Below are positions 1-64,000 of a DNA stretch of 64,000 nucleotides, piece by piece; the first letter of the stretch is position 1; each line of letters begins with the position of its first letter. Where the stretch lies: positions 1,488,001 to 1,552,000 of the forward strand of contig NZ_JBEJGX010000003.1 in NCBI RefSeq assembly GCF_040253635.1. The letters are read 5' to 3'. This stretch comes from Streptomyces sp. Edi2. Its GTDB lineage: Bacteria; Actinomycetota; Actinomycetes; Streptomycetales; Streptomycetaceae. The notes below the pieces were generated by a model that saw only the letters and a program-made list of their open reading frames with translations, was not told the DNA's origin and searched no databases. The position numbers were made by a program, and so were the translations under genes.

Positions 1-1212
1 CACCTGCCAGGCCATCGTCGGCAGCCGGGCGGCGCGCGCCGCGGCGTCCCGCGCCTCGTCACCGTCGCTGACCGTACGCACCAGCGGCGCAGCACTGCGC
101 ACCTGCTCGCGCTCGGCGGTCAGCGGGCGCGCCCAGCCGGTCTCGACGAGCTGGGCCGCCTCGACCGTGCAGCTCAGCCCGCCCAGCAGAAATCCGGCGC
201 GCTCGTTGACCGACCGCTGGACAAGGACCTCACGGGCGTGCGGCTGGGGCGCATGCGGATCACTGTGGCTGGCGTCCCCGTCGTCCCACAGGGCGACCAG
301 GCCCAGGCCGGCGACCGGCGCGAACATCGCCGCGCGCGTGCCGACCACGGCGCGCACCGCGCCACGGCTGACCGCCAGCCAACGGCGGTAGCGCTCCTCG
401 GGCCCGGCATCGGCGGTCAGCAGCACATGCCGGCCCTCCCCGATCAGCTCGCCGAGGGCCGCGTCCACCCGCGCCGCGGCGCGCCCGTCCGGCACCACCA
501 CCAGCGCGCCACGCCCGCCGGCCAGCGCCGCGGCCACCGCTCGCGCCAGCTCCTGCGGCCAGGTCGCCCCGGGCAGCGCCGTCCACACCGCCCGCGGCAC
601 ATCCCCCCGTGTCAGCGCCGCCAGGAACCCGGGGCCCGCGCCGTAGCGCGCCCAACTGCCGGGCTCGGGTGCGTCGTTGGGCGGAAGCGGGGCCGGCGAC
701 GGCTTGGCCTCCGCCCGCGCCCGGCGCGGCGGCACGGCCAGCTGCACCACATCGGCGAGCGTCCCGGCATAGCGGTCCGCCACCGCCCGGCACAGCCCCA
801 GCAGCTCGGGCGTCAGCACCCGCTCGGACGACAGCACCTGCGCGATCGGGGCGAGCACCCCGCGATAGTCGCTCTCCGCGGCCCGCTCCACGATGAATCC
901 GCTGACCAGCTTGCCGCCCTCACGACGGCCGCCCTTCTCCCCCGCCCCGAAGCGCACCCGCACCCGCACTCCGGGCTGGGCCTCGGCATCCATCGCCGCG
1001 GGTACCGCGTAATCGAAATAGCGGTCGAGGTGCACCAGCCCCTTGTCGACCAGCACCCGCGCCACCGGCAGCCCGGCGGCCAGCTCGGCGCCCCGCCACG
1101 TCCGCGGCTTGGCCCGCTCCGCCTTGGTCTCCCGCACGGCCTCCCGGATGAGGGCCAACTGCTCGCCCGCACCCGACGCCCCCGCCTCCGGTTGCCCGTT
1201 CTCCCTGCTCAC
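1..1212 (-). CDS. priA: Replication restart protein PriA (partial, N-terminal 404 codons)
   Basis: PriA helps reload the replisome at stalled forks. The frame runs off the left edge, so the C-terminal part is missing. The N-terminal 3'-DNA-binding domain is visible around residues 50-75 (LDRYFDYAVP), followed by the first helicase lobe. Where an active helicase has a GxGKT Walker A loop this protein reads LPGATWPQ, and the DEEH-box position reads WDDGD, so the ATPase site looks degenerate; from memory this is common in actinobacterial PriA. The GTG start at 1212 has no strong ribosome binding site; an in-frame GTG at 1236 is an alternative. It is the last gene of a minus-strand run and sits downstream of the metK terminator. 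Confidence 0.9.
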   Translation of the reverse strand, partial: MSRENGQPEAGASGAGEQLALIREAVRETKAERAKPRTWRGAELAAGLPVARVLVDKGLVHLDRYFDYAVPAAMDAEAQPGVRVRVRFGAGEKGGRREGGKLVSGFIVERAAESDYRGVLAPIAQVLSSERVLTPELLGLCRAVADRYAGTLADVVQLAVPPRRARAEAKPSPAPLPPNDAPEPGSWARYGAGPGFLAALTRGDVPRAVWTALPGATWPQELARAVAAALAGGRGALVVVPDGRAAARVDAALGELIGEGRHVLLTADAGPEERYRRWLAVSRGAVRAVVGTRAAMFAPVAGLGLVALWDDGDASHSDPHAPQPHAREVLVQRSVNERAGFLLGGLSCTVEAAQLVETGWARPLTAEREQVRSAAPLVRTVSDGDEARDAAARAARLPTMAWQV

Positions 1213-1261
1213 AGCATCAGTCTTAGCAGATGGCACCGACAGCGCGGGGTGCCTGTGGACA

Positions 1262-1303
1262 GCCGACGGCCCCGGACCACTGGGGCGATCCGGGGCCGTC
1301 GGC
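1262..1303 (-). terminator. metK terminator hairpin
   Basis: A perfect 15-bp inverted repeat (GCCGACGGCCCCGGA and its complement, 12-nt loop) lies about 35 bases past the metK stop and before priA. There is no U-tract, as is common for Streptomyces terminators. Confidence 0.7.
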
Positions 1304-1335
1304 CACTACACGGGCGGTTCGAAAACCGGGGAGTC

Positions 1336-2544
1336 CTAGAGACCCGCGGCCTTCTTCAGCGCCTCCACCCGGTCGGTGCGCTCCCAGGTGAAGTCCTCCA
1401 GCTCACGGCCGAAGTGGCCGTAGGCGGCGGTCTGGGCGTAGATCGGGCGGAGCAGATCGAGGTCGCGGATGATGGCGGCCGGGCGGAGGTCGAAGACCTC
1501 GCCGATGGCCTGCTCGATCTTGTCGGTGTCGACGGTGGCGGTGCCGAAGGTCTCGACGAAGAGACCGACCGGCTCGGCCTTGCCGATGGCGTAGGCGACC
1601 TGGACCTCGCAGCGGGCCGCGAGGCCGGCGGCGACGACGTTCTTGGCGACCCAGCGCATCGCGTAGGCGGCCGAGCGGTCGACCTTGGACGGGTCCTTGC
1701 CGGAGAAGGCACCGCCGCCGTGGCGGGCCATGCCGCCGTAGGTGTCGATGATGATCTTGCGGCCGGTGAGGCCGGCGTCACCCATGGGGCCGCCGATCTC
1801 GAAGCGGCCGGTCGGGTTGACCAGCAGCCGGTAGCCGTCGGTGTCCAGCTTGATGCCGTCCTCGACCAGCTGGGCCAGGACGTGCTCGACGACGAACTCG
1901 CGGATGTCGGGAGCGAGCAGCGAGTCGAGGTCGATGTCGCTGGCGTGCTGGGAGGAGACCACGACGGTGTCGAGGCGGACGGCCTTGTGACCGTCGTACT
2001 CGATGGTGACCTGGGTCTTGCCGTCGGGGCGGAGGTAGGGGATGGTGCCGTTCTTGCGGACCTCGGACAGGCGCTTGGACAGGCGGTGCGCGAGGTTGAT
2101 CGGGAGCGGCATCAGCTCCGGGGTCTCGTCGCAGGCGTAGCCGAACATCAGGCCCTGGTCGCCGGCGCCCTGCTTGTCCAGCTCGTCGTCGTCGCCCTCG
2201 ACGCGGTTCTCGTACGCGGTGTCGACACCCTGGGCGATGTCCGGGGACTGCGCACCGATGGACACCGAGACGCCACAGGAAGCGCCGTCGAAGCCCTTCT
2301 TGGACGAGTCGTAACCGATGTCCAGGATCTTGTTGCGGACGAGGTTGGGGATGTCGGCGTACGCCTTCGTCGTCACCTCGCCGGCCACATGCACCAGGCC
2401 GGTGGTGATCAACGTCTCCACGGCGACCCGGGAGGTCGGGTCTTCCTTGAGGAGAGCGTCGAGGATGGTGTCGCTGATCTGGTCAGCGATCTTGTCGGGG
2501 TGGCCCTCGGTGACGGACTCCGAGGTGAACAGGCGGCGGGACAC
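1336..2544 (-). CDS. metK: S-adenosylmethionine synthetase
   Basis: Makes S-adenosylmethionine from methionine and ATP in the cytoplasm. The 402-residue length is normal for the family. ATP and metal-binding motifs are present: [12 protein letters not shown] near residue 15, the GYDSSKKGF and DGASCGV stretch near 110, and the [15 protein letters not shown] loop near 260. The start is GTG at 2544, preceded by AGGGAG six to seven bases away. It lies between coaBC and priA in the same direction, with a 253-bp leader holding one clear hairpin and with its own terminator downstream. SAM supply is known to affect Streptomyces secondary metabolism, but nothing here shows such a link directly. Confidence 0.98.
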
Positions 2545-2590
2545 ATCGCTCCCTGGGGTTGCAGCGGCTGCTGGCTGATCATTGGCGGAA

Positions 2591-2613
2591 GGGCCGAGAG
2601 CTGCGCTCGGCCC
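2591..2613. other. Hairpin in the metK leader
   Basis: A perfect 8-bp inverted repeat, GGGCCGAG / CTCGGCCC with a 7-base loop, about 50 bases upstream of the metK start. It could be a leader hairpin or an operator. I found no SAM-riboswitch architecture around it. Confidence 0.45.
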
Positions 2614-2797
2614 GATCCACTCGCCAGTTTATCGGTCGTGTGCGGCGTTCGGGCACGCGGTCTCGATTTATGGACCCCCCGTGACCTGGGACACCACGGC
2701 CCTCGGTAGGACGATCACCTCGAGTATGGGCCGGGTCAAGGGGACATGCCGGAGTTTAGGCGGCCGGCAGGGTGACTCCGGGGTCCTTGCGGGCGTG

Positions 2798-4033
2798 TCA
2801 GGGGCGGGTATCGGCCAGGCGGGGCGCGACCAGGTCCCAGACCGTGTCGGCCAGGTCTTCCTTGGGGCCGTACGGGACCGGGGTCTCGGTTCCGTCGGCC
2901 GCCAGGATCACCGCCTCGTTCTCCGCCGAACCGAAGGTCTTGTGCTCGCCGACCTCATTGACGACCAGCAGGTCACAGCCCTTGCGGGACAGCTTGGCGC
3001 GACCGTTGGCGAGCACGTCATCGGTCTCCGCGGCGAAGCCGACCACGAGCTGTCCCGGTCGGGCCCGCTCGGCGGAGAGTTCGGCAAGGATGTCCGGATT
3101 TCGGACCAGAGTGACCGGTTCCGGCTCCTTCCCTTCGACCTTCTTGATCTTGCCATCGGCGTAGACGGCAGGCCGGAAATCGGCGACGGCGGCGGCCATG
3201 ATCACCGCGTCGGCGTCCGCGGCGGCCTTCAGCACCGCCTCGTGGAGCTGACGGGCGGTGCCGATGCGGATCACGTCCACCCCGGCCGGATCGGGCAGCT
3301 CGGTGTTGCCGGCGATCAGCGTGACCCGGGCGCCGCGGGCCGCCGCCGTACGGGCGAGCGCGTAGCCCTGCTTGCCGGAGGAGCGGTTGCCCAGGTAGCG
3401 GACGGGGTCCAGCGGCTCGCGGGTGCCGCCCGCGCTGACCACGACGCGGCGGCCGGCGAGATCCTGCTCCGCCGCCCGGTCGCCGCGGGCCAGCACCCGG
3501 CGGCAGAAGGCGAAGATCTCGGCCGGGTCGGGGAAGCGGCCCTTGCCGGTGTCGACGCCGGTCAGCCGGCCGACCGCCGGGTCGATCACGAGGGCGCCGC
3601 GGCGCCGCAGCGTGGCGACGTTCTCCTGGGTGGCGGGGTGCTCCCACATCTCGGTGTGCATCGCCGGGGCGAAGATCACCGGACAGCGCGCGGTGAGCAG
3701 AGTGTTGGTCAGCAGGTCGTCGGCCAGGCCATGGGCCGCCTTGGCGAGCAGATCGGCGGTGGCGGGGGCCACCACGACCAGGTCGGCGGCCTGGCCGATC
3801 CGGACGTGCGGGACCTCGTGGACGGACTCCCAGACCTCGGTGCCTGCCGGCTTGCCGGACAGCGCCGACCAGGTGGCCTCCCCGACGAAGTGCAGCGCCG
3901 AGGCGGTCGGCACGACCCGTACGTCGTGCCCGGACTCGGTCAGCCGCCGCAGCAGCTCGCACGCCTTGTAGGCGGCGATCCCGCCGCTCACCCCCAGGAC
4001 GACCCTGGGCCGCTCCCGCTCACGCCTGTCCAT
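2798..4033 (-). CDS. coaBC: Bifunctional phosphopantothenoylcysteine decarboxylase / phosphopantothenate-cysteine ligase
   Basis: Catalyses two consecutive steps of coenzyme A synthesis. The N-terminal CoaC flavoprotein half begins at VVLGVSGGIAAYKACELLR and includes LTNTLL and PAMHTEMW (the PAMN motif of E. coli with Asn replaced by His). The C-terminal CoaB half begins at GRRVVVSAGGTREPLDPVR and holds NRSSGKQG and the DGKIKK lysines. I start at the ATG at 4033, which has a GGAG-type site upstream. An in-frame ATG at 4090 would put the first codons inside the rpoZ terminator and adds residues unlike the family. About 411 residues. It follows rpoZ and precedes metK. Confidence 0.95.
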   Translation of the reverse strand: MDRRERERPRVVLGVSGGIAAYKACELLRRLTESGHDVRVVPTASALHFVGEATWSALSGKPAGTEVWESVHEVPHVRIGQAADLVVVAPATADLLAKAAHGLADDLLTNTLLTARCPVIFAPAMHTEMWEHPATQENVATLRRRGALVIDPAVGRLTGVDTGKGRFPDPAEIFAFCRRVLARGDRAAEQDLAGRRVVVSAGGTREPLDPVRYLGNRSSGKQGYALARTAAARGARVTLIAGNTELPDPAGVDVIRIGTARQLHEAVLKAAADADAVIMAAAVADFRPAVYADGKIKKVEGKEPEPVTLVRNPDILAELSAERARPGQLVVGFAAETDDVLANGRAKLSRKGCDLLVVNEVGEHKTFGSAENEAVILAADGTETPVPYGPKEDLADTVWDLVAPRLADTRP

Positions 4034-4086
4034 CGCTTCGCCGCTCCCCGGGCCTCGGTCCCTACGTGTATTGCCCCTATGACACA

Positions 4087-4146
4087 CCAAGGGCCCGGCT
4101 GGGGCCCCTCCCAGCGTTAGCTGGGGGAGCTCCGCCGGGCCCTTGG
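4087..4146 (-). terminator. Nested palindrome, probable rpoZ terminator
   Basis: An outer perfect 13-bp stem (CCAAGGGCCCGGC at 4087-4099, complement at 4134-4146) encloses a second, imperfect hairpin (CTCCCAGC-GTTA-GCTGGGGGAG, about 4108-4129). It lies 16 bases past the rpoZ stop. The inner sequence resembles a short palindrome that I recall as common between Streptomyces genes, so this may be a terminator carrying an inserted repeat. Confidence 0.7.
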
Positions 4147-4162
4147 CGAAGGATGCCGCTGC

Positions 4163-4435
4163 TTACTGGGCCGGGCCCTCGATGGCCTCGGAGGTCAGCA
4201 GGCCCGCGTTGATCTCGCGCAGCGCGATCGACAGGGGCTTCTCGTGGACGTGGGTGTCCACGAGCGGGCCGACGTACTCGAGCAGGCCCTCGCCGAGCTG
4301 CGAGTAGTACGCGTTGATCTGACGCGCGCGCTTGGCGGCGTAGATCACCAGGCTGTACTTCGAATCGGTGGCCTCGAGAAGCTCATCAATGGGCGGGTTG
4401 ATGATGCCCTCGGGTGCGGTGATGGAAGAGGACAC
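4163..4435 (-). CDS. rpoZ: RNA polymerase omega subunit
   Basis: The 90-residue omega chain assists assembly of RNA polymerase by binding the beta' subunit. The conserved region is [23 protein letters not shown] (residues about 19-41), and the IALREINAG element follows near residue 70. The start is GTG at 4435, with AAGGTAGAGA just upstream. It lies 71 bp downstream of gmk in the same direction; the gmk-rpoZ pairing is very widely conserved in bacteria. Confidence 0.97.
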
Positions 4436-4506
4436 TCTCTACCTTCCGAAGGGGGATGAAGCAGGGGGGTAACGCAAAGTCTTCGACGGTCCGGGGAGCT
4501 ACGCGG

Positions 4507-5127
4507 TCAGCCGCTGGTGTTCTCGTCTCCGGACCTGTCCAGCATCAAGGCTAGCAGCTCACGGCTGACGTCCTCGACGGAGGTGTTGACAAGCGTCGTA
4601 TCGAACTCCTTCTCCGCTGCCAGTTCGATCCTGGCGGCGGCCAGCCGGCGCTCGATGACCTCCGGCGCCTCCGTGCCCCGGCCGGTGAGCCGGCGGACCA
4701 GCTCGTCCCAGCTCGGCGGGGCCAGGAAGACCAGATGCGCTTCCGCCATGGACTCGCGGACCTGGCGGGCGCCCTGCAGGTCGATCTCCAGCAGGACCGG
4801 CTCCCCGGACTCCAGGCGGTCCAGCACCGCCGTGCGGGGGGTGCCGTACCGGTTGCCCGCGAACTCGGCCCATTCGAGCAGCTCGCCGTTGGCGACGAGC
4901 TTGTCGAATTCCCCGTCGTCGACGAAGAAGTAGTGGACACCGTGCCGCTCCCCGGGCCGCGGCTTGCGGGTGGTGGCCGAAACCGAGAGCCAGACCTCGG
5001 GGTGGACCTTGCGCATATGCGCGACGACCGTGCTCTTGCCGACCCCGGAGGGGCCGGAGAGCACGGTCAGTCGCGGTTGTCTGGCCGGGGGCGCGGGGGT
5101 CGTCCCCCCGGAGACTGCAGAACTCAT
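4507..5127 (-). CDS. gmk: Guanylate kinase
   Basis: Phosphorylates GMP to GDP. The P-loop is [12 protein letters not shown] (near residues 23-34), followed by the GMP-binding region with [18 protein letters not shown] and the [13 protein letters not shown] stretch, then DLQGARQV. 206 residues, with about 15 extra residues before the kinase fold. ATG start at 5127; the ribosome binding site is weak. It sits between the sIHF gene and rpoZ, linking nucleotide supply with transcription and nucleoid genes. Confidence 0.97.
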
Positions 5128-5165
5128 GCAGCGATTATTCCAGCTTCCCGGTGATGCCGGAAAAT

Positions 5166-5489
5166 TCAGGAAGCAGTGCTGCCGAACTCGCGCTCCAGCG
5201 ACGCGATCTGGTTGGAGCCAAGACCCCGGACACGGCGGCTCTCGGAGATCCCGAGCCGTTCCATGATCTGCTTGGCGCGGACCTTGCCGACGCCGGGCAG
5301 GGACTCAAGGAGCGCGGAGACCTTCATCTTGCCGATGACGTCGTTCTCCTGGCCCTGCTTGATGACCTCATGGAGGGAAGCACCGGAGTGCTTGAGCCGA
5401 TTCTTGACCTCGGCGCGCTCCCGGCGAGCCGCGGCGGCCTTCTCGAGCGCGGCTGCGCGCTGTTCAGGGGTAAGGGGCGGAAGAGCCAC
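5166..5489 (-). CDS. sihf: Actinobacterial integration host factor (sIHF/mIHF type)
   Basis: A small basic nucleoid-associated protein of 107 residues that binds and bends DNA and, in Streptomyces, affects chromosome compaction and antibiotic production. The helix-two-turns-helix DNA-binding motif [18 protein letters not shown] lies near residues 64-81, preceded by a long charged helix. It is unrelated in sequence to enterobacterial IHF. GTG start at 5489 with GAGGTGA eight bases upstream. A strong terminator after pyrF (5641-5672) separates it from the pyrimidine genes, so its promoter should be in 5490-5640. Confidence 0.96.
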
Positions 5490-5640
5490 GCCTACGTCAC
5501 CTCGGATGTCGAACTGTCGGATACGGACCAGTGTGGAACCTAGTCACCCCGCACCTGCGGAGCAACGAGCAACGCGCTTACGTGCAGTGCTCTCGTCGGA
5601 GACTAGCGCCAGAGTGCGCCGGAGTCAGCGAGAACAAGCG

Positions 5641-5672
5641 AAAAGTCCTGGTCAGACTCTGCTGACCAGGAC
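5641..5672 (-). terminator. Intrinsic terminator after pyrF
   Basis: A perfect 11-bp stem, GTCCTGGTCAG and its complement with a 6-base loop, followed on the minus strand by TTTT. It is the most classical intrinsic terminator in the window and closes the pyrimidine operon. Confidence 0.9.
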
Positions 5673-5704
5673 AATTCGGGACCAAAGTCCCCGTCGGAAG
5701 GCTC

Positions 5705-6613
5705 TCAATCGAGCGCGGTGCGCACTTCGCCGGCGAATCGGTCCGCCGCGGCGCGCAGCGCGGAGGTGTCCGGACCGTGCCGCAGCACCCCCCGGCTGAC
5801 GCTCGGCACGACGTTGCGCACGGCGTCACCGAAGACCTTCGGGAGGTCGGCGGGGGTGGCGCCCTGGGCGCCGATGCCGGGGGCGAGCAGCGGGCCGTTG
5901 ATCGCCAGGTCGAACGAGGAGAGATCGCCGAGCGTGGCGCCGACGACCGCGCCGAAGGAGCCCAGCGGCTCGGCACCGGCGTTCTCGGCGGCGAGGTGGC
6001 CGAGCATGGTCGCGGCGAGCGTGCGGCCGTCCTCGCGCACCGCCCGCTGGACCTCGGCGCCCTCCGGGTTCGAGGTGAGGGCGAGGACGAAGAGCCCGGC
6101 GCCGTTCTCGCGTGCCAGGTCGACGGCCGGCTTCAGTGAGCCGTACCCGAGGTACGGGGAAACGGTCAGCGCGTCGGAGAACAGCGGCGAGTCCTTGCGC
6201 AGGTAGGTCTCGGCGTAGGCGGCCATGGTGGAGCCGATGTCGCCGCGCTTGGCGTCCATCAGCACCAGGGCCCCGCGCTCGCGCGCCTCCTCGACTGCGG
6301 TCTCCAGGACGGCGAGGCCGCGGGAGCCGAAGCGCTCGAAGAACGCGGATTGTGGCTTGAAAAGTGCGACCGTCTCGCCCAGGGCCTCCACGACGGTCCG
6401 GGTGAACCGCGCCAGGCCCGCGACATCGTCGTTCAGGCCCCAGTCGGCCAGCAGCGAGGCGTGCGGGTCGATGCCGACGCAGAGCGGGCCGCGCTCGTCC
6501 ATGGCGCGGCGCAGGCGGGCGCCGAAGGGGTTCGCAGACGAATCCTGCGGCCCGGAGGGCCTCGGTGAGGGGTGGTGGTCGGGCGACGGGCGGGCGCCGA
6601 AGGGCTCGGTCAT
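5705..6613 (-). CDS. pyrF: Orotidine 5'-phosphate decarboxylase
   Basis: Final step of UMP synthesis, decarboxylating OMP. This is the longer actinobacterial type: the catalytic lysine motif is LMDAKRGDIGST, with GPLCVGIDPH near the N-terminus and APGIGAQGATPADL near the C-terminus. I start at the ATG at 6613, whose ATGA overlaps the pyrD stop by 4 bases; the open frame continues upstream into pyrD but those residues are not family-like. 302 residues. The first 40 or so residues are proline-rich and probably disordered. Confidence 0.96.
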   Translation of the reverse strand: MTEPFGARPSPDHHPSPRPSGPQDSSANPFGARLRRAMDERGPLCVGIDPHASLLADWGLNDDVAGLARFTRTVVEALGETVALFKPQSAFFERFGSRGLAVLETAVEEARERGALVLMDAKRGDIGSTMAAYAETYLRKDSPLFSDALTVSPYLGYGSLKPAVDLARENGAGLFVLALTSNPEGAEVQRAVREDGRTLAATMLGHLAAENAGAEPLGSFGAVVGATLGDLSSFDLAINGPLLAPGIGAQGATPADLPKVFGDAVRNVVPSVSRGVLRHGPDTSALRAAADRFAGEVRTALD

Positions 6614-7719
6614 GCGGTCACCTTCTTGTGCTCGGCGCCGACCGCGTCGGCGAGGGTGGCGTACGGGCTGTTGCGCAGACGGGCGGCGAGGCCCTTGTGG
6701 ATCGCGCGGCACCAGAACGGGCCCTGGTAGATGAAGGCGCTGTAGCCCTGGACCAGGGTGGCGCCGGCCAGGATGCGCTGCCAGGCATCCTCGGCGTTCT
6801 CGATGCCGCCCACCCCGATGAGGGTGACCGTGCCGCCGACGCGGGCGTAGAGGCGGCGCAGCACCTCCAGGGAGCGCTCCTTGACGGGCGCGCCGGACAG
6901 GCCGCCGGTCTCGGCGGTCAGCGCCGGGTCCGAGGTCAGGCCCAGGCCCTCGCGGGCGATCGTGGTGTTGGTGGCGATGATCCCGTCCAGGCCGAGCTCG
7001 ACGGCCAGATCGGCGACCGCGTCCACGTCCGCGTCGGCCAGATCGGGGGCGATCTTGACCAGCAGCGGGACCCGGCGGCCGGTGACCGTACGGTCGGCGG
7101 CCTCGCGGACGGCCGTCAGCAGCGGGCGCAGGTGGTCGACGGCCTGGAGGTTGCGCAGCCCCGGGGTGTTCGGGGAGGAGACATTGACGACCAGGTAGTC
7201 GGCGTGCCGGGCAAGCCGCTCGGTGGAGGTGACGTAGTCGGCGACGGCTTCGTCCTCCGGCACGACCTTGGTCTTGCCGATGTTGACGCCGACGGTGGCC
7301 GGGAAGACGGGGTTGCGGGCGGCCAGACGGGCCGCCACGGACGCGGAGCCGTCGTTGTTGAACCCCATCCGGTTGATCAGCGCGCGGTCCGCCACGAGCC
7401 GGAACAGGCGCTTCTTGGGGTTGCCGGGCTGCGTCTGGGCGGTGACCGTGCCGATCTCGACATGGTCGAAGCCGAGCATGGTCATCCCGTCGATCGCGAC
7501 GGCGTTCTTGTCGAAGCCGGCGGCCAGGCCGAAGGGGCCGTGCATCCGGCGGCCCAGGGCCTCGGTGCGCAGCTCCCGGTAGCGGGGCGCGAGGGCGGCC
7601 GCCAGGAAGGTGCGCAGCACGGGGAGGCGCACGGCCAGCTGGATCCAGCGGAAGGCCAGGTGGTGGGCCTGCTCGGGGTCCATGCGCTTGAAGATCAGGT
7701 GGAAGAAGAGGCGGTACAT
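6610..7719 (-). CDS. pyrD: Dihydroorotate dehydrogenase (quinone), class 2
   Basis: Oxidises dihydroorotate to orotate, passing electrons to quinone at the membrane. The N-terminal helix ([20 protein letters not shown]) is typical of class 2 enzymes. FMN and substrate motifs follow: [26 protein letters not shown] with the catalytic serine, and [14 protein letters not shown]. 369 residues. It overlaps pyrF by 4 bases but is separated from carB by a perfect hairpin at 7764-7792, so pyrDF may be expressed at a different level from the rest of the pyr genes. Confidence 0.97.
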
Positions 7720-7763
7720 CGTCGGGTGGGCCTTCCGGGGCGAGGAGTGCGAGGGCTCATGAA

Positions 7764-7792
7764 GAGGGGGACACCGCGTCGGTGTCCCCCTC
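7764..7792 (-). terminator. Hairpin between carB and pyrD
   Basis: A perfect 13-bp stem (GAGGGGGACACCG, 3-base loop) eight bases past the carB stop, inside what is otherwise one pyrimidine transcription unit. It has no U-tract and may act as a partial terminator or as an mRNA end that protects the upstream message. Confidence 0.65.
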
Positions 7793-7799
7793 CCGGCCG

Positions 7800-11103
<3,304 letters not shown>

Positions 11104-11111
<8 letters not shown>

Positions 11112-12273
11112 GCTGGCCCTCCATCAGGACGGTGTTCATCAAAGACGTGAAGCGGTCGAAGAGGTACGCGGCGTCGTGCGGACCCGCGGCGGCTTCGGGG
11201 TGGTACTGGACGCTGAAGGCCGGCTGGTCGAGGAGGTGCAGACCCTCCACCACGTTGTCGTTGAGGCAGACGTGGGAGACCTCGGCGCGGCCGAAGGGGG
11301 TGTCGGAGACGGTGTCGAGCGGGGCGTCGACGGCGAATCCGTGGTTGTGCGCGGTGACCTCGACCTTGCCGGTCGTACGGTCCTGCACCGGCTGGTTGAT
11401 GCCGCGGTGGCCGTACTTGAGCTTGTAGGTGCCGAAGCCCAGCGCGCGGCCCAGGATCTGGTTGCCGAAGCAGATGCCGAACAGCGGCGTCTTGCGCTCC
11501 AGCACTCCCCGCATGACGGAGACCGCGTGGTCGGCGGTGGCCGGGTCGCCCGGACCGTTGGAGAAGAACACCCCGTCCGGGTTCACCGCGTAGACGTCCT
11601 CGACGGTGGCGGTGGCGGGCAGGACGTGCACCTCGATGCCGCGCTCGGCCATCCGGTGCGGGGTCATGCCCTTGATGCCCAGGTCGATCGCGGCGACGGT
11701 GAACTTCTTCGTACCGATCGCCGGGACGACGTAGGACTCCTTGGTGGCGACCTGCGTGGACAGGTCCGCGCCCTGCATCTCGGGGGCCTGGCGCACCTTG
11801 GCCAGCATCATGCCCTCGTCGGCCAGCGCCTCGCCGGAGAAGATGCCGACCCGCATGGCACCGCGCTCGCGCAGGTGGCGGGTCAGCGCGCGGGTGTCGA
11901 CGCCGCTGATACCGACGACGCCCTGGGCGACCAGCTCGTCGTCCAGGGAGCGCACCGAGCGCCAGTTGGACGGGGTACGGGCGGGGTCGCGGACGACGTA
12001 GCCGGCCACCCAGATCCGCTGCGACTCGGGGTCCTCGTCGTTGACACCGGTGTTGCCGATGTGCGGGGCGGTCATGACGACGACCTGGCGGTGGTACGAG
12101 GGGTCGGTCAGGGTCTCCTGGTAGCCGGTCATGCCGGTGGAGAACACCGCTTCGCCGAAGGCCTCCCCCACCGCCCCGTAGGCGCGGCCGCGGAAGCTGC
12201 GGCCGTCCTCCAGGACGAGTACGGCGGGGATCCCCCTTGTGCCGTGGGCGGTGCCCCTGGTGGAGGTCGTCAT
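11104..12273 (-). CDS. carA: Carbamoyl-phosphate synthase small (glutaminase) subunit
   Basis: Class I glutamine amidotransferase that feeds ammonia to CarB. The nucleophile cysteine lies in [16 protein letters not shown], and the catalytic His/Glu in QYHPEA near the end. The N-terminal half has the usual [21 protein letters not shown]. 389 residues from the ATG at 12273. The frame stays open further upstream through the neighbouring gene, but the ATG overlaps that gene's stop as ATGA and starts the family-like sequence. Confidence 0.97.
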
Positions 12274-12866
12274 CGTGCCCCTTCCGTTTCGGTGTGCTCG
12301 GTGGTGCTGGTGGTGTTCTCGGTGGTGCTCAGCCGGTTGACGGCCTCGACCCAGGCCGGGTGCGCGTCCGCCCGGTCGGAGCGGAAGCCGGAGTCGAGCT
12401 GCCGGCCGCCGTGCTCCCAGGTGACGATCAGCAGGCCGCCCTCGGTCAGGACCTTGCCGGCGATGCCCTTGTCGAGGCGGGCGCCGCGCAGTGCGGTGGC
12501 CGGCACGAAGAAGTCCGCCGCGCCCGGCCGTACGACGTCCAGGCCCTGCTCGGTGAGGGTCAGCTCGGCGCGGCTGCGGGTCCCCAGGCCACGCGCCACG
12601 ATCCGGTCGAGCCACTGCCCGGCGGTGGTGGAGCCGTGGTAGCGGCCCGACAGGGTCAGCAGGGGGGTGCCGGGGTCGTCGGGGGCGGACGGCAGCTCGG
12701 GCAGGTCGCCCTGGAGCGTGCCGCGCCACTTCCAGCCCTGGCGCATCAGCCAGTAGACGAAGACGACGAAGACCAGCAGGCCGGCGACCCAGCCGAGCCG
12801 TGCGGCCCAGTCGGTGACCGGAGCGGAGTGCTGCGCCGCGGCCAAGGTGCTCAGTGGAGGTGTCAC
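12270..12866 (-). CDS. Conserved membrane protein embedded in the pyr operon
   Basis: 198 residues of unknown function. One transmembrane helix at about residues 24-42 ([21 protein letters not shown]) is followed by a soluble domain, about 45-180, whose alternating strands and ending helix ([11 protein letters not shown]) suggest a PH-like fold; the tail is Thr/Glu-rich. It is locked between pyrC and carA by 4-base overlaps on both sides (GTGA and ATGA), so it is translated with the pathway enzymes. A membrane tether for a pyrimidine enzyme complex, or a sensor, is possible but is only inference. From memory, Streptomyces pyr operons keep an uncharacterised gene at this place. Confidence 0.85.
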
Positions 12867-14149
12867 GCCAGCTTCCCGTCGACGACCGTTGCCCGGCCCC
12901 GCAGGAAGGTGTGGGTGACACGCCCCGGCAGCTCGCGGCCCTCGTAGGGGGTGTTGCGGCTGCGGGAGGCGAAGCCCGCGGGGTCCACCTCTCCACGGTA
13001 AGCGGAATCGAGCAGCGTGAGGTTGGCGGGCTCACCAGCCGAGACGGGACGGCCGTGGCCCTCCAGGCGGCCGATGTGCGCCGGGCGGAAGGACATCCGG
13101 TCGGCGACGCCGGCCCAGTCCAGCAGCCCGCTGTCGACCATCGTGTGCTGGACGACGGAGAGCGCGGTCTCCAGGCCGACCATGCCCATGGCCGCCGCGC
13201 CCCACTCGCAGTCCTTGTCCTCGTGCGGGTGCGGGGCGTGGTCGGTGGCGACGCAGTCGATCGTGCCGTCGGCGAGCGCTTCGCGCAGCGCCAGCACGTC
13301 GGCCTCGGTGCGCAGCGGCGGGTTCACCTTGTAGACGGGGTTGTAGCTGCGGACCAGCTCATCGGTGAGCAGCAGGTGGTGCGGGGTGACCTCGGCGGTG
13401 ACGTTCCAGCCCTTGGACTTCGCCCAGCGGACGATCTCGACCGAGCCGGCCGTGGACAGGTGGCAGATGTGCACCCGGGAGCCGACGTGCGCGGCGAGCA
13501 GCACATCGCGGGCGATGATCGACTCCTCGGCGACCGCGGGCCAGCCGCCGAGGCCCAGCTCGGCGGAGACGATGCCCTCGTTCATCTGGGCGCCCTCGGT
13601 GAGCCGGGGCTCCTGGGCGTGCTGGGCGACGACTCCGTCGAAGGCCTTCACGTACTCCAGGGCGCGCCGCATGATCACGGCGTCGTCCACGCACTTGCCG
13701 TCGTCGGAGAAGACCCGGACGCCGGCCGCGGAGTCGTGCATCGCGCCGAGCTCGGCGAGCTTCTTGCCCTCCAGGCCGACGGTGACCGCGCCGACGGGCT
13801 GGACGTCGCAGTAGCCGGACTCCTTGCCCAGCCGCCAGACCTGCTCGACGACGCCGGCGGTGTCCGCGACGGGGAAGGTGTTGGCCATGGCGTGTACGGC
13901 GGTGAAGCCGCCGACGGCGGCCGCCTTGGTGCCGGTCAGCACGGTCTCGGAGTCCTCGCGGCCCGGCTCGCGCAGATGGGTGTGCAGGTCGACCAGGCCC
14001 GGCAGCAGGACCTTGCCGCCGGCCTCGATGACCTGCGCGCCCTCGGCGCCGAGCCCGCTCCCGACCTCCGCGATGATCTCGCCGTCGATCAGCACGTCCT
14101 GCGGTTCGCCACCGAGGACCTTCGCGCCGCGAATCAGGGTCTTGCTCAT
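12863..14149 (-). CDS. pyrC: Dihydroorotase
   Basis: Cyclises carbamoyl aspartate to dihydroorotate. It is a type I amidohydrolase: the metal-binding [10 protein letters not shown] motif lies near residue 58, with further ligands in [10 protein letters not shown] and CVATDHAPH. 428 residues from the ATG at 14149, two bases after the pyrB stop (TAA-CC-ATG). An upstream open frame exists in pyrB but is not used. The GTGA junction couples it to the downstream membrane protein. Confidence 0.97.
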
Positions 14150-14151
14150 GG

Positions 14152-15147
14152 TTACTTGCTCTCCTCGGTGCGAGTGCTGGTGCCGTTGCCGGCGGTCAGG
14201 GCGGGCTCGTTGCCGCCCAGAAGCAGATAGAGGACGGCCATCCGGATGCTGACGCCGTTGGCGACCTGTTCGACGGCGGTGCAGCGGGGCGAGTCGGCGA
14301 CCTGGGCGGTGATCTCCATGCCGCGGTTCATCGGGCCGGGGTGCATCACGATCGCGTGCTCGGGCATCCGGGCCATCCGGTCGCCGTCGAGGCCGTAGCG
14401 CCGCGCGTACTCCCGCTCGGTCGGGAAGAACGCCGCGTTCATCCGCTCGCGCTGGACGCGCAGCATCATCACCGCGTCGGACTTGGCGAGGACGGCGTCG
14501 AGGTCGTAGGAGACCTCGCAGGGCCACTGCTCCGCCCCGATCGGTACCAGCGTCGGCGGCGCGACCAGGGTGACCTCGGCGCCGAGCGTGGTCAGCAGGT
14601 GGACGTTGGAGCGGGCGACCCGGCTGTGCAGGATGTCGCCGACGACGGTGATGCGGCGGCCGGCGAGGTCCTGGCCCAGTCCCGCGTCGGCGCCGACGAG
14701 CCGGCGGCGCATCGTGAAGGCGTCCAGCAGTGCCTGGGTGGGGTGTTCGTGGGTGCCGTCACCGGCGTTGACCACGGAGCCGCCGATCCAGCCGGAGGTC
14801 GCCAGGCGGTGCGGGGCGCCGGAGTCGTGGTGCCGGATGACGACGGCGTCCGCGCCCATCGCCTCCAGGGTGAGGGCGGTGTCCTTGAGCGACTCGCCCT
14901 TGGAGACCGACGACCCCTTTGCGGAGAAGTTGATGACATCGGCGGAGAGGCGCTTCGCCGCGGCCTCGAAGGAGATACGGGTGCGGGTCGAGTCCTCGAA
15001 GAAGAGGTTGACGACGGTGCGTCCGCGCAGGGTGGGGAGCTTCTTGATCGGCCGGTCGGCGACCCGGGCCATCTCCTCGGCGGTGTCGAGGATCAGGACG
15101 GCGTCGTCGCGCGTGAGATCGGCGGCCGAGATGAGGTGACGCTTCAT
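14152..15147 (-). CDS. pyrB: Aspartate carbamoyltransferase catalytic subunit
   Basis: Condenses carbamoyl phosphate with aspartate. The carbamoyl phosphate loop [13 protein letters not shown] is near residue 55 and the [11 protein letters not shown] motif near 135; [10 protein letters not shown] lies near the C-terminus. 331 residues from the ATG at 15147, where family similarity begins ([11 protein letters not shown]). No pyrI regulatory subunit is present, as expected for this group. A 93-bp gap containing a 9-bp hairpin separates it from pyrR. Confidence 0.97.
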
Positions 15148-15206
15148 CCGGTTTTCTCCGTGAGTGAAGGAGGTGTACGGGAATATCCGTCGAGCGGGCA
15201 TGCCTG

Positions 15207-15229
15207 CGGACCCGGGGTCACCGGGTCCG
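15207..15229. other. Hairpin between pyrR and pyrB
   Basis: Perfect 9-bp inverted repeat CGGACCCGG / CCGGGTCCG with a 5-base loop, 11 bases past the pyrR stop. It may be a partial terminator tuning pyrR against pyrBC, or an mRNA-stability hairpin. Confidence 0.45.
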
Positions 15230-15240
15230 TGCGCGGTGCG

Positions 15241-15869
<629 letters not shown>

Positions 15870-15896
15870 TTAAAGGACGTCGGAATTACGCAGCCC

Positions 15897-15902
15897 AGGC
15901 TA
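15897..15902 (-). promoter_or_regulatory. Possible pyr operon -10 element
   Basis: TAGCCT on the minus strand, about 65 bases upstream of the pyrR start, fits a TAnnnT -10. It would give a leader of about 60 bases that contains the PyrR loop. The matching -35 is not convincing. Confidence 0.35.
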
Positions 15903-15962
15903 TCAGGACCCCTCACCGGAGCGGTCCGCACCCCTGACGGGTGAGGGTCTGCCCCGTTCCGC

Positions 15963-15992
15963 TTGACGAAGTCAGATTACGCTGCGTAACCT
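15963..15992 (+). promoter_or_regulatory. Predicted bldD promoter with perfect BldD box (15977-15989)
   Basis: TTGACG (15963-15968) and TAACCT (15987-15992) are separated by 18 bases, a plausible housekeeping sigma promoter. Between and over the -10 lies TTACGCTGCGTAA, which fits the published BldD box pattern TnACnC(A/T)GnGTnA at every fixed position. A second inverted repeat, CTCAC-A-GTGAG, follows at 15991-16001. BldD is known to repress its own gene, so this is the likely autoregulatory site. Confidence 0.75.
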
Positions 15993-16052
15993 CACAGTGA
16001 GTTACCAGCCCGCGGCGGAGCCGCATGTCGATACAGCCGTCTGGGGAGTTTT

Positions 16053-16553
16053 ATGTCCAGCGAATACGCCAAACAGCTCGGGGCCAAGCTCCGCGCCATC
16101 CGCACCCAGCAGGGCCTTTCTCTCCACGGCGTCGAGGAGAAGTCCCAGGGCCGCTGGAAGGCCGTGGTGGTCGGTTCGTACGAGCGCGGCGACCGCGCCG
16201 TGACCGTGCAGCGCCTTGCCGAGCTGGCGGACTTCTACGGCGTTCCGGTGCAGGAACTGCTGCCGGGGACGACACCGGGCGGAGCGGCCGAGCCGCCGCC
16301 GAAGCTGGTGCTCGACCTGGAGCGCCTGGCCCATGTCCCGCAGGAGAAGGCCGGCCCGCTGCAGCGCTACGCCGCCACCATCCAGAGCCAGCGCGGTGAC
16401 TACAACGGCAAGGTCCTCTCGATCCGCCAGGACGACCTGCGCACCCTCGCGGTCATCTACGACCAGTCGCCCTCGGTGCTGACCGAGCAGCTGATCAGCT
16501 GGGGCGTGCTGGACGCGGAAGCGCGCCGTGCCGTGCAGCACGACGAGATCTGA
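16053..16553 (+). CDS. bldD: Developmental master regulator BldD
   Basis: DNA-binding repressor that holds Streptomyces in vegetative growth while bound to cyclic di-GMP. The XRE-type helix-turn-helix spans residues about 8-65; the C-terminal c-di-GMP-binding domain carries the signature RGD (114-116) - 8 residues - RQDD (125-128) exactly. 166 residues, ATG at 16053. It is divergent from pyrR across a 221-bp shared intergenic region and is the only plus-strand gene in the first 30 kb. Confidence 0.99.
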   Translation: MSSEYAKQLGAKLRAIRTQQGLSLHGVEEKSQGRWKAVVVGSYERGDRAVTVQRLAELADFYGVPVQELLPGTTPGGAAEPPPKLVLDLERLAHVPQEKAGPLQRYAATIQSQRGDYNGKVLSIRQDDLRTLAVIYDQSPSVLTEQLISWGVLDAEARRAVQHDEI

Positions 16554-16568
16554 TCCACCGCACCACCT

Positions 16569-16614
16569 GCAGAAACGTGCCGCCGCTCCGGGTCTCCGGG
16601 GCGGCGGTTTCTGC
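16569..16614 (+). terminator. bldD terminator hairpin
   Basis: GCAGAAAC at 16569-16576 pairs with GTTTCTGC at 16607-16614 and encloses a 12-bp stem (CCGCCGCTCCGG with CCGGGGCGGCGG, one G-U pair) and a 4-base loop. It is 16 bases past the bldD stop, with TTT in the closing arm. Confidence 0.8.
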
Positions 16615-16695
16615 GTACCGGCGCACAGACGGCGCACACCGGCGGCGCACAATGCGCCAGGAGAGCCCCCGTACGGCGTTCTGCGGGCATGCGAA

Positions 16696-16727
16696 GGGCC
16701 CGGAGCACTGGCCTTCGCTCCGGGCCC
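16696..16727 (-). terminator. nusB terminator hairpin
   Basis: Perfect 11-bp stem GGGCCCGGAGC / GCTCCGGGCCC with a 10-base loop, 23 bases past the nusB stop in the gap between the convergent bldD and nusB genes. Confidence 0.75.
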
Positions 16728-16749
16728 GTTCACACGCTCTGCCGACCGC

Positions 16750-17184
16750 CTACTGCGCCTCGCGCCGCAGGCTCGGCTTCAGCTCCTTGAACCGGCCGAG
16801 GAGGCCGTTGACGAAAGCCGGGGAGTCGTCCGTGGAGAACTCCCTGGCGAGCTGCACGGCTTCGTCGATCGCCACCGCGTCCGGCGTCTCGTCCACCCAC
16901 AGCAGTTCATGGGCGCCGAGCCGCACGATGCTGCGGTCGGCCGCCGGCATCCGGTCCAGGTCCCAGTCGACCGCGTAGGTGGAAATCAGCTCGTCGATCC
17001 GGGCGACATGGTCCGCGTACCCCTCGACCAACTGCAGGGTGTATTCGTTCACCGGCGGCTGCCGTGGGTCGGTCCGGGCGTGCCGCATCCAGTCCGCGAG
17101 CACGGACTGCACATCGGCACCGCGCTGGTCGGCCTCGAAGAGAATCTGGAAGGCGCGCTTACGGGCCTTGGTACGGGCAGCCAC
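16750..17184 (-). CDS. nusB: Transcription antitermination factor NusB
   Basis: RNA-binding helical protein that, with NusE (S10), supports antitermination on rRNA operons. 144 residues beginning MAARTKARKRAFQILFEAD; the core RSIVRLGAHELLW and FVNGLLGRF motifs are intact. It starts two bases after the efp stop, so efp and nusB are probably co-transcribed; a terminator follows at 16696-16727. Confidence 0.97.
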   Translation of the reverse strand: MAARTKARKRAFQILFEADQRGADVQSVLADWMRHARTDPRQPPVNEYTLQLVEGYADHVARIDELISTYAVDWDLDRMPAADRSIVRLGAHELLWVDETPDAVAIDEAVQLAREFSTDDSPAFVNGLLGRFKELKPSLRREAQ

Positions 17185-17186
17185 GG

Positions 17187-17753
17187 TTAGCTGTTCACCC
17201 GGCCGAGGTAGTCGCCGGTGCGGGTGTCGACCTTGATCTTCTCGCCCTCGGTGATGAAGAGCGGCACCTGGATCTCGTAGCCGGTCTCCAGCGTGGCGGG
17301 CTTGGAGCCGCCGGTGGAGCGGTCGCCCTGGACGCCGGGCTCGGTGTGCTGGATGACGAGCTCGACGGCAGCCGGCAGCTCGACGTAGAGCACCTCGCCC
17401 TCGTGCTGCGCCACGACGGCCTCGAAGCCCTCGAGGAGGAAGTTCGCGGCGTCACCGACGGCCTTGCGGTCGACCATCAGCTGGTCGTAGGTGTCCATGT
17501 CCATGAAGACGAAGTACTCGCCGTCCATGTACGAGAACTGCATCCCGCGCTTGTCGACAGTGGCCGTCTCGACCTTCACGCCGGCGTTGAAGGTCTTGTC
17601 CACCACCTTGCCGGAGAGCACGTTCTTCAGCTTGGTGCGGACGAAGGCCGGGCCCTTACCGGGCTTGACGTGCTGGAACTCGACGACGGACCAGAGCTGG
17701 CCCCCTTCGAGCTTGAGCACCAGGCCGTTCTTGAGGTCGTTCGTGGAAGCCAC
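17187..17753 (-). CDS. efp: Translation elongation factor P
   Basis: Rescues ribosomes stalled at consecutive prolines. 188 residues with three beta-barrel domains; the tip loop at the site that is modified in other bacteria reads KPGKGPAF (residues about 29-36). The C-terminal signature ([28 protein letters not shown]) is intact. Two bases separate it from nusB; the M24 peptidase-like gene lies 66 bp upstream in the same direction. Confidence 0.97.
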
Positions 17754-17819
17754 GGTTGCGGAATCTCCTGGACTGCAGGTTGTGGGTACCTCGGAGCCGT
17801 ACGCCGCAAGCCGTGGGGC

Positions 17820-18926
17820 TCACAGCGCGAGCAGCTCCTTGGTCGTGATCGTGAGTAGCTCGGGCCCGCCGTCCGCCTCGGGGCGGACGACGAGTGTGTC
17901 GTCGATCCGGACACCCCCGCGGCCCGGGATGTGAACCCCCGGCTCGACGGTGACCGGCACGCAAGCGTCCAGTTTACCCATGGCGGCAGGGGACAATTGA
18001 GGGTCCTCGTCGATTTCGAGCCCCACACCGTGCCCGGTCCATGCTCCCAGCCGCTCCCCGTACCCCGCGGCGTCCAGCACATGGCGGGTCACCCGGTCCA
18101 CCTCGCGGCACTCCACATCCGGCGCAAGCGCCTCGCGCCCGGCCCGCTGGGCTGCGAAAACGAGATCGTACAGCTCGATCTGCCAGTCCGAGGGCGTGGT
18201 GCCGATGACGAAGGTCCGGCCGATCTCACAGCGGTATCCGCGGTAACTGGCGCCCAGGCAGAGGCTGAGGAAGTCACCCTCCTCGACCCGCCGGTCGGTG
18301 GGCAGATGCCCGGGGCGGCCGGCGTTCGGGCCGGTCGCGACGGACGTGGGGAAGGCCGGGCCGTCCGCGCCGTGGTCCACCAGCCGGCGTTCCAGTTCCA
18401 GTGCCAGATGCCGCTCGGTGCGGCCGACCAGGATCGATTCCAGGAGTTCCCCCAGGGCCTGGTCGGTGATCTCCGCGGCGATCCGCAGACAGGCGATCTC
18501 GTCGTCGTCCTTCACCAGCCGCTGCGCCTCGACCGCGCAGGCCAGGTCGGTCAGCCGCAGCCGGGGCGCGACCTGCGAGAGCGCACGGTGCCGGGTGACG
18601 GTGAGGTGGTGCTCCTCGACGGCCAGGGTGTCCGCGCCGGCCGTCGCGGCGAGGTCGGCGCCGGCCACGACCGGGTCGCCGCCACGGGTCGGCAGCACCG
18701 ACACCCGTACGTCATCGGCCGGCCGGCCCTCGGCGGGATCACCGCTCAGCGGCATGCCGCACAGCAGCACCTCGTCGGCCGGGGCGAGCAGCAGCGCGGC
18801 GCCGGGCGGCGCGCAGCCGGTGAGGTAGCGGACGTTCGCGGGGCGCGAGATCAGTGCGGCGGCACTTCCGGCCCCGGCTACGCGGTCGCGCAGCCGCGTG
18901 CGCCGGGCCGCGTACAACTCGGACAT
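17820..18926 (-). CDS. M24 family aminopeptidase P-like protein with altered metal ligands
   Basis: Fold and length (368 residues) match Xaa-Pro aminopeptidases: creatinase-like N-domain (1-130), then the pita-bread domain. Of the five dinuclear-metal ligands, the first Asp position reads Cys223 (SLCLGASYRGY), the second Asp is Glu234 (RCEIGRT), the His is kept (His299, TGHGVGLEI), the first Glu is kept (Glu328, TVEPGVHI), and the last Glu is Asp342 (VRIDDTLVV). The enzyme may therefore have unusual metal use or no peptidase activity. It lies directly upstream of efp, a common actinobacterial pairing. Confidence 0.9.
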   Translation of the reverse strand: MSELYAARRTRLRDRVAGAGSAAALISRPANVRYLTGCAPPGAALLLAPADEVLLCGMPLSGDPAEGRPADDVRVSVLPTRGGDPVVAGADLAATAGADTLAVEEHHLTVTRHRALSQVAPRLRLTDLACAVEAQRLVKDDDEIACLRIAAEITDQALGELLESILVGRTERHLALELERRLVDHGADGPAFPTSVATGPNAGRPGHLPTDRRVEEGDFLSLCLGASYRGYRCEIGRTFVIGTTPSDWQIELYDLVFAAQRAGREALAPDVECREVDRVTRHVLDAAGYGERLGAWTGHGVGLEIDEDPQLSPAAMGKLDACVPVTVEPGVHIPGRGGVRIDDTLVVRPEADGGPELLTITTKELLAL

Positions 18927-18952
18927 ATCACGAGCGTACGGCGGCTCCTCCG

Positions 18953-18978
18953 GGGCGGCCGGTCGAGCGGGGCCGCCC
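18953..18978 (-). terminator. Hairpin after the P-loop protein gene
   Basis: GGGCGGCC / GGCCGCCC with a 10-base loop in the 75-bp gap before the M24 peptidase-like gene. Likely a terminator, though GC-rich DNA forms such stems readily. Confidence 0.4.
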
Positions 18979-19001
18979 GGGGGACCGGGCTGCCGCGGCC
19001 G

Positions 19002-19859
19002 TTACCAGCTCGGCGGGCTGGCGATGCTGCGGGCGACGACGTCGTCCAGCACCCGCACCGTCGTGGCGACGTCGTGCTGGGAGTTGTCGATGATCGGCAG
19101 GCCGGAGCCGTACCAGCCGGCCATCCGCCCGTGGATCCTCGCCACCTCTTCGTCGGACAGCCGGCGGTTGCCGCTGCGCCGGGCGTTGCGCTCCAGGACG
19201 ATCTCCAGGCCGGGCAGCAGCACGATCGGCAGCAGGCCGGGGCCCACGTGACGCTTCCAGCCGCCCAGACCGATGACCGGCCGGTCGGGGAAGACGGCGT
19301 CGTCGAGGATGCAGGAGATGCCGTTGGCAAGGAAGTTGCGGGCCGCGAAGCCGCAGGTGCGGCGGGCGAGGCGGTACTGCGCCTCGGAGTGGTCGTTCCA
19401 GCCGGCCTGCGGGTCGGCGAAGCCGGACCGGACCCATTCGCGGACGTCGTCGAGGCTGATGTGCGCGGTCGGCACCCGGCGGGTGTCGGCCCAGTGGCGC
19501 GCCACGCTGGTCTTCCCGGCCCCGGCCGGGCCGATGAGCAGCACCGCGACGGCCGCATGCGCGGCGTCCGGCGCCGTGGTGTCGGTGGGCGGGCTGGGCA
19601 GCGGCACCGGGGCGCCGGGGGGCAGCTGGACATGGCCGGTGATGTCCGTGCTGTGCGGCACGGGCGGGGCCTGCTGGGGCACGGGCCCGTGCCCGCCCTG
19701 GCCGGAGGCCGGCTGCTGCGCGGGCGGCGGCGGAGCGGCCGGGGCCGGCGGCGAGGCGGGCGGGGTGTGCTGTCCCGGGTGGGGCGTCCAGTTCATGGCG
19801 GCGCCGGGTGATGCCTGCCCGTGGGGCGGTGGCAGCGGAGCCCCCACTGCGTAGTGCAT
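19002..19859 (-). CDS. P-loop kinase-like protein with proline-rich N-terminus
   Basis: 285 residues. The first 90 or so are Pro/Ala/Gln-rich and probably disordered; the rest is a P-loop NTPase with Walker A GPAGAGKTS and the layout of small-molecule kinases of the AAA_33/zeta-toxin-like group: SLDDVREWVRSGF, then ILDDAVFP, an LERNARR lid arginine cluster and a C-terminal DNSQHDVATTVRVL. The ATG at 19859 has GGAGAG upstream; the frame stays open for 264 bases further, but only low-complexity residues would be added. Substrate unknown. It lies between aroQ and the M24 peptidase-like gene. Confidence 0.85.
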   Translation of the reverse strand: MHYAVGAPLPPPHGQASPGAAMNWTPHPGQHTPPASPPAPAAPPPPAQQPASGQGGHGPVPQQAPPVPHSTDITGHVQLPPGAPVPLPSPPTDTTAPDAAHAAVAVLLIGPAGAGKTSVARHWADTRRVPTAHISLDDVREWVRSGFADPQAGWNDHSEAQYRLARRTCGFAARNFLANGISCILDDAVFPDRPVIGLGGWKRHVGPGLLPIVLLPGLEIVLERNARRSGNRRLSDEEVARIHGRMAGWYGSGLPIIDNSQHDVATTVRVLDDVVARSIASPPSW

Positions 19860-20073
19860 CCGGTGGCTCTCCGTCTCGTGCGGTCGACTCGTGCGGTCGA
19901 TGTGGTGCGGTGCTCCTCCGGCTCGCGCCGGGTCGGGTGCCCCAGGCGCGCCCGGGGCTCGGCTGCCCGGTGCGCCCGACGGCAACCCGGCGGCCCCAAG
20001 GGGCCGTTGTGCCCCACGGCCGTCGGCGTGGGCGGGTGCTGCTGCGAACGGTACCCTCCCGGATGCGGAAGGG

Positions 20074-20093
20074 GCGCCCGCTGCCCCGGGCGC
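20074..20093 (-). terminator. Weak hairpin after aroQ
   Basis: GCGCCCG / CGGGCGC with a 6-base loop, about 45 bases past the aroQ stop. The 279-bp gap 19860-20138 otherwise shows only GC-rich sequence with no recognisable gene. Confidence 0.35.
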
Positions 20094-20138
20094 TCGGTGC
20101 GGGAACGGCCGGGGGCGGGACAAGGTGCCCGAGGGGCG

Positions 20139-23450
<3,312 letters not shown>

Positions 23451-23588
23451 CGGTGCTCCTCATGTACTGCTCATCCGCGTACGGTCTTCCCCCGATCCTC
23501 CCACGTCGCGCGCGAGGGGCGGCGCCCAGTCCAGGGGGCGGACCGGGCGCGGGCGGACAGGCCGGACGGACCGGGCGGGGCCGGACGG

Positions 23589-24416
23589 TCAGCGGGCGGC
23601 GAGCGCCGCCTCTCCGGCCTTGCGCATCGCGACCAGGGGTGCCGGGGACCGCCCCGTCATCTGCTCCACCTGCAGTACGGCCTGGTGGACCAGCAGGTCG
23701 AGGCCGCCCACCACCCCGCCGCCGCGGGCGGCCCAGGCGGTGGCCAGCGTCGTCGGCCAGGGCTCGTAGAGGACGTCGAAGAGCGTGCCGGGCCGGTCGG
23801 GGACGGCGGCGGCGAGCGCGTCGGTGGTGCCCGCCGGGGTGGTCGCGATGGTCAGCGGCGCCTCGAAGGCCGCCGCGGCGTCCTCCCAGGCGGCGGTGCG
23901 GACCATGACGCCCAGCCGCTCGCCCCAGCCGCGCATCTCGTCGGCGCGTGCCCGGCTGCGGACGTATGCGGTGACCTCACCGGTGCAGATGCGGGAGAGC
24001 GCGGCCAGCGCCGAGGAGGCGGTGGCGCCGGCGCCCAGCACCGACGCCCGCCCGACCTGCCGCACTCCGCGTTCGCGCAGCGCGGCGAGCATGCCGGGGA
24101 TGTCGGTGTTGTCGCCGAGGCGGCGCCCGTCGGCGGCGAGGACGACGGTGTTCACCGCCTCGACCGAGGACGCCGTGGGGCTGATCTCGTCGAGCAGCGG
24201 GATCACCGCCCGCTTGAGCGGCATGGTCAGCGACAGGCCCGCCCAGGTGGCGTCCAGGCGCTCCATGAAGGCGGGCAGCGCCGCTTCGTCGACCTCGTGG
24301 CGGTCGTAGGTCCAGTCGCTCAGCCCGAGTTCCCGGTAGGCGGCGCGGTGCAGCACCGGCGAGAGGGAATGGGCAATCGGGGATCCGAGCACCGCGGCTC
24401 GACGGGTGGCGCTCAT
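23589..24416 (-). CDS. aroE: Shikimate dehydrogenase
   Basis: NADPH-dependent reduction of dehydroshikimate. SPIAHSLSPVLHRAAY binds substrate; SLTMPLKRAV carries the catalytic lysine; NTDIPGML the catalytic Asp; the GAGATASSAL turn binds NADP. 275 residues from the ATG at 24416, which overlaps the mltG stop (ATGA); residues read further upstream belong to mltG in another frame. Confidence 0.96.
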   Translation of the reverse strand: MSATRRAAVLGSPIAHSLSPVLHRAAYRELGLSDWTYDRHEVDEAALPAFMERLDATWAGLSLTMPLKRAVIPLLDEISPTASSVEAVNTVVLAADGRRLGDNTDIPGMLAALRERGVRQVGRASVLGAGATASSALAALSRICTGEVTAYVRSRARADEMRGWGERLGVMVRTAAWEDAAAAFEAPLTIATTPAGTTDALAAAVPDRPGTLFDVLYEPWPTTLATAWAARGGGVVGGLDLLVHQAVLQVEQMTGRSPAPLVAMRKAGEAALAAR

Positions 24417-26131
24417 TGCTTGTTTTTCTCTTGTTCCTTTTCGTAGATGCGCCGGTTTCGCTCGTGCTCTTCGTTCGTCTCGGCGAACAGCGTCTTTTCC
24501 GGGTTGATCGAGACGAAGTAGTACCAATTGCCCTTGGCCGGGGCGATGGCCGACTTGAGCGCCACTTCACCCGGGTTGCCGATCGGGCCCGGCGGCAGTC
24601 CCTTGAACTTGTAGGTGTTGTAGGGATCGTTGAAATTGCGCAGGTTGTCGACGGAGCCGGTGTCCAGCGTGCTCTGGGATTTCGCGTAATTCACCGTCGA
24701 GTCGAAGTCCAGCAGGCCGTACGTCTCGGTGTTGTTCGGCTTGAGACGGTTGTAGACGACGCGCGCGACCTTGACGAAGTCATGCTTGTACTTGCCTTCG
24801 GCCTGCGTGAGGCTCGCGACGGTCAGCAGCTGCATCGGCGAGTCGAGCTTGAGCGAGCGGGCCTTTCCTTCCAGGTCGTACTTCGTGTAGACCTGGTTCG
24901 CCCGCGCCACCATCTGCTTGAGGACCTCGGCCGGTTTCGTCTTTCCGCCGACGCTGTAGGTCGACGGGTAGAGGAATCCCTCCAGCGGGTCCTTTATCTT
25001 CGGCGAGTTGTTGGCCCACGACGGCAGCCCGAGGCTCTTGACGTCGCTCTTCGCCACGTCCTTGGTCGTGCCTGCCTTGATGCGCAGCTTTTGGTCGATG
25101 AGTTTGTAGACGTCGCCGGCCCGGAGCCCTTCACGGATCGTGAGGCCGTTACGGCTCTTGGGATCGAGCATCATCTCGATGGCCGCGGCGCCCGACATCT
25201 GCTTGCGCAGGGTGTACGTCCCCGGCTGCAGGCTCTTCGCCTTCTGGTTCTCGTCGGCCGCCTCGGTAAAGGCACCGGGGCTCTTGATGACACCCTCGCG
25301 CTGGAGGATCTGGCCCATTTCCGAAAGCGGCGAACCGTCCGGAATGTCGACCTGGATCTCGCCGGACCCCTCCCCCTCGTAGTCGGGGGCCGATCCGAAG
25401 TGGGCCATGAAGAAGTCATAGCCGAAGTAGCCGACCGCGCCGACGGCTCCGGCGAAGACCAGCGCGACGACCAGGCAGGCGGTGCCGCTGCGCCGTTTGT
25501 TCTTCTTGCCGCGGCGCTCGCGGTCGGCCCGGCGGGTCTCGCGCGGGTCGTCGTCGTGGTCGTCGTCGCCGCCCGCGAAGAACGCATGCTCCGGCTCCGG
25601 CTCGCGGGGCTCCGGCTCGGCCCGCCAGTCGTCACCGGGGCCGTCGCCCTCGCCGTAGTGCGGCTGGGGCTCCGGCTGCTGCGGATGCTGCGGGCTCTGC
25701 TGCTGCGGATGCGGCGCCTGCTGATACTGCTGCTGCTGCATCTGCTGCTGCTGCATCTGCTGCTGTTGCGCCTGCTGCTGTTGCGCCTGCTGCTGCAGAT
25801 GCTGCGGCTGGGGCGGCGGATAGGCGTCAGGGGTCGCGTAGTAGTCGGGACTCGTCCCGCTGTACGGGTCGACCGGCGGCTGCTGCCCGTAGGGGTCGTA
25901 CGGGTCGTACGGCAGCTGCCCGCCCTGCGTACCGTCCCAGCCGCCGTTGTACTGCTGCTCGGCATACGGGTGCTCGGCATACGGGTCGGCGTGTTGCTGG
26001 GGATACCGGGCGGCCTGCTGTCCGTCCCACGGGGGCTGCTGCGCCTGGCCTCTGGAGGCACCCTGCTCGCCGTAGAGCGGGTCCTCTGGATGCCACGGTT
26101 CGGAGCCGTAGCCCCGGCCATACTCGGTCAT
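24413..26131 (-). CDS. mltG: Endolytic murein transglycosylase MltG with glutamine-rich cytoplasmic arm
   Basis: Cleaves nascent peptidoglycan strands at the membrane. The first 215 residues are cytoplasmic: Tyr/Pro/Gln-rich, with a glutamine run at about 108-152, then an acidic and a basic stretch; one transmembrane helix lies at about 217-238; the YceG/LysM-like and catalytic domains follow, with the catalytic glutamate in TQAEGKYKHDFVKVA and the VYNRLK and GLPPGPIGNPG motifs. 572 residues, longer than the roughly 340 of E. coli because of the arm. ATG at 26131; upstream in-frame residues lack family similarity. It overlaps aroE and lies downstream of ruvX. Confidence 0.95.
   Translation of the reverse strand: MTEYGRGYGSEPWHPEDPLYGEQGASRGQAQQPPWDGQQAARYPQQHADPYAEHPYAEQQYNGGWDGTQGGQLPYDPYDPYGQQPPVDPYSGTSPDYYATPDAYPPPQPQHLQQQAQQQQAQQQQMQQQQMQQQQYQQAPHPQQQSPQHPQQPEPQPHYGEGDGPGDDWRAEPEPREPEPEHAFFAGGDDDHDDDPRETRRADRERRGKKNKRRSGTACLVVALVFAGAVGAVGYFGYDFFMAHFGSAPDYEGEGSGEIQVDIPDGSPLSEMGQILQREGVIKSPGAFTEAADENQKAKSLQPGTYTLRKQMSGAAAIEMMLDPKSRNGLTIREGLRAGDVYKLIDQKLRIKAGTTKDVAKSDVKSLGLPSWANNSPKIKDPLEGFLYPSTYSVGGKTKPAEVLKQMVARANQVYTKYDLEGKARSLKLDSPMQLLTVASLTQAEGKYKHDFVKVARVVYNRLKPNNTETYGLLDFDSTVNYAKSQSTLDTGSVDNLRNFNDPYNTYKFKGLPPGPIGNPGEVALKSAIAPAKGNWYYFVSINPEKTLFAETNEEHERNRRIYEKEQEKNKQ
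25722..25802. repeat. CTG-rich repeat encoding the MltG glutamine run
   Basis: Short imperfect repeats built on CTGCTGCTG plus CAT or TTG (plus strand), encoding runs of Gln interrupted by Met or Ala (QQQQM, QQQQA). Codons are nearly all CAG on the coding strand, so length variation by slippage is likely. Confidence 0.8.
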
Positions 26132-26258
26132 CGATCCCCTAGAGCCGAGAGGCGGTGTGCTCCGGACCGGCAGCGCGCTTGCTGAATCCGACCCGCCTCT
26201 ACTTGCACGCGCGGCTGTTCGAACGCCGCACATCGCGCGGAACGTTACCGTACCGCGA

Positions 26259-26732
26259 TCAGATGACCACTTCGACGCTCTCGCCCGGGGGTTCCCCGGA
26301 GACACGTTCGGCCTCCAGTGCGCTCTGCAGGATCACCACCGCGGCGGCCTGGTCGACCACCGAGCGGCCCTTCTTGCTGCGCACACCAGAGGCCCGCAGA
26401 CCCTGGGTCGCGGTGACCGTCGACATCCGCTCATCGACCAGCCGGACCCCTACGGGTGCGATGTTCCGGGCCAGCTCCTGGACGAAGCCCCGGACCTTGG
26501 CCGCGGCCGGCCCCTCTCCCCCACTGAGGGAGCGGGGCAGACCGACCACGACTTCGAGGGGTTCGTACTCCTCGACGATCGCCTTGAGCCGCCGGTGCGC
26601 TGACGGAACGTCACGTCCCGGCACGGTCTCCACGGGGGTGGCGAGGACCCCGTCGGGGTCGCACGAGGCGACCCCGATACGGGCGTCCCCGACATCCACG
26701 GCGATGCGCCGTCCGCGTCGCATCTCACTCAC
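26259..26732 (-). CDS. ruvX: Putative Holliday junction resolvase / pre-16S rRNA nuclease
   Basis: RNase H-fold nuclease of the YqgF/RuvX family, involved in 16S rRNA 5'-end maturation or recombination. Catalytic acidic residues lie in IAVDVGDARIGVA, VRLVDERMST and VVDQAAAVVILQ; VVVGLPRSLSG is also typical. 157 residues from GTG 26732; an ATG at 26723 is a possible start three codons in. Five bases after alaS, in the same direction; alaS-ruvX-mltG is a conserved neighbourhood. Confidence 0.95.
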   Translation of the reverse strand: MSEMRRGRRIAVDVGDARIGVASCDPDGVLATPVETVPGRDVPSAHRRLKAIVEEYEPLEVVVGLPRSLSGGEGPAAAKVRGFVQELARNIAPVGVRLVDERMSTVTATQGLRASGVRSKKGRSVVDQAAAVVILQSALEAERVSGEPPGESVEVVI

Positions 26733-26737
26733 GCGCG

Positions 26738-29407
26738 TCAGGCCGCCTCGGCGACAAGGCGCTCGACGGCCTCGATGGCCTCGGGCACCGCGGCGGCGTT
26801 CTGCCCGCCGCCCTGGGCGACGTCCGGCTTGCCGCCGCCACCGCCACCGAGCGTCTTGGCGGCCGTACGCACCAGGTCACCGGCCTTGATGCCGCGCTCA
26901 CGGGCGGCCTCGTTGGTGGCGATGACCGTCACCGGGCGGCCGTTGGCGACTGTGAAGAGCGCCACAACGGCCGCCCGGCCGCCCTGGATGCGCCCGCGGA
27001 CATCGAGCACCAGCTTGCGCAGGTCGTCGGCGGAGGTGCCGTCCGGGACCTGCCCGGCGGCCAGTGCCACCCCGCGGACGTCCTTGGCGCCCTCGGCCAG
27101 CCCGGCGGCGGCCTGCAGCACCTTCTCCGCGCGGAACTTCTCGATCTCCTTCTCGGCGTCCTTCAGCTTGGCCAGGACACCGGAGATCTTCTCGGGCAGC
27201 TCCTCCGGGCGTCCCTTGACCAGCTCGGTGAGCTGGGAGACGACGGTGTGCTCACGGGCGAGGAACTTGTAGGCGTCCACGCCGACCAGCGCCTCGACGC
27301 GGCGTACGCCGGAGCCGATGGAGGACTCGCCGAGCAGCTTCACCAGACCCAGCTGAGCGGTGTTGTGGACGTGGGTGCCGCCGCACAGCTCCTTGGAGAA
27401 GTCACCGATGGTGACCACTCGGACGCGGTCGCCGTACTTCTCGCCGAATTCGGCGATGGCGCCCTGCTTCTTGGCGTCGTCCATGCTCATGACCTCGGCA
27501 TGGACATCGAGCTCACGGGCGAGCACATCATTGATCTTCTGCTCGACATCGGTGAGGACCGAGCCCGGCACGGCGGCCGGCGAGCCGAAGTCGAAGCGGA
27601 AGCGGCCCGGGGAGTTCTCCGAACCGGCCTGGGCGGCCGTCGGGCCGAGGGCGTCGCGCAGCGCCTGGTGGGTGAGGTGGGTGGCGCTGTGGGCGCGGGC
27701 GATGGCACGCCGGCGGGTGATGTCGATGGCGGCGTACCCGGCGGAGCCGAGCACCACCTCGCCGACCTGGACGACGCCCTTGTGGACGGTGACACCGGGC
27801 ACCGGCTGCTGGACGTCGCGGACCTCGACGACGGCGCCGGAGTCCAGCTTGATCCGGCCGGTGTCGGCGAGCTGGCCGCCGCCCTCGGCGTAGAAGGGGG
27901 TGCGGTCCAGGACGACCTCGACGTCGTCACCCTCGTGGGCGGCGGGCGCCGGGACGCCGTTGACCAGCAGGCCGACGACGGTGGACTCGCCCTCGGTGGC
28001 GCTGTAGCCGGTGAATTCCGTGGCGCCGGACTTGTCGGCGACCTCGCGGTAGGCCGACAGGTCGGCGTGGCCGCTCTTCTTGGCCTGGGCGTCGGCCTTG
28101 GCGCGGTCCCGCTGCTCCTTCATCAGGCGGCGGAAGCCGTCCTCGTCCACCGACAGGCCCTGTTCGGCGGCCATTTCGAGGGTGAGGTCGATCGGGAAGC
28201 CCCAGGTGTCGTGGAGCAGGAAGGCCTTGTCGCCGGGCAGGACCGCGGAGCCGGCGGCCTTGGTGTCGGTGACGGCGGTGTCGAGGATGTTGGTGCCGGC
28301 CTTCAGCGTCTTGACGAAGGCGGCCTCCTCGGCGAGGGCGACCGTCTCGATGCGGCGGCGGTCCTCCAGCAGCTCCGGGTACTGCTGGCCCATGGTCTTG
28401 ATGACCACGTCCAGCAGCTCGCCGACGACCAGCCCGCTCGCGCCGAGCAGGCGCATGTTGCGGATGGCGCGGCGCATGATGCGGCGCAGGACGTAGCCGC
28501 GGCCCTCGTTGCCGGGGGTGACGCCGTCACCGATGAGCATCGTGGACGTACGGATGTGGTCGGCGACGACGCGCAGCGAGACATCGGTGGCGTCCGAGGC
28601 ACCGTAGTGCACGCCGGAGAGCTCGGTGGCCTTGTCGATGACGACGCGCAGGGTGTCCGTCTCGTACATGTTCGGGACGTCCTGCAGGATCATCGCCAGG
28701 CGCTCGAGGCCGAGGCCGGTGTCGATGTTCTTGCTGGGCAGCTCGCCGAGGATCTCGAAGTCCTCCTTGCCCGTGCCCGCACCCCGCTCGTACTGCATGA
28801 AGACCAGGTTCCAGATCTCCACGTACCGCTCGTCGTTGACGGCCGGGCCGCCCTCGACGCCGAACTCCGGGCCGCGGTCGTAGTTGATCTCGGAGCACGG
28901 GCCGCAGGGGCCCGGGACGCCCATGGACCAGTAGTTCTCCGTCTTGCCCAGCCGCTGGATGCGCTCTTTGGGCACCCCGACGACCTCGTGCCAGATGCGC
29001 TCGGCCTCGTCGTCGTCGAGGTAGACGGTGATCCAGAGCTTCTCCGGGTCGAGGCCGTAGCCACCGTCGGCCTGGGAGCCGGTCAGCAGCTCCCAGGCGT
29101 ACGTGATGGCGCCTTCCTTGAAGTAGTCGCCGAAGGAGAAGTTGCCGCACATCTGGAAGAACGTGCCGTGCCGGGTGGTCTTGCCGACCTCTTCGATGTC
29201 CGGCGTACGCACGCACTTCTGGACGCTGGTGGCGCGCGGGGCGGGCGGCTTGACCTCACCGAGGAAGTACGGCTTGAAGGGGACCATGCCCGCGTTGACG
29301 AGCAGCAGCGTCGGGTCGTCCGCGATGAGCGACGCCGACGGCACGACGTTGTGCCCGCGCTCCTCGAAGAAGCGCAGCCAGCGGCGGCGGATTTCAGCCG
29401 ACTCCAT
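26738..29407 (-). CDS. alaS: Alanyl-tRNA synthetase
   Basis: Charges tRNA-Ala. 889 residues with class II core ([22 protein letters not shown] at the start), the editing domain zinc ligands in [12 protein letters not shown] and [13 protein letters not shown], and the C-Ala domain ending in the [15 protein letters not shown] glycine-rich motif. ATG at 29407 shares its last coordinate with the preceding gene's stop (TGATG), so it is coupled to it. Confidence 0.98.
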
Positions 29408-29751
29408 CAGTGGTCCTCTTTTCCAGTCGGTCCGGTCAGACCGGTGTGTCCGGTTGTTCTCGTGGTGCGGTACTGCGGTTCGAGCACCGCGCGGCGCGGC
29501 GCGGGCAGCTCGCGCACCTCGCCCGTCTCCCCGAGGCCCAGGGCCTCGTGCAGCTGCTCTTCACGGTCCGCCATTCCGGTCCGTACGTCCAATGCAAATT
29601 GGCGCAGCCGGTGTCCGGTCTCGACGGCCTTGTCCGCGGCCTGTGCGGCGAGGCTGTCGGGCTGCAGCTTGCGCAGCTTGCTGTGGACCTTGTTGGTGGC
29701 CCAGACCCCGGCGGCGGCGCCGGTGGTGAACCAGAATGCGCGGCGGAACAT
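29407..29751 (-). CDS. Small conserved protein (DUF6167-like) upstream of alaS
   Basis: 114 residues. A short hydrophobic N-terminus ([22 protein letters not shown]) suggests one membrane segment, followed by a helical charged middle and a C-terminus rich in Thr, Arg and Gly ([20 protein letters not shown]). I recognise it only as a conserved actinobacterial neighbour of alaS; function unknown. ATG at 29751, with the stop overlapping the alaS start. Confidence 0.85.
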
Positions 29752-29759
29752 CGCTGTGA

Positions 29760-30194
29760 TCAGTCCTTGGAGCGACGGTTGCGGCGCCCGCCACGGCGGG
29801 CGCCGGGCAGGATACGGCCGGGGACGACGGTGCGCCGGGACTCCGGTTCGCCCTTCATGCCGATCGCGCGGCGCACGCCGTAGCCGAACGCCGCGACCTT
29901 GACCAGCGGGCCGCCGAAGGCGGAGGAGACGGTCGAGGAGAGCGCGGAGGCGTTGGCGGTGACCTCTTGGACGTCGGCGGCAATGGCGTCGACGCGGGCC
30001 AGCTGGGTGTGCGCGGAGCGGACGGTCGCGGAGGCGTCGGCCAGGAGCGGGACGGCCTGCTCGGACACCTCGGCCACCATCTTGGTGGTCGCCTTGAGCG
30101 TCTGCGCGAGCCTCACCAGCACGAGGGCGAGGAACGACACGAGGATCGCCCAGAAGACGGCCACGAGGATCCCGGCCACCTCTCCACCGGACAC
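29760..30194 (-). CDS. DUF948-family membrane-anchored helical protein
   Basis: 144 residues: an N-terminal transmembrane helix (residues about 5-27, VAGILVAVFWAILVSFLALVLVR), then a long helix with DUF948 character (LKATTKMVAEVSEQAVPLLADASATVRS..., ending VSSAFGGPLVKVAAFGYGVR), and a basic Arg/Gly tail. GTG start at 30194 is chosen because the helix begins there; upstream in-frame sequence has no matching character. Eight bases before the next small gene; the two probably form an operon with alaS. Function unknown. Confidence 0.85.
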   Translation of the reverse strand: MSGGEVAGILVAVFWAILVSFLALVLVRLAQTLKATTKMVAEVSEQAVPLLADASATVRSAHTQLARVDAIAADVQEVTANASALSSTVSSAFGGPLVKVAAFGYGVRRAIGMKGEPESRRTVVPGRILPGARRGGRRNRRSKD

Positions 30195-30348
30195 GTTGGC
30201 ACCACACTCCGACTGATTTGGTCTGGGCTCATTCCCGATCGGCGCTCCCGCTCGAACGGCACCCTTGACCTTATCGCGCCGTGACTGTCCGTCCGTACCC
30301 CGTTCCCCCTCGAACGCGGAGCGCGGGCCCGGGATTCCCGAGGCGTGA

Positions 30349-30378
30349 TTGTACGGTCCGCATCCTGCCGAGTACGCT
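30349..30378 (+). promoter_or_regulatory. Predicted promoter for a near-leaderless transcript
   Basis: TTGTAC (30349-30354), an 18-base spacer and TACGCT (30373-30378) stand nine bases before the ATG at 30388. Transcription would begin within about three bases of the start codon, and no Shine-Dalgarno sequence is visible, consistent with a leaderless mRNA. Confidence 0.5.
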
Positions 30379-30387
30379 CCGTGTGCC

Positions 30388-32619
30388 ATGCGACGCCTCA
30401 CGCGCCCCGGCCCTGCTCCCCGTCCCTCCCCCGCGCGTCTGCGGGAGCCGGACCGGCCGGGGAATCTGCCCGCGGAGCTGGGCGGCTTCATCGGCCGCCA
30501 CGACGAACTGGCCGCGCTGGCACGGCAGCTGGAATCCGCCCGGCTGGTGACCCTCACCGGCCTGGGCGGCGTCGGTAAATCGCGGCTTGCGCGCCAGGCG
30601 GCAGGGATCTTGCAGGATCGCTTCTGCGATGGGGTGTGGCTGGTCGAACTGGCCGCCCTGCGCGAGCCGCACCTCCTGGCACACACCGTCGCCGAGGCAC
30701 TGGGAGCCACCGGCCACAGCGGCCGCCCGGTGCGCTCCGCCCTCTGCGACCTCCTCGCCGACCGGGACCTGCTGCTCGTCCTGGACGGCTACGAGCACCT
30801 GGTCGACGCCTGTGCCGAACTGACCGGGCAGCTGCTGCGCCGTGCCCCCGGGCTGCAGGTGCTGGCCGCGGGCCGGCGTCCGCTCGGGCTGGAGGGGGAG
30901 CGGACCGTGCCGCTGCCGCCGATGAACACCGCCGACGCGGCCGCCCTCTTCGCCGAGCGCGCCGCGGCCGTCGTCCCCGGGTTCACCGTGGGGCCGTCCG
31001 ACGAGGCGGCGGTCACCGAGCTCTGCGAGCGCCTGGACGGCATTCCGCTCGCGCTGGAGCTGGCCGCCGGACGGCTGCGCGCCCTGTCCGTGGACCAGGT
31101 GCTGCACCGGCTCGACGACCGTTTCCGGCTGCTGACCGGCACCCGCCCGCGCCGCTCCCCCGAGTTCTCGGCCCCGTTCGCGCCGGAGGGGCACCGCGCC
31201 CGGCTCCCGGCCCCCCGCGAGCCGGGAGAACCCCCGCCGCGCCACCAGACGCTGCGTACCGCGATCGGCTGGAGCCATGAGCTGTGCACGCCCGAGGAAC
31301 GGCTGCTGTGGGCGCGGTTGTCGGTCTTCGCCGGGCACTTCGATCTGGAGGCGGCCGAATACGTCTGCTCGGGGCCGGAGCTGCCGGCCGGCGAACTCCT
31401 CGACGTCCTCACCGAGTTGGTGACCCAGTCGGTCCTCGTGCGCGAGGAGACCGCGGCCGGGGTCCGCTACCGGATGCTGGACACCGTACGGGCCTACGGG
31501 GCGGGCTGGCTGGCGGTGACGCCCGACGGCGAGCGGCTGCGGCGCCGGCACCGCGACTGGTATCTGGGGCTGGCCACCTGGTGCGAACTGGACTGGTTCA
31601 GCTCCCGGCAGGCCGAGATCGCGGCCCGGATCGAGGCCGACCTGCCCAATGTGCGGGTGGCGCTGGAACAGAGCCTGGAGACCCCCGCCGATACCCACCT
31701 GGGCCAGTACCTGGCGGGCACGCTGTGGTTCTACTGGGTGGGCTGCGGCCGTCTCGCCGAGGGCCGGCACTGGCTGGACCGGGCCCTGGAGCTGGAGAGC
31801 ACCCACGACGAGGCGCGGCTGAAGGCCCTGTGGGTGGCCGGCTATGTCGCGGTGCTCCAGGGGGACACCGTCGGCGCGCTGGGGGCCCTGCAGGAGTGCC
31901 GTGACAAGGCCGAGCGGACCGGCAACACCACCGCGGCCGCGTACGCACTGCACCGCACCGGCTGTCTGGCCCTGGTCAGCGACGACATGCCGCGCGCCGA
32001 GAAGCTGCTGCGCGCGGCGCTGGTCCGCTACCGGGAGATCGGCGAGCTCAACAGCAATGTGCTGCTGGGACAGGTCGAGCTGGCGATGGCGGTGGCCTTC
32101 CAGGGCGAGCTGGCGGACGCGGTGCGCCTGTGCGAGGACGTCCTGGAGGTGTGCGAGGAGCACGGCGAGCGCTGGACACTGGCGTACGCCCAGTACGTGC
32201 TGGCCTTCGCCGCCTGGTCCCGTGGCGACGGCAAGCGGGCCCGTGCGCTGCTGGAGGAGTGCCTGGCCATCGATCACACCTTCCACGATCTGCTCGGGGC
32301 GGTGCTGGCGATCGAGCTGCTGGCCCTGGTGACGCTCGGCGAGGGCGACGCGGAGGAGGCGGCGGTGCTGCAGGGCGCCGCCGGGCGGATCTGGCCGTCG
32401 GTGGGACTGCCGCTGTTCGGCTCACGCCACTTCAACCAGCCGCATGCCCGGTGCGAGGAGCAGGCGCGCGAGCGGCTGGGGGACGAGCGCTACGAGCACT
32501 GCCGGCGCGTGGGCGGGCGGCTCGACCTGGACGCGGCGGTGGCCCGGGTCCTGCGGCCCGCCGGCCTGCTGCCCGCACCGCCGCGCGCGGTGCGGAGCAC
32601 GGCACCCGGGCACGAATGA
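30388..32619 (+). CDS. STAND-type ATPase with tetratricopeptide-like repeats, no DNA-binding domain
   Basis: 743 residues. After a Pro-rich lead, FIGRHDELAALARQL opens an NB-ARC/AAA module: Walker A TGLGGVGKS at 57-65, Walker B LLLVLDG at 128-134, and the GIPLALELAAGRLRALS motif near 230. The C-terminal half is a helical repeat region (YALHRTGCLAL, LLRAALVRYREIG, ARALLEECLAID). This is the ATPase core seen in LuxR/AfsR-type regulators, but no helix-turn-helix is found at either end; it ends in a Pro/Ala tail. It could act by partner binding. Ordinary GC content; flanked by convergent alaS-side and rpsD genes. Function unknown. Confidence 0.85.
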   Translation: MRRLTRPGPAPRPSPARLREPDRPGNLPAELGGFIGRHDELAALARQLESARLVTLTGLGGVGKSRLARQAAGILQDRFCDGVWLVELAALREPHLLAHTVAEALGATGHSGRPVRSALCDLLADRDLLLVLDGYEHLVDACAELTGQLLRRAPGLQVLAAGRRPLGLEGERTVPLPPMNTADAAALFAERAAAVVPGFTVGPSDEAAVTELCERLDGIPLALELAAGRLRALSVDQVLHRLDDRFRLLTGTRPRRSPEFSAPFAPEGHRARLPAPREPGEPPPRHQTLRTAIGWSHELCTPEERLLWARLSVFAGHFDLEAAEYVCSGPELPAGELLDVLTELVTQSVLVREETAAGVRYRMLDTVRAYGAGWLAVTPDGERLRRRHRDWYLGLATWCELDWFSSRQAEIAARIEADLPNVRVALEQSLETPADTHLGQYLAGTLWFYWVGCGRLAEGRHWLDRALELESTHDEARLKALWVAGYVAVLQGDTVGALGALQECRDKAERTGNTTAAAYALHRTGCLALVSDDMPRAEKLLRAALVRYREIGELNSNVLLGQVELAMAVAFQGELADAVRLCEDVLEVCEEHGERWTLAYAQYVLAFAAWSRGDGKRARALLEECLAIDHTFHDLLGAVLAIELLALVTLGEGDAEEAAVLQGAAGRIWPSVGLPLFGSRHFNQPHARCEEQARERLGDERYEHCRRVGGRLDLDAAVARVLRPAGLLPAPPRAVRSTAPGHE

Positions 32620-32661
32620 GCCCGCCGCCTCCCCCTCCGCGAGGGCGGGGAGACGGCGGGC
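32620..32661. terminator. Bidirectional hairpin between the STAND ATPase gene and rpsD
   Basis: GCCCGCCG (32620-32627) pairs with CGGCGGGC (32654-32661) around an inner CCTCCCC/GGGGAG stem. It abuts the ATPase stop and lies 31 bases from the rpsD stop, so it can serve both convergent genes. Confidence 0.65.
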
Positions 32662-32692
32662 CGAGCGCGTGGCGCTGCGCCTGCTGTGGTGC

Positions 32693-33304
32693 TTAGCGGG
32701 CGTAGTACTCGACGACGAGCTGCTCGTCGCAGATCACCGGGATCTCCTTGCGGTTCGGGTCCCGGTCGAGACGGAACGCCAGAGCCGGCAGGTTGACCTC
32801 GAGGTAGCGCGGGGTCTCACCGTCGGTGTCGTAGCCACCCTCACGGGCGACCTGGAAGGGGTGCTTCTCGCGGCTGCGCTCGCGGACCATCACGACGTCG
32901 CCGGGGCGGACGCGGAAGGAAGGCTTGTCGACCTTGCGGTCGTTCACCGAGATGTGGCCGTGGACGACCATCTGACGAGCCTGGTAGATGGTGCGGGCGA
33001 TGCCCGACCGCAGGACGAGCGCGTCCAGACGGCGCTCAAGCTCGATGATCAGCGCTTCGCCGGTCTTGCCTTCGACCTTCCGAGCGCGGTCGTAGGCACG
33101 CGCCATCTGGCGCTCGCTGATGTCGTACTGCGCACGCAGGCGCTGCTTCTCGAGCAGACGGACCTTGTAGTCACTGCTCTGCTTGCGGCCACGGCCGTGC
33201 TCGCCGGGCGGGTAAGGACGGGCCTCGAAGTACTTGACGGCCTTCGGCGTCAGCGCGATGCCGAGCGCGCGGGACTTCTTGACCTTGGGACGCGACTGGT
33301 TCAC
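32693..33304 (-). CDS. rpsD: 30S ribosomal protein S4 (zinc-free form)
   Basis: Primary 16S rRNA-binding protein of the small subunit. 203 residues; the S4 RNA-binding domain is at about 93-155 ([32 protein letters not shown]). The N-terminal zinc-binding cysteines of classical S4 are absent (the protein has a single Cys, near the C-terminus), making it the C-minus type. It stands alone rather than in the rpsM-rpsK-rpoA operon. GTG start at 33304 preceded by GGAGGAA. Its short upstream region, only 56 bp to the divergent gene, contains an iron box. Confidence 0.97.
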
Positions 33305-33326
33305 GTGGAACGTTCCTCCATGTAAG

Positions 33327-33345
33327 TTAGGTGAGGCTTACCTTA
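33327..33345 (+). promoter_or_regulatory. Iron box (IdeR/DmdR1-type) between rpsD and the DUF2470 gene
   Basis: TTAGGTGAGGCTTACCTTA matches the 19-bp IdeR/DmdR1 consensus TTAGGTTAGGCTAACCTAA at 16 of 19 positions and lies 15 bases before the DUF2470 ATG and 22 bases upstream of the rpsD start on the other strand. Iron-loaded repressor bound here should block the plus-strand gene and could also affect rpsD. Confidence 0.8.
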
Positions 33346-33360
33346 GCGCGAGGAGAACGC

Positions 33361-34239
33361 ATGTTTCGACCTGGGATCCCCCTGCCCAGTGCACACCGCA
33401 CCGAGGCGGGTCAGCCGCGTCCCGTGGAAGACGCCCAGCGGCCCTCCGCCGCCGAGCGCATACGAACCCTCGTCGAGTCCCATGGTATGGCGTCCTTGAG
33501 CATCCCCGGTGTCGAGGACCCCGACGAAGCCGGTCTCTCGGCTCCTGTCTGCCGGACCGTGACACCCGGCGGAGACGTGCTGTTGCTGGTTCCAGGCGAC
33601 TCTGCGGCGGCTCGGGCGGCCGCACACGCGCAGGACGACGACGTCACAGCCGTGATGGAGATCACGGACGTCGCACCCGTTTCGGTGCCTCATCGCATCC
33701 GCGGACGGGCCTGGGTGGCCGGCTGGCTGACCCCCGTACGCAATGACCAGCGCGCCGAGGCCGCCATGCTGCTCGCCGAGCGGCACCCGGTGGGAGAGCT
33801 GCTGGGCATCGGTGAGGCGCTGCAGCCGGACCCGGCACCGGGCCTGTACGGGCGGACCGCCTGGATGATGCTGCGCCTGGAGGTCGGCGAGGGCGCGGTG
33901 GACGATCTGTGGGGCGCCGAGTCCGTCGAGCCCGACGAGTTCGCCGTCGCGGCCCCCGATCCGCTGGCCGCCCACGAGGCGGAGCTGCTGCAGCATCTGC
34001 ACGCGGCGCACAGCGAGCAGGTGCGCGGGCTGTGTGCCCTGCTGGGCGACCGCCAGGAGACCTGCGGGCTGCGTGACCGGGCCGTGCCGGTGGGCCTGGA
34101 CCGCTTCGGCCTGCGGGTCCGCTTCACCGACGCCGAGCAGCGGTCCTTCGACGCGCGGTTCGACTTCCCCGAGCCCGTGCGGGACGTGGCGGAGCTGCGG
34201 CGGGCGATGCATCTGCTCTTCGAGGCGGCGGCCGAGTAG
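33361..34239 (+). CDS. DUF2470 / HugZ-like heme- or iron-related protein
   Basis: 292 residues. The C-terminal 85 residues (EAELLQHLHAAHSEQVRGLCALLGD ... VGLDRFGLRVRF ... FDFPEPVRDVAELRRAMHLLF) match the DUF2470 domain found at the end of HugZ-type heme-degrading proteins; the N-terminal 200 residues look like the accompanying split-barrel region, though divergent. ATG at 33361 with AGGAGAA upstream; a GTG at 33331 would lie inside the iron box and is rejected. The iron box supports a role in iron or heme metabolism. Enzyme activity is inference. Confidence 0.85.
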   Translation: MFRPGIPLPSAHRTEAGQPRPVEDAQRPSAAERIRTLVESHGMASLSIPGVEDPDEAGLSAPVCRTVTPGGDVLLLVPGDSAAARAAAHAQDDDVTAVMEITDVAPVSVPHRIRGRAWVAGWLTPVRNDQRAEAAMLLAERHPVGELLGIGEALQPDPAPGLYGRTAWMMLRLEVGEGAVDDLWGAESVEPDEFAVAAPDPLAAHEAELLQHLHAAHSEQVRGLCALLGDRQETCGLRDRAVPVGLDRFGLRVRFTDAEQRSFDARFDFPEPVRDVAELRRAMHLLFEAAAE

Positions 34240-34261
34240 CGGGGGCCCGGAGCGGCCGGGG

Positions 34262-35641
34262 CTATTCGGTGGCGGCGGCCTCGCCGGAGGCCGGGCCCAG
34301 GCGGATGCGGACCCGCTCGACCACATCGGCGTAGCGCGCCTCCGCGCCGTGGCGGGTGGGCTCGTAGTACCGCTTGCCGTGCACCTCGTCCGGCGCGTAC
34401 TGCTGGGCCGCGATACCGCCCGGCAGGTCGTGCGGGTACTGATAGCCCTGGCCGTGGCCGAGCTTCTGAGCGCCCTTGTAGTGGCTGTCGCGCAGATGCG
34501 GCGGTACCGCACCCGCCTGACCGGCCCGGACGTCCGCCAGGGCGGCGTCGATCGCCATGTACGCGGCGTTCGACTTCGGCGCCAGGGCGAGCGCGATGGT
34601 GGCCTGGCTGAGCGTGATCCGCGCCTCCGGGAAGCCGATCATCGCCACGGCCTGGGCGGCGGCCACCGCGGTCTGCAGGGCCGTCGGATCGGCCAGGCCG
34701 ATGTCCTCGCTCGCCGAGATCATCAGCCGGCGGGCGATGAAACGCGGGTCCTCCCCCGCCTCGATCATGCGCGCGAGGTAGTGCAGCGCGGCGTCGACGT
34801 CCGAGCCCCGGATGGACTTGATCAGCGCGCTGGCGACGTCGTAGTGCTGGTCGCCGTCCCGGTCGTACTTCACCGCCGCCCGGTCGACGGACTCCTCCAG
34901 CGTCTGGAGGGTGATCTCCTTCTCCCCCTTGGCCAGCGCAGATCCTGCACCGGCCTCCAGCGCCGTCAGCGCCCGCCGGGCATCGCCGCCCGCGATGCGC
35001 AGCAGATGCCCCTCGGTGTCCTCGGGGAGGGTGACCGAGCCCGCCAGACCGCGGGCGTCGCTCAGCGCGCGCCGCAGCAGCCCGCGCAGATCGTCGTCCG
35101 TGAGGGGTTCGAGGGTCAGCAGCAGCGAGCGGGACAGCAGCGGCGAGATCACCGAGAAGTACGGATTCTCGGTCGTCGCGGCGATCAGGGTGACCCAGCG
35201 GTTCTCCACGGCGGGCAGCAGGGAGTCCTGCTGGGCCTTGCTGAAGCGGTGGATCTCGTCCAGGAAGAGGACGGTCTCCTTGCCGAAGCCGCCGGAGGCG
35301 CGCCGGGCGCCGTCGATCACCGCGCGGACCTCCTTGACGCCCGCCGTGATGGCCGAGAGCTCCACGAAGCGCTTGTTCGTCGCCTGGCTGACGACGTACG
35401 CCAGGGTCGTCTTGCCGATGCCCGGCGGGCCCCACAGGAACACCGACGACGGCCCCGCAGGGCCGCCGTCGCCCTCGCCGACCAGCCGGCGCAGCGGCGA
35501 GCCCGGCTTGAGGAGATGCTGCTGGCCCACGACTTCGTCGAGGGTGCGCGGACGCATCCGCACGGCGAGCGGGGACCCCGCGGGGTCCTTCTCCTGACGG
35601 TCTTCGGCAGCGGCGGTGAACAGGTCGGGCTCCACGTCCAC
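34262..35641 (-). CDS. rarA: Replication-associated recombination protein A (RarA/MgsA) AAA+ ATPase
   Basis: Clamp-loader-like ATPase acting at stalled forks. Walker [15 protein letters not shown] near residue 70, Walker [12 protein letters not shown] near 125, sensor 1 IAATTENP, arginine finger region [10 protein letters not shown]; then the MgsA C-terminal domain with [15 protein letters not shown] and the LRDSHYKGA motif. 459 residues, normal length. It converges on the DUF2470 gene 22 bases away. Confidence 0.96.
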
Positions 35642-35725
35642 GAGCCTATGTCACCCCACTGACAACGCCCCGGGCGCCGTTGACGTGGACGGCGGCCGGG
35701 GCCTGCGGCGGATGCGCGCGGGTGA

Positions 35726-36367
35726 CTAGATCAGCGTGCTCCAGTACGACCACCACTTGGTGAGGATCAGCATCGCGATCACGCCGTACCAGACCACGGG
35801 CACCACCCAGTGGAACTCCACCACGGCGGAGCGCAGCCCCGCGGGGGCCGGGATGATGCCGTGCTTGAGGTTGTGGGCGGTGGTGTACCAGAACATCAGG
35901 ATGGTGACGCACCAGGTCAGCGTGCACCACAGGCACAGTGAGTTGATGCTGTACAGCGACTGGGACATCAGCCACATACAGAAGACCGCGGCCAGCCCGG
36001 TGCCGACGTTCAGGCCGATCCAGTACCAGCGGCGGAAGCGGGCGCCGGCCAGCAGGGCCATCCCGATCGCGATCACCACGCCGAAACCGACCAGCCCGGC
36101 CATCGGGTTCGGGAAGCCGAAGACCTCCGCCTGCTTGCTCTGCATGACACTGCCGCAGGAGATGATCGGGTTGAGGCTGCAGGCGGGCTTGAAGTTCGGG
36201 TCCTTCAGCAGCTCGAACTTGTCCAGGGTGATGATCCAGGCCGCCAGCAGACCCAGCGCGCTGGTGATCACCAGGAGCAGCGCGAAGCCGCGGCCGGAAC
36301 CGATCCTGTCCGCGCCGCTCGCGCGGTCGTCGTCGGTGGACACGTCGTCAAGCGCTGTCGTCGTCAT
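35726..36367 (-). CDS. Vitamin K epoxide reductase (VKOR) family membrane protein
   Basis: Bacterial VKOR reoxidises DsbA-type thiol oxidases, replacing DsbB in actinobacteria. 213 residues with four to five transmembrane helices; loop cysteines Cys63 and Cys71 (CSLNPIISC) and the active-site CLWC (145-148) are all present. ATG at 36367; an in-frame ATG 24 codons earlier (MNGGAALADP) has its own GGAG and cannot be excluded. Upstream is a 335-bp non-coding stretch ending at the hisS terminator. Confidence 0.95.
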   Translation of the reverse strand: MTTTALDDVSTDDDRASGADRIGSGRGFALLLVITSALGLLAAWIITLDKFELLKDPNFKPACSLNPIISCGSVMQSKQAEVFGFPNPMAGLVGFGVVIAIGMALLAGARFRRWYWIGLNVGTGLAAVFCMWLMSQSLYSINSLCLWCTLTWCVTILMFWYTTAHNLKHGIIPAPAGLRSAVVEFHWVVPVVWYGVIAMLILTKWWSYWSTLI

Positions 36368-36702
36368 ATCGCCGTTCCGTCGATCCCTGGGGAGATGGGG
36401 CTGAGAAAGCGGGTCCGCGAGCGCGGCACCGCCGTTCATTCTGCCCCAACTCCACCATGACCCACTGTGCGATGAACATAAAGCCGAAGGCTCCGTACAC
36501 AGCGTTCTCTCAGGTTCGCGCCCTGCCCGCCCGCCCTGCCGCGCGCTGCGGCACCGGCCGCCGCCAGTGGCGGGGCGCGTCCAAAACCCTCCGCCGGGAT
36601 GACGGCTCAGCGGGCGTTGACACCGGGCACCGGGCACCGGCAGCACGAGGGGCCCGGACGGCAGCTCGCCGTCGGGCCCCTCAGTTCTCTCGCCGCGCGG
36701 CC
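36368..36702. other. 335-bp intergenic region between VKOR and hisS
   Basis: No convincing gene. It holds the VKOR leader and presumed promoter on the minus strand, a short tandem repeat of CACCGG-GCACCGG type near 36621-36640, and the hisS terminator hairpin at its right end. Confidence 0.7.
36647..36682 (-). terminator. hisS terminator hairpin
   Basis: GAGGGGCCCG-(G)-ACGGC pairs with GCCGTCGGGCCCCTC (one bulged G, loop AGCTC), about 20 bases past the hisS stop; the minus strand then reads away into GC-rich DNA with no U-tract. Confidence 0.75.
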
Positions 36703-37965
36703 TCAGCCGAGCCTGCGCCGGACCTCCTCGGCCACGCCGTCCAGCGCCACCGCGGTCTGCTCGCCGCTCTCCAGGTCCTTGAGCTGGACGACGCCCTCGG
36801 CCAGGTCCCGCTCGCCCGCCACCAGCGCCAGCCGCGCGCCGGAGCGGTTGGCGGACTTCATGGCGTTCTTCAGGCCCTTGCCGCCGAACGCGAAGTCGGT
36901 GGCGACACCGGACCGGCGCAGCTCGGTGACCACGCCGAACAGCACCCGCCGGGCCTCCTCGCCGAGCGGGACGGCGTACACGGCGGTGGCGGCAGGGATG
37001 TCGAGCGTGATGCCCTCCGCCTCCAGCGCCAGCACCGTGCGGTCGACGCCCAGGGCCCAGCCGACGGACGGCAGCGCGGGGCCGCCGATCATCTCGGAGA
37101 GGCCGTCGTAGCGGCCGCCGCCGCCCACCGCCGACTGCGAGCCCAGGCCGTCGTGGACGAACTCGAAGGTGGTGCGGGTGTAGTAGTCCAGGCCGCGCAC
37201 CAGCTTCTCGTCGTCCTCGAAGGCCACGCCCGCCGCGGTCAGCAGCTCGCGCACCTGCTCGTGGTACGCCTTGCAGGCCTCGCAAAGGTAGTCGCGGAGC
37301 TTGGGCGCCCCGTCGAGCTGCTTCTGCACCGCTTCGCGCTTGTCGTCCAGGACGCGCAGCGGGTTGATCTCGACCCGGCGACGGGTGTCCTCGTCCAGGT
37401 CGAGCCCGCCCAGGAAGTCCTGCAGCGCGGCGCGGTAGACGGGACGGCACTCCTTGTCGCCCAGGGAGTTGAGCAGGATGCGGAAGTTCCGCAGGCCCAG
37501 CGCGCGGTAGGCCTGGTCGGCCAGGATGATCAACTCGGCGTCCAGCGCCGGGTCTTCGGCACCGATGGCCTCGGCGCCGACCTGGGAGAAGTGGCGGTAA
37601 CGGCCCTTCTGCGGACGCTCGTAGCGGTAGTACGAGCCGGAGTACCAGAGCTTGACGGGGAGATTGCCGGCCTTGTGGAGGTTGGCCTCCAGCGCGGCCC
37701 GCAGCACGGACGCGGTGCCCTCGGGACGCAGCGCCAGCTGGTCGCCGCCCTTGGTCTCGAAGGCGTACATCTCCTTGGTCACGATGTCGGTGGACTCGCC
37801 GACCCCGCGCGCGAACAGCTCGACGTTCTCGAAGCCGGGCGTCTCGATGTAGCCGTACCCGGAGTTCTTCAGCGGCGCGGCGATCGCCTCGCGCACCGCG
37901 AGATAGGTGGCGGACTGCGGCGGAATCAGGTCGTACGTGCCCTTGGGGGCCTTGAAGGTGCTCAC
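36703..37965 (-). CDS. hisS: Histidyl-tRNA synthetase
   Basis: Class II synthetase, 420 residues. Motif 1 region [15 protein letters not shown], motif 2 [21 protein letters not shown], the HisA loop [15 protein letters not shown] and His[14 protein letters not shown] are intact, with the anticodon-binding domain at the C-terminus. I start at GTG 37965 ([15 protein letters not shown] follows), which matches the usual family start; GTG 37980 would overlap the preceding gene's stop (GTGA) and is a real alternative. Downstream of the metallo-hydrolase gene. Confidence 0.96.
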
Positions 37966-37976
37966 GGAAACTCTCG

Positions 37977-38690
37977 TCACATTCCTCGTCGTGGAGCGGC
38001 GGTGAAGCCGTCTCCGCGGCCGGCGGCCACTTCCCGGAGGAAGGGGTTGGTGGCGCGCTCGTGGCCGATGGTGGTCTGGGGGCCGTGGCCGGACAGGACG
38101 ACGGTCGAGTCCTCCAGCGGCAGGCACACACGCGCCAGCGACTGCAGGATCTCGGCGTGGTCGCCGCCCGGCAGGTCGGTGCGTCCGATGGAGCCGGCGA
38201 ACAGCAGGTCGCCCGAGAAGAAGACCGGCGGAATGTCGGCCTGCTCGGGCATCCGGAAGGTCACCGACCCCTTGGTATGGCCCGGGGCGTGCGCGACGGA
38301 GAATTCCATCCCGGCGAGTTCCAGGGCGGCACCGTCGCTCAGCTCCTTGACGTCGTCCGGCTCGCCCACCGTGAGTTCGCCCAGGAGCTGCTGACCGATG
38401 GAGCGGCCGAGGGCCTTCTCCGGGTCGCTCATCATGTAGCGGTCCTCGGGGTGGATCCAGGCCGGGACGTCGTGTGCGCCGCACACCGGGACGACCGAGG
38501 CGACGTGGTCGATATGACCGTGCGTGAGAACGACCGCGACGGGCTTGAGCCGATGCTTTGCGACCGCGTCCTCGACTCCTGGGGCCGCCTGGTGGCCCGG
38601 GTCGATGATGACGCACTCCTCGCCTGCGGCGGGGGCGACCAAGTAGCAGTTGGTGCCCCAGGCCCCGGCGGGGAACCCGGCAATCAGCAC
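37977..38690 (-). CDS. Metallo-beta-lactamase-fold hydrolase (glyoxalase II-like)
   Basis: 237 residues with the metal-binding THGHIDHV motif near residue 60, further ligands in [12 protein letters not shown] and [13 protein letters not shown], and a C-terminal [12 protein letters not shown]. Such proteins hydrolyse thioesters such as S-lactoylglutathione analogues; in actinomycetes the substrate is unclear because mycothiol replaces glutathione. GTG start at 38690 with AAGGAC before it. Sits just upstream of hisS and is divergent from the cyclophilin gene. Confidence 0.92.
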
Positions 38691-38852
38691 GTTCGTCCTT
38701 ACGGTCGGTGTGGAGGCCGGCCCGCAAGGCCGCTCCTCCCGGACATCTCGGCAGCTCCAGAGCCTACCGGCGGGACTCCCGGCAGGGCGAACCCGTATAC
38801 CGTACGGCCACGGCGCACGAGCGCGATCGATGATCGGACAAGGAGACGACCG

Positions 38853-39680
38853 GTGGTCAGCAAAGATCAGCGGCGGCGGCAGCTCGCCCGCGAGAAGTAC
38901 GAGCGTCAGCAGCAACGGCGGTCCGCGGCCCAGCGCAAGACCAAACGCCGCAATGTGATCATCGCGTCCGCCGCGGCAGTCGCGCTGGCCGCCGGCGCCG
39001 TCGTCTACGTCTCCGCGGGCCTCGCGGGCGGCAGCGACCAGGAGGACAGGGCCGCGGCCCCGACGCCGTCCAAGGCGCCGGACCCCTGCGGCCGGCCCGC
39101 GAAGGGCAGCCCGTCGAAGAAGACCTGGCCCAAGGAACCGGCGATGTCGCTCGACACCTCGGCCTCGTACTCCGCGAAGCTGGCGACGACCTGCGGCACC
39201 ATCGGCATCACACTGGACGCCGGCAAGGCGCCGCACACGGTCAACTCCTTCGCCTTCCTGGCCGGCCAGGGCTACTTCGACCACAGCAAGTGCCACCGCC
39301 TGATGAACGAGGGGATTTTCGTCCTGCAGTGCGGCGACCCGAAGGGCACCGGCCAGGGCACCCCCGGCTACACCATCCCGGACGAGAACCTGAAGGACCC
39401 GCGGCTCAAGGGCGGCATCTATCCGGCGGGCACCGTCGCGATGGCCAACCGCTACGACGGGGCGAGCGAGAAGACCCGCAACTCCGGCGGCAGCCAGTTC
39501 TTCCTCGTCTACCAGGACAGCAAGCTGCCGGCGAACTACACACCGTTCGGCACCATCACGGGCGGTATGGACGTCCTGAAGAAGATCGCCAAGGCCGGAT
39601 CCACGACCGACCCGCAGACCCGCAACAGCGCGCCCAACGCCACCGTCGTGATCGACAAGGCATCCGTGAAGAAGTCCTGA
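38853..39680 (+). CDS. Membrane-anchored cyclophilin-type peptidyl-prolyl isomerase
   Basis: 275 residues. A basic, glutamine-rich N-terminus (DQRRRQLAREKYERQQQRR) is followed by one transmembrane helix at about 36-57 (VIIASAAAVALAAGAVVYVSAGLAGG), a short linker, then a cyclophilin domain from about residue 100: CHRLMNEG, GTPGYTIPDENL, GSQFFLVYQDS and PFGTITGGMDVLKKI. The domain probably faces outside and helps fold exported proteins. GTG start at 38853 with AAGGAGAC seven bases before. Divergent from the hydrolase gene. Confidence 0.93.
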   Translation: MVSKDQRRRQLAREKYERQQQRRSAAQRKTKRRNVIIASAAAVALAAGAVVYVSAGLAGGSDQEDRAAAPTPSKAPDPCGRPAKGSPSKKTWPKEPAMSLDTSASYSAKLATTCGTIGITLDAGKAPHTVNSFAFLAGQGYFDHSKCHRLMNEGIFVLQCGDPKGTGQGTPGYTIPDENLKDPRLKGGIYPAGTVAMANRYDGASEKTRNSGGSQFFLVYQDSKLPANYTPFGTITGGMDVLKKIAKAGSTTDPQTRNSAPNATVVIDKASVKKS

Positions 39681-39695
39681 CCGGCCGGACGACCT

Positions 39696-39719
39696 GGGGC
39701 GGCACCGCGGCGCCGCCCC
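39696..39719 (+). terminator. Terminator hairpin after the cyclophilin gene
   Basis: GGGGCGGC / GCCGCCCC with an 8-base loop, 15 bases past the stop. The rest of the 250-bp gap to the next gene is less GC-rich and probably carries that gene's promoter. Confidence 0.55.
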
Positions 39720-39930
39720 GTGCGAACCGCGGAATTTCGTCGTGCTGGATGCGGACAGCGGACCGCAGGTCGCCTAGATTGGCGTTGTGTAGGGTGCCTG
39801 CTCCGACGGCTGCCACCCTCACCCGCAATTCAGCCCGTCGGACCGGCCAGGGCGCGGCTCTGCCGGACAGAAACTGTGGACGATGCCGGGGGGCCGCACG
39901 CCCCCGTCGGCATCATGTGGAGGAGGCGCT

Positions 39931-41160
39931 GTGAGCAGCGACCCATGGGGCCGCGTCGACGAGACGGGGACCGTGTACGTGCGTACCGCCGAGGGCGAGC
40001 AGGTCGTCGGATCGTGGCAGGCAGGAACTCCCGAGGAGGCCCTCGCCTACTTCGAGCGCAAGTATGAGGGCCTGGTCGTCGAGATCGGCCTCCTCGAGCG
40101 CCGGGTCAAGACCACCGACCTGTCGGCGAAGGACGCGACGACCGCGATCGAGCATCTGCGCACCCAGATCGACGAACACCACGCGGTGGGCGATCTGGAC
40201 GCGCTGCGCAAGCGGCTGGACAAGCTCGTCGAGGCCGTCGAGTCGCGCCGCGAGGAGCGCAAGGCGCAGAAGGCGCGGCAGAGCGACGAGGCTCGCCAGG
40301 CCAAGGAGAAGCTGGTCGCCGAGGCCGAGGAGCTGGCGGCCAGTGAGCAGTGGCGGGCGGCCGGCGAGCGGCTGCGCGCGCTGGTCGACACCTGGAAGGG
40401 CCTGCCGCGGCTCGACCGCAAGGCGGACGACGAACTGTGGCACCGCTTCTCGCACGCCCGCTCGGCGTTCTCCAAGCGCCGCAAGGCACACTTCGCGTCG
40501 CTGGACGCGCAGCGCGAGGAGTCCCGTAAGGCGAAGGAGAAGCTGGTCGCCGAGGCCGAGTCGCTGTCGAACTCGACGGACTGGGGGGCCACCGCGGCCC
40601 GCTACCGCGAGCTGATGGCCGACTGGAAGGCCGCGGGCCGCGCCCAGCGCGAGCACGAGGACGACCTGTGGAACCGCTTCCGCGGCGCCCAGGACGTCTT
40701 CTTCCAGGCGCGCGGCGAGACCTTCGCGGAGCGCGACGCCGAGCAGCGGGAGAACCTGACCCGCAAGGAGGAGCTGGCCGTCGAGGCCGAGAAGCTGCTC
40801 CCCGTCTCGGACCTGAAGGCCGCGCGGTCGGCGTTCCGCTCGATCAACGAACGGTGGGAGGCCATCGGCCACGTCCCCCGGGACGCCCGCCCCAAGATCG
40901 AGGGCCGGATGCACGCCGTCGAGCGCGCCATCCAGGAGGCCGAGGAGAGCGAGTGGCGGCGGACGAACCCTGAGGCGCGGGCCCGCGCCGCGGGGCTGAC
41001 CGGCCAGCTCCAGGACGCGGTCGACAAGCTGCAGAAGCAGATCGACACGGCCAGGGCGGCGGGCAACAACGCCAAGGCCGACAAGCTCGGCCGGGAGCTG
41101 GAGGGCCGCAAGGAGCTGCTGGACCAGGCGCTCAAGGGCCTGGAGGAGTTCGGCGGCTGA
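39931..41160 (+). CDS. DUF349 coiled-coil repeat protein
   Basis: 409 residues composed mainly of long charged helices with at least three DUF349 units: WRAAGERLRALVDTWKGLPRLDRKADDELWHRFSHARS, ATAARYRELMADWKAAGRAQREHEDDLWNRFRGAQD, and LKAARSAFRSINERWEAIGHVPRDARPKIEGRMHAVE. No membrane segment, no enzyme motif. GTG at 39931 follows GGAGGAGG. Function unknown; it lies convergent with relA and shares a strong terminator with it. Confidence 0.92.
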   Translation: MSSDPWGRVDETGTVYVRTAEGEQVVGSWQAGTPEEALAYFERKYEGLVVEIGLLERRVKTTDLSAKDATTAIEHLRTQIDEHHAVGDLDALRKRLDKLVEAVESRREERKAQKARQSDEARQAKEKLVAEAEELAASEQWRAAGERLRALVDTWKGLPRLDRKADDELWHRFSHARSAFSKRRKAHFASLDAQREESRKAKEKLVAEAESLSNSTDWGATAARYRELMADWKAAGRAQREHEDDLWNRFRGAQDVFFQARGETFAERDAEQRENLTRKEELAVEAEKLLPVSDLKAARSAFRSINERWEAIGHVPRDARPKIEGRMHAVERAIQEAEESEWRRTNPEARARAAGLTGQLQDAVDKLQKQIDTARAAGNNAKADKLGRELEGRKELLDQALKGLEEFGG

Positions 41161-41248
41161 TTCTTGCGCCTAAACCGGCGCCGCTTTCGCGGAAATGGTT
41201 GATCGCCGTTGGGGTTCCTCAATTGATGCCTGAGGTGCCTGACACGAA

Positions 41249-41284
41249 AAGGGGGCCCCGGTACCCAGGTACCGGGGCCCCCTT
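41249..41284. terminator. Bidirectional terminator between DUF349 gene and relA
   Basis: A perfect 17-bp inverted repeat (AAGGGGGCCCCGGTACC, 2 central bases, complement). A-tract AAAA on the left and TT on the right let it work for both convergent genes. Confidence 0.9.
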
Positions 41285-41293
41285 CCTTGGCGG

Positions 41294-43936
<2,643 letters not shown>

Positions 43937-44049
43937 GAGCACTCCTCAGGCGGCTGGGACCCCAGGACCTCGAACGGGCCGGGGTGCCATGGTATCGACC
44001 TCGGGGCCACTGCTCCCCCGCGGCCGGGGTTCCGTACATGACACAGCAG

Positions 44050-44081
44050 CAGGGGCACCCGGATTCTTCCGGATGCCCCTG
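44050..44081 (-). terminator. apt terminator hairpin
   Basis: CAGGGGCACCCGGA / TCCGGATGCCCCTG with a 4-base loop and one G-U pair, 30 bases past the apt stop and before relA, so relA probably also has its own promoter in 43937-44049. Confidence 0.75.
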
Positions 44082-44110
44082 TTTGCGTGACGGTGCGCTG
44101 CGAGCGCGGC

Positions 44111-44659
44111 TCAGACCGTGATCAGGGCCTCCAGCACGGCGCCCTTCAGGCCCGGCTCCAGCCGTTCCCGCCCGGCCAGGAAGCCCAGCTCCAGCAGGAC
44201 CGCCACGCCCGCGACCTCGGCGCCCGCGCGGCGGATGAGCTGCAGCGAGGCGTCGGCGGTGCCGCCGGTGGCCAGGACGTCGTCGATCACCAGCACCCGG
44301 TCGCCCGGGGCCAGCGCATCGGCGTGCATCTCGATCTCGGCCGTGCCGTACTCCAGCTCGTACGCCTGTCCGAGCGTCGCGCCGGGCAGCTTGCCCGCCT
44401 TGCGTACGGGGACGAAGCCGATACCGGCCCGGACCGCGACCGGAGCGGCGAGTATGAACCCGCGGGCCTCCAGGCCCACGATCTTGTCCACGCGGTGCCG
44501 CCCGCACAGCTCGGCGAACGCCTCGGTCAGCGCGCCGAAGGCGGCCGGGTCGGCCAGCAGCGGAGTGATGTCCTTGAACACCACGCCCGGCTGGGGGTGG
44601 TCCGGGACGTCCGCGATCCGGCTGAGCAGCAGCTCACGCAGCTCTGCGGGGGCGCTCAC
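44111..44659 (-). CDS. apt: Adenine phosphoribosyltransferase
   Basis: Salvages adenine to AMP with PRPP. The PRPP loop is VLVIDDVLATGGTADAS (near 123-139); GLEARGFILAAPVA and the N-terminal DITPLLADP are typical. 182 residues. The GTG start at 44659 overlaps the secF stop (GTGA), so it is coupled to the secretion genes. Confidence 0.97.
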   Translation of the reverse strand: MSAPAELRELLLSRIADVPDHPQPGVVFKDITPLLADPAAFGALTEAFAELCGRHRVDKIVGLEARGFILAAPVAVRAGIGFVPVRKAGKLPGATLGQAYELEYGTAEIEMHADALAPGDRVLVIDDVLATGGTADASLQLIRRAGAEVAGVAVLLELGFLAGRERLEPGLKGAVLEALITV

Positions 44660-45777
44660 CGGCGCTTGCCCGACGGGCGGCCGCGTCCGCGGTTGCGGGA
44701 GGCGGGCTGCCGGCGGGGGCCGACGACCGCGGCGCCGTCACCGTCCTCGGCCTCAGCCGCGTCGGCGGCCTCGTCCTGGGCGTCCTCCTGGCCCGCGGCC
44801 TTGGCCTCGGCCGAGGCACGCTTCGCCATGACCCGCTTGGCCAGGGCCTTCATCTGCGGCTCACGGCTCTTCAGGTCCGCGACCAGCGGGGTCGCGATGA
44901 AGATCGAGGAGTACGCACCGGCGGCGAGGCCGACGAACAGGGCCAGCGAGATGTCGTTGAGCATGCCCGCGCCCAGGACACCGCCGCCGACGAACAGCAG
45001 ACCGGCGACCGGGAGCAGCGCCACGACGGTGGTGTTGATAGAGCGCACCAGGGTGCCGTTGATGCTGCGGTTGGCGATCTCGCTGTAGGTGAAGCGGGTC
45101 TGCTTGGTGATGTCCTTGGAGGCTTCCTTGAGGCTGTCGAAGACGACGACCGTGTCGTAGAGGGAGTAACCGAGGATCGTCAGCAGACCGATGACCGTGC
45201 CGGGGGTGACCTCGAAGCCGACCAGGGAGTAGATGCCGACCGTGATCGTCAGGTCGTGGATCAGCGCGACCAGGGCGGCCACCGCCATCCGCCACTCGAA
45301 GGCGATGGCCAGGTAGAGCACCACGAGGACCATGAAGATCCCCAGGCCCAGCCATGCCTTGTTGGCGATCTGCTCACCCCAACTCGGGCCGACCAGCTGG
45401 GTGTTGACGTCGTTGACCGGGACGTTCAGGTCCTTGGCGAGCTCTTCCTGGACCGGCACCGACTGCTTGGTGTCCAGACCGCTGATCTGGATGCGCAGCG
45501 CGCCGCCGCCGAGCTTCTGCACCATGGCCTGGTGGCCGCCGGACACCGATTCGGCCTTGTGCTGGGCCTCCGAAGCGGAGACGGAGGTGTTCGGGGTGGT
45601 GAAGACCGCGCCGCCGGAGAACTCGATGCCCATGTTCAGGCCGCGCACCCCCAGACCGACGAGCGCCACGATGGTGATGAGGATCGAGAGGCCGTACCAG
45701 ATCTTCCGCTTGCCGATGAAGTCGTAGCCGACCTCGCCGCGGTAAAGCCGGGCGCCGATGTTGCCGAGCTTGGACAT
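44656..45777 (-). CDS. secF: Protein translocase subunit SecF
   Basis: Membrane partner of SecD that uses the proton gradient to complete protein export. 373 residues, six transmembrane helices; the RND-type motifs GIEFSGGAVF, GYSLYDTVVVFDSLKE and RSINTTVVALLPVAGLL are present. The C-terminal 60 residues are an acidic/basic cytoplasmic tail. ATG one base after the secD stop (TGA-G-ATG). Confidence 0.97.
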   Translation of the reverse strand: MSKLGNIGARLYRGEVGYDFIGKRKIWYGLSILITIVALVGLGVRGLNMGIEFSGGAVFTTPNTSVSASEAQHKAESVSGGHQAMVQKLGGGALRIQISGLDTKQSVPVQEELAKDLNVPVNDVNTQLVGPSWGEQIANKAWLGLGIFMVLVVLYLAIAFEWRMAVAALVALIHDLTITVGIYSLVGFEVTPGTVIGLLTILGYSLYDTVVVFDSLKEASKDITKQTRFTYSEIANRSINGTLVRSINTTVVALLPVAGLLFVGGGVLGAGMLNDISLALFVGLAAGAYSSIFIATPLVADLKSREPQMKALAKRVMAKRASAEAKAAGQEDAQDEAADAAEAEDGDGAAVVGPRRQPASRNRGRGRPSGKRR

Positions 45778-45778
45778 C

Positions 45779-47563
45779 TCACGCCTCCTTCGTGGTGGGG
45801 GCGGCGCCGCGACGACGGCGCAGCGGCGGCTTGGCGCCCAGGCGCTTGGGGTCGAGGCCGGACCAGGAATGACCGTCGGAGAAGAACTTCCGCCGGGCCA
45901 GCAGGGTCATCAGGGGCTTGGTGAAGAGGAAGACCACGACGACGTCGAGGACGGTGGTCAGGCCCAGCGTGAAGGCGAAGCCCTGCACCTTGCCGACGGT
46001 GACGGCGAACAGCACCGCGGCGGCCAGGAACGACACGAAGTCGGAGACCAGAATCGTGCGGCGGGCCCGCGGCCAGCCGCGCTCGACGGCCGGACGGAGC
46101 GTGCGCCCCTCGCGGATCTCGTCCCGGATGCGTTCGAAGTAGACGATGAACGAGTCGGCGGTGATACCGATGGCGACAATGGCACCACAGACCGCCGGGA
46201 GGTTCAGCGCGAACCCGATGGCCGGGCCGAGCAAGGTCATGATCGTGTACGTCAGGACCGCCGAGACACCCAGGCTCGCCAGCGCGACCAGCGCCAGCCC
46301 CCGGTAGTAGGCGACCAGGTAGATGACGACCAGTGCGAGGCCGATCGCGCCGGCGATCAGACCGGCGTGCAGCTGATCGCCGCCGAGCGCCGCGGTGACC
46401 GTGGTCTCGTCGTCGATCTTGAAGGAGAGCGGCAGCGCACCGTAGGAGAGCATGTTGCCCAGGTCCTCGGCGGACTGTTGGGTGAAGCCGCCGGAGATGG
46501 TGGCTCCGCCGCCCATGATCGGCTTGTCGACCGACGGAGCGGACACGACCGCACCGTCGAGGACGATCCCGAACTGGTTCTGCGGCGGCGCCTTGGTGGC
46601 GAGCTTGCCGGTGATGTCCCCGAACTTCTTGCCGCCCTCGGAGGTGAAGTCCATCTGGACGATCCAGCCCTGGCCCTGCTGGCTGTCGAAGACGGCCTTG
46701 GCGCTGCTGACGTTCGTGCCCTCGACGCCGACGGGACCGAGCGCGTACTTCTGGGCGCCGTCCTCCTTGCACGCCACGATCGGGTCGGACGGCTTGGTGT
46801 TGGCGGCCTTCTTGCCTGCGGCGGCGCGGCTCTCCTTCGTGGAGCAGTCGAGCGCGTTGAGCTGCTTCTGGAGGGCCGGCGGGATGGCCGCTCCGCCCGG
46901 GGGCGTCGGCTGCGCCGGGGGCGCGGAGGGCTTGCCGGACGGGGTGGGCTTGGCGGACGGCGCCTTCTTCAGCGAAGCGGTCACCGCGCGGCCCTGCGTC
47001 GTCGGCTTGGAGTCCGGCGACTGCGGGGCGGAGGCCTTCTGCCCGTTGCCCTGGCCGCCCTTGGCCGGGTCACCGGCGGCCTTGTCGCCCTTGCCCTTGC
47101 CGTTCGCACCGCTCTGAGAGGGGCCGGGCTTGGGCTGCTCGGGGGTCTTGGCGCCCGCGGTGGTGGTCAGCACCGGCCGGAACCCGAGCTGGGCGGTGGT
47201 GCCGACCTGCTCACGCGCCTGCTTCGCGTCCGTCCCCTTGGGGATGTTCACGATGATGTGGTCCCTGCCCTGCGTCTGGACCTCGGACTCGGTCACACCG
47301 AGACCGTTGACCCGTCGCTCCATGATGTCGGCGGCGGTCTTCATATTGGTCTCGTTGATCGCGTTGGGCTTGCCCGGCTGGTTCTGGGCCGCCAGCGTGA
47401 AGCTGGTGCCGCCCGCCAGGTCGATGCCCAGTCGCGGCGTCAGCGTGCCGGAGTAGAACATGCCTCCGATCAGCCCTGCCATGGCGATCAGGACCAGGAT
47501 CAGGGTGCGGCCCGGATGCCCCTGGCTCGCGGGCGCCCTGCGGCCCTTCTTCGGTGCTGCCAC
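45779..47563 (-). CDS. secD: Protein translocase subunit SecD
   Basis: 594 residues with six transmembrane helices and the periplasmic P1 domain. GIDLAGGTSFTL (D1 motif), GVTESEVQTQGRD, and the membrane motifs DSFIVYFERIRDEIREG and FVSFLAAAVLF are intact. Between about residues 130 and 250 the external region holds a low-complexity Gly/Lys/Ser/Pro-rich insert typical of actinobacteria, followed by a CSTKES/CKEDG pair of cysteines. Between yajC and secF. Confidence 0.97.
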   Translation of the reverse strand: MAAPKKGRRAPASQGHPGRTLILVLIAMAGLIGGMFYSGTLTPRLGIDLAGGTSFTLAAQNQPGKPNAINETNMKTAADIMERRVNGLGVTESEVQTQGRDHIIVNIPKGTDAKQAREQVGTTAQLGFRPVLTTTAGAKTPEQPKPGPSQSGANGKGKGDKAAGDPAKGGQGNGQKASAPQSPDSKPTTQGRAVTASLKKAPSAKPTPSGKPSAPPAQPTPPGGAAIPPALQKQLNALDCSTKESRAAAGKKAANTKPSDPIVACKEDGAQKYALGPVGVEGTNVSSAKAVFDSQQGQGWIVQMDFTSEGGKKFGDITGKLATKAPPQNQFGIVLDGAVVSAPSVDKPIMGGGATISGGFTQQSAEDLGNMLSYGALPLSFKIDDETTVTAALGGDQLHAGLIAGAIGLALVVIYLVAYYRGLALVALASLGVSAVLTYTIMTLLGPAIGFALNLPAVCGAIVAIGITADSFIVYFERIRDEIREGRTLRPAVERGWPRARRTILVSDFVSFLAAAVLFAVTVGKVQGFAFTLGLTTVLDVVVVFLFTKPLMTLLARRKFFSDGHSWSGLDPKRLGAKPPLRRRRGAAPTTKEA

Positions 47564-47665
47564 CTTCTCGTATCTCCCTGTCCAACCCCTCGGCCCGGGT
47601 TGCCGGCCGAGGAGCCACGAAGTCTTGTGGGGACGTGCCCCCGCCGGAGCCTAGACCGTCCCGGA

Positions 47666-47701
47666 ACCGCGGCGCACGACACTCCACGCGTGCTCCGCGG
47701 T
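47666..47701 (-). other. Hairpin between yajC and secD
   Basis: ACCGCGG-C-GCACG ... CGTGC-T-CCGCGGT with a 10-base loop, 14 bases past the yajC stop. Either a partial terminator lowering secDF relative to yajC or a leader structure for secD. Confidence 0.5.
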
Positions 47702-47714
47702 CCCGTGGGGCGGA

Positions 47715-48263
47715 CTACTTCGCTTCGTCGTCGCCGGACTTCTTGTCGTCCTTGGCGGTGTCCGCGTCGGCCTTGACGGTGTCCTTGGCGTCGCCGGCGG
47801 CCTTGGTGTCCCCCGCCTCGGCGGCGGCAGGCTCGTCCGCGTCGGCCTCGGCGGCCGTGGTCTCGGTCTTGCCCAGGTCGATCTTGTCGCCCTTGTCACC
47901 CTTTTCGGTGGCCGGGGCGGCGGTTCCGGTCAGCGAGGAGGCGTCGTCCGGGACGACCGGCTCGTCGCCGTGGATCGGGTCGGCACCGTCCAGGATGCGG
48001 TTGTACTCCTCGTCCGCGAGCACCGCGCCGATGGCGTTCTTGGCGTAGATCGCGTGCACGCCGGGGGCGACCTCCAGGAGGACGGTTTCCTCGTGGATTT
48101 CCTTGACGGTGGCGAACATGCCGCCGATCGTCCGGACGCCGGTACCGGCCTGCATTTCGTTGCGCATCTGCGCGGCCGCCTGCTGCTTCTTCTTGGCAGA
48201 CCGGGTCATCAGGAACATGGCCCCGATGAGGACGATGAAGGGGAGGAGAGTCACGATGTTCAC
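47715..48263 (-). CDS. yajC: Preprotein translocase accessory subunit YajC
   Basis: 182 residues. One N-terminal transmembrane helix (NIVTLLPFIVLIGAMFLMTRSAKKKQQ) and the YajC core (GTGVRTIGGMFATVKEIHEETVLLEVAPG) are followed by a long Asp/Glu/Lys/Ala-rich tail of about 85 residues. I start at GTG 48263 because GAAGGAA is suitably placed and the helix begins there; a GTG seven codons upstream would overlap that site. Upstream of secD in the same direction. Confidence 0.93.
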   Translation of the reverse strand: MNIVTLLPFIVLIGAMFLMTRSAKKKQQAAAQMRNEMQAGTGVRTIGGMFATVKEIHEETVLLEVAPGVHAIYAKNAIGAVLADEEYNRILDGADPIHGDEPVVPDDASSLTGTAAPATEKGDKGDKIDLGKTETTAAEADADEPAAAEAGDTKAAGDAKDTVKADADTAKDDKKSGDDEAK

Positions 48264-48425
48264 GGGACGGAAATTCCTTCGCACGACCGCGGATGCGCGA
48301 TCTCATATACGGGGGTGGGTATGCCGCCCATACGAACGGCATCGGCGGAGTCTAGGCGAGTCCCCACCAGTGGAACAACGCCCAGCATCCCACCGCAGTT
48401 CCTGACCGGGCGAGTCCCCGCGCCG

Positions 48426-49517
48426 TCACGCTCCGAACAAGCCCTGCTGGCCGCTGCTGCCGGTTTGCTGCTGCGGCGGAACGAGGCCCAGATGGGCCCA
48501 TGCGGCCGGGGTCGCGATCCGGCCCCGAGGGGTCCTGGCCAGCAGTCCTTCCCGTACGAGGAACGGCTCGGCGACCTCCTCGACGGTCTCCCGCTCCTCC
48601 CCCACCGCGACCGCGAGGGTGGACAGGCCCACCGGGCCGCCGCCGAACAGCTTGAGCAGGGCCGTGAGCACGGCGCGGTCGAGGCGGTCCAGGCCGCGGG
48701 CGTCGACCTCGTAGACCCCGAGGGCCTGGGAGGCGATCTCGCGGGTGATCAGGCCGTCGGCCTTGACCTGGGCATAGTCGCGGACGCGGCGCAGCAGGCG
48801 GTTGGCGATACGCGGCGTGCCGCGGGAGCGGCCGGCGATCTCGGCGGCGCCCTCGGGTTCTATGTCGAGGTCCAGCAGCCCGGCCGAGCGGTGGATGACC
48901 CGCTCCAGCTCGGCGGGGGCGTAGAACTCCATATGGGCGGTGAAGCCGAAGCGGTCGCGCAGCGGCGGCGGCAGCAGACCGGCCCTGGTCGTGGCCCCGA
49001 CCAGGGTGAACGGGGGGAGCTCCAGGGGGATGGCGGTGGCTCCCGGTCCCTTGCCGACGATCACGTCGACGCGGAAGTCCTCCATCGCCATGTAGAGCAT
49101 TTCCTCGGCGGGCCGGGACATCCGGTGGATCTCGTCGAGAAACAGGACCTCGCCCTCCTGCAGGGAGGAGAGGATCGCGGCGAGGTCGCCGGCGTGCTGG
49201 ATGGCGGGCCCGGAAGTGATCCGGATCGGGGCGCCCATCTCGGCCGCGATGATCATGGAGAGGGTCGTCTTGCCGAGGCCCGGCGCCCCGGACAGCAGGA
49301 CGTGGTCGGCGGTGGCGCCGCGGGCGCGGGCGGCGCGCAGCACCAGGTCGAGCTGTTCGCGCACCCGCTCCTGGCCGACGAATTCCCCGAGGTCCTTGGG
49401 CCGCAGCGCGGCCTCGACGGCGGTGTCCTCGCCGTCCGCGTCGGCGCCGACCAGCCGGTCGGGCGCCCCCGGGTCGGCGTCCTCTGCGGTGTGCGGTGCG
49501 GTGTCGTCCCAGTTCAC
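48426..49517 (-). CDS. ruvB: Holliday junction branch migration ATPase RuvB
   Basis: AAA+ motor of the RuvAB complex. Walker [14 protein letters not shown] near residue 82, Walker [20 protein letters not shown], sensor 1 GATTRAG, arginine finger LRDRFGF, and the C-terminal winged helix with [15 protein letters not shown]. 363 residues. The ruvB-yajC gap is 162 bp with no strong terminator. Confidence 0.98.
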
Positions 49518-49599
49518 TGCGGATTGCCTCGTGGGGTCGGGGCGGCCGGGCCGCCTGCGTGGTCGTACGGTCGGGGGCGCGAGGCCCGGCCGGCGGCGG

Positions 49600-50220
49600 T
49601 CATCGCGCCCGGTTCAGAGTCTGCAGGGCCGCCTTGAGCAGCTGCGGCACCTGGGGGCTGCCGCCCTCGGCGACGGCCGCCTCGGCCTGCGGGGCGACCG
49701 CGGCGACCGCTTCGTCCGCCTCGCGGGTGGCGTAGCCGAGGCCGATCAGGGCGGCGTGCAGCTGGTCGCGCCAGCCGGCCGTGACGGCGCTGCCGACGCC
49801 CGCGCGGCCGGTGCCCACCGGCTCGCCGAGCCGGTCCTTGAGCTCCAGCAGCAGCTTCTGCGCCCCCTTCTTGCCGATGCCGGGCACGGCGGTGAGGGTC
49901 TTCTCGTCTCCGGTGGAGACGGCGAGGCGCAGGGTGTCAGGGGAGTGCACGGCCAGCATCGCCTGGGCGAGCCGGGGGCCGACGCCGCTGGCGGTCTGCA
50001 GCAGCTCGAAGGTCTGCCGCTCGTCGTCGTCGGCGAAGCCGTAGAGGGTGAGCGAGTCCTCGCGGACGACGAGGGAGGTGGCGAGCTTGGCCGGCTGTCC
50101 GATACGCAGCGCGGACAGGGTGTCCGGCGTGCACTGGACGGCCATGCCGATACCGCCGACCTCGACGACGGCGGTGTCCGGGGCGAGGGCCGCGACCGGG
50201 CCGGAGACGAAGGCGATCAT
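49600..50220 (-). CDS. ruvA: Holliday junction DNA-binding protein RuvA
   Basis: Tetrameric junction-binding partner of RuvB. Domain I begins [12 protein letters not shown]; the two helix-hairpin-helix motifs are [15 protein letters not shown] and [19 protein letters not shown]; the mobile domain III with [18 protein letters not shown] follows. 206 residues. Its start overlaps the ruvC stop. Confidence 0.98.
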
Positions 50221-50795
50221 CGGGTGCCCTTCTGGGGAGCCGTCCGGCGGGTGCCGGAGGACGGGACGGTGGCGGAGGCGGCGCGGCGGGCCGCGGCATG
50301 CGCCTGCTGGAGGCGGTTGACCGCGGGGGCGCGCCAGATGTGGCAGATGGCGAGGGCCAGGGCATCGGCGGCGTCGGCCGGCTTCGGCGGTGCGTCCAGC
50401 CGCAGCAGACGCGTGACCATCGCCCCGACCTGGGCCTTGTCGGCCCGTCCCGATCCGGTGACGGCGGCCTTGACCTCACTGGGGGTGTGCAGCGCGACCG
50501 GCAGCCCGCGCCGGGCCGCGCACAGCATGGCGACCGCGCTGGCCTGGGCGGTGCCCATGACCGTACGGACGTTGTGCTGGCTGAAGACCCGCTCCACGGC
50601 GACGTACTCCGGGCGGTACTCGTCGAGCCAGGCGTCTATGCCGCGCTCGATCTCGACGAGACGCTGCGCGATCTCGGCGTCCGCGGGGGTGCGGACGACG
50701 CCGACGCCGACCATGGTCAGCGGGCGCCCCGCGACCCCGTCGACCACGCCGACCCCGCAGCGTGTCAGCCCCGGGTCCACCCCCAGCACCTTCAT
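50217..50795 (-). CDS. ruvC: Holliday junction resolvase RuvC
   Basis: Cuts Holliday junctions. Catalytic acids lie in [26 protein letters not shown] and [15 protein letters not shown]. 192 residues from the ATG at 50795, about 15 more than usual because of a C-terminal Ala/Arg-rich tail. First gene of ruvCAB; ATGA overlap with ruvA. I saw no convincing LexA box upstream. Confidence 0.97.
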
Positions 50796-50906
50796 CGCTC
50801 CCCGCCCCTCGCACTGTCGCCCGGCTGTTCCTGATCGGGGATCGCACGCCCCCGAGGAGAGCGCATGCCCCCTGATCAGCACAGTAACGGCTGCCACTGA
50901 CAAACG

Positions 50907-50941
50907 GACGGGCCGACGGGGTGTGTCCCCGTCGGCCCGTC
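50907..50941 (-). terminator. yebC terminator hairpin
   Basis: Perfect 15-bp stem GACGGGCCGACGGGG with a 5-base loop, 25 bases past the yebC stop; separates yebC from ruvC. Confidence 0.85.
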
Positions 50942-50965
50942 AGTCGACCGAGCGTGCCACGCCTG

Positions 50966-51718
50966 TCAGGCGTCGACCTTGGCCATCACATCGTCCGAGA
51001 CGTCGAAGTTGGCGAAGACGTTCTGCACGTCGTCGCTGTCCTCCAGCGCGTCGATCAGCTTGAAGATCTTGCGCGCGCCCTCTTCCTCCAGCTCGACCTG
51101 CATGGTCGGGACGAAGTTGGCGTCGGCCGAGTCGTAGTCGATGCCGGACTCCTGGAGGGCGCTGCGGACCGCGACCAGGTCGGTGGCCTCGCTGAGCACC
51201 TCGAAGGACTCGCCCAGGTCGTTGACCTCCTCGGCGCCGGCGTCCAGCACCGCGCCCAGGACGTCGTCCTCGGACAGTTCACCCTTGGGGACGATCACCA
51301 CGCCCTTGCGGTTGAACAGGTACGACACCGAACCCGGGTCGGCCATCGAACCGCCGTTGCGGGTCATGGCGACGCGGACGTCCGAGGCGGCACGGTTGCG
51401 GTTGTCGGTAAGGCACTCGATGAGCACCGCGACACCGTTGGGGCCGTACCCCTCGTACATGATGGTTTCGTAGTCGGCGCCACCGGCTTCGAGACCCGCA
51501 CCGCGCTTGACCGCGGAGTCGATGTTCTTGTTGGGCACCGAGCTCTTCTTGGCCTTCTGAATGGCGTCGAAGAGGGTCGGGTTGCCCTCCGAGTCGGCAC
51601 CGCCGGTACGGGCCGCGACCTCGATGTTCTTGATCAGCTTCGCGAAGAGCTTGCCGCGCTTGGCATCGATCACGGCCTTCTTGTGCTTCGTCGTAGCCCA
51701 TTTAGAGTGGCCGGACAT
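50966..51718 (-). CDS. yebC: YebC/PmpR-family protein
   Basis: 250 residues beginning [37 protein letters not shown], the strongly conserved N-terminal signature. YebC proteins have been described as DNA-binding regulators and more recently as factors helping translation of proline-rich stretches. It lies between pdxT and ruvC, a common actinobacterial arrangement. Confidence 0.97.
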
Positions 51719-51849
51719 CCGCCTGTCTCCTTCGCGTAACCAACGTCTGGATGAACGTCTCAGATCCTACCGGGGCCGGGTCACACGGTGTTACTCCCGC
51801 CCGTCGCCCGGCCACGACCCCTGAGGGAGCGCCGGGGCCGCCCTCCGGA

Positions 51850-52443
51850 TCAGCCCCGGGCCCGCCGCACCATGTCCACGAACAGGGCGTGGACCCGGTG
51901 GTCGCCGGTGAGTTCCGGGTGGAAAGACGTGGCGAGGACGTTACCTTGCCGCACGGCCACGGTGTGCCCGTCATACGTCGCCAGCACCTCGGCCGCGCCG
52001 CCGACCGACTCGACCCAGGGCGCCCGGATGAAGACGCCCTCGACCGGTCCCCCGGGGATCCCCGCGACGTCGACGGCCGCCTCGAACGACTCGTTCTGCC
52101 GCCCGAAGGCATTACGGCGCACGATCATGTCGATGCCGCCGAACGTCTCCTGGTCCTCACGGGCGTCCAGCAGCTTGTCCGCGACCATGATCATGCCGGC
52201 GCAGGTGCCGTAGACCGGCTTGCCCGCACGGACGAACGCGCGCAGCGGCTCCAGCATGCCGAAGACGACCGCCAGCTTGGACATGGTGGTCGACTCGCCG
52301 CCCGGTATCACCAGGCCGTCGATTTCGGCCAGTTCCTCGGAGCGGCGCACCGGCCGGGCCTGGGCACCGGCGTCCGCGAGCGCCTTGAGGTGCTCGCGGA
52401 CGTCGCCCTGGAGGGCCAGCACACCGATGGTGGGAGTGCTCAT
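51850..52443 (-). CDS. pdxT: Pyridoxal 5'-phosphate synthase glutaminase subunit
   Basis: Provides ammonia to Pdx[13 protein letters not shown], the nucleophile cysteine in [11 protein letters not shown] and the His/Glu pair in [13 protein letters not shown] form the class I amidotransferase triad. 197 residues. Eight bases after pdxS, same direction. Confidence 0.98.
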
Positions 52444-52451
52444 CTGCCGTC

Positions 52452-53363
52452 CTACCAGCCGCGGTTGGCGTAGCGCTCGGTCTCGGGGAGGGTGTCGCAG
52501 TTGATGCCGACCATGGCCTCGCCCAGGTTGCGGGAGGCGTCCGCGATGACGGCGGGGTCGTCGTAGAAGGTGGTGGCCTTCACGATCGCGGCGGCACGCT
52601 TGGCCGGGTCGCCGGACTTGAAGATGCCGGAGCCGACGAAGACGCCCTCGGCGCCGAGCTGGCGCATCAGCGCGGCATCGGCCGGGGTGGCGACACCACC
52701 GGCGGAGAACAGCACGACCGGCAGCTTGCCGAGCTCGGCGACCTCCTTGACCAGCTCGTACGGGGCGCGCAGCTCCTTGGCGGCGGCGAACAGCTCGTTG
52801 TGGTCACAGCCGCGCAGCTTGGCGATCTCGCCCTTGATCTGGCGCAGGTGGCGGACCGCCTCGACGACGTTGCCGGTGCCGGCTTCGCCCTTGGAGCGGA
52901 TCATGGCGGCGCCCTCGGCGATCCGGCGCAGCGCCTCGCCCAGGTTGGTGGCACCACAGACGAAGGGGGTGGTGAACGCCCACTTGTCGGAGTGGTTGAC
53001 CTCGTCGGCCGGGGTCAGGACCTCGGACTCGTCGATGTAGTCGACACCGAGCGACTGCAGGACCTGGGCCTCGACGAAGTGGCCGATCCGGGACTTGGCC
53101 ATGACCGGGATGGAGACGGCGCTGATGATGCCGTCGATCATGTCGGGGTCCGACATCCGGGCCACGCCGCCGTCCTTGCGGATGTCGGCGGGGACCCGCT
53201 CCAGGGCCATGACGGCGACGGCGCCCGCGTCCTCGGCGATCTTCGCCTCTTCCGGCGTGACGACGTCCATGATCACGCCGCCCTTGAGCTGCTCGGCCAT
53301 CCCGCGCTTGACGCGCGCGGTTCCGGTCTCGGGGTTCTGGGGCGTGGTGGGCGTGCTGGACAC
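52452..53363 (-). CDS. pdxS: Pyridoxal 5'-phosphate synthase subunit PdxS
   Basis: Builds vitamin B6 from ribose 5-phosphate, glyceraldehyde 3-phosphate and ammonia. 303 residues with a TIM-barrel fold: [30 protein letters not shown] at the start, the catalytic lysine in [15 protein letters not shown], and [29 protein letters not shown] near the end. The upstream 161-bp gap should hold the pdxST promoter. Confidence 0.98.
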
Positions 53364-53524
53364 GGTTCGACCTCACTCAATCCGGGTGGCTGTACTGCTG
53401 CGCCCACACAACCGTTGGTGAGCGGCCCGGGGAAAGGGCCAATTAGAGGTCAGTGGCTCGTCACTACTGGGAGTCGCAGAGTCCGGCACGCCCGCGCGGG
53501 ACCCGCTGCCACCCCGCTGTCCGC

Positions 53525-54070
53525 TCAGTTCCCGGCCGAGCGGTCGTCCAGGACGACCGGCGGCTCGTCGTCCATCTCGAAGGCCAGCGGGAACGGCGCA
53601 TGGCCCGCCAGCCGCAGATAGCGCACCACCCGGTGGCGGCGGACGGCACGCGCAGCCCGTACGGCATCGTTGTGGAACCGCCGGGCCATCGGGACCCGGC
53701 GCACGGCGGCCGTGAGCTCGGTGACCGTTCGCTCACCGCCCGGGGCCTCCCGTACGGCCTCCAGCTGGGCTTCCTCGGCGAAGATGGCCCGCAGCGCCTG
53801 GCTCAGCTCACTCTCCGCGACCTCGCGGTGGTCCTCCGCCGCCTGCCGGGCCTCGTGCGCGGCCTGGTAGAGCACGATCGAGGCGGCGGGATCGAGAATC
53901 CCCGACGTACCCACCTCCTGCGCGACGGACGCCCGCCGCAGCAGTTGGGCGTCGAGAGCCGCCCTGGCCGCGTCGATACGCGCGTGCAGGCGGTCGAGGC
54001 GGCCCGCCGTCCAGCTCAGGTAGATGCCGATGAGGACGATCGCGGCGGCGATCCAAATGAACGTGGTCAC
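53525..54070 (-). CDS. LemA-like membrane-anchored protein
   Basis: 181 residues: an N-terminal membrane helix (residues about 3-21, TFIWIAAAIVLIGIYLSW), then helices with the LemA pattern ([30 protein letters not shown]) and a C-terminal RRFHNDAVRAARAVRRHRVVRYLRLAG, resembling the ARFYN motif region of LemA. Divergence is large, so the family call is tentative; function unknown. ATG at 54070, directly beside the repeat region. Confidence 0.8.
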   Translation of the reverse strand: MTTFIWIAAAIVLIGIYLSWTAGRLDRLHARIDAARAALDAQLLRRASVAQEVGTSGILDPAASIVLYQAAHEARQAAEDHREVAESELSQALRAIFAEEAQLEAVREAPGGERTVTELTAAVRRVPMARRFHNDAVRAARAVRRHRVVRYLRLAGHAPFPLAFEMDDEPPVVLDDRSAGN

Positions 54071-54199
54071 GGCCAGTCACCATACGCGCCTGCGGCGCGT
54101 TGTTTTGCCCCACGTTTTTGGCTGTCCCGCCGTGGGCGGTTGCCGCCGTTGCGCCTGGCGGCGGGCCGGGTCCGCTGGGCGGGGCTGTTGGGTGCCGGT

Positions 54200-54270
54200 G
54201 ACGGGCCTGCGCGGGTGGGTGTCCGGACTGCTTCGCTTTACGTCCGGACACCCACCCGCTCCGGCCCGTC
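54200..54270 (+). repeat. Hairpin element A
   Basis: Outer 8-bp stem GACGGGCC / GGCCCGTC, an internal loop (TGC/TCC), then a perfect 18-bp stem (54211-54228 with 54242-54259) and a 13-base loop TGCTTCGCTTTAC. Homologous flanks extend left to about 54109 and right to about 54310. See element B. Confidence 0.9.
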
Positions 54271-54374
54271 CCCTCCCATGGGGGGGGTGGGAAGAAGGCC
54301 GGTGGGGGTGGACCTGGGTGGTCCGGTGCGCGTCGCAGACCTGGGCAAAGGGCCGTGGGCAAAGGGAGCCCCAT

Positions 54375-54461
54375 GGCTCAGGGAATGGCCGTGGCACAGG
54401 GAATGGCCGTGGCACGGGGAATGGCCCTGGCACGGGGAATGGGCTGCGGCACGGGGAAATG
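54375..54461. repeat. 18-bp tandem repeat between the hairpins
   Basis: Four units and a partial fifth of GGCACGGGGAATGGCCGT, with units at 54375, 54393, 54411, 54429 and 54448 and one to four substitutions each. It lies in the middle of the inverted arms. Confidence 0.85.
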
Positions 54462-54514
54462 TCTGTGATCGACGCCCGCCCCCACCCACCTTCACCATCT
54501 CCCCCACGGGAGGG

Positions 54515-54585
54515 GACGGGCCGGAGGGGCCTGGTGTGTGGACGTAAAGCGAAGCAGTCCACACACCAGGCCCCGCAGGCCCGTC
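54515..54585 (-). repeat. Hairpin element B, inverted copy of A
   Basis: Read on the minus strand it has the same outer stem, internal loop and 13-base loop as element A. Its 18-bp stem (54526-54543 with 54557-54574) differs from that of A at six positions and is still perfectly paired. Flank homology continues right to about 54655. Confidence 0.9.
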
Positions 54586-54601
54586 ACCGCACCCACAGCC
54601 C

Positions 54602-54786
54602 CGCGCAGCGGACCCCGCCCGCCGCCAGGCGCAACGGCGGGAAAGCCAAAAACAGGGGCGAGGCAAAGCGCAGCGGACCCAGCCCGCCGCCAGGCGCAAC
54701 AAGAGAAGCCCCCACGGTGGGGCGGCCGAAAACGTGGGCCCAAGGCAAAGCGCAGCGGAACGGCGGGAAAGCCAAAAACGTGGGGG
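54602..54786. repeat. Partial direct repeats beside pimA
   Basis: CCCGCCGCCAGGCGCAAC at 54618 and 54683; AGGCAAAGCGCAGCGGA at 54661 and 54743; CGGCGGGAAAGCCAAAAAC at 54635 and 54761. They are fragments of the element B flank repeated in tandem up to the pimA stop. Confidence 0.85.
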
Positions 54787-55947
54787 TCAATCCTTGGCCA
54801 GCCACCGCCGGGCCCGAAGGCCCACCCTCTCGTCGGTGGCCACCGACACCGCCCCGGTGGTCACCGTCTCGTAGACGGCGAGAATGTCGGCACCAACGGT
54901 GCCCCAGTCGAAGCGCCGCACATGACGGGCGCCACGTTCCCGCAGCTCCGCGAGACGCGCCGGGTCACGAAGGAGCCGCACCGCCCCAGCGGCGAGCGCA
55001 TCCGCGTCCTCGTTGGCGAACAGTTCGCCGGCCTCGCCCTGGTCCAGGACCTGGGCGAAGGCGTCGAGGTCGCTGGCCAGTACGGGCGCGCCGGCCGACA
55101 TCGCCTCGACGAGGATGATGCCGAAGGACTCGCCGCCCGTGTTGGGCGCGACATAGAGATCGACGCTGCGCAGCAGCCGGGCCTTGTCCTCGTCGCTGAC
55201 CATGCCGAGGAATTCGACCCGGGAGCGCATCTCGGCGGGCAGCGCGGCAACCGCTTCCTCCTCGTCACCGCGTCCGGCGACCAGCAGCCGGGCGTCCGGT
55301 ACCTCGGCCAGGATCGCGGGCAGCGCCTTCATCAGGACCGGCAGGCCCTTGCGCGGTTCGTCGATCCGGCCGATGAAGCCGATGGTGCGGCCCTGCCACT
55401 CGGCCTTGGCCTCGGCCGAGCCGAAGAAGCCGACGTCCACGCCGTTGGGGATGACCACCGCATCGCCGCCGAGGTGTTCGACGAGGGTGCGGCGGGCGTA
55501 TTCGCTCACTGCGATGCGGGCGCTGATCTTCTCCAGCGCGGGCTGCAGGATCGGATATGCGGCGATCATCGCCCGCGAGCGCGGGTTGGAGGTGTGGAAG
55601 GTCGCCACGATCGGGCCCTGTGCCGCCCAGCAGGCGAGCAGGCCGAGCGAGGGCGAGGCGGGTTCGTGGATGTGGATGACGTCGAAGGCGCCGTGCTGCA
55701 GCCAGCGGCGCACCCGGGCCGCGGAGAGGAAGCCGAAGTTGAGGCGGGCGACCGAGCCGTTGTACGGGACGGGGACGGCGCGGCCTGCGGAGACGACGTA
55801 CGGCGGCAGGGGGGTCTCGTCGTCCGCGGGAGCGAGGACGGAGACCTCGTGGCCGAGCCGGATCAGGTGGTCGGCCAGGTCCCGGATGTGGAACTGCACG
55901 CCGCCGGGGACGTCCCAGGCGTACGGGCAGACGATGCCGATCTTCAC
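54787..55947 (-). CDS. pimA: Phosphatidyl-myo-inositol alpha-mannosyltransferase
   Basis: GT4-type GDP-mannose transferase adding the first mannose to phosphatidylinositol at the inner membrane face. N-terminal IGIVCPYAWDVPGGVQFHIRDLA, the HIHEPASPSLGLL and TFHTSNPRS motifs, FIGRIDEPRKGL and the donor-binding ESFGIILVEAMSAG are intact. 386 residues. ATGA overlap with the preceding acyltransferase. Confidence 0.95.
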   Translation of the reverse strand: MKIGIVCPYAWDVPGGVQFHIRDLADHLIRLGHEVSVLAPADDETPLPPYVVSAGRAVPVPYNGSVARLNFGFLSAARVRRWLQHGAFDVIHIHEPASPSLGLLACWAAQGPIVATFHTSNPRSRAMIAAYPILQPALEKISARIAVSEYARRTLVEHLGGDAVVIPNGVDVGFFGSAEAKAEWQGRTIGFIGRIDEPRKGLPVLMKALPAILAEVPDARLLVAGRGDEEEAVAALPAEMRSRVEFLGMVSDEDKARLLRSVDLYVAPNTGGESFGIILVEAMSAGAPVLASDLDAFAQVLDQGEAGELFANEDADALAAGAVRLLRDPARLAELRERGARHVRRFDWGTVGADILAVYETVTTGAVSVATDERVGLRARRWLAKD

Positions 55948-56918
55948 GCGGTCTCCGTTCCGGACGCCGCGGTGCCGCCCGGGGCGCCGGACTGCTCGCG
56001 CGGCTCCAGGTCGGCGAGCCAGAGCCGCTGCAGCATGTGCCAGTCCTCGGGGTGGTCGGTGATGCCGGAGGCGAAGGCGTCGGCGAGCGCCTGGGTCATC
56101 TGGGCAGCTTTCTCGGCACGGGTACCGGTCTCCGGGGCCTCGATCTCGGGGTGGACCCGGCCGCGCATGACGGCGGTGTCGTCGAACCAGAGCGTGACGG
56201 GCAGCAGCATCGCACCGGTCTGGAGGGCGAGCACCGCGGGACCGGCCGGCATCTTCGCCGCCTCCCCGAAGAACTTGACCTCTATCCCGGAGGCGGACAG
56301 ATCGCGGTCGGCGACCAGGCAGACCAGACCGCCGGCCCGCAGCCGCCGGGCGAGCGTGCCGAAGGCGGAGCCGCCGGTGTGCGGCAGCACCTCCATGCCC
56401 AGGCCCTCGCGGTAGGCGACGAAACGGTCGTAGAGGGATTCCGGCTTGAGGCGCTGGGCGACGGTGGTGAAGGGGACACCGAGCTTGGTGGTGACCCAGG
56501 CACCGGCGAGGTCGTAGTTGCCCATGTGCGGCAGGGCGAGGATGACACCGCGGTCGCTCGCGAGCCCGTCCACCAGGTGGTGCACGTCCTCGGGCGTGAA
56601 GCCGCCCCTTATCCGGTCCTTGCTCCAGGCAGGCAGCCGGAAGGACTCCATCCAGTAGCGCATGTACGAGCGCATCCCGGCCCGGGAGAGCTCGGCGAGC
56701 CGCTGCGGGGTAGCGTCCGGGACGACCCGGGCGAGGTTCGCCTCCAGCCGCAGGACGCCCTTGCCGCGGCGCTTCCAGACGGTGTCGGCGATCCGGCGGC
56801 CGAGCCCTGTGGCCACGCCCTCGGGCAGCTTCTTGACGGTGCTCCAGCCCAGCGCGTAGAGCGCGTCCGCCAGTTTTTCGGTGTCCAGCCGCGGCCGGCG
56901 CATGCTGAGTGGACTCAT
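55944..56918 (-). CDS. Phosphatidylinositol mannoside acyltransferase (LpxL/HtrB-like)
   Basis: Transfers an acyl chain to the phosphatidylinositol mannoside. 324 residues: catalytic motif LALPHMGNYDLAG (His and downstream Asp of the HxxxxD/E type) near residue 130, then VLPHTGGSAFGTLARRLRAGGLVCLVADRD and KMPAGPAVLALQTGA. ATG at 56918 overlaps the pgsA stop; MRRPRL five codons in is an alternative. Sits between pgsA and pimA in a coupled three-gene unit. Confidence 0.93.
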   Translation of the reverse strand: MSPLSMRRPRLDTEKLADALYALGWSTVKKLPEGVATGLGRRIADTVWKRRGKGVLRLEANLARVVPDATPQRLAELSRAGMRSYMRYWMESFRLPAWSKDRIRGGFTPEDVHHLVDGLASDRGVILALPHMGNYDLAGAWVTTKLGVPFTTVAQRLKPESLYDRFVAYREGLGMEVLPHTGGSAFGTLARRLRAGGLVCLVADRDLSASGIEVKFFGEAAKMPAGPAVLALQTGAMLLPVTLWFDDTAVMRGRVHPEIEAPETGTRAEKAAQMTQALADAFASGITDHPEDWHMLQRLWLADLEPREQSGAPGGTAASGTETA

Positions 56919-57571
56919 ACGCCCGTTCCCCCTTGTGCCATGGCGTCGGCCTCGGCCGACTCCCGTCGTACCGTCACCACACGCTGGCCGAGGGTGACGG
57001 CGCTGCCGACGCCGACGATCCACAGAGCGATCGGCAGCAGCACCTCGACACCGGGCACCCCGAAGGCGTGCAGACCCGACAACCCGCAGGCGACCAGCGT
57101 GATGACCAGCCGCTCGGCGCGCTCCACCAGCCCGTTGACGTTCACCGGCAGCCCGATGGCCTCGCCACGCGCCTTGGTGTACGAGACCACCTGGCCGCTG
57201 GCGAGGCAGAAGATCGCCATCGCGCAGAGGATCAGGCTGTCGCCGCGCCCCGCGTACCAGAGCGCGAGCCCGCCGAAGATCGCCGAATCGGCGACCCGGT
57301 CGAGGGTGGAGTCGAGGAAGGCCCCCCACCGGCTGGAGCGCCCCAGCTGTCGTGCCATGTTGCCGTCGACCAGGTCGGAGAAGACGAACAGGGTGATGAC
57401 GACCGTGCCCCAGAAGAACTCCCCCAGGGGGTAGAAGACCAGAGCGCCGGCCACCACGCCCCCGGTGCCGACGAGAGTGACCGCGTCCGGGCTGACGCCG
57501 ATACGGATGAGCAGGGCGGCGAACGGCGTGAGAACACGCGTGAAGAACGCACGCGCGTACTTGTTCAGCAT
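56915..57571 (-). CDS. pgsA: Phosphatidylinositol phosphate synthase (CDP-alcohol phosphatidyltransferase)
   Basis: Joins CDP-diacylglycerol to inositol 3-phosphate. The family motif DxxDGxxAR-8-GxxxDxxxD is exact (DLVDGNMAR ... GAFLDSTLD, near residues 66-91). 218 residues and about six transmembrane helices. ATG at 57571; in-frame sequence upstream is basic and low-complexity and not family-like. First gene of the pgsA-acyltransferase-pimA unit, making the lipid precursor of the pathway. Confidence 0.95.
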   Translation of the reverse strand: MLNKYARAFFTRVLTPFAALLIRIGVSPDAVTLVGTGGVVAGALVFYPLGEFFWGTVVITLFVFSDLVDGNMARQLGRSSRWGAFLDSTLDRVADSAIFGGLALWYAGRGDSLILCAMAIFCLASGQVVSYTKARGEAIGLPVNVNGLVERAERLVITLVACGLSGLHAFGVPGVEVLLPIALWIVGVGSAVTLGQRVVTVRRESAEADAMAQGGTGV

Positions 57572-57847
57572 GGCCTTCCCGGAGGTCGATATGGGCCGCG
57601 CGGTCAAGGGGCCACCGGCTGGCCCATCGTAGCCAGGAGGTCTTGGGCCACCACGAACGCATCGCGGCGCGGAGCGCATCCCACGGCTCGGGGACGCCGC
57701 CGCGCGCCCGTGAACGCGCCCGCGGGCCCCGCCGGGCGCCGCTACGGGGCCCTTGGGAGCACAGGCGCCCCGTGCCATGTATGGACGTGGCATGGCCTCG
57801 GTGGAAAGCTCGAATCACCGCAAAGTGTCGACCTGGAGGCGAGACAC

Positions 57848-60046
57848 ATGAGCGAGAAATCGAGTACACACCCGCGAGCCGCCGGCAGGGCACCAACGGC
57901 CGGCCAGCCCACGGCCCTGCGGAATGTGGTGTTGGTCGGCCACTCCGGATCGGGAAAGACCACCCTGGTCGAAGCCCTCGCGCTGGCATCCGGCGCGGTC
58001 AACCGGGCGGGCCGGGTCGAGGACGGCGGGTGTCTGTCGGACTACGACGAGATCGAACACCGCCAGCAACGCTCCGTACAGCTCTCCCTGGTCCCGGTGG
58101 ACTGGGGCGGAGTCAAGATCAATATCTTGGACACCCCCGGATACGCCGATTTCGTCGGGGAACTCAGGGCCGGTCTGCGCGCAGCGGACGCGGCCCTTTT
58201 CGTTGTCTCGGCGGCCGACGGCGTGGCCGGGGCGACCCGGATGGTCTGGGACGAGTGCGCGGCCGTCGGCATGCCGCGCGCGCTGGTCGTCACGCACCTG
58301 GAGGCGTCCCGCTCCGACTTCGACGAGATGACCGAGCTCTGCCGGGCCTCGTTCGGCGGCGAGGACCCGGACGCCGTCGTGCCCCTCTACCTCCCGCTGT
58401 ACGGGACACCCGGCGCCGACGGCCACTCCCCTGTGCACGGCCTGATCGGCCTGCTCACCCGGAGGGTCTTCGACTACTCCTCCGGCGAGCGCACCGAGCG
58501 CGCCCCCACCGAGGACGAGCTGCCGCAGATCGAGGCGGCCCGCAACCGCCTCATCGAGGCGATCATCGCCGAGAGCGAGGACGAGTCCTTGATGGACCGC
58601 TACCTCGGTGGCGAGGAGATCGACGTCAAGACCCTGATCGGGGACCTGGAGACGGCGGTTGCCCGCGGCACCTTCCACCCCGTCCTGGCCGCGGCCCCGG
58701 CCGCCGAGGGTTCCAAACAGGGGCTGGGCACCGTGGAGCTGCTGGAGCTGATCAGCGGCGGCTTCCCGACCCCCGCGGAGCGCGAGGCACCCGCCGTGAC
58801 CCGCCCGGACGGCACCCCGCGCCCGGCGCTGAGCTGCGACCCCGACGGCCCGCTCGCGGCGGAGGTGGTCAAGACCTCCTCCGACCCGTATGTCGGCCGG
58901 ATCTCCCTCGTACGCGTCTTCTCCGGCACTCTGCGCCCGGACGAGATGGTGCATGTCTCCGGCCACGGGCTGGAGGACCGGGGGCACGAGGACCACGACG
59001 TCGACGAACGGGTCGGGGCGCTGTCCACCCCGTTCGGCAAGCAGCAGCGCCCGCTGCCCCAGGCCATCGCCGGCGATCTGGCCTGTGTGGCGAAGCTGAC
59101 CCGCGCCGAGACCGGCGACACCCTGTCCGGCAAGGACGACCCGCTGCTGATGGCGCCCTGGACGATGCCCGACCCGCTGCTGCCGGTCGCCATCCAGGCG
59201 CACAGCAAGGCCGACGAGGACAAGCTGTCGCAGGGCCTGGCCCGCCTGGTCGCGGAGGACCCGACGATGCGCCTGGAGCACAATCAGGCCACCCATCAGG
59301 TGGTCCTGTGGTGCCTGGGCGAGGCACATGTCGATGTCGCGCTGGAGCGGCTGCGGGCCCGCTACGGCGTCCAGGTGGACACCGTGCCGCACAAGGTGTC
59401 GCTGCGGGAGACCTTCGGCGCCCCCGCCGCGGGCCGTGGACGCCATGTGAAACAGTCCGGCGGGCACGGCCAGTTCGCGATCTGCGAGATCGAGATCGAA
59501 CCGCTGCCGGGCGGCTCCGGCATCGAGTTCGTCGACAAGGTCGTGGGCGGCGCGGTACCCCGGCAGTTCATCCCCTCCGTGGAGAAGGGCGTACGCGCCC
59601 AGGCCGAACGCGGGGTCGCCGCCGGACATCCGCTCGTCGACATCCGCGTCACGCTGCTCGACGGCAAGGCGCACTCGGTCGACTCCTCGGACGCCGCGTT
59701 CCAGACGGCGGGCGCGCTGGCGCTGCGCGAGGCGGCCGGTGAGGTCCGGGTCGATCTCCTCGAACCGGTGTCCGAGGTGAGCGTGATGGTTCCGGACGAT
59801 TTCGTCGGCCAGGTGATGAGCGATCTGTCGGGGCGCCGGGGCCGGGTCGTGGGCACGGAGCAGTCAGGGGCAGGGCGCACGGTGGTGCGCGCCGAGGTGC
59901 CCGAGATCGAGATCGACCGGTACGCCGTCGATCTGCGCTCCCTCTCGCACGGCACCGGGCGGTTCTCCCGCGCTCACCTGCGGCATGAGCCGATGCCGCC
60001 GCAGCTCGCCGACAAGTGGCGGGAACAAGCCGAGAACGGCGCATAG
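57848..60046 (+). CDS. Elongation factor G-like GTPase (FusA2 type)
   Basis: 732 residues with EF-G domain order. P-loop GHSGSGKTT at 31-39, G3 DTPGYADF at 95-102, then domains II-V (RISLVRVFSGTLRPDEMV, and the C-terminal VMVPDDFVGQVMSDLSGRRGRV). The guanine-specificity motif NKxD reads THLE (149-152), as in a group of actinobacterial second EF-Gs with uncertain role. ATG at 57848 with GGAGGCGA. Divergent from pgsA over 276 bp. Confidence 0.93.
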   Translation: MSEKSSTHPRAAGRAPTAGQPTALRNVVLVGHSGSGKTTLVEALALASGAVNRAGRVEDGGCLSDYDEIEHRQQRSVQLSLVPVDWGGVKINILDTPGYADFVGELRAGLRAADAALFVVSAADGVAGATRMVWDECAAVGMPRALVVTHLEASRSDFDEMTELCRASFGGEDPDAVVPLYLPLYGTPGADGHSPVHGLIGLLTRRVFDYSSGERTERAPTEDELPQIEAARNRLIEAIIAESEDESLMDRYLGGEEIDVKTLIGDLETAVARGTFHPVLAAAPAAEGSKQGLGTVELLELISGGFPTPAEREAPAVTRPDGTPRPALSCDPDGPLAAEVVKTSSDPYVGRISLVRVFSGTLRPDEMVHVSGHGLEDRGHEDHDVDERVGALSTPFGKQQRPLPQAIAGDLACVAKLTRAETGDTLSGKDDPLLMAPWTMPDPLLPVAIQAHSKADEDKLSQGLARLVAEDPTMRLEHNQATHQVVLWCLGEAHVDVALERLRARYGVQVDTVPHKVSLRETFGAPAAGRGRHVKQSGGHGQFAICEIEIEPLPGGSGIEFVDKVVGGAVPRQFIPSVEKGVRAQAERGVAAGHPLVDIRVTLLDGKAHSVDSSDAAFQTAGALALREAAGEVRVDLLEPVSEVSVMVPDDFVGQVMSDLSGRRGRVVGTEQSGAGRTVVRAEVPEIEIDRYAVDLRSLSHGTGRFSRAHLRHEPMPPQLADKWREQAENGA

Positions 60047-60121
60047 TTAACGGCGGATCAGCCGTTGGAGCGGTCGCTGTCCGGCTCAACTCCCCTGGGC
60101 CGGCCGGCGGCTGTACGCTGA

Positions 60122-60158
60122 GTTCCTGCCGTTGCCTCAGGGGGCCGGCGGCAGGAAC
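60122..60158. other. Hairpin after the EF-G-like gene
   Basis: Perfect 10-bp stem GTTCCTGCCG / CGGCAGGAAC with a 17-base loop, in the 209-bp gap 60047-60255. It may terminate the EF-G-like gene or lie in the leader of the next gene. Confidence 0.45.
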
Positions 60159-60255
60159 CGAGGTCACGGGCTCGAACACAGGCTCTCAGCAGGTGTGCCG
60201 TCGGCGGAAGTCGGGAAGAGCCGCATCATCGGATGTGTGGGGTGTGGGGGCGGTA

Positions 60256-61911
60256 GTGGCAGACGGCTTTGACTTCAGTCCCGGGGCACAGGTCCCGCTC
60301 TCGGGGAGCGCCGGGCAGACGGCGGCGACCCAGGCACTGGCCTCGGCCGCCTATCGGGACAGTCCGCTGGCCGATATCTCCAAGGCGGACTCCGACTCCG
60401 GCAAGTCCGCGATCAAGAAAGCCAAGCTGTCGCTGTTCGCGCCCAATCTCGGCGAGGCGTTCTCGCGTGCCGTGCAGGTGCGGATGCTCGGCGGCGGCCG
60501 CGCCGCGCTCATCCAGTCCTTCGGGACCGAGCCGCAGACCATCGTCGAGCACTGCCTGTCCGCCACCCGCGTCCGCAAGCAGCGGGACGCCAAGCTGACG
60601 GTGCTGATGGTGCTGTTCGGGGTGCTGTTCCTGCCCGGGGTGCTGGTGTGGCTGGGCGTTTTCCAGCTGCGGAAGATGCTCTCCAAGGACGGTGCGGGCA
60701 AGGGGCTTTCGCTGCTCGGCGGGCTGCTGCTGACGGTGCTGGCCGGCGTCGGCCTGTTCTTCATGATCAAGCTGCCGTTCACCGGCTTCTGGCCGCTGTA
60801 CGCCCGCGCCATGGTCGTCGCCCCGGTGATCGGCTGGTGGCTGGCCAAGCAGATCTGTGAGAAGACCGCGGTGGCCATGCGGGACTCCTGGAAGGGGCTG
60901 CTGGAGGGCGGCGGCGTGGCCGCGAAGATCCCCGAGGCGGTGCCGCAGGACCCGAACCAGATCGCCGCCGAAACCCTCCGGCAGAACCTTGCCAAGATCT
61001 CCGCCGAGCAGACCAGCAACGTCGTCTTCTACGCCGGCCCCAAGGGGATACTCGGCATGGGAACGCGCTGGGGCAGCTGGCAGCTCGCCGAGGAGCTGAC
61101 GCCGGCGCCGGGGACCGCCGAGATCCACCCGTTCCGCAGCTGGGACGTGATCCGGGCGATCCACGACAAGCTGCGGCTGCTGGAGCGCAGTCCGCTGCAC
61201 ACCGGCGGCTTCCCCACACCGTCCGTACGCCACTGGATCGTCTCACCGGTCGGAGAGAAGGCCGCCGCCGTCACCCGCCCCGAGGGCACCCATGTGGAGG
61301 CGTACCAGATCCGCGGGCACGAGATAGAGCGGATCTGCAACGAGCAGCAGTTCGGCAGCGGCAACCGCCACTACCTCGGCGTCCAGTTCGTGCTGTGGGA
61401 CGGCCAGTTGGTGATCACCCTGATGATCACCGTCACGGTGCTGCACGAGACCCTGCGCATCGAGGTGACCGGTCACGCCCTCGGCCCGGTCAACGGCCTG
61501 TTCACGACGAAGCCGGAGCCCAAGACCAAGGAAGTCGCCAAGGTCGTCAAGTTCTGGGAGACCAGGACCCAGCACCTCCCGCTCATCGAGCCGCAGGAGG
61601 TGGTCCGGCTCGCCGCGCGCGCCCCGCTGACCTGGTTCCCGCCGGTCCTGGACTTCCTCGGTGGCAAGCTGACCCTCCCCGAGCCGTTCGGCCTGCGGCA
61701 CGTCTGGGCGGACAAGCCCTGGCGCCACCGCTTCATGGCCGATGACGCGCTGCGCGCCGCCACCCCGGTGCTGCGCACCGTCCACGCCGCCGCGATGAGC
61801 GTCCTCAAGGAGAACGGCGTGGACACCGAGCGCTTCACCAACCGTTCCCTGGTGCTCAGCGGCATGATCCAGGGAGTGGAGCCGCAGAAGGCGGACGAGT
61901 ACAACGCGTAG
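60256..61911 (+). CDS. Conserved membrane protein of unknown function
   Basis: 551 residues from GTG 60256, with GTG codons at 60244 and 60235 as alternatives. Three transmembrane helices at about 114-137, 150-172 and 181-199 follow a 110-residue N-terminal region; the remaining 350 residues are soluble and contain repeated beta structure (NRHYLGVQFVLWDGQLVITLMITVTVLHETLRIEV). I do not recognise a family. It follows the EF-G-like gene on the same strand and converges on the beta-propeller gene. Confidence 0.85.
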   Translation: MADGFDFSPGAQVPLSGSAGQTAATQALASAAYRDSPLADISKADSDSGKSAIKKAKLSLFAPNLGEAFSRAVQVRMLGGGRAALIQSFGTEPQTIVEHCLSATRVRKQRDAKLTVLMVLFGVLFLPGVLVWLGVFQLRKMLSKDGAGKGLSLLGGLLLTVLAGVGLFFMIKLPFTGFWPLYARAMVVAPVIGWWLAKQICEKTAVAMRDSWKGLLEGGGVAAKIPEAVPQDPNQIAAETLRQNLAKISAEQTSNVVFYAGPKGILGMGTRWGSWQLAEELTPAPGTAEIHPFRSWDVIRAIHDKLRLLERSPLHTGGFPTPSVRHWIVSPVGEKAAAVTRPEGTHVEAYQIRGHEIERICNEQQFGSGNRHYLGVQFVLWDGQLVITLMITVTVLHETLRIEVTGHALGPVNGLFTTKPEPKTKEVAKVVKFWETRTQHLPLIEPQEVVRLAARAPLTWFPPVLDFLGGKLTLPEPFGLRHVWADKPWRHRFMADDALRAATPVLRTVHAAAMSVLKENGVDTERFTNRSLVLSGMIQGVEPQKADEYNA

Positions 61912-61933
61912 GACCTGCGAGACAGGCCCTACG

Positions 61934-61948
61934 AGAGGGTGTCCCTCT
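61934..61948. terminator. Short hairpin between convergent genes
   Basis: AGAGGG-TGT-CCCTCT, overlapping the last codon of the beta-propeller gene. Weak but the only stem in the 35-bp gap. Confidence 0.35.
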
Positions 61949-63150
61949 AGCGGAAGATGCCCGTGTGCCCGAGGGAGTACCGCCCCGGCTGCGGGTAGAC
62001 CGCCAGTCCGTGCGGGCCCTGGCCGACGCGGATCTTGGCCAGGGTTTTGCCGGTACGGGTGTCCAGCGCGTAGACCTCGGAGTGGTAGCGGCCGGACAGC
62101 CAGAGGACCTTGCCGTCGGTGGACAGGCCGCCCATGTCGGGGCTGCCGCCGCCGCGGATGTGCCACTTGCCGATGAGGGAGCCGGTCTTGAAGTCGAGCC
62201 GGGAGATGGAGCCTTCGCCGCGGTTGGAGACGTACATGTAGCGCGAGTCGCGGCTGACGTAGAGGCCGTGGGCGCCCTTGCCGGTCGGCATGAGCTTGGG
62301 CTGTGCGAAGGTGTCGCCGTTGAGGACCCAGATGCCGTCGGCCATCATGTCGGCGACGTACCAGGTCCTGCCGTCCGGGGCGATCTTCACGTCCTGCGGC
62401 ATCGCCCCCTCGAACGGCAGCTTCTCCTGGCCGATCACCTTCATCTTCTCGGTGTCGACCTTGAGCAGTTCACCGGAGAACTCGCAGGAGACGATGAAGT
62501 ACCGCCCGTCGGGCGAGAAGTCGGCGTGGTTGACGCCCCCGCAGTTGACCGGCAGCGTCTTGCGGATCTCCATGGTGTGCGGGTCGCGGAAGACCAACTG
62601 CCGGTCCATCGAGGCCATCACGATGGCGTACTTCCCGTTGGGCGTGAAGTAGAGGTTGTACGGGTCGTGGACCTTGACGGGCTTGCCCGCCTTGCCGGTG
62701 GCGGGGTCGATGGGGGTCAGGTCGTGCCCGCGGTTGTTGTTGACCCAGAGCGTCTTGAGGTCCCAGGACGGCACGACGTGCTGCGGCTGTACGCCCACCG
62801 GAATGGTCTCGATGACCTTGTAGGTCTTCGGGTCGATGACGCTGACCGTGTCGGAGCCGGTGTTGGGGACGTAGATCCGCGAGGGGAAGTCCTTGACCTG
62901 CGGCGCCAGCTTGCCCGGCCGGTCCGCCGCGTAGAGGTCGTGCTCGTCCAGCAGCGGCGGCATCCCGGGCAGGCCGGAGGTGGCGGCCTTGGCCGGCGCG
63001 CGTTCGACCGGCCGCGGGCTGTGCCCGGCCCGCCCGGTCTCGCCGCCGCCGGCAGCCCGCCACCGTCAGCGCGCAGGCGAGGGCGAGCAGCGCGGCCCGG
63101 TGACGCGCGCGCGGACGGGGACGGTCATGGGTACGGTTCCGGTCAGCCAT
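61947..63150 (-). pseudogene. YncE-like beta-propeller lipoprotein gene with a frameshift at the lipobox
   Basis: The main frame (from about 63050 to 61947) encodes a YVTN/YncE-type propeller: IYVPNTGSDTVSVIDPKTYKVIETIPVG and similar repeats throughout, with an ending HGLAVYPQPGRYSLGHTGIFR. The signal peptide sits in another frame: ATG at 63150, RHRAALLALACALTVAGC lipobox, then the frame goes wrong. One base too many within 63041-63051 (a GGC repeat) separates them; removing one base after the Cys codon gives GGGETGRAG and a continuous lipoprotein of about 400 residues. ATG 63150 shares a base with the upstream stop (TGATG), which supports it as the true start. It may be a real mutation, a sequencing error or, less likely, programmed frameshifting. 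Confidence 0.8.
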
Positions 63151-63965
63151 CAGGTCACTAGCTCCGTTGTCGTCACCGCGCGCAGACCGCGCCGGCGGAG
63201 GCCGTCGAGGATCGGGGGCAGCGCCGCCACCGTGCCGGCGTGCCCGAGGTGGAGGCTCACGATCGAGCCCGGCCCGACCGCGTCCAGGACCGTGCGCCGG
63301 ACGGCCGGTGCTCCGGGGTCGTTCGCGTCGAGGGAGTCCACGTCGTAGGAGAGGACATGCGGATAGCCGGCCTTGCGGGCCAGCCCGGTTACCAGGTCCG
63401 TGGCGCGCTGGGCCTGCGAGGGGCGGAACCAGCTGCCGATGGTCCCGGTGAGGGCGCGCAGCCGGTCGGCGCACCCGGTGATCTCGGCGTAGGCCTCGGC
63501 GGCCGGCAGGGCGCAGATGTTGCGGTGGTGGAGGGTGTGATTGCCCAGCTCATGGCCGCCGTCGAGGATCCGGCGGGCCATCGCGGGCTGCTCGTCGAGC
63601 CAGTCGCCGACGGCGAGCACCGTGACGCGGGCGCCGGCCCGCTCGGCCTCGGTGAGCAGGGCGGTGGCCCTCTTGGGGTCGCCCCTGCCGTGGAAGGTCA
63701 GCGCGACCGCACGGCCGTTCCGCGGCCCGTGCGCGATCTGCACGGGCAGGCCGGGCACCCGGGCCGGCGGCCGGGCGGTGCGGGCCCGGGCGGGTGGCGC
63801 ATGCCCCGCAGCGGAAGAGCCCGCACCGGAAGGGCTCGGCCCGCCGGACCGTACGGCGCCGGAGTCGTCGTCGCGGTGCGGGTCGCAGCCCGACACCAGT
63901 GCTCCGGCGGCCGCGGCCGAGGCTGCCGCGCGCAGCACGGAGCGGCGATCTAGGGAAGTCACCAC
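63150..63965 (-). CDS. Polysaccharide deacetylase-like lipoprotein with altered catalytic motif
   Basis: 271 residues. A Tat-like or Sec lipoprotein signal (DRRSVLRAAASAAAAGALVSGC, Cys27) precedes a Pro/Ala-rich linker and a NodB-like domain from about residue 85. Motif 2 (NHTLHH, 142-147) and motif 3 (WFRPSQAQ) are recognisable, but motif 1, normally TFDDG, reads TFHGRG (90-95), so the catalytic Asp pair is lost. Deacetylase activity is doubtful. GTG at 63965 or 63962. The stop is coupled to the propeller gene. Confidence 0.85.
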   Translation of the reverse strand: MVTSLDRRSVLRAAASAAAAGALVSGCDPHRDDDSGAVRSGGPSPSGAGSSAAGHAPPARARTARPPARVPGLPVQIAHGPRNGRAVALTFHGRGDPKRATALLTEAERAGARVTVLAVGDWLDEQPAMARRILDGGHELGNHTLHHRNICALPAAEAYAEITGCADRLRALTGTIGSWFRPSQAQRATDLVTGLARKAGYPHVLSYDVDSLDANDPGAPAVRRTVLDAVGPGSIVSLHLGHAGTVAALPPILDGLRRRGLRAVTTTELVT

Positions 63966-63968
63966 CCC

Positions 63969-63999
63969 ATTAGAGAGGCAACTAATCCGAATTAGAGAG
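63969..63999 (-). promoter_or_regulatory. AT-rich repeat upstream of the deacetylase-like gene
   Basis: ATTAGAGAG occurs at 63969 and again at 63991, 22 bases apart (two helical turns), and CTAAT-CCGA-ATTAG forms an inverted repeat at 63982-63995. This AT-rich patch is unlike the rest of the window and is a candidate operator or promoter. The region beyond is cut by the window edge. Confidence 0.45.
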
Positions 64000-64000
64000 A

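Follow-up and report, generated by a model that had tools for sequence, protein, structure and literature searches.

In this study, a composite inverted repeat at positions 54108-54785 of the window (the whole 64,000-nucleotide stretch of DNA that was analysed) was characterized by computational analysis. The repeat belonged to a family of paired hairpins located near gene 3' ends, at positions common to related species. The stems of these hairpins differed and remained paired, discrete stem alleles recurred, and the loop was nearly constant among the copies found. At a probability of about 0.47, we read the family as an old, multicopy, inverted-pair palindromic intergenic element that is REPIN/BIME-like, now apparently immobile and kept as a DNA hairpin; the function is one that we infer from sequence comparison. 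The family is real, spans several species, and falls within a known kind, and the separation of its freely varying stem from the nearly constant cap is unusually clean.

The composite repeat fills the gap between two minus-strand genes. Its order was terminal inverted repeat, outer arm, hairpin A, middle region with 18-nt repeats, hairpin B, outer arm, and terminal inverted repeat (Table 1).

Table 1. Coordinates of the composite inverted repeat, its parts, and the neighbouring genes in the window.
Feature	Position	Strand	Remarks
Left neighbour gene	53525-54070	-	No Pfam/NCBIfam match at E <= 0.001
Left terminal inverted repeat, CCCCACGTTTTTGGCTGTCCCGCCGT	54108-54133	+	26 nt; 96% complementary to 54760-54785
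Left outer arm module	54140-54191	+	92% complementary to 54592-54643; alignment of 17 two-loop loci
Hairpin A	54200-54270	-	Outer stem 54200-54207/54263-54270; inner 18-bp stem 54211-54228/54242-54259
13-nt loop of A, reads GTAAAGCGAAGCA on the - strand	54229-54241	-	GCGAAGC core 54230-54236
Middle region between hairpins A and B	54271-54514	.	Own ends able to pair together
Four tandem 18-nt repeats within the middle region	54371-54442	+	Direct repeat family
Hairpin B	54515-54585	+	Outer stem 54515-54522/54578-54585; inner 18-bp stem 54526-54543/54557-54574
13-nt loop of B, GTAAAGCGAAGCA	54544-54556	+	Reverse complement of loop A; GCGAAGC core 54549-54555
Right outer arm module	54592-54643	-	Inverted-repeat partner of 54140-54191; alignment of 17 two-loop loci
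Flank module GGCAAAGCGCAGCGGA, copy 1	54662-54677	+	
Flank module GGCAAAGCGCAGCGGA, copy 2	54744-54759	+	
Right terminal inverted repeat	54760-54785	-	Ends beside the stop codon of gene 54787-55947 (-)
Right neighbour gene, family-4 glycosyltransferase	54787-55947	-	Pfam PF13439 and PF13692

Hairpins A and B were identical in the outer stem (GACGGGCC/GGCCCGTC), the internal loop (TGC/TCC), and the 13-nt loop. The 18-bp inner stems (GCGGGTGGGTGTCCGGAC versus GGGGCCTGGTGTGTGGAC) differed at six positions (2, 5, 6, 7, 13, and 14), and all six differences were compensated on the opposite arm. A sequence-only reading of this DNA had reported the same identities and the same six compensated changes, and had placed both hairpins exactly. 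It had also described homologous flanks of about 100 bases each way; the flanks were present, and their reach had been understated, as they ran to the terminal inverted repeats. Ends resembling these repeats were seen by eye at the orthologous locus of three other genomes (G064, G294, and G137). For the flank module, GGCAAAGCGCAGCGRA had 34 copies in the genome, and comparison of the two lists showed that 32 copies lay no more than a few hundred bases from an exact loop. In an RNA fold of 54095-54790, A and B formed the arms around a middle stem. Against shuffled sequence, the fold z-scores of the hairpins were -8.9 to -11.5 as single-stranded DNA and -10.2 and -11.1 as RNA. The genome contained 44 copies of the loop and none of the reversed control; on both grounds the hairpins are not due to chance. 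The internal loop was variable among family copies, some of which were fully paired at that spot. The six differences between A and B need not be six separate double mutations at the window locus, because loci of the family change their stem allele as a whole. The A-type stem allele of hairpin A was common to seven hairpins of the window genome, and the B-type stem of hairpin B was also present at the orthologous locus of G064.

The sequence-only reading had predicted further paired-stem copies in this genome and in other Streptomyces, and had proposed a loop search followed by a covariance model on the matches. Such copies were found in both. The exact loop was found in 13 of 295 Streptomyces genomes, the window genome included, with counts of 44 in the window genome (G000), 49 in G064, 18 in G191, 16 in G294, 10 in G265, and 9 in G175. 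The 44 copies lay mostly in inverted pairs; 27 loop loci of G000 were examined, and 17 held two exact loops. A covariance model built from the exact-loop hairpins matched 11 of 291 genomes of the genus at E <= 1e-8, under filters stricter than those of the exact-loop count; G294, a carrier of the exact loop, was missing from the model matches listed. Across the order, the model matched 3 of 60 genomes, all three Streptomyces, and gave 0 matches in 15 genomes of other genera of the order. An exact 19-mer scan of named genomes gave at least 80 loci under at least 20 names, and all those listed were titled Streptomyces, among them S. niger, S. lydicus, S. nigrescens, S. albospinus, S. kronopolitis, S. 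sioyaensis, S. celluloflavus, S. eurocidicus, and S. albireticuli. The plasmid search returned one Streptomyces replicon and one weak Salmonella match. As far as searched, the family is restricted to part of Streptomyces, and no description of the element was recognised in the open-access literature searched. Close pairs had the same head-to-head orientation in 67 of 69 cases, with a loop-to-loop spacing of 85-711 bp (median 229). Copy numbers in draft assemblies are probably underestimated, because contigs break at or beside hairpins (G194 contigs C64, C69, C138, C30, C123, C53, C62, C109, and C97; G265 contigs C53, C57, C83, and C94). The ends of these draft contigs are also the practical side of the family.

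The pairing of the stems was investigated in 215 accepted hairpins, which had no more than two loop mismatches and 12 or more of 17 pairs, with no two sharing the same 313-nt context. Pairing was perfect over 17 bp in 189 of them, and 77 distinct stems were present. Non-Watson-Crick cells numbered 31 of 3655 (12 G-U, 4 A-C, and 15 other), which put the G-U share at 0.33% of stem cells. Hairpins chosen by the loop plus three stem pairs, with no pairing filter, fell below 12 of 17 pairs in 4 of 93 cases (L044, L053 with a long loop, L064, and L075). In the window genome, 40 of the 44 copies paired directly and 4 had a longer loop. Enlarged loops of about 60 nt were seen in L029, L030, L031, and L033 of the window genome and in L053 and L233; the insert was rich in GCAAAG/GCGCAGC, the stem was still largely complementary, and by eye the insert resembled the flank module GGCAAAGCGCAGCGGA. 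An alignment of 33 of the 40 distinct hairpins (A1) showed changes on both sides at 11 of 18 inner pairs. Its covariation score of 0.456 compared with 0.121 for shuffles, and slid controls scored no more than 0.101; two of five covariation measures were only moderately above shuffles, which reached them in 24 and 40 of 500 cases. Pairing in this alignment was 98.8% in the inner stem and 94.3% in the outer stem, values overstated by preselection for at least 17 of 18 pairs. Within a pair, both hairpins had the same 17-nt stem in 0 of 69 cases.

The loop behaved differently from the stem. Nine loop types of 13-14 nt were found among the hairpins recovered by loop or model: the main type GTAAAGCGAAGCA; GTAAAGCGCAGCA, GTCAAGCGAAGCA, GTATAGCGAAGCA, GTAAAGCGAAGCG, and GTAAGGCGAAGCG; the 14-nt GTAAAGCGACAGCA of G194; GTAAAGCGAAGGA of L168; and GTAAAGCGACGCA of L272. 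Seven of the nine kept a GC-GNA-GC or GC-GNNA-GC core, the G194 loop being of the GNNA form and one base longer; the types of L168 and L272 broke the rule. The type GTAAAGCGCAGCA made up 16 of 23 loops in G175 and was also found in G191; the GCGCAGC form of the core was seen in these two genomes. Two single remote relatives, each the only model match of its genome, had 42-nt loops: G129 (C1:2099628-2099731) with GCGAAGC and G174 (C1:1454656-1454759) with GCGCAGC. At the window locus, G294 and G137 carried a short form, GGAC-GAA-GTCC, and in G294 short and long forms partnered each other. The pattern AGGACGNAGTCCG occurred 38 times in G137, with 32 of these forming 16 inverted pairs 127-128 bp apart. 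It occurred 14 times in G294, 1-7 times in the other eight loop genomes, and 3-7 times in six loop-free genomes; the pattern demands GNA by design, and these counts are no test of the GNA rule. Loop constancy is partly by construction, because a search that starts from the loop tends to return constant ones. A copy whose loop was quite unlike the rest would escape the 13-mer and 19-mer searches as well as the model, and the short form shows that a complete change of loop can occur. According to an excerpt of PMC4686876, GNA and GNNA loops on at least two G-C pairs form unusually stable DNA mini-hairpins. A mini-hairpin inside the loop was not predicted by ViennaRNA with DNA parameters. Kissing of two complementary loops in one transcript was weakened as an explanation, as 7 of 10 pairs in G175 joined a GCGAAGC loop to a GCGCAGC loop and the two are no longer fully complementary.

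The positions of the element were compared between genomes. At the window locus, 30 orthologous stretches were examined and 28 held both genes; the left gene was absent from the other two. Among the 28, the long hairpin was present in four (G000, G064, G175, and as a single hairpin in G086) and the short form in two. A bare spacer of 41-169 bp was found in 14, and a 475-1123-bp spacer with no such hairpin in 8, some of which may hold another gene. Seven hairpin-free orthologs (L165, L169, L172, L176, L177, L182, and L186), with spacers of 650-1123 bp, contained an open frame of 173-301 aa that may be an additional gene. In all, 20 of 28 stretches of G000 were syntenic with element loci of G064 on both flanks (flank identity 85-93%); the comparison drew on hairpin-bearing G064 stretches, which leaves the other 8 undecided. 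The stem differed between G000 and G064 in 19 of 21 comparable hairpins, and all 42 hairpins compared had at least 15 of 16 pairs; hairpins with fewer than 13 of 16 pairs, which are the long-loop copies, had been left out of this comparison, as had loci where two hairpins were of one type. Since 20 loci are syntenic and 19 of 21 stems are different yet paired, the positions are old and the stems turn over.

The stem alleles were distributed unevenly between the two genomes. One 20-bp A-type stem was present in 14 of 16 A-type hairpins of G064 and in 0 of 13 of G000; two B-type alleles were common in both. One hairpin of G000 (L020) had arms from two alleles and two mismatches, and the order of A and B was flipped between species at no fewer than two loci, meaning at least L017 versus L235 and L031 versus L211. 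Homologous recombination swapping whole hairpins between loci would give the allele distribution seen. The sequence-only reading had raised a copying mechanism, and the replacement of whole stems at fixed loci partly agrees with it. Homogenisation of the outer arms within one locus has little support: in four tests the observed value was reached by 1209, 466, 1390, and 200 of 5000 permutations, and the locus L158/L189, the window ortholog of G064, was the sole one among 17 paired G064 loci whose own arm ranked first. The 584-bp spacer at L158/L189 is nearly one long inverted repeat touching both neighbour genes, with 478 identities to its own reverse complement.

The siting of the element relative to genes was determined with a simple codon-usage gene caller written for the analysis. 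Hairpin loci lay in 58 convergent, 63 tandem, and 2 divergent gaps. Among the remaining gaps of 100 bp or more in the first set of stretches, 19 were convergent, 143 tandem, and 89 divergent (divergent versus rest, Fisher 6e-16). Of 75 loci, 74 were intergenic, and one was inside a predicted gene that may be a misprediction. In the tandem loci, hairpins were closer to the upstream stop than to the downstream start in 52 of 63 cases, and single hairpins faced either way with no preference (15 sense and 18 antisense). In the complete G064 chromosome, 49 of 49 exact loops lay between fractions 0.147 and 0.745, with none in the arms. The window element is non-terminal, at about 1.54 Mb on a 9.1-Mb contig. 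Replichore bias of single hairpins received a glance by eye with dnaA located, and no claim is based on it.

If the family is such an old DNA element, it would have spread once by some REP/MITE-like route and then stopped moving. Whole hairpins would be exchanged between loci by homologous recombination (gene conversion), altering both arms at once, and pairing would be held by selection on the DNA hairpin rather than on an RNA hairpin. A strand made single by replication, repair, or extrusion could form a long stem capped by the GC-GNA-GC mini-hairpin, and a candidate cellular protein may recognise this capped stem by its shape at gene ends.

Terminator function is the main rival reading. The element would then be an RNA-level bidirectional terminator or 3'-end stabiliser; transcripts from either side would fold the hairpins, and compensation would keep termination or RNase protection. 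The siting at convergent and tandem gene ends, the nearness of hairpins to the upstream stop, and RNA folds of about -64 kcal/mol are consistent with this function, as is the terminator-like middle region of a G137 relative (AAAAGGCC...GGCTTTTT). Excerpts of two reports point the same way: structured 3' ends in S. clavuligerus were more often without a U-tract than U-rich (353 versus 182; PMC8269248), and compensatory evolution is known in terminators (PMC5381666). In gene-end siting and in very stable hairpins the element is like the bidirectional or U-lacking intrinsic terminators of GC-rich bacteria, but it differs from intrinsic terminators of these bacteria in its nearly constant long loop, its dispersed repeat family, and the lack of a G-U excess. 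Its hairpins are GC-rich, and by eye neither A nor B is followed by a U-tract in the window. In L289 the middle hairpin has a T-run beside it, but a consensus terminator scan of L289 did not list that hairpin. Termination alone leaves the nearly constant 13-nt loop unexplained, and single hairpins showed no orientation preference. G-U cells were no commoner than other mismatches (12 versus 19). Terminators of B. cereus had 4.02% G-U and 0.02% other non-Watson-Crick cells (excerpt of PMC5381666); these percentages are inferred ancestral states of stem pairs from pairing-filtered alignments of another bacterium, and the fair comparison is that of the G-U share only. The low G-U share speaks against an RNA helix as the conserved thing. 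Wobble was on the transcript strand in 4 of 6 tandem-locus cases, which is uninformative. Because bidirectional use would lower the G-U share too, the DNA-hairpin reading is held somewhat below even odds and the terminator reading is kept as possible, at a lower probability. A structured RNA, as suggested by the sequence-only reading, was disfavoured by the mismatch spectrum, by the lack of strand preference, and by loop changes that preserve GNA.

The pairing might also be kept with no selection, by hairpin-templated repair or gene conversion alone, which would hold the arms complementary. Both arms do change together, and intermediates are few. This is nevertheless unlikely, as the adjacent outer stem was less well paired than the inner stem in the prefiltered alignment A1 and the outer arms were little homogenised within loci. 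A REPIN-type element that still moves today through a RAYT (Y1 tyrosine transposase) is very improbable, even though the family has the features that an excerpt of PMC3116915 describes for REPINs (inverted doublets, singlet remnants, extragenic siting, and compensatory hairpin changes), together with high copy number and a pairable spacer. PF01797 (Y1_Tnp) was found in 2 of 11 loop genomes and thus no Y1/RAYT transposase in the other 9; the PF01797 gene of the window genome (C3:5727913) was more than 200 kb from the nearest loop. Phage records gave no match at E <= 1e-5, and viral contigs held no exact 19-mer. Unlike REPINs and BIMEs, the element has a longer spacing, a loop that is constant while the stem varies, and positions that are syntenic between species. 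It is therefore REPIN/BIME-like in form, yet not classed as one, because both a linked RAYT and recent movement between species fail. The sequence-only reading had proposed, as one option, a mobile REP/BIME-like element. The form held, with inverted doublets, intergenic siting, avoidance of divergent promoter gaps, and single remnants; present mobility did not, in view of the synteny with G064, the confinement of all exact loops there to the inner 60% of the chromosome, and the lack of a Y1/RAYT match in 9 of the 11 loop genomes.

The hairpins were also compared with Streptomyces telomeres. The two ends of the G064 chromosome were inverted copies of each other; their stems were capped by GAA or GCA, with a single AAC cap. 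A 9-bp stem at the end carried a 15-nt loop containing GCGAAGC. In the last 260 nt of G064, the 3' strand had 8 GCGNAGC motifs and the opposite strand had none; at the right end of G294 the counts were 4 and 1. According to excerpts of PMC4513846, Streptomyces telomere hairpins are closed by sheared G-A pairing, and Tap binds the loops of telomere palindromes in single-stranded DNA. An excerpt of PMC7205883 reports that telomere stems vary under conserved loops, with compensatory changes. The element is like these palindromes in its variable stems, in its GNA-type caps (core GCGAAGC/GCGCAGC), and in the GCGNAGC motif of the G064 ends, but it is internal and intergenic, and forms inverted pairs with terminal inverted repeats. 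The four 260-nt chromosome ends checked contained no relative of the 13-nt loop with at most two mismatches. A 12-mer in common was seen by eye, with a chance of occurrence roughly estimated at one in four, and no claim of sequence kinship is made. The telomere parallel is structural; sequence likeness is limited to short motifs, with no claim of common descent. It is quite unlikely that these are interstitial telomere-like hairpins at gene ends, long perfect stems under the GNA/GNNA mini-hairpin of the telomeres; a shape-specific telomere or replication protein would then read only shape and cap, leaving the stem free to change, with cassettes exchanged by recombination. That the element is a relative or mimic of the GNA-capped end palindromes, bound by the telomere complex, is improbable as well: the caps, the GCGNAGC strand bias of G064, the Tap binding, and the variable telomere stems favour it, but one G064 end stem is capped by AAC, telomere types vary, and the dozens of copies at gene ends are left unexplained. 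The chromosome end of G333 (L306, C1:1-260) was AT-rich, with several different stems under a constant GTCA loop and no GCGNAGC.

With dozens of well-paired stems, one loop, and fixed positions, the family is a natural test set for conservation of structure at the DNA level versus the RNA level. It also suits the question of how palindromes change sequence without losing pairing. If the DNA-hairpin reading is true, it would be an instance of chromosomal DNA selected for shape alone, and telomere-type hairpins and gene ends might be linked.

The window was also searched against Rfam. The element had no Rfam family at gathering score, and 47 of 49 sub-threshold matches were to microRNA-type families and were not used. 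The sole Rfam match of the window at gathering score was the Streptomyces-metK RNA (RF03063) at 2549-2666 on the minus strand, with 108.3 bits.
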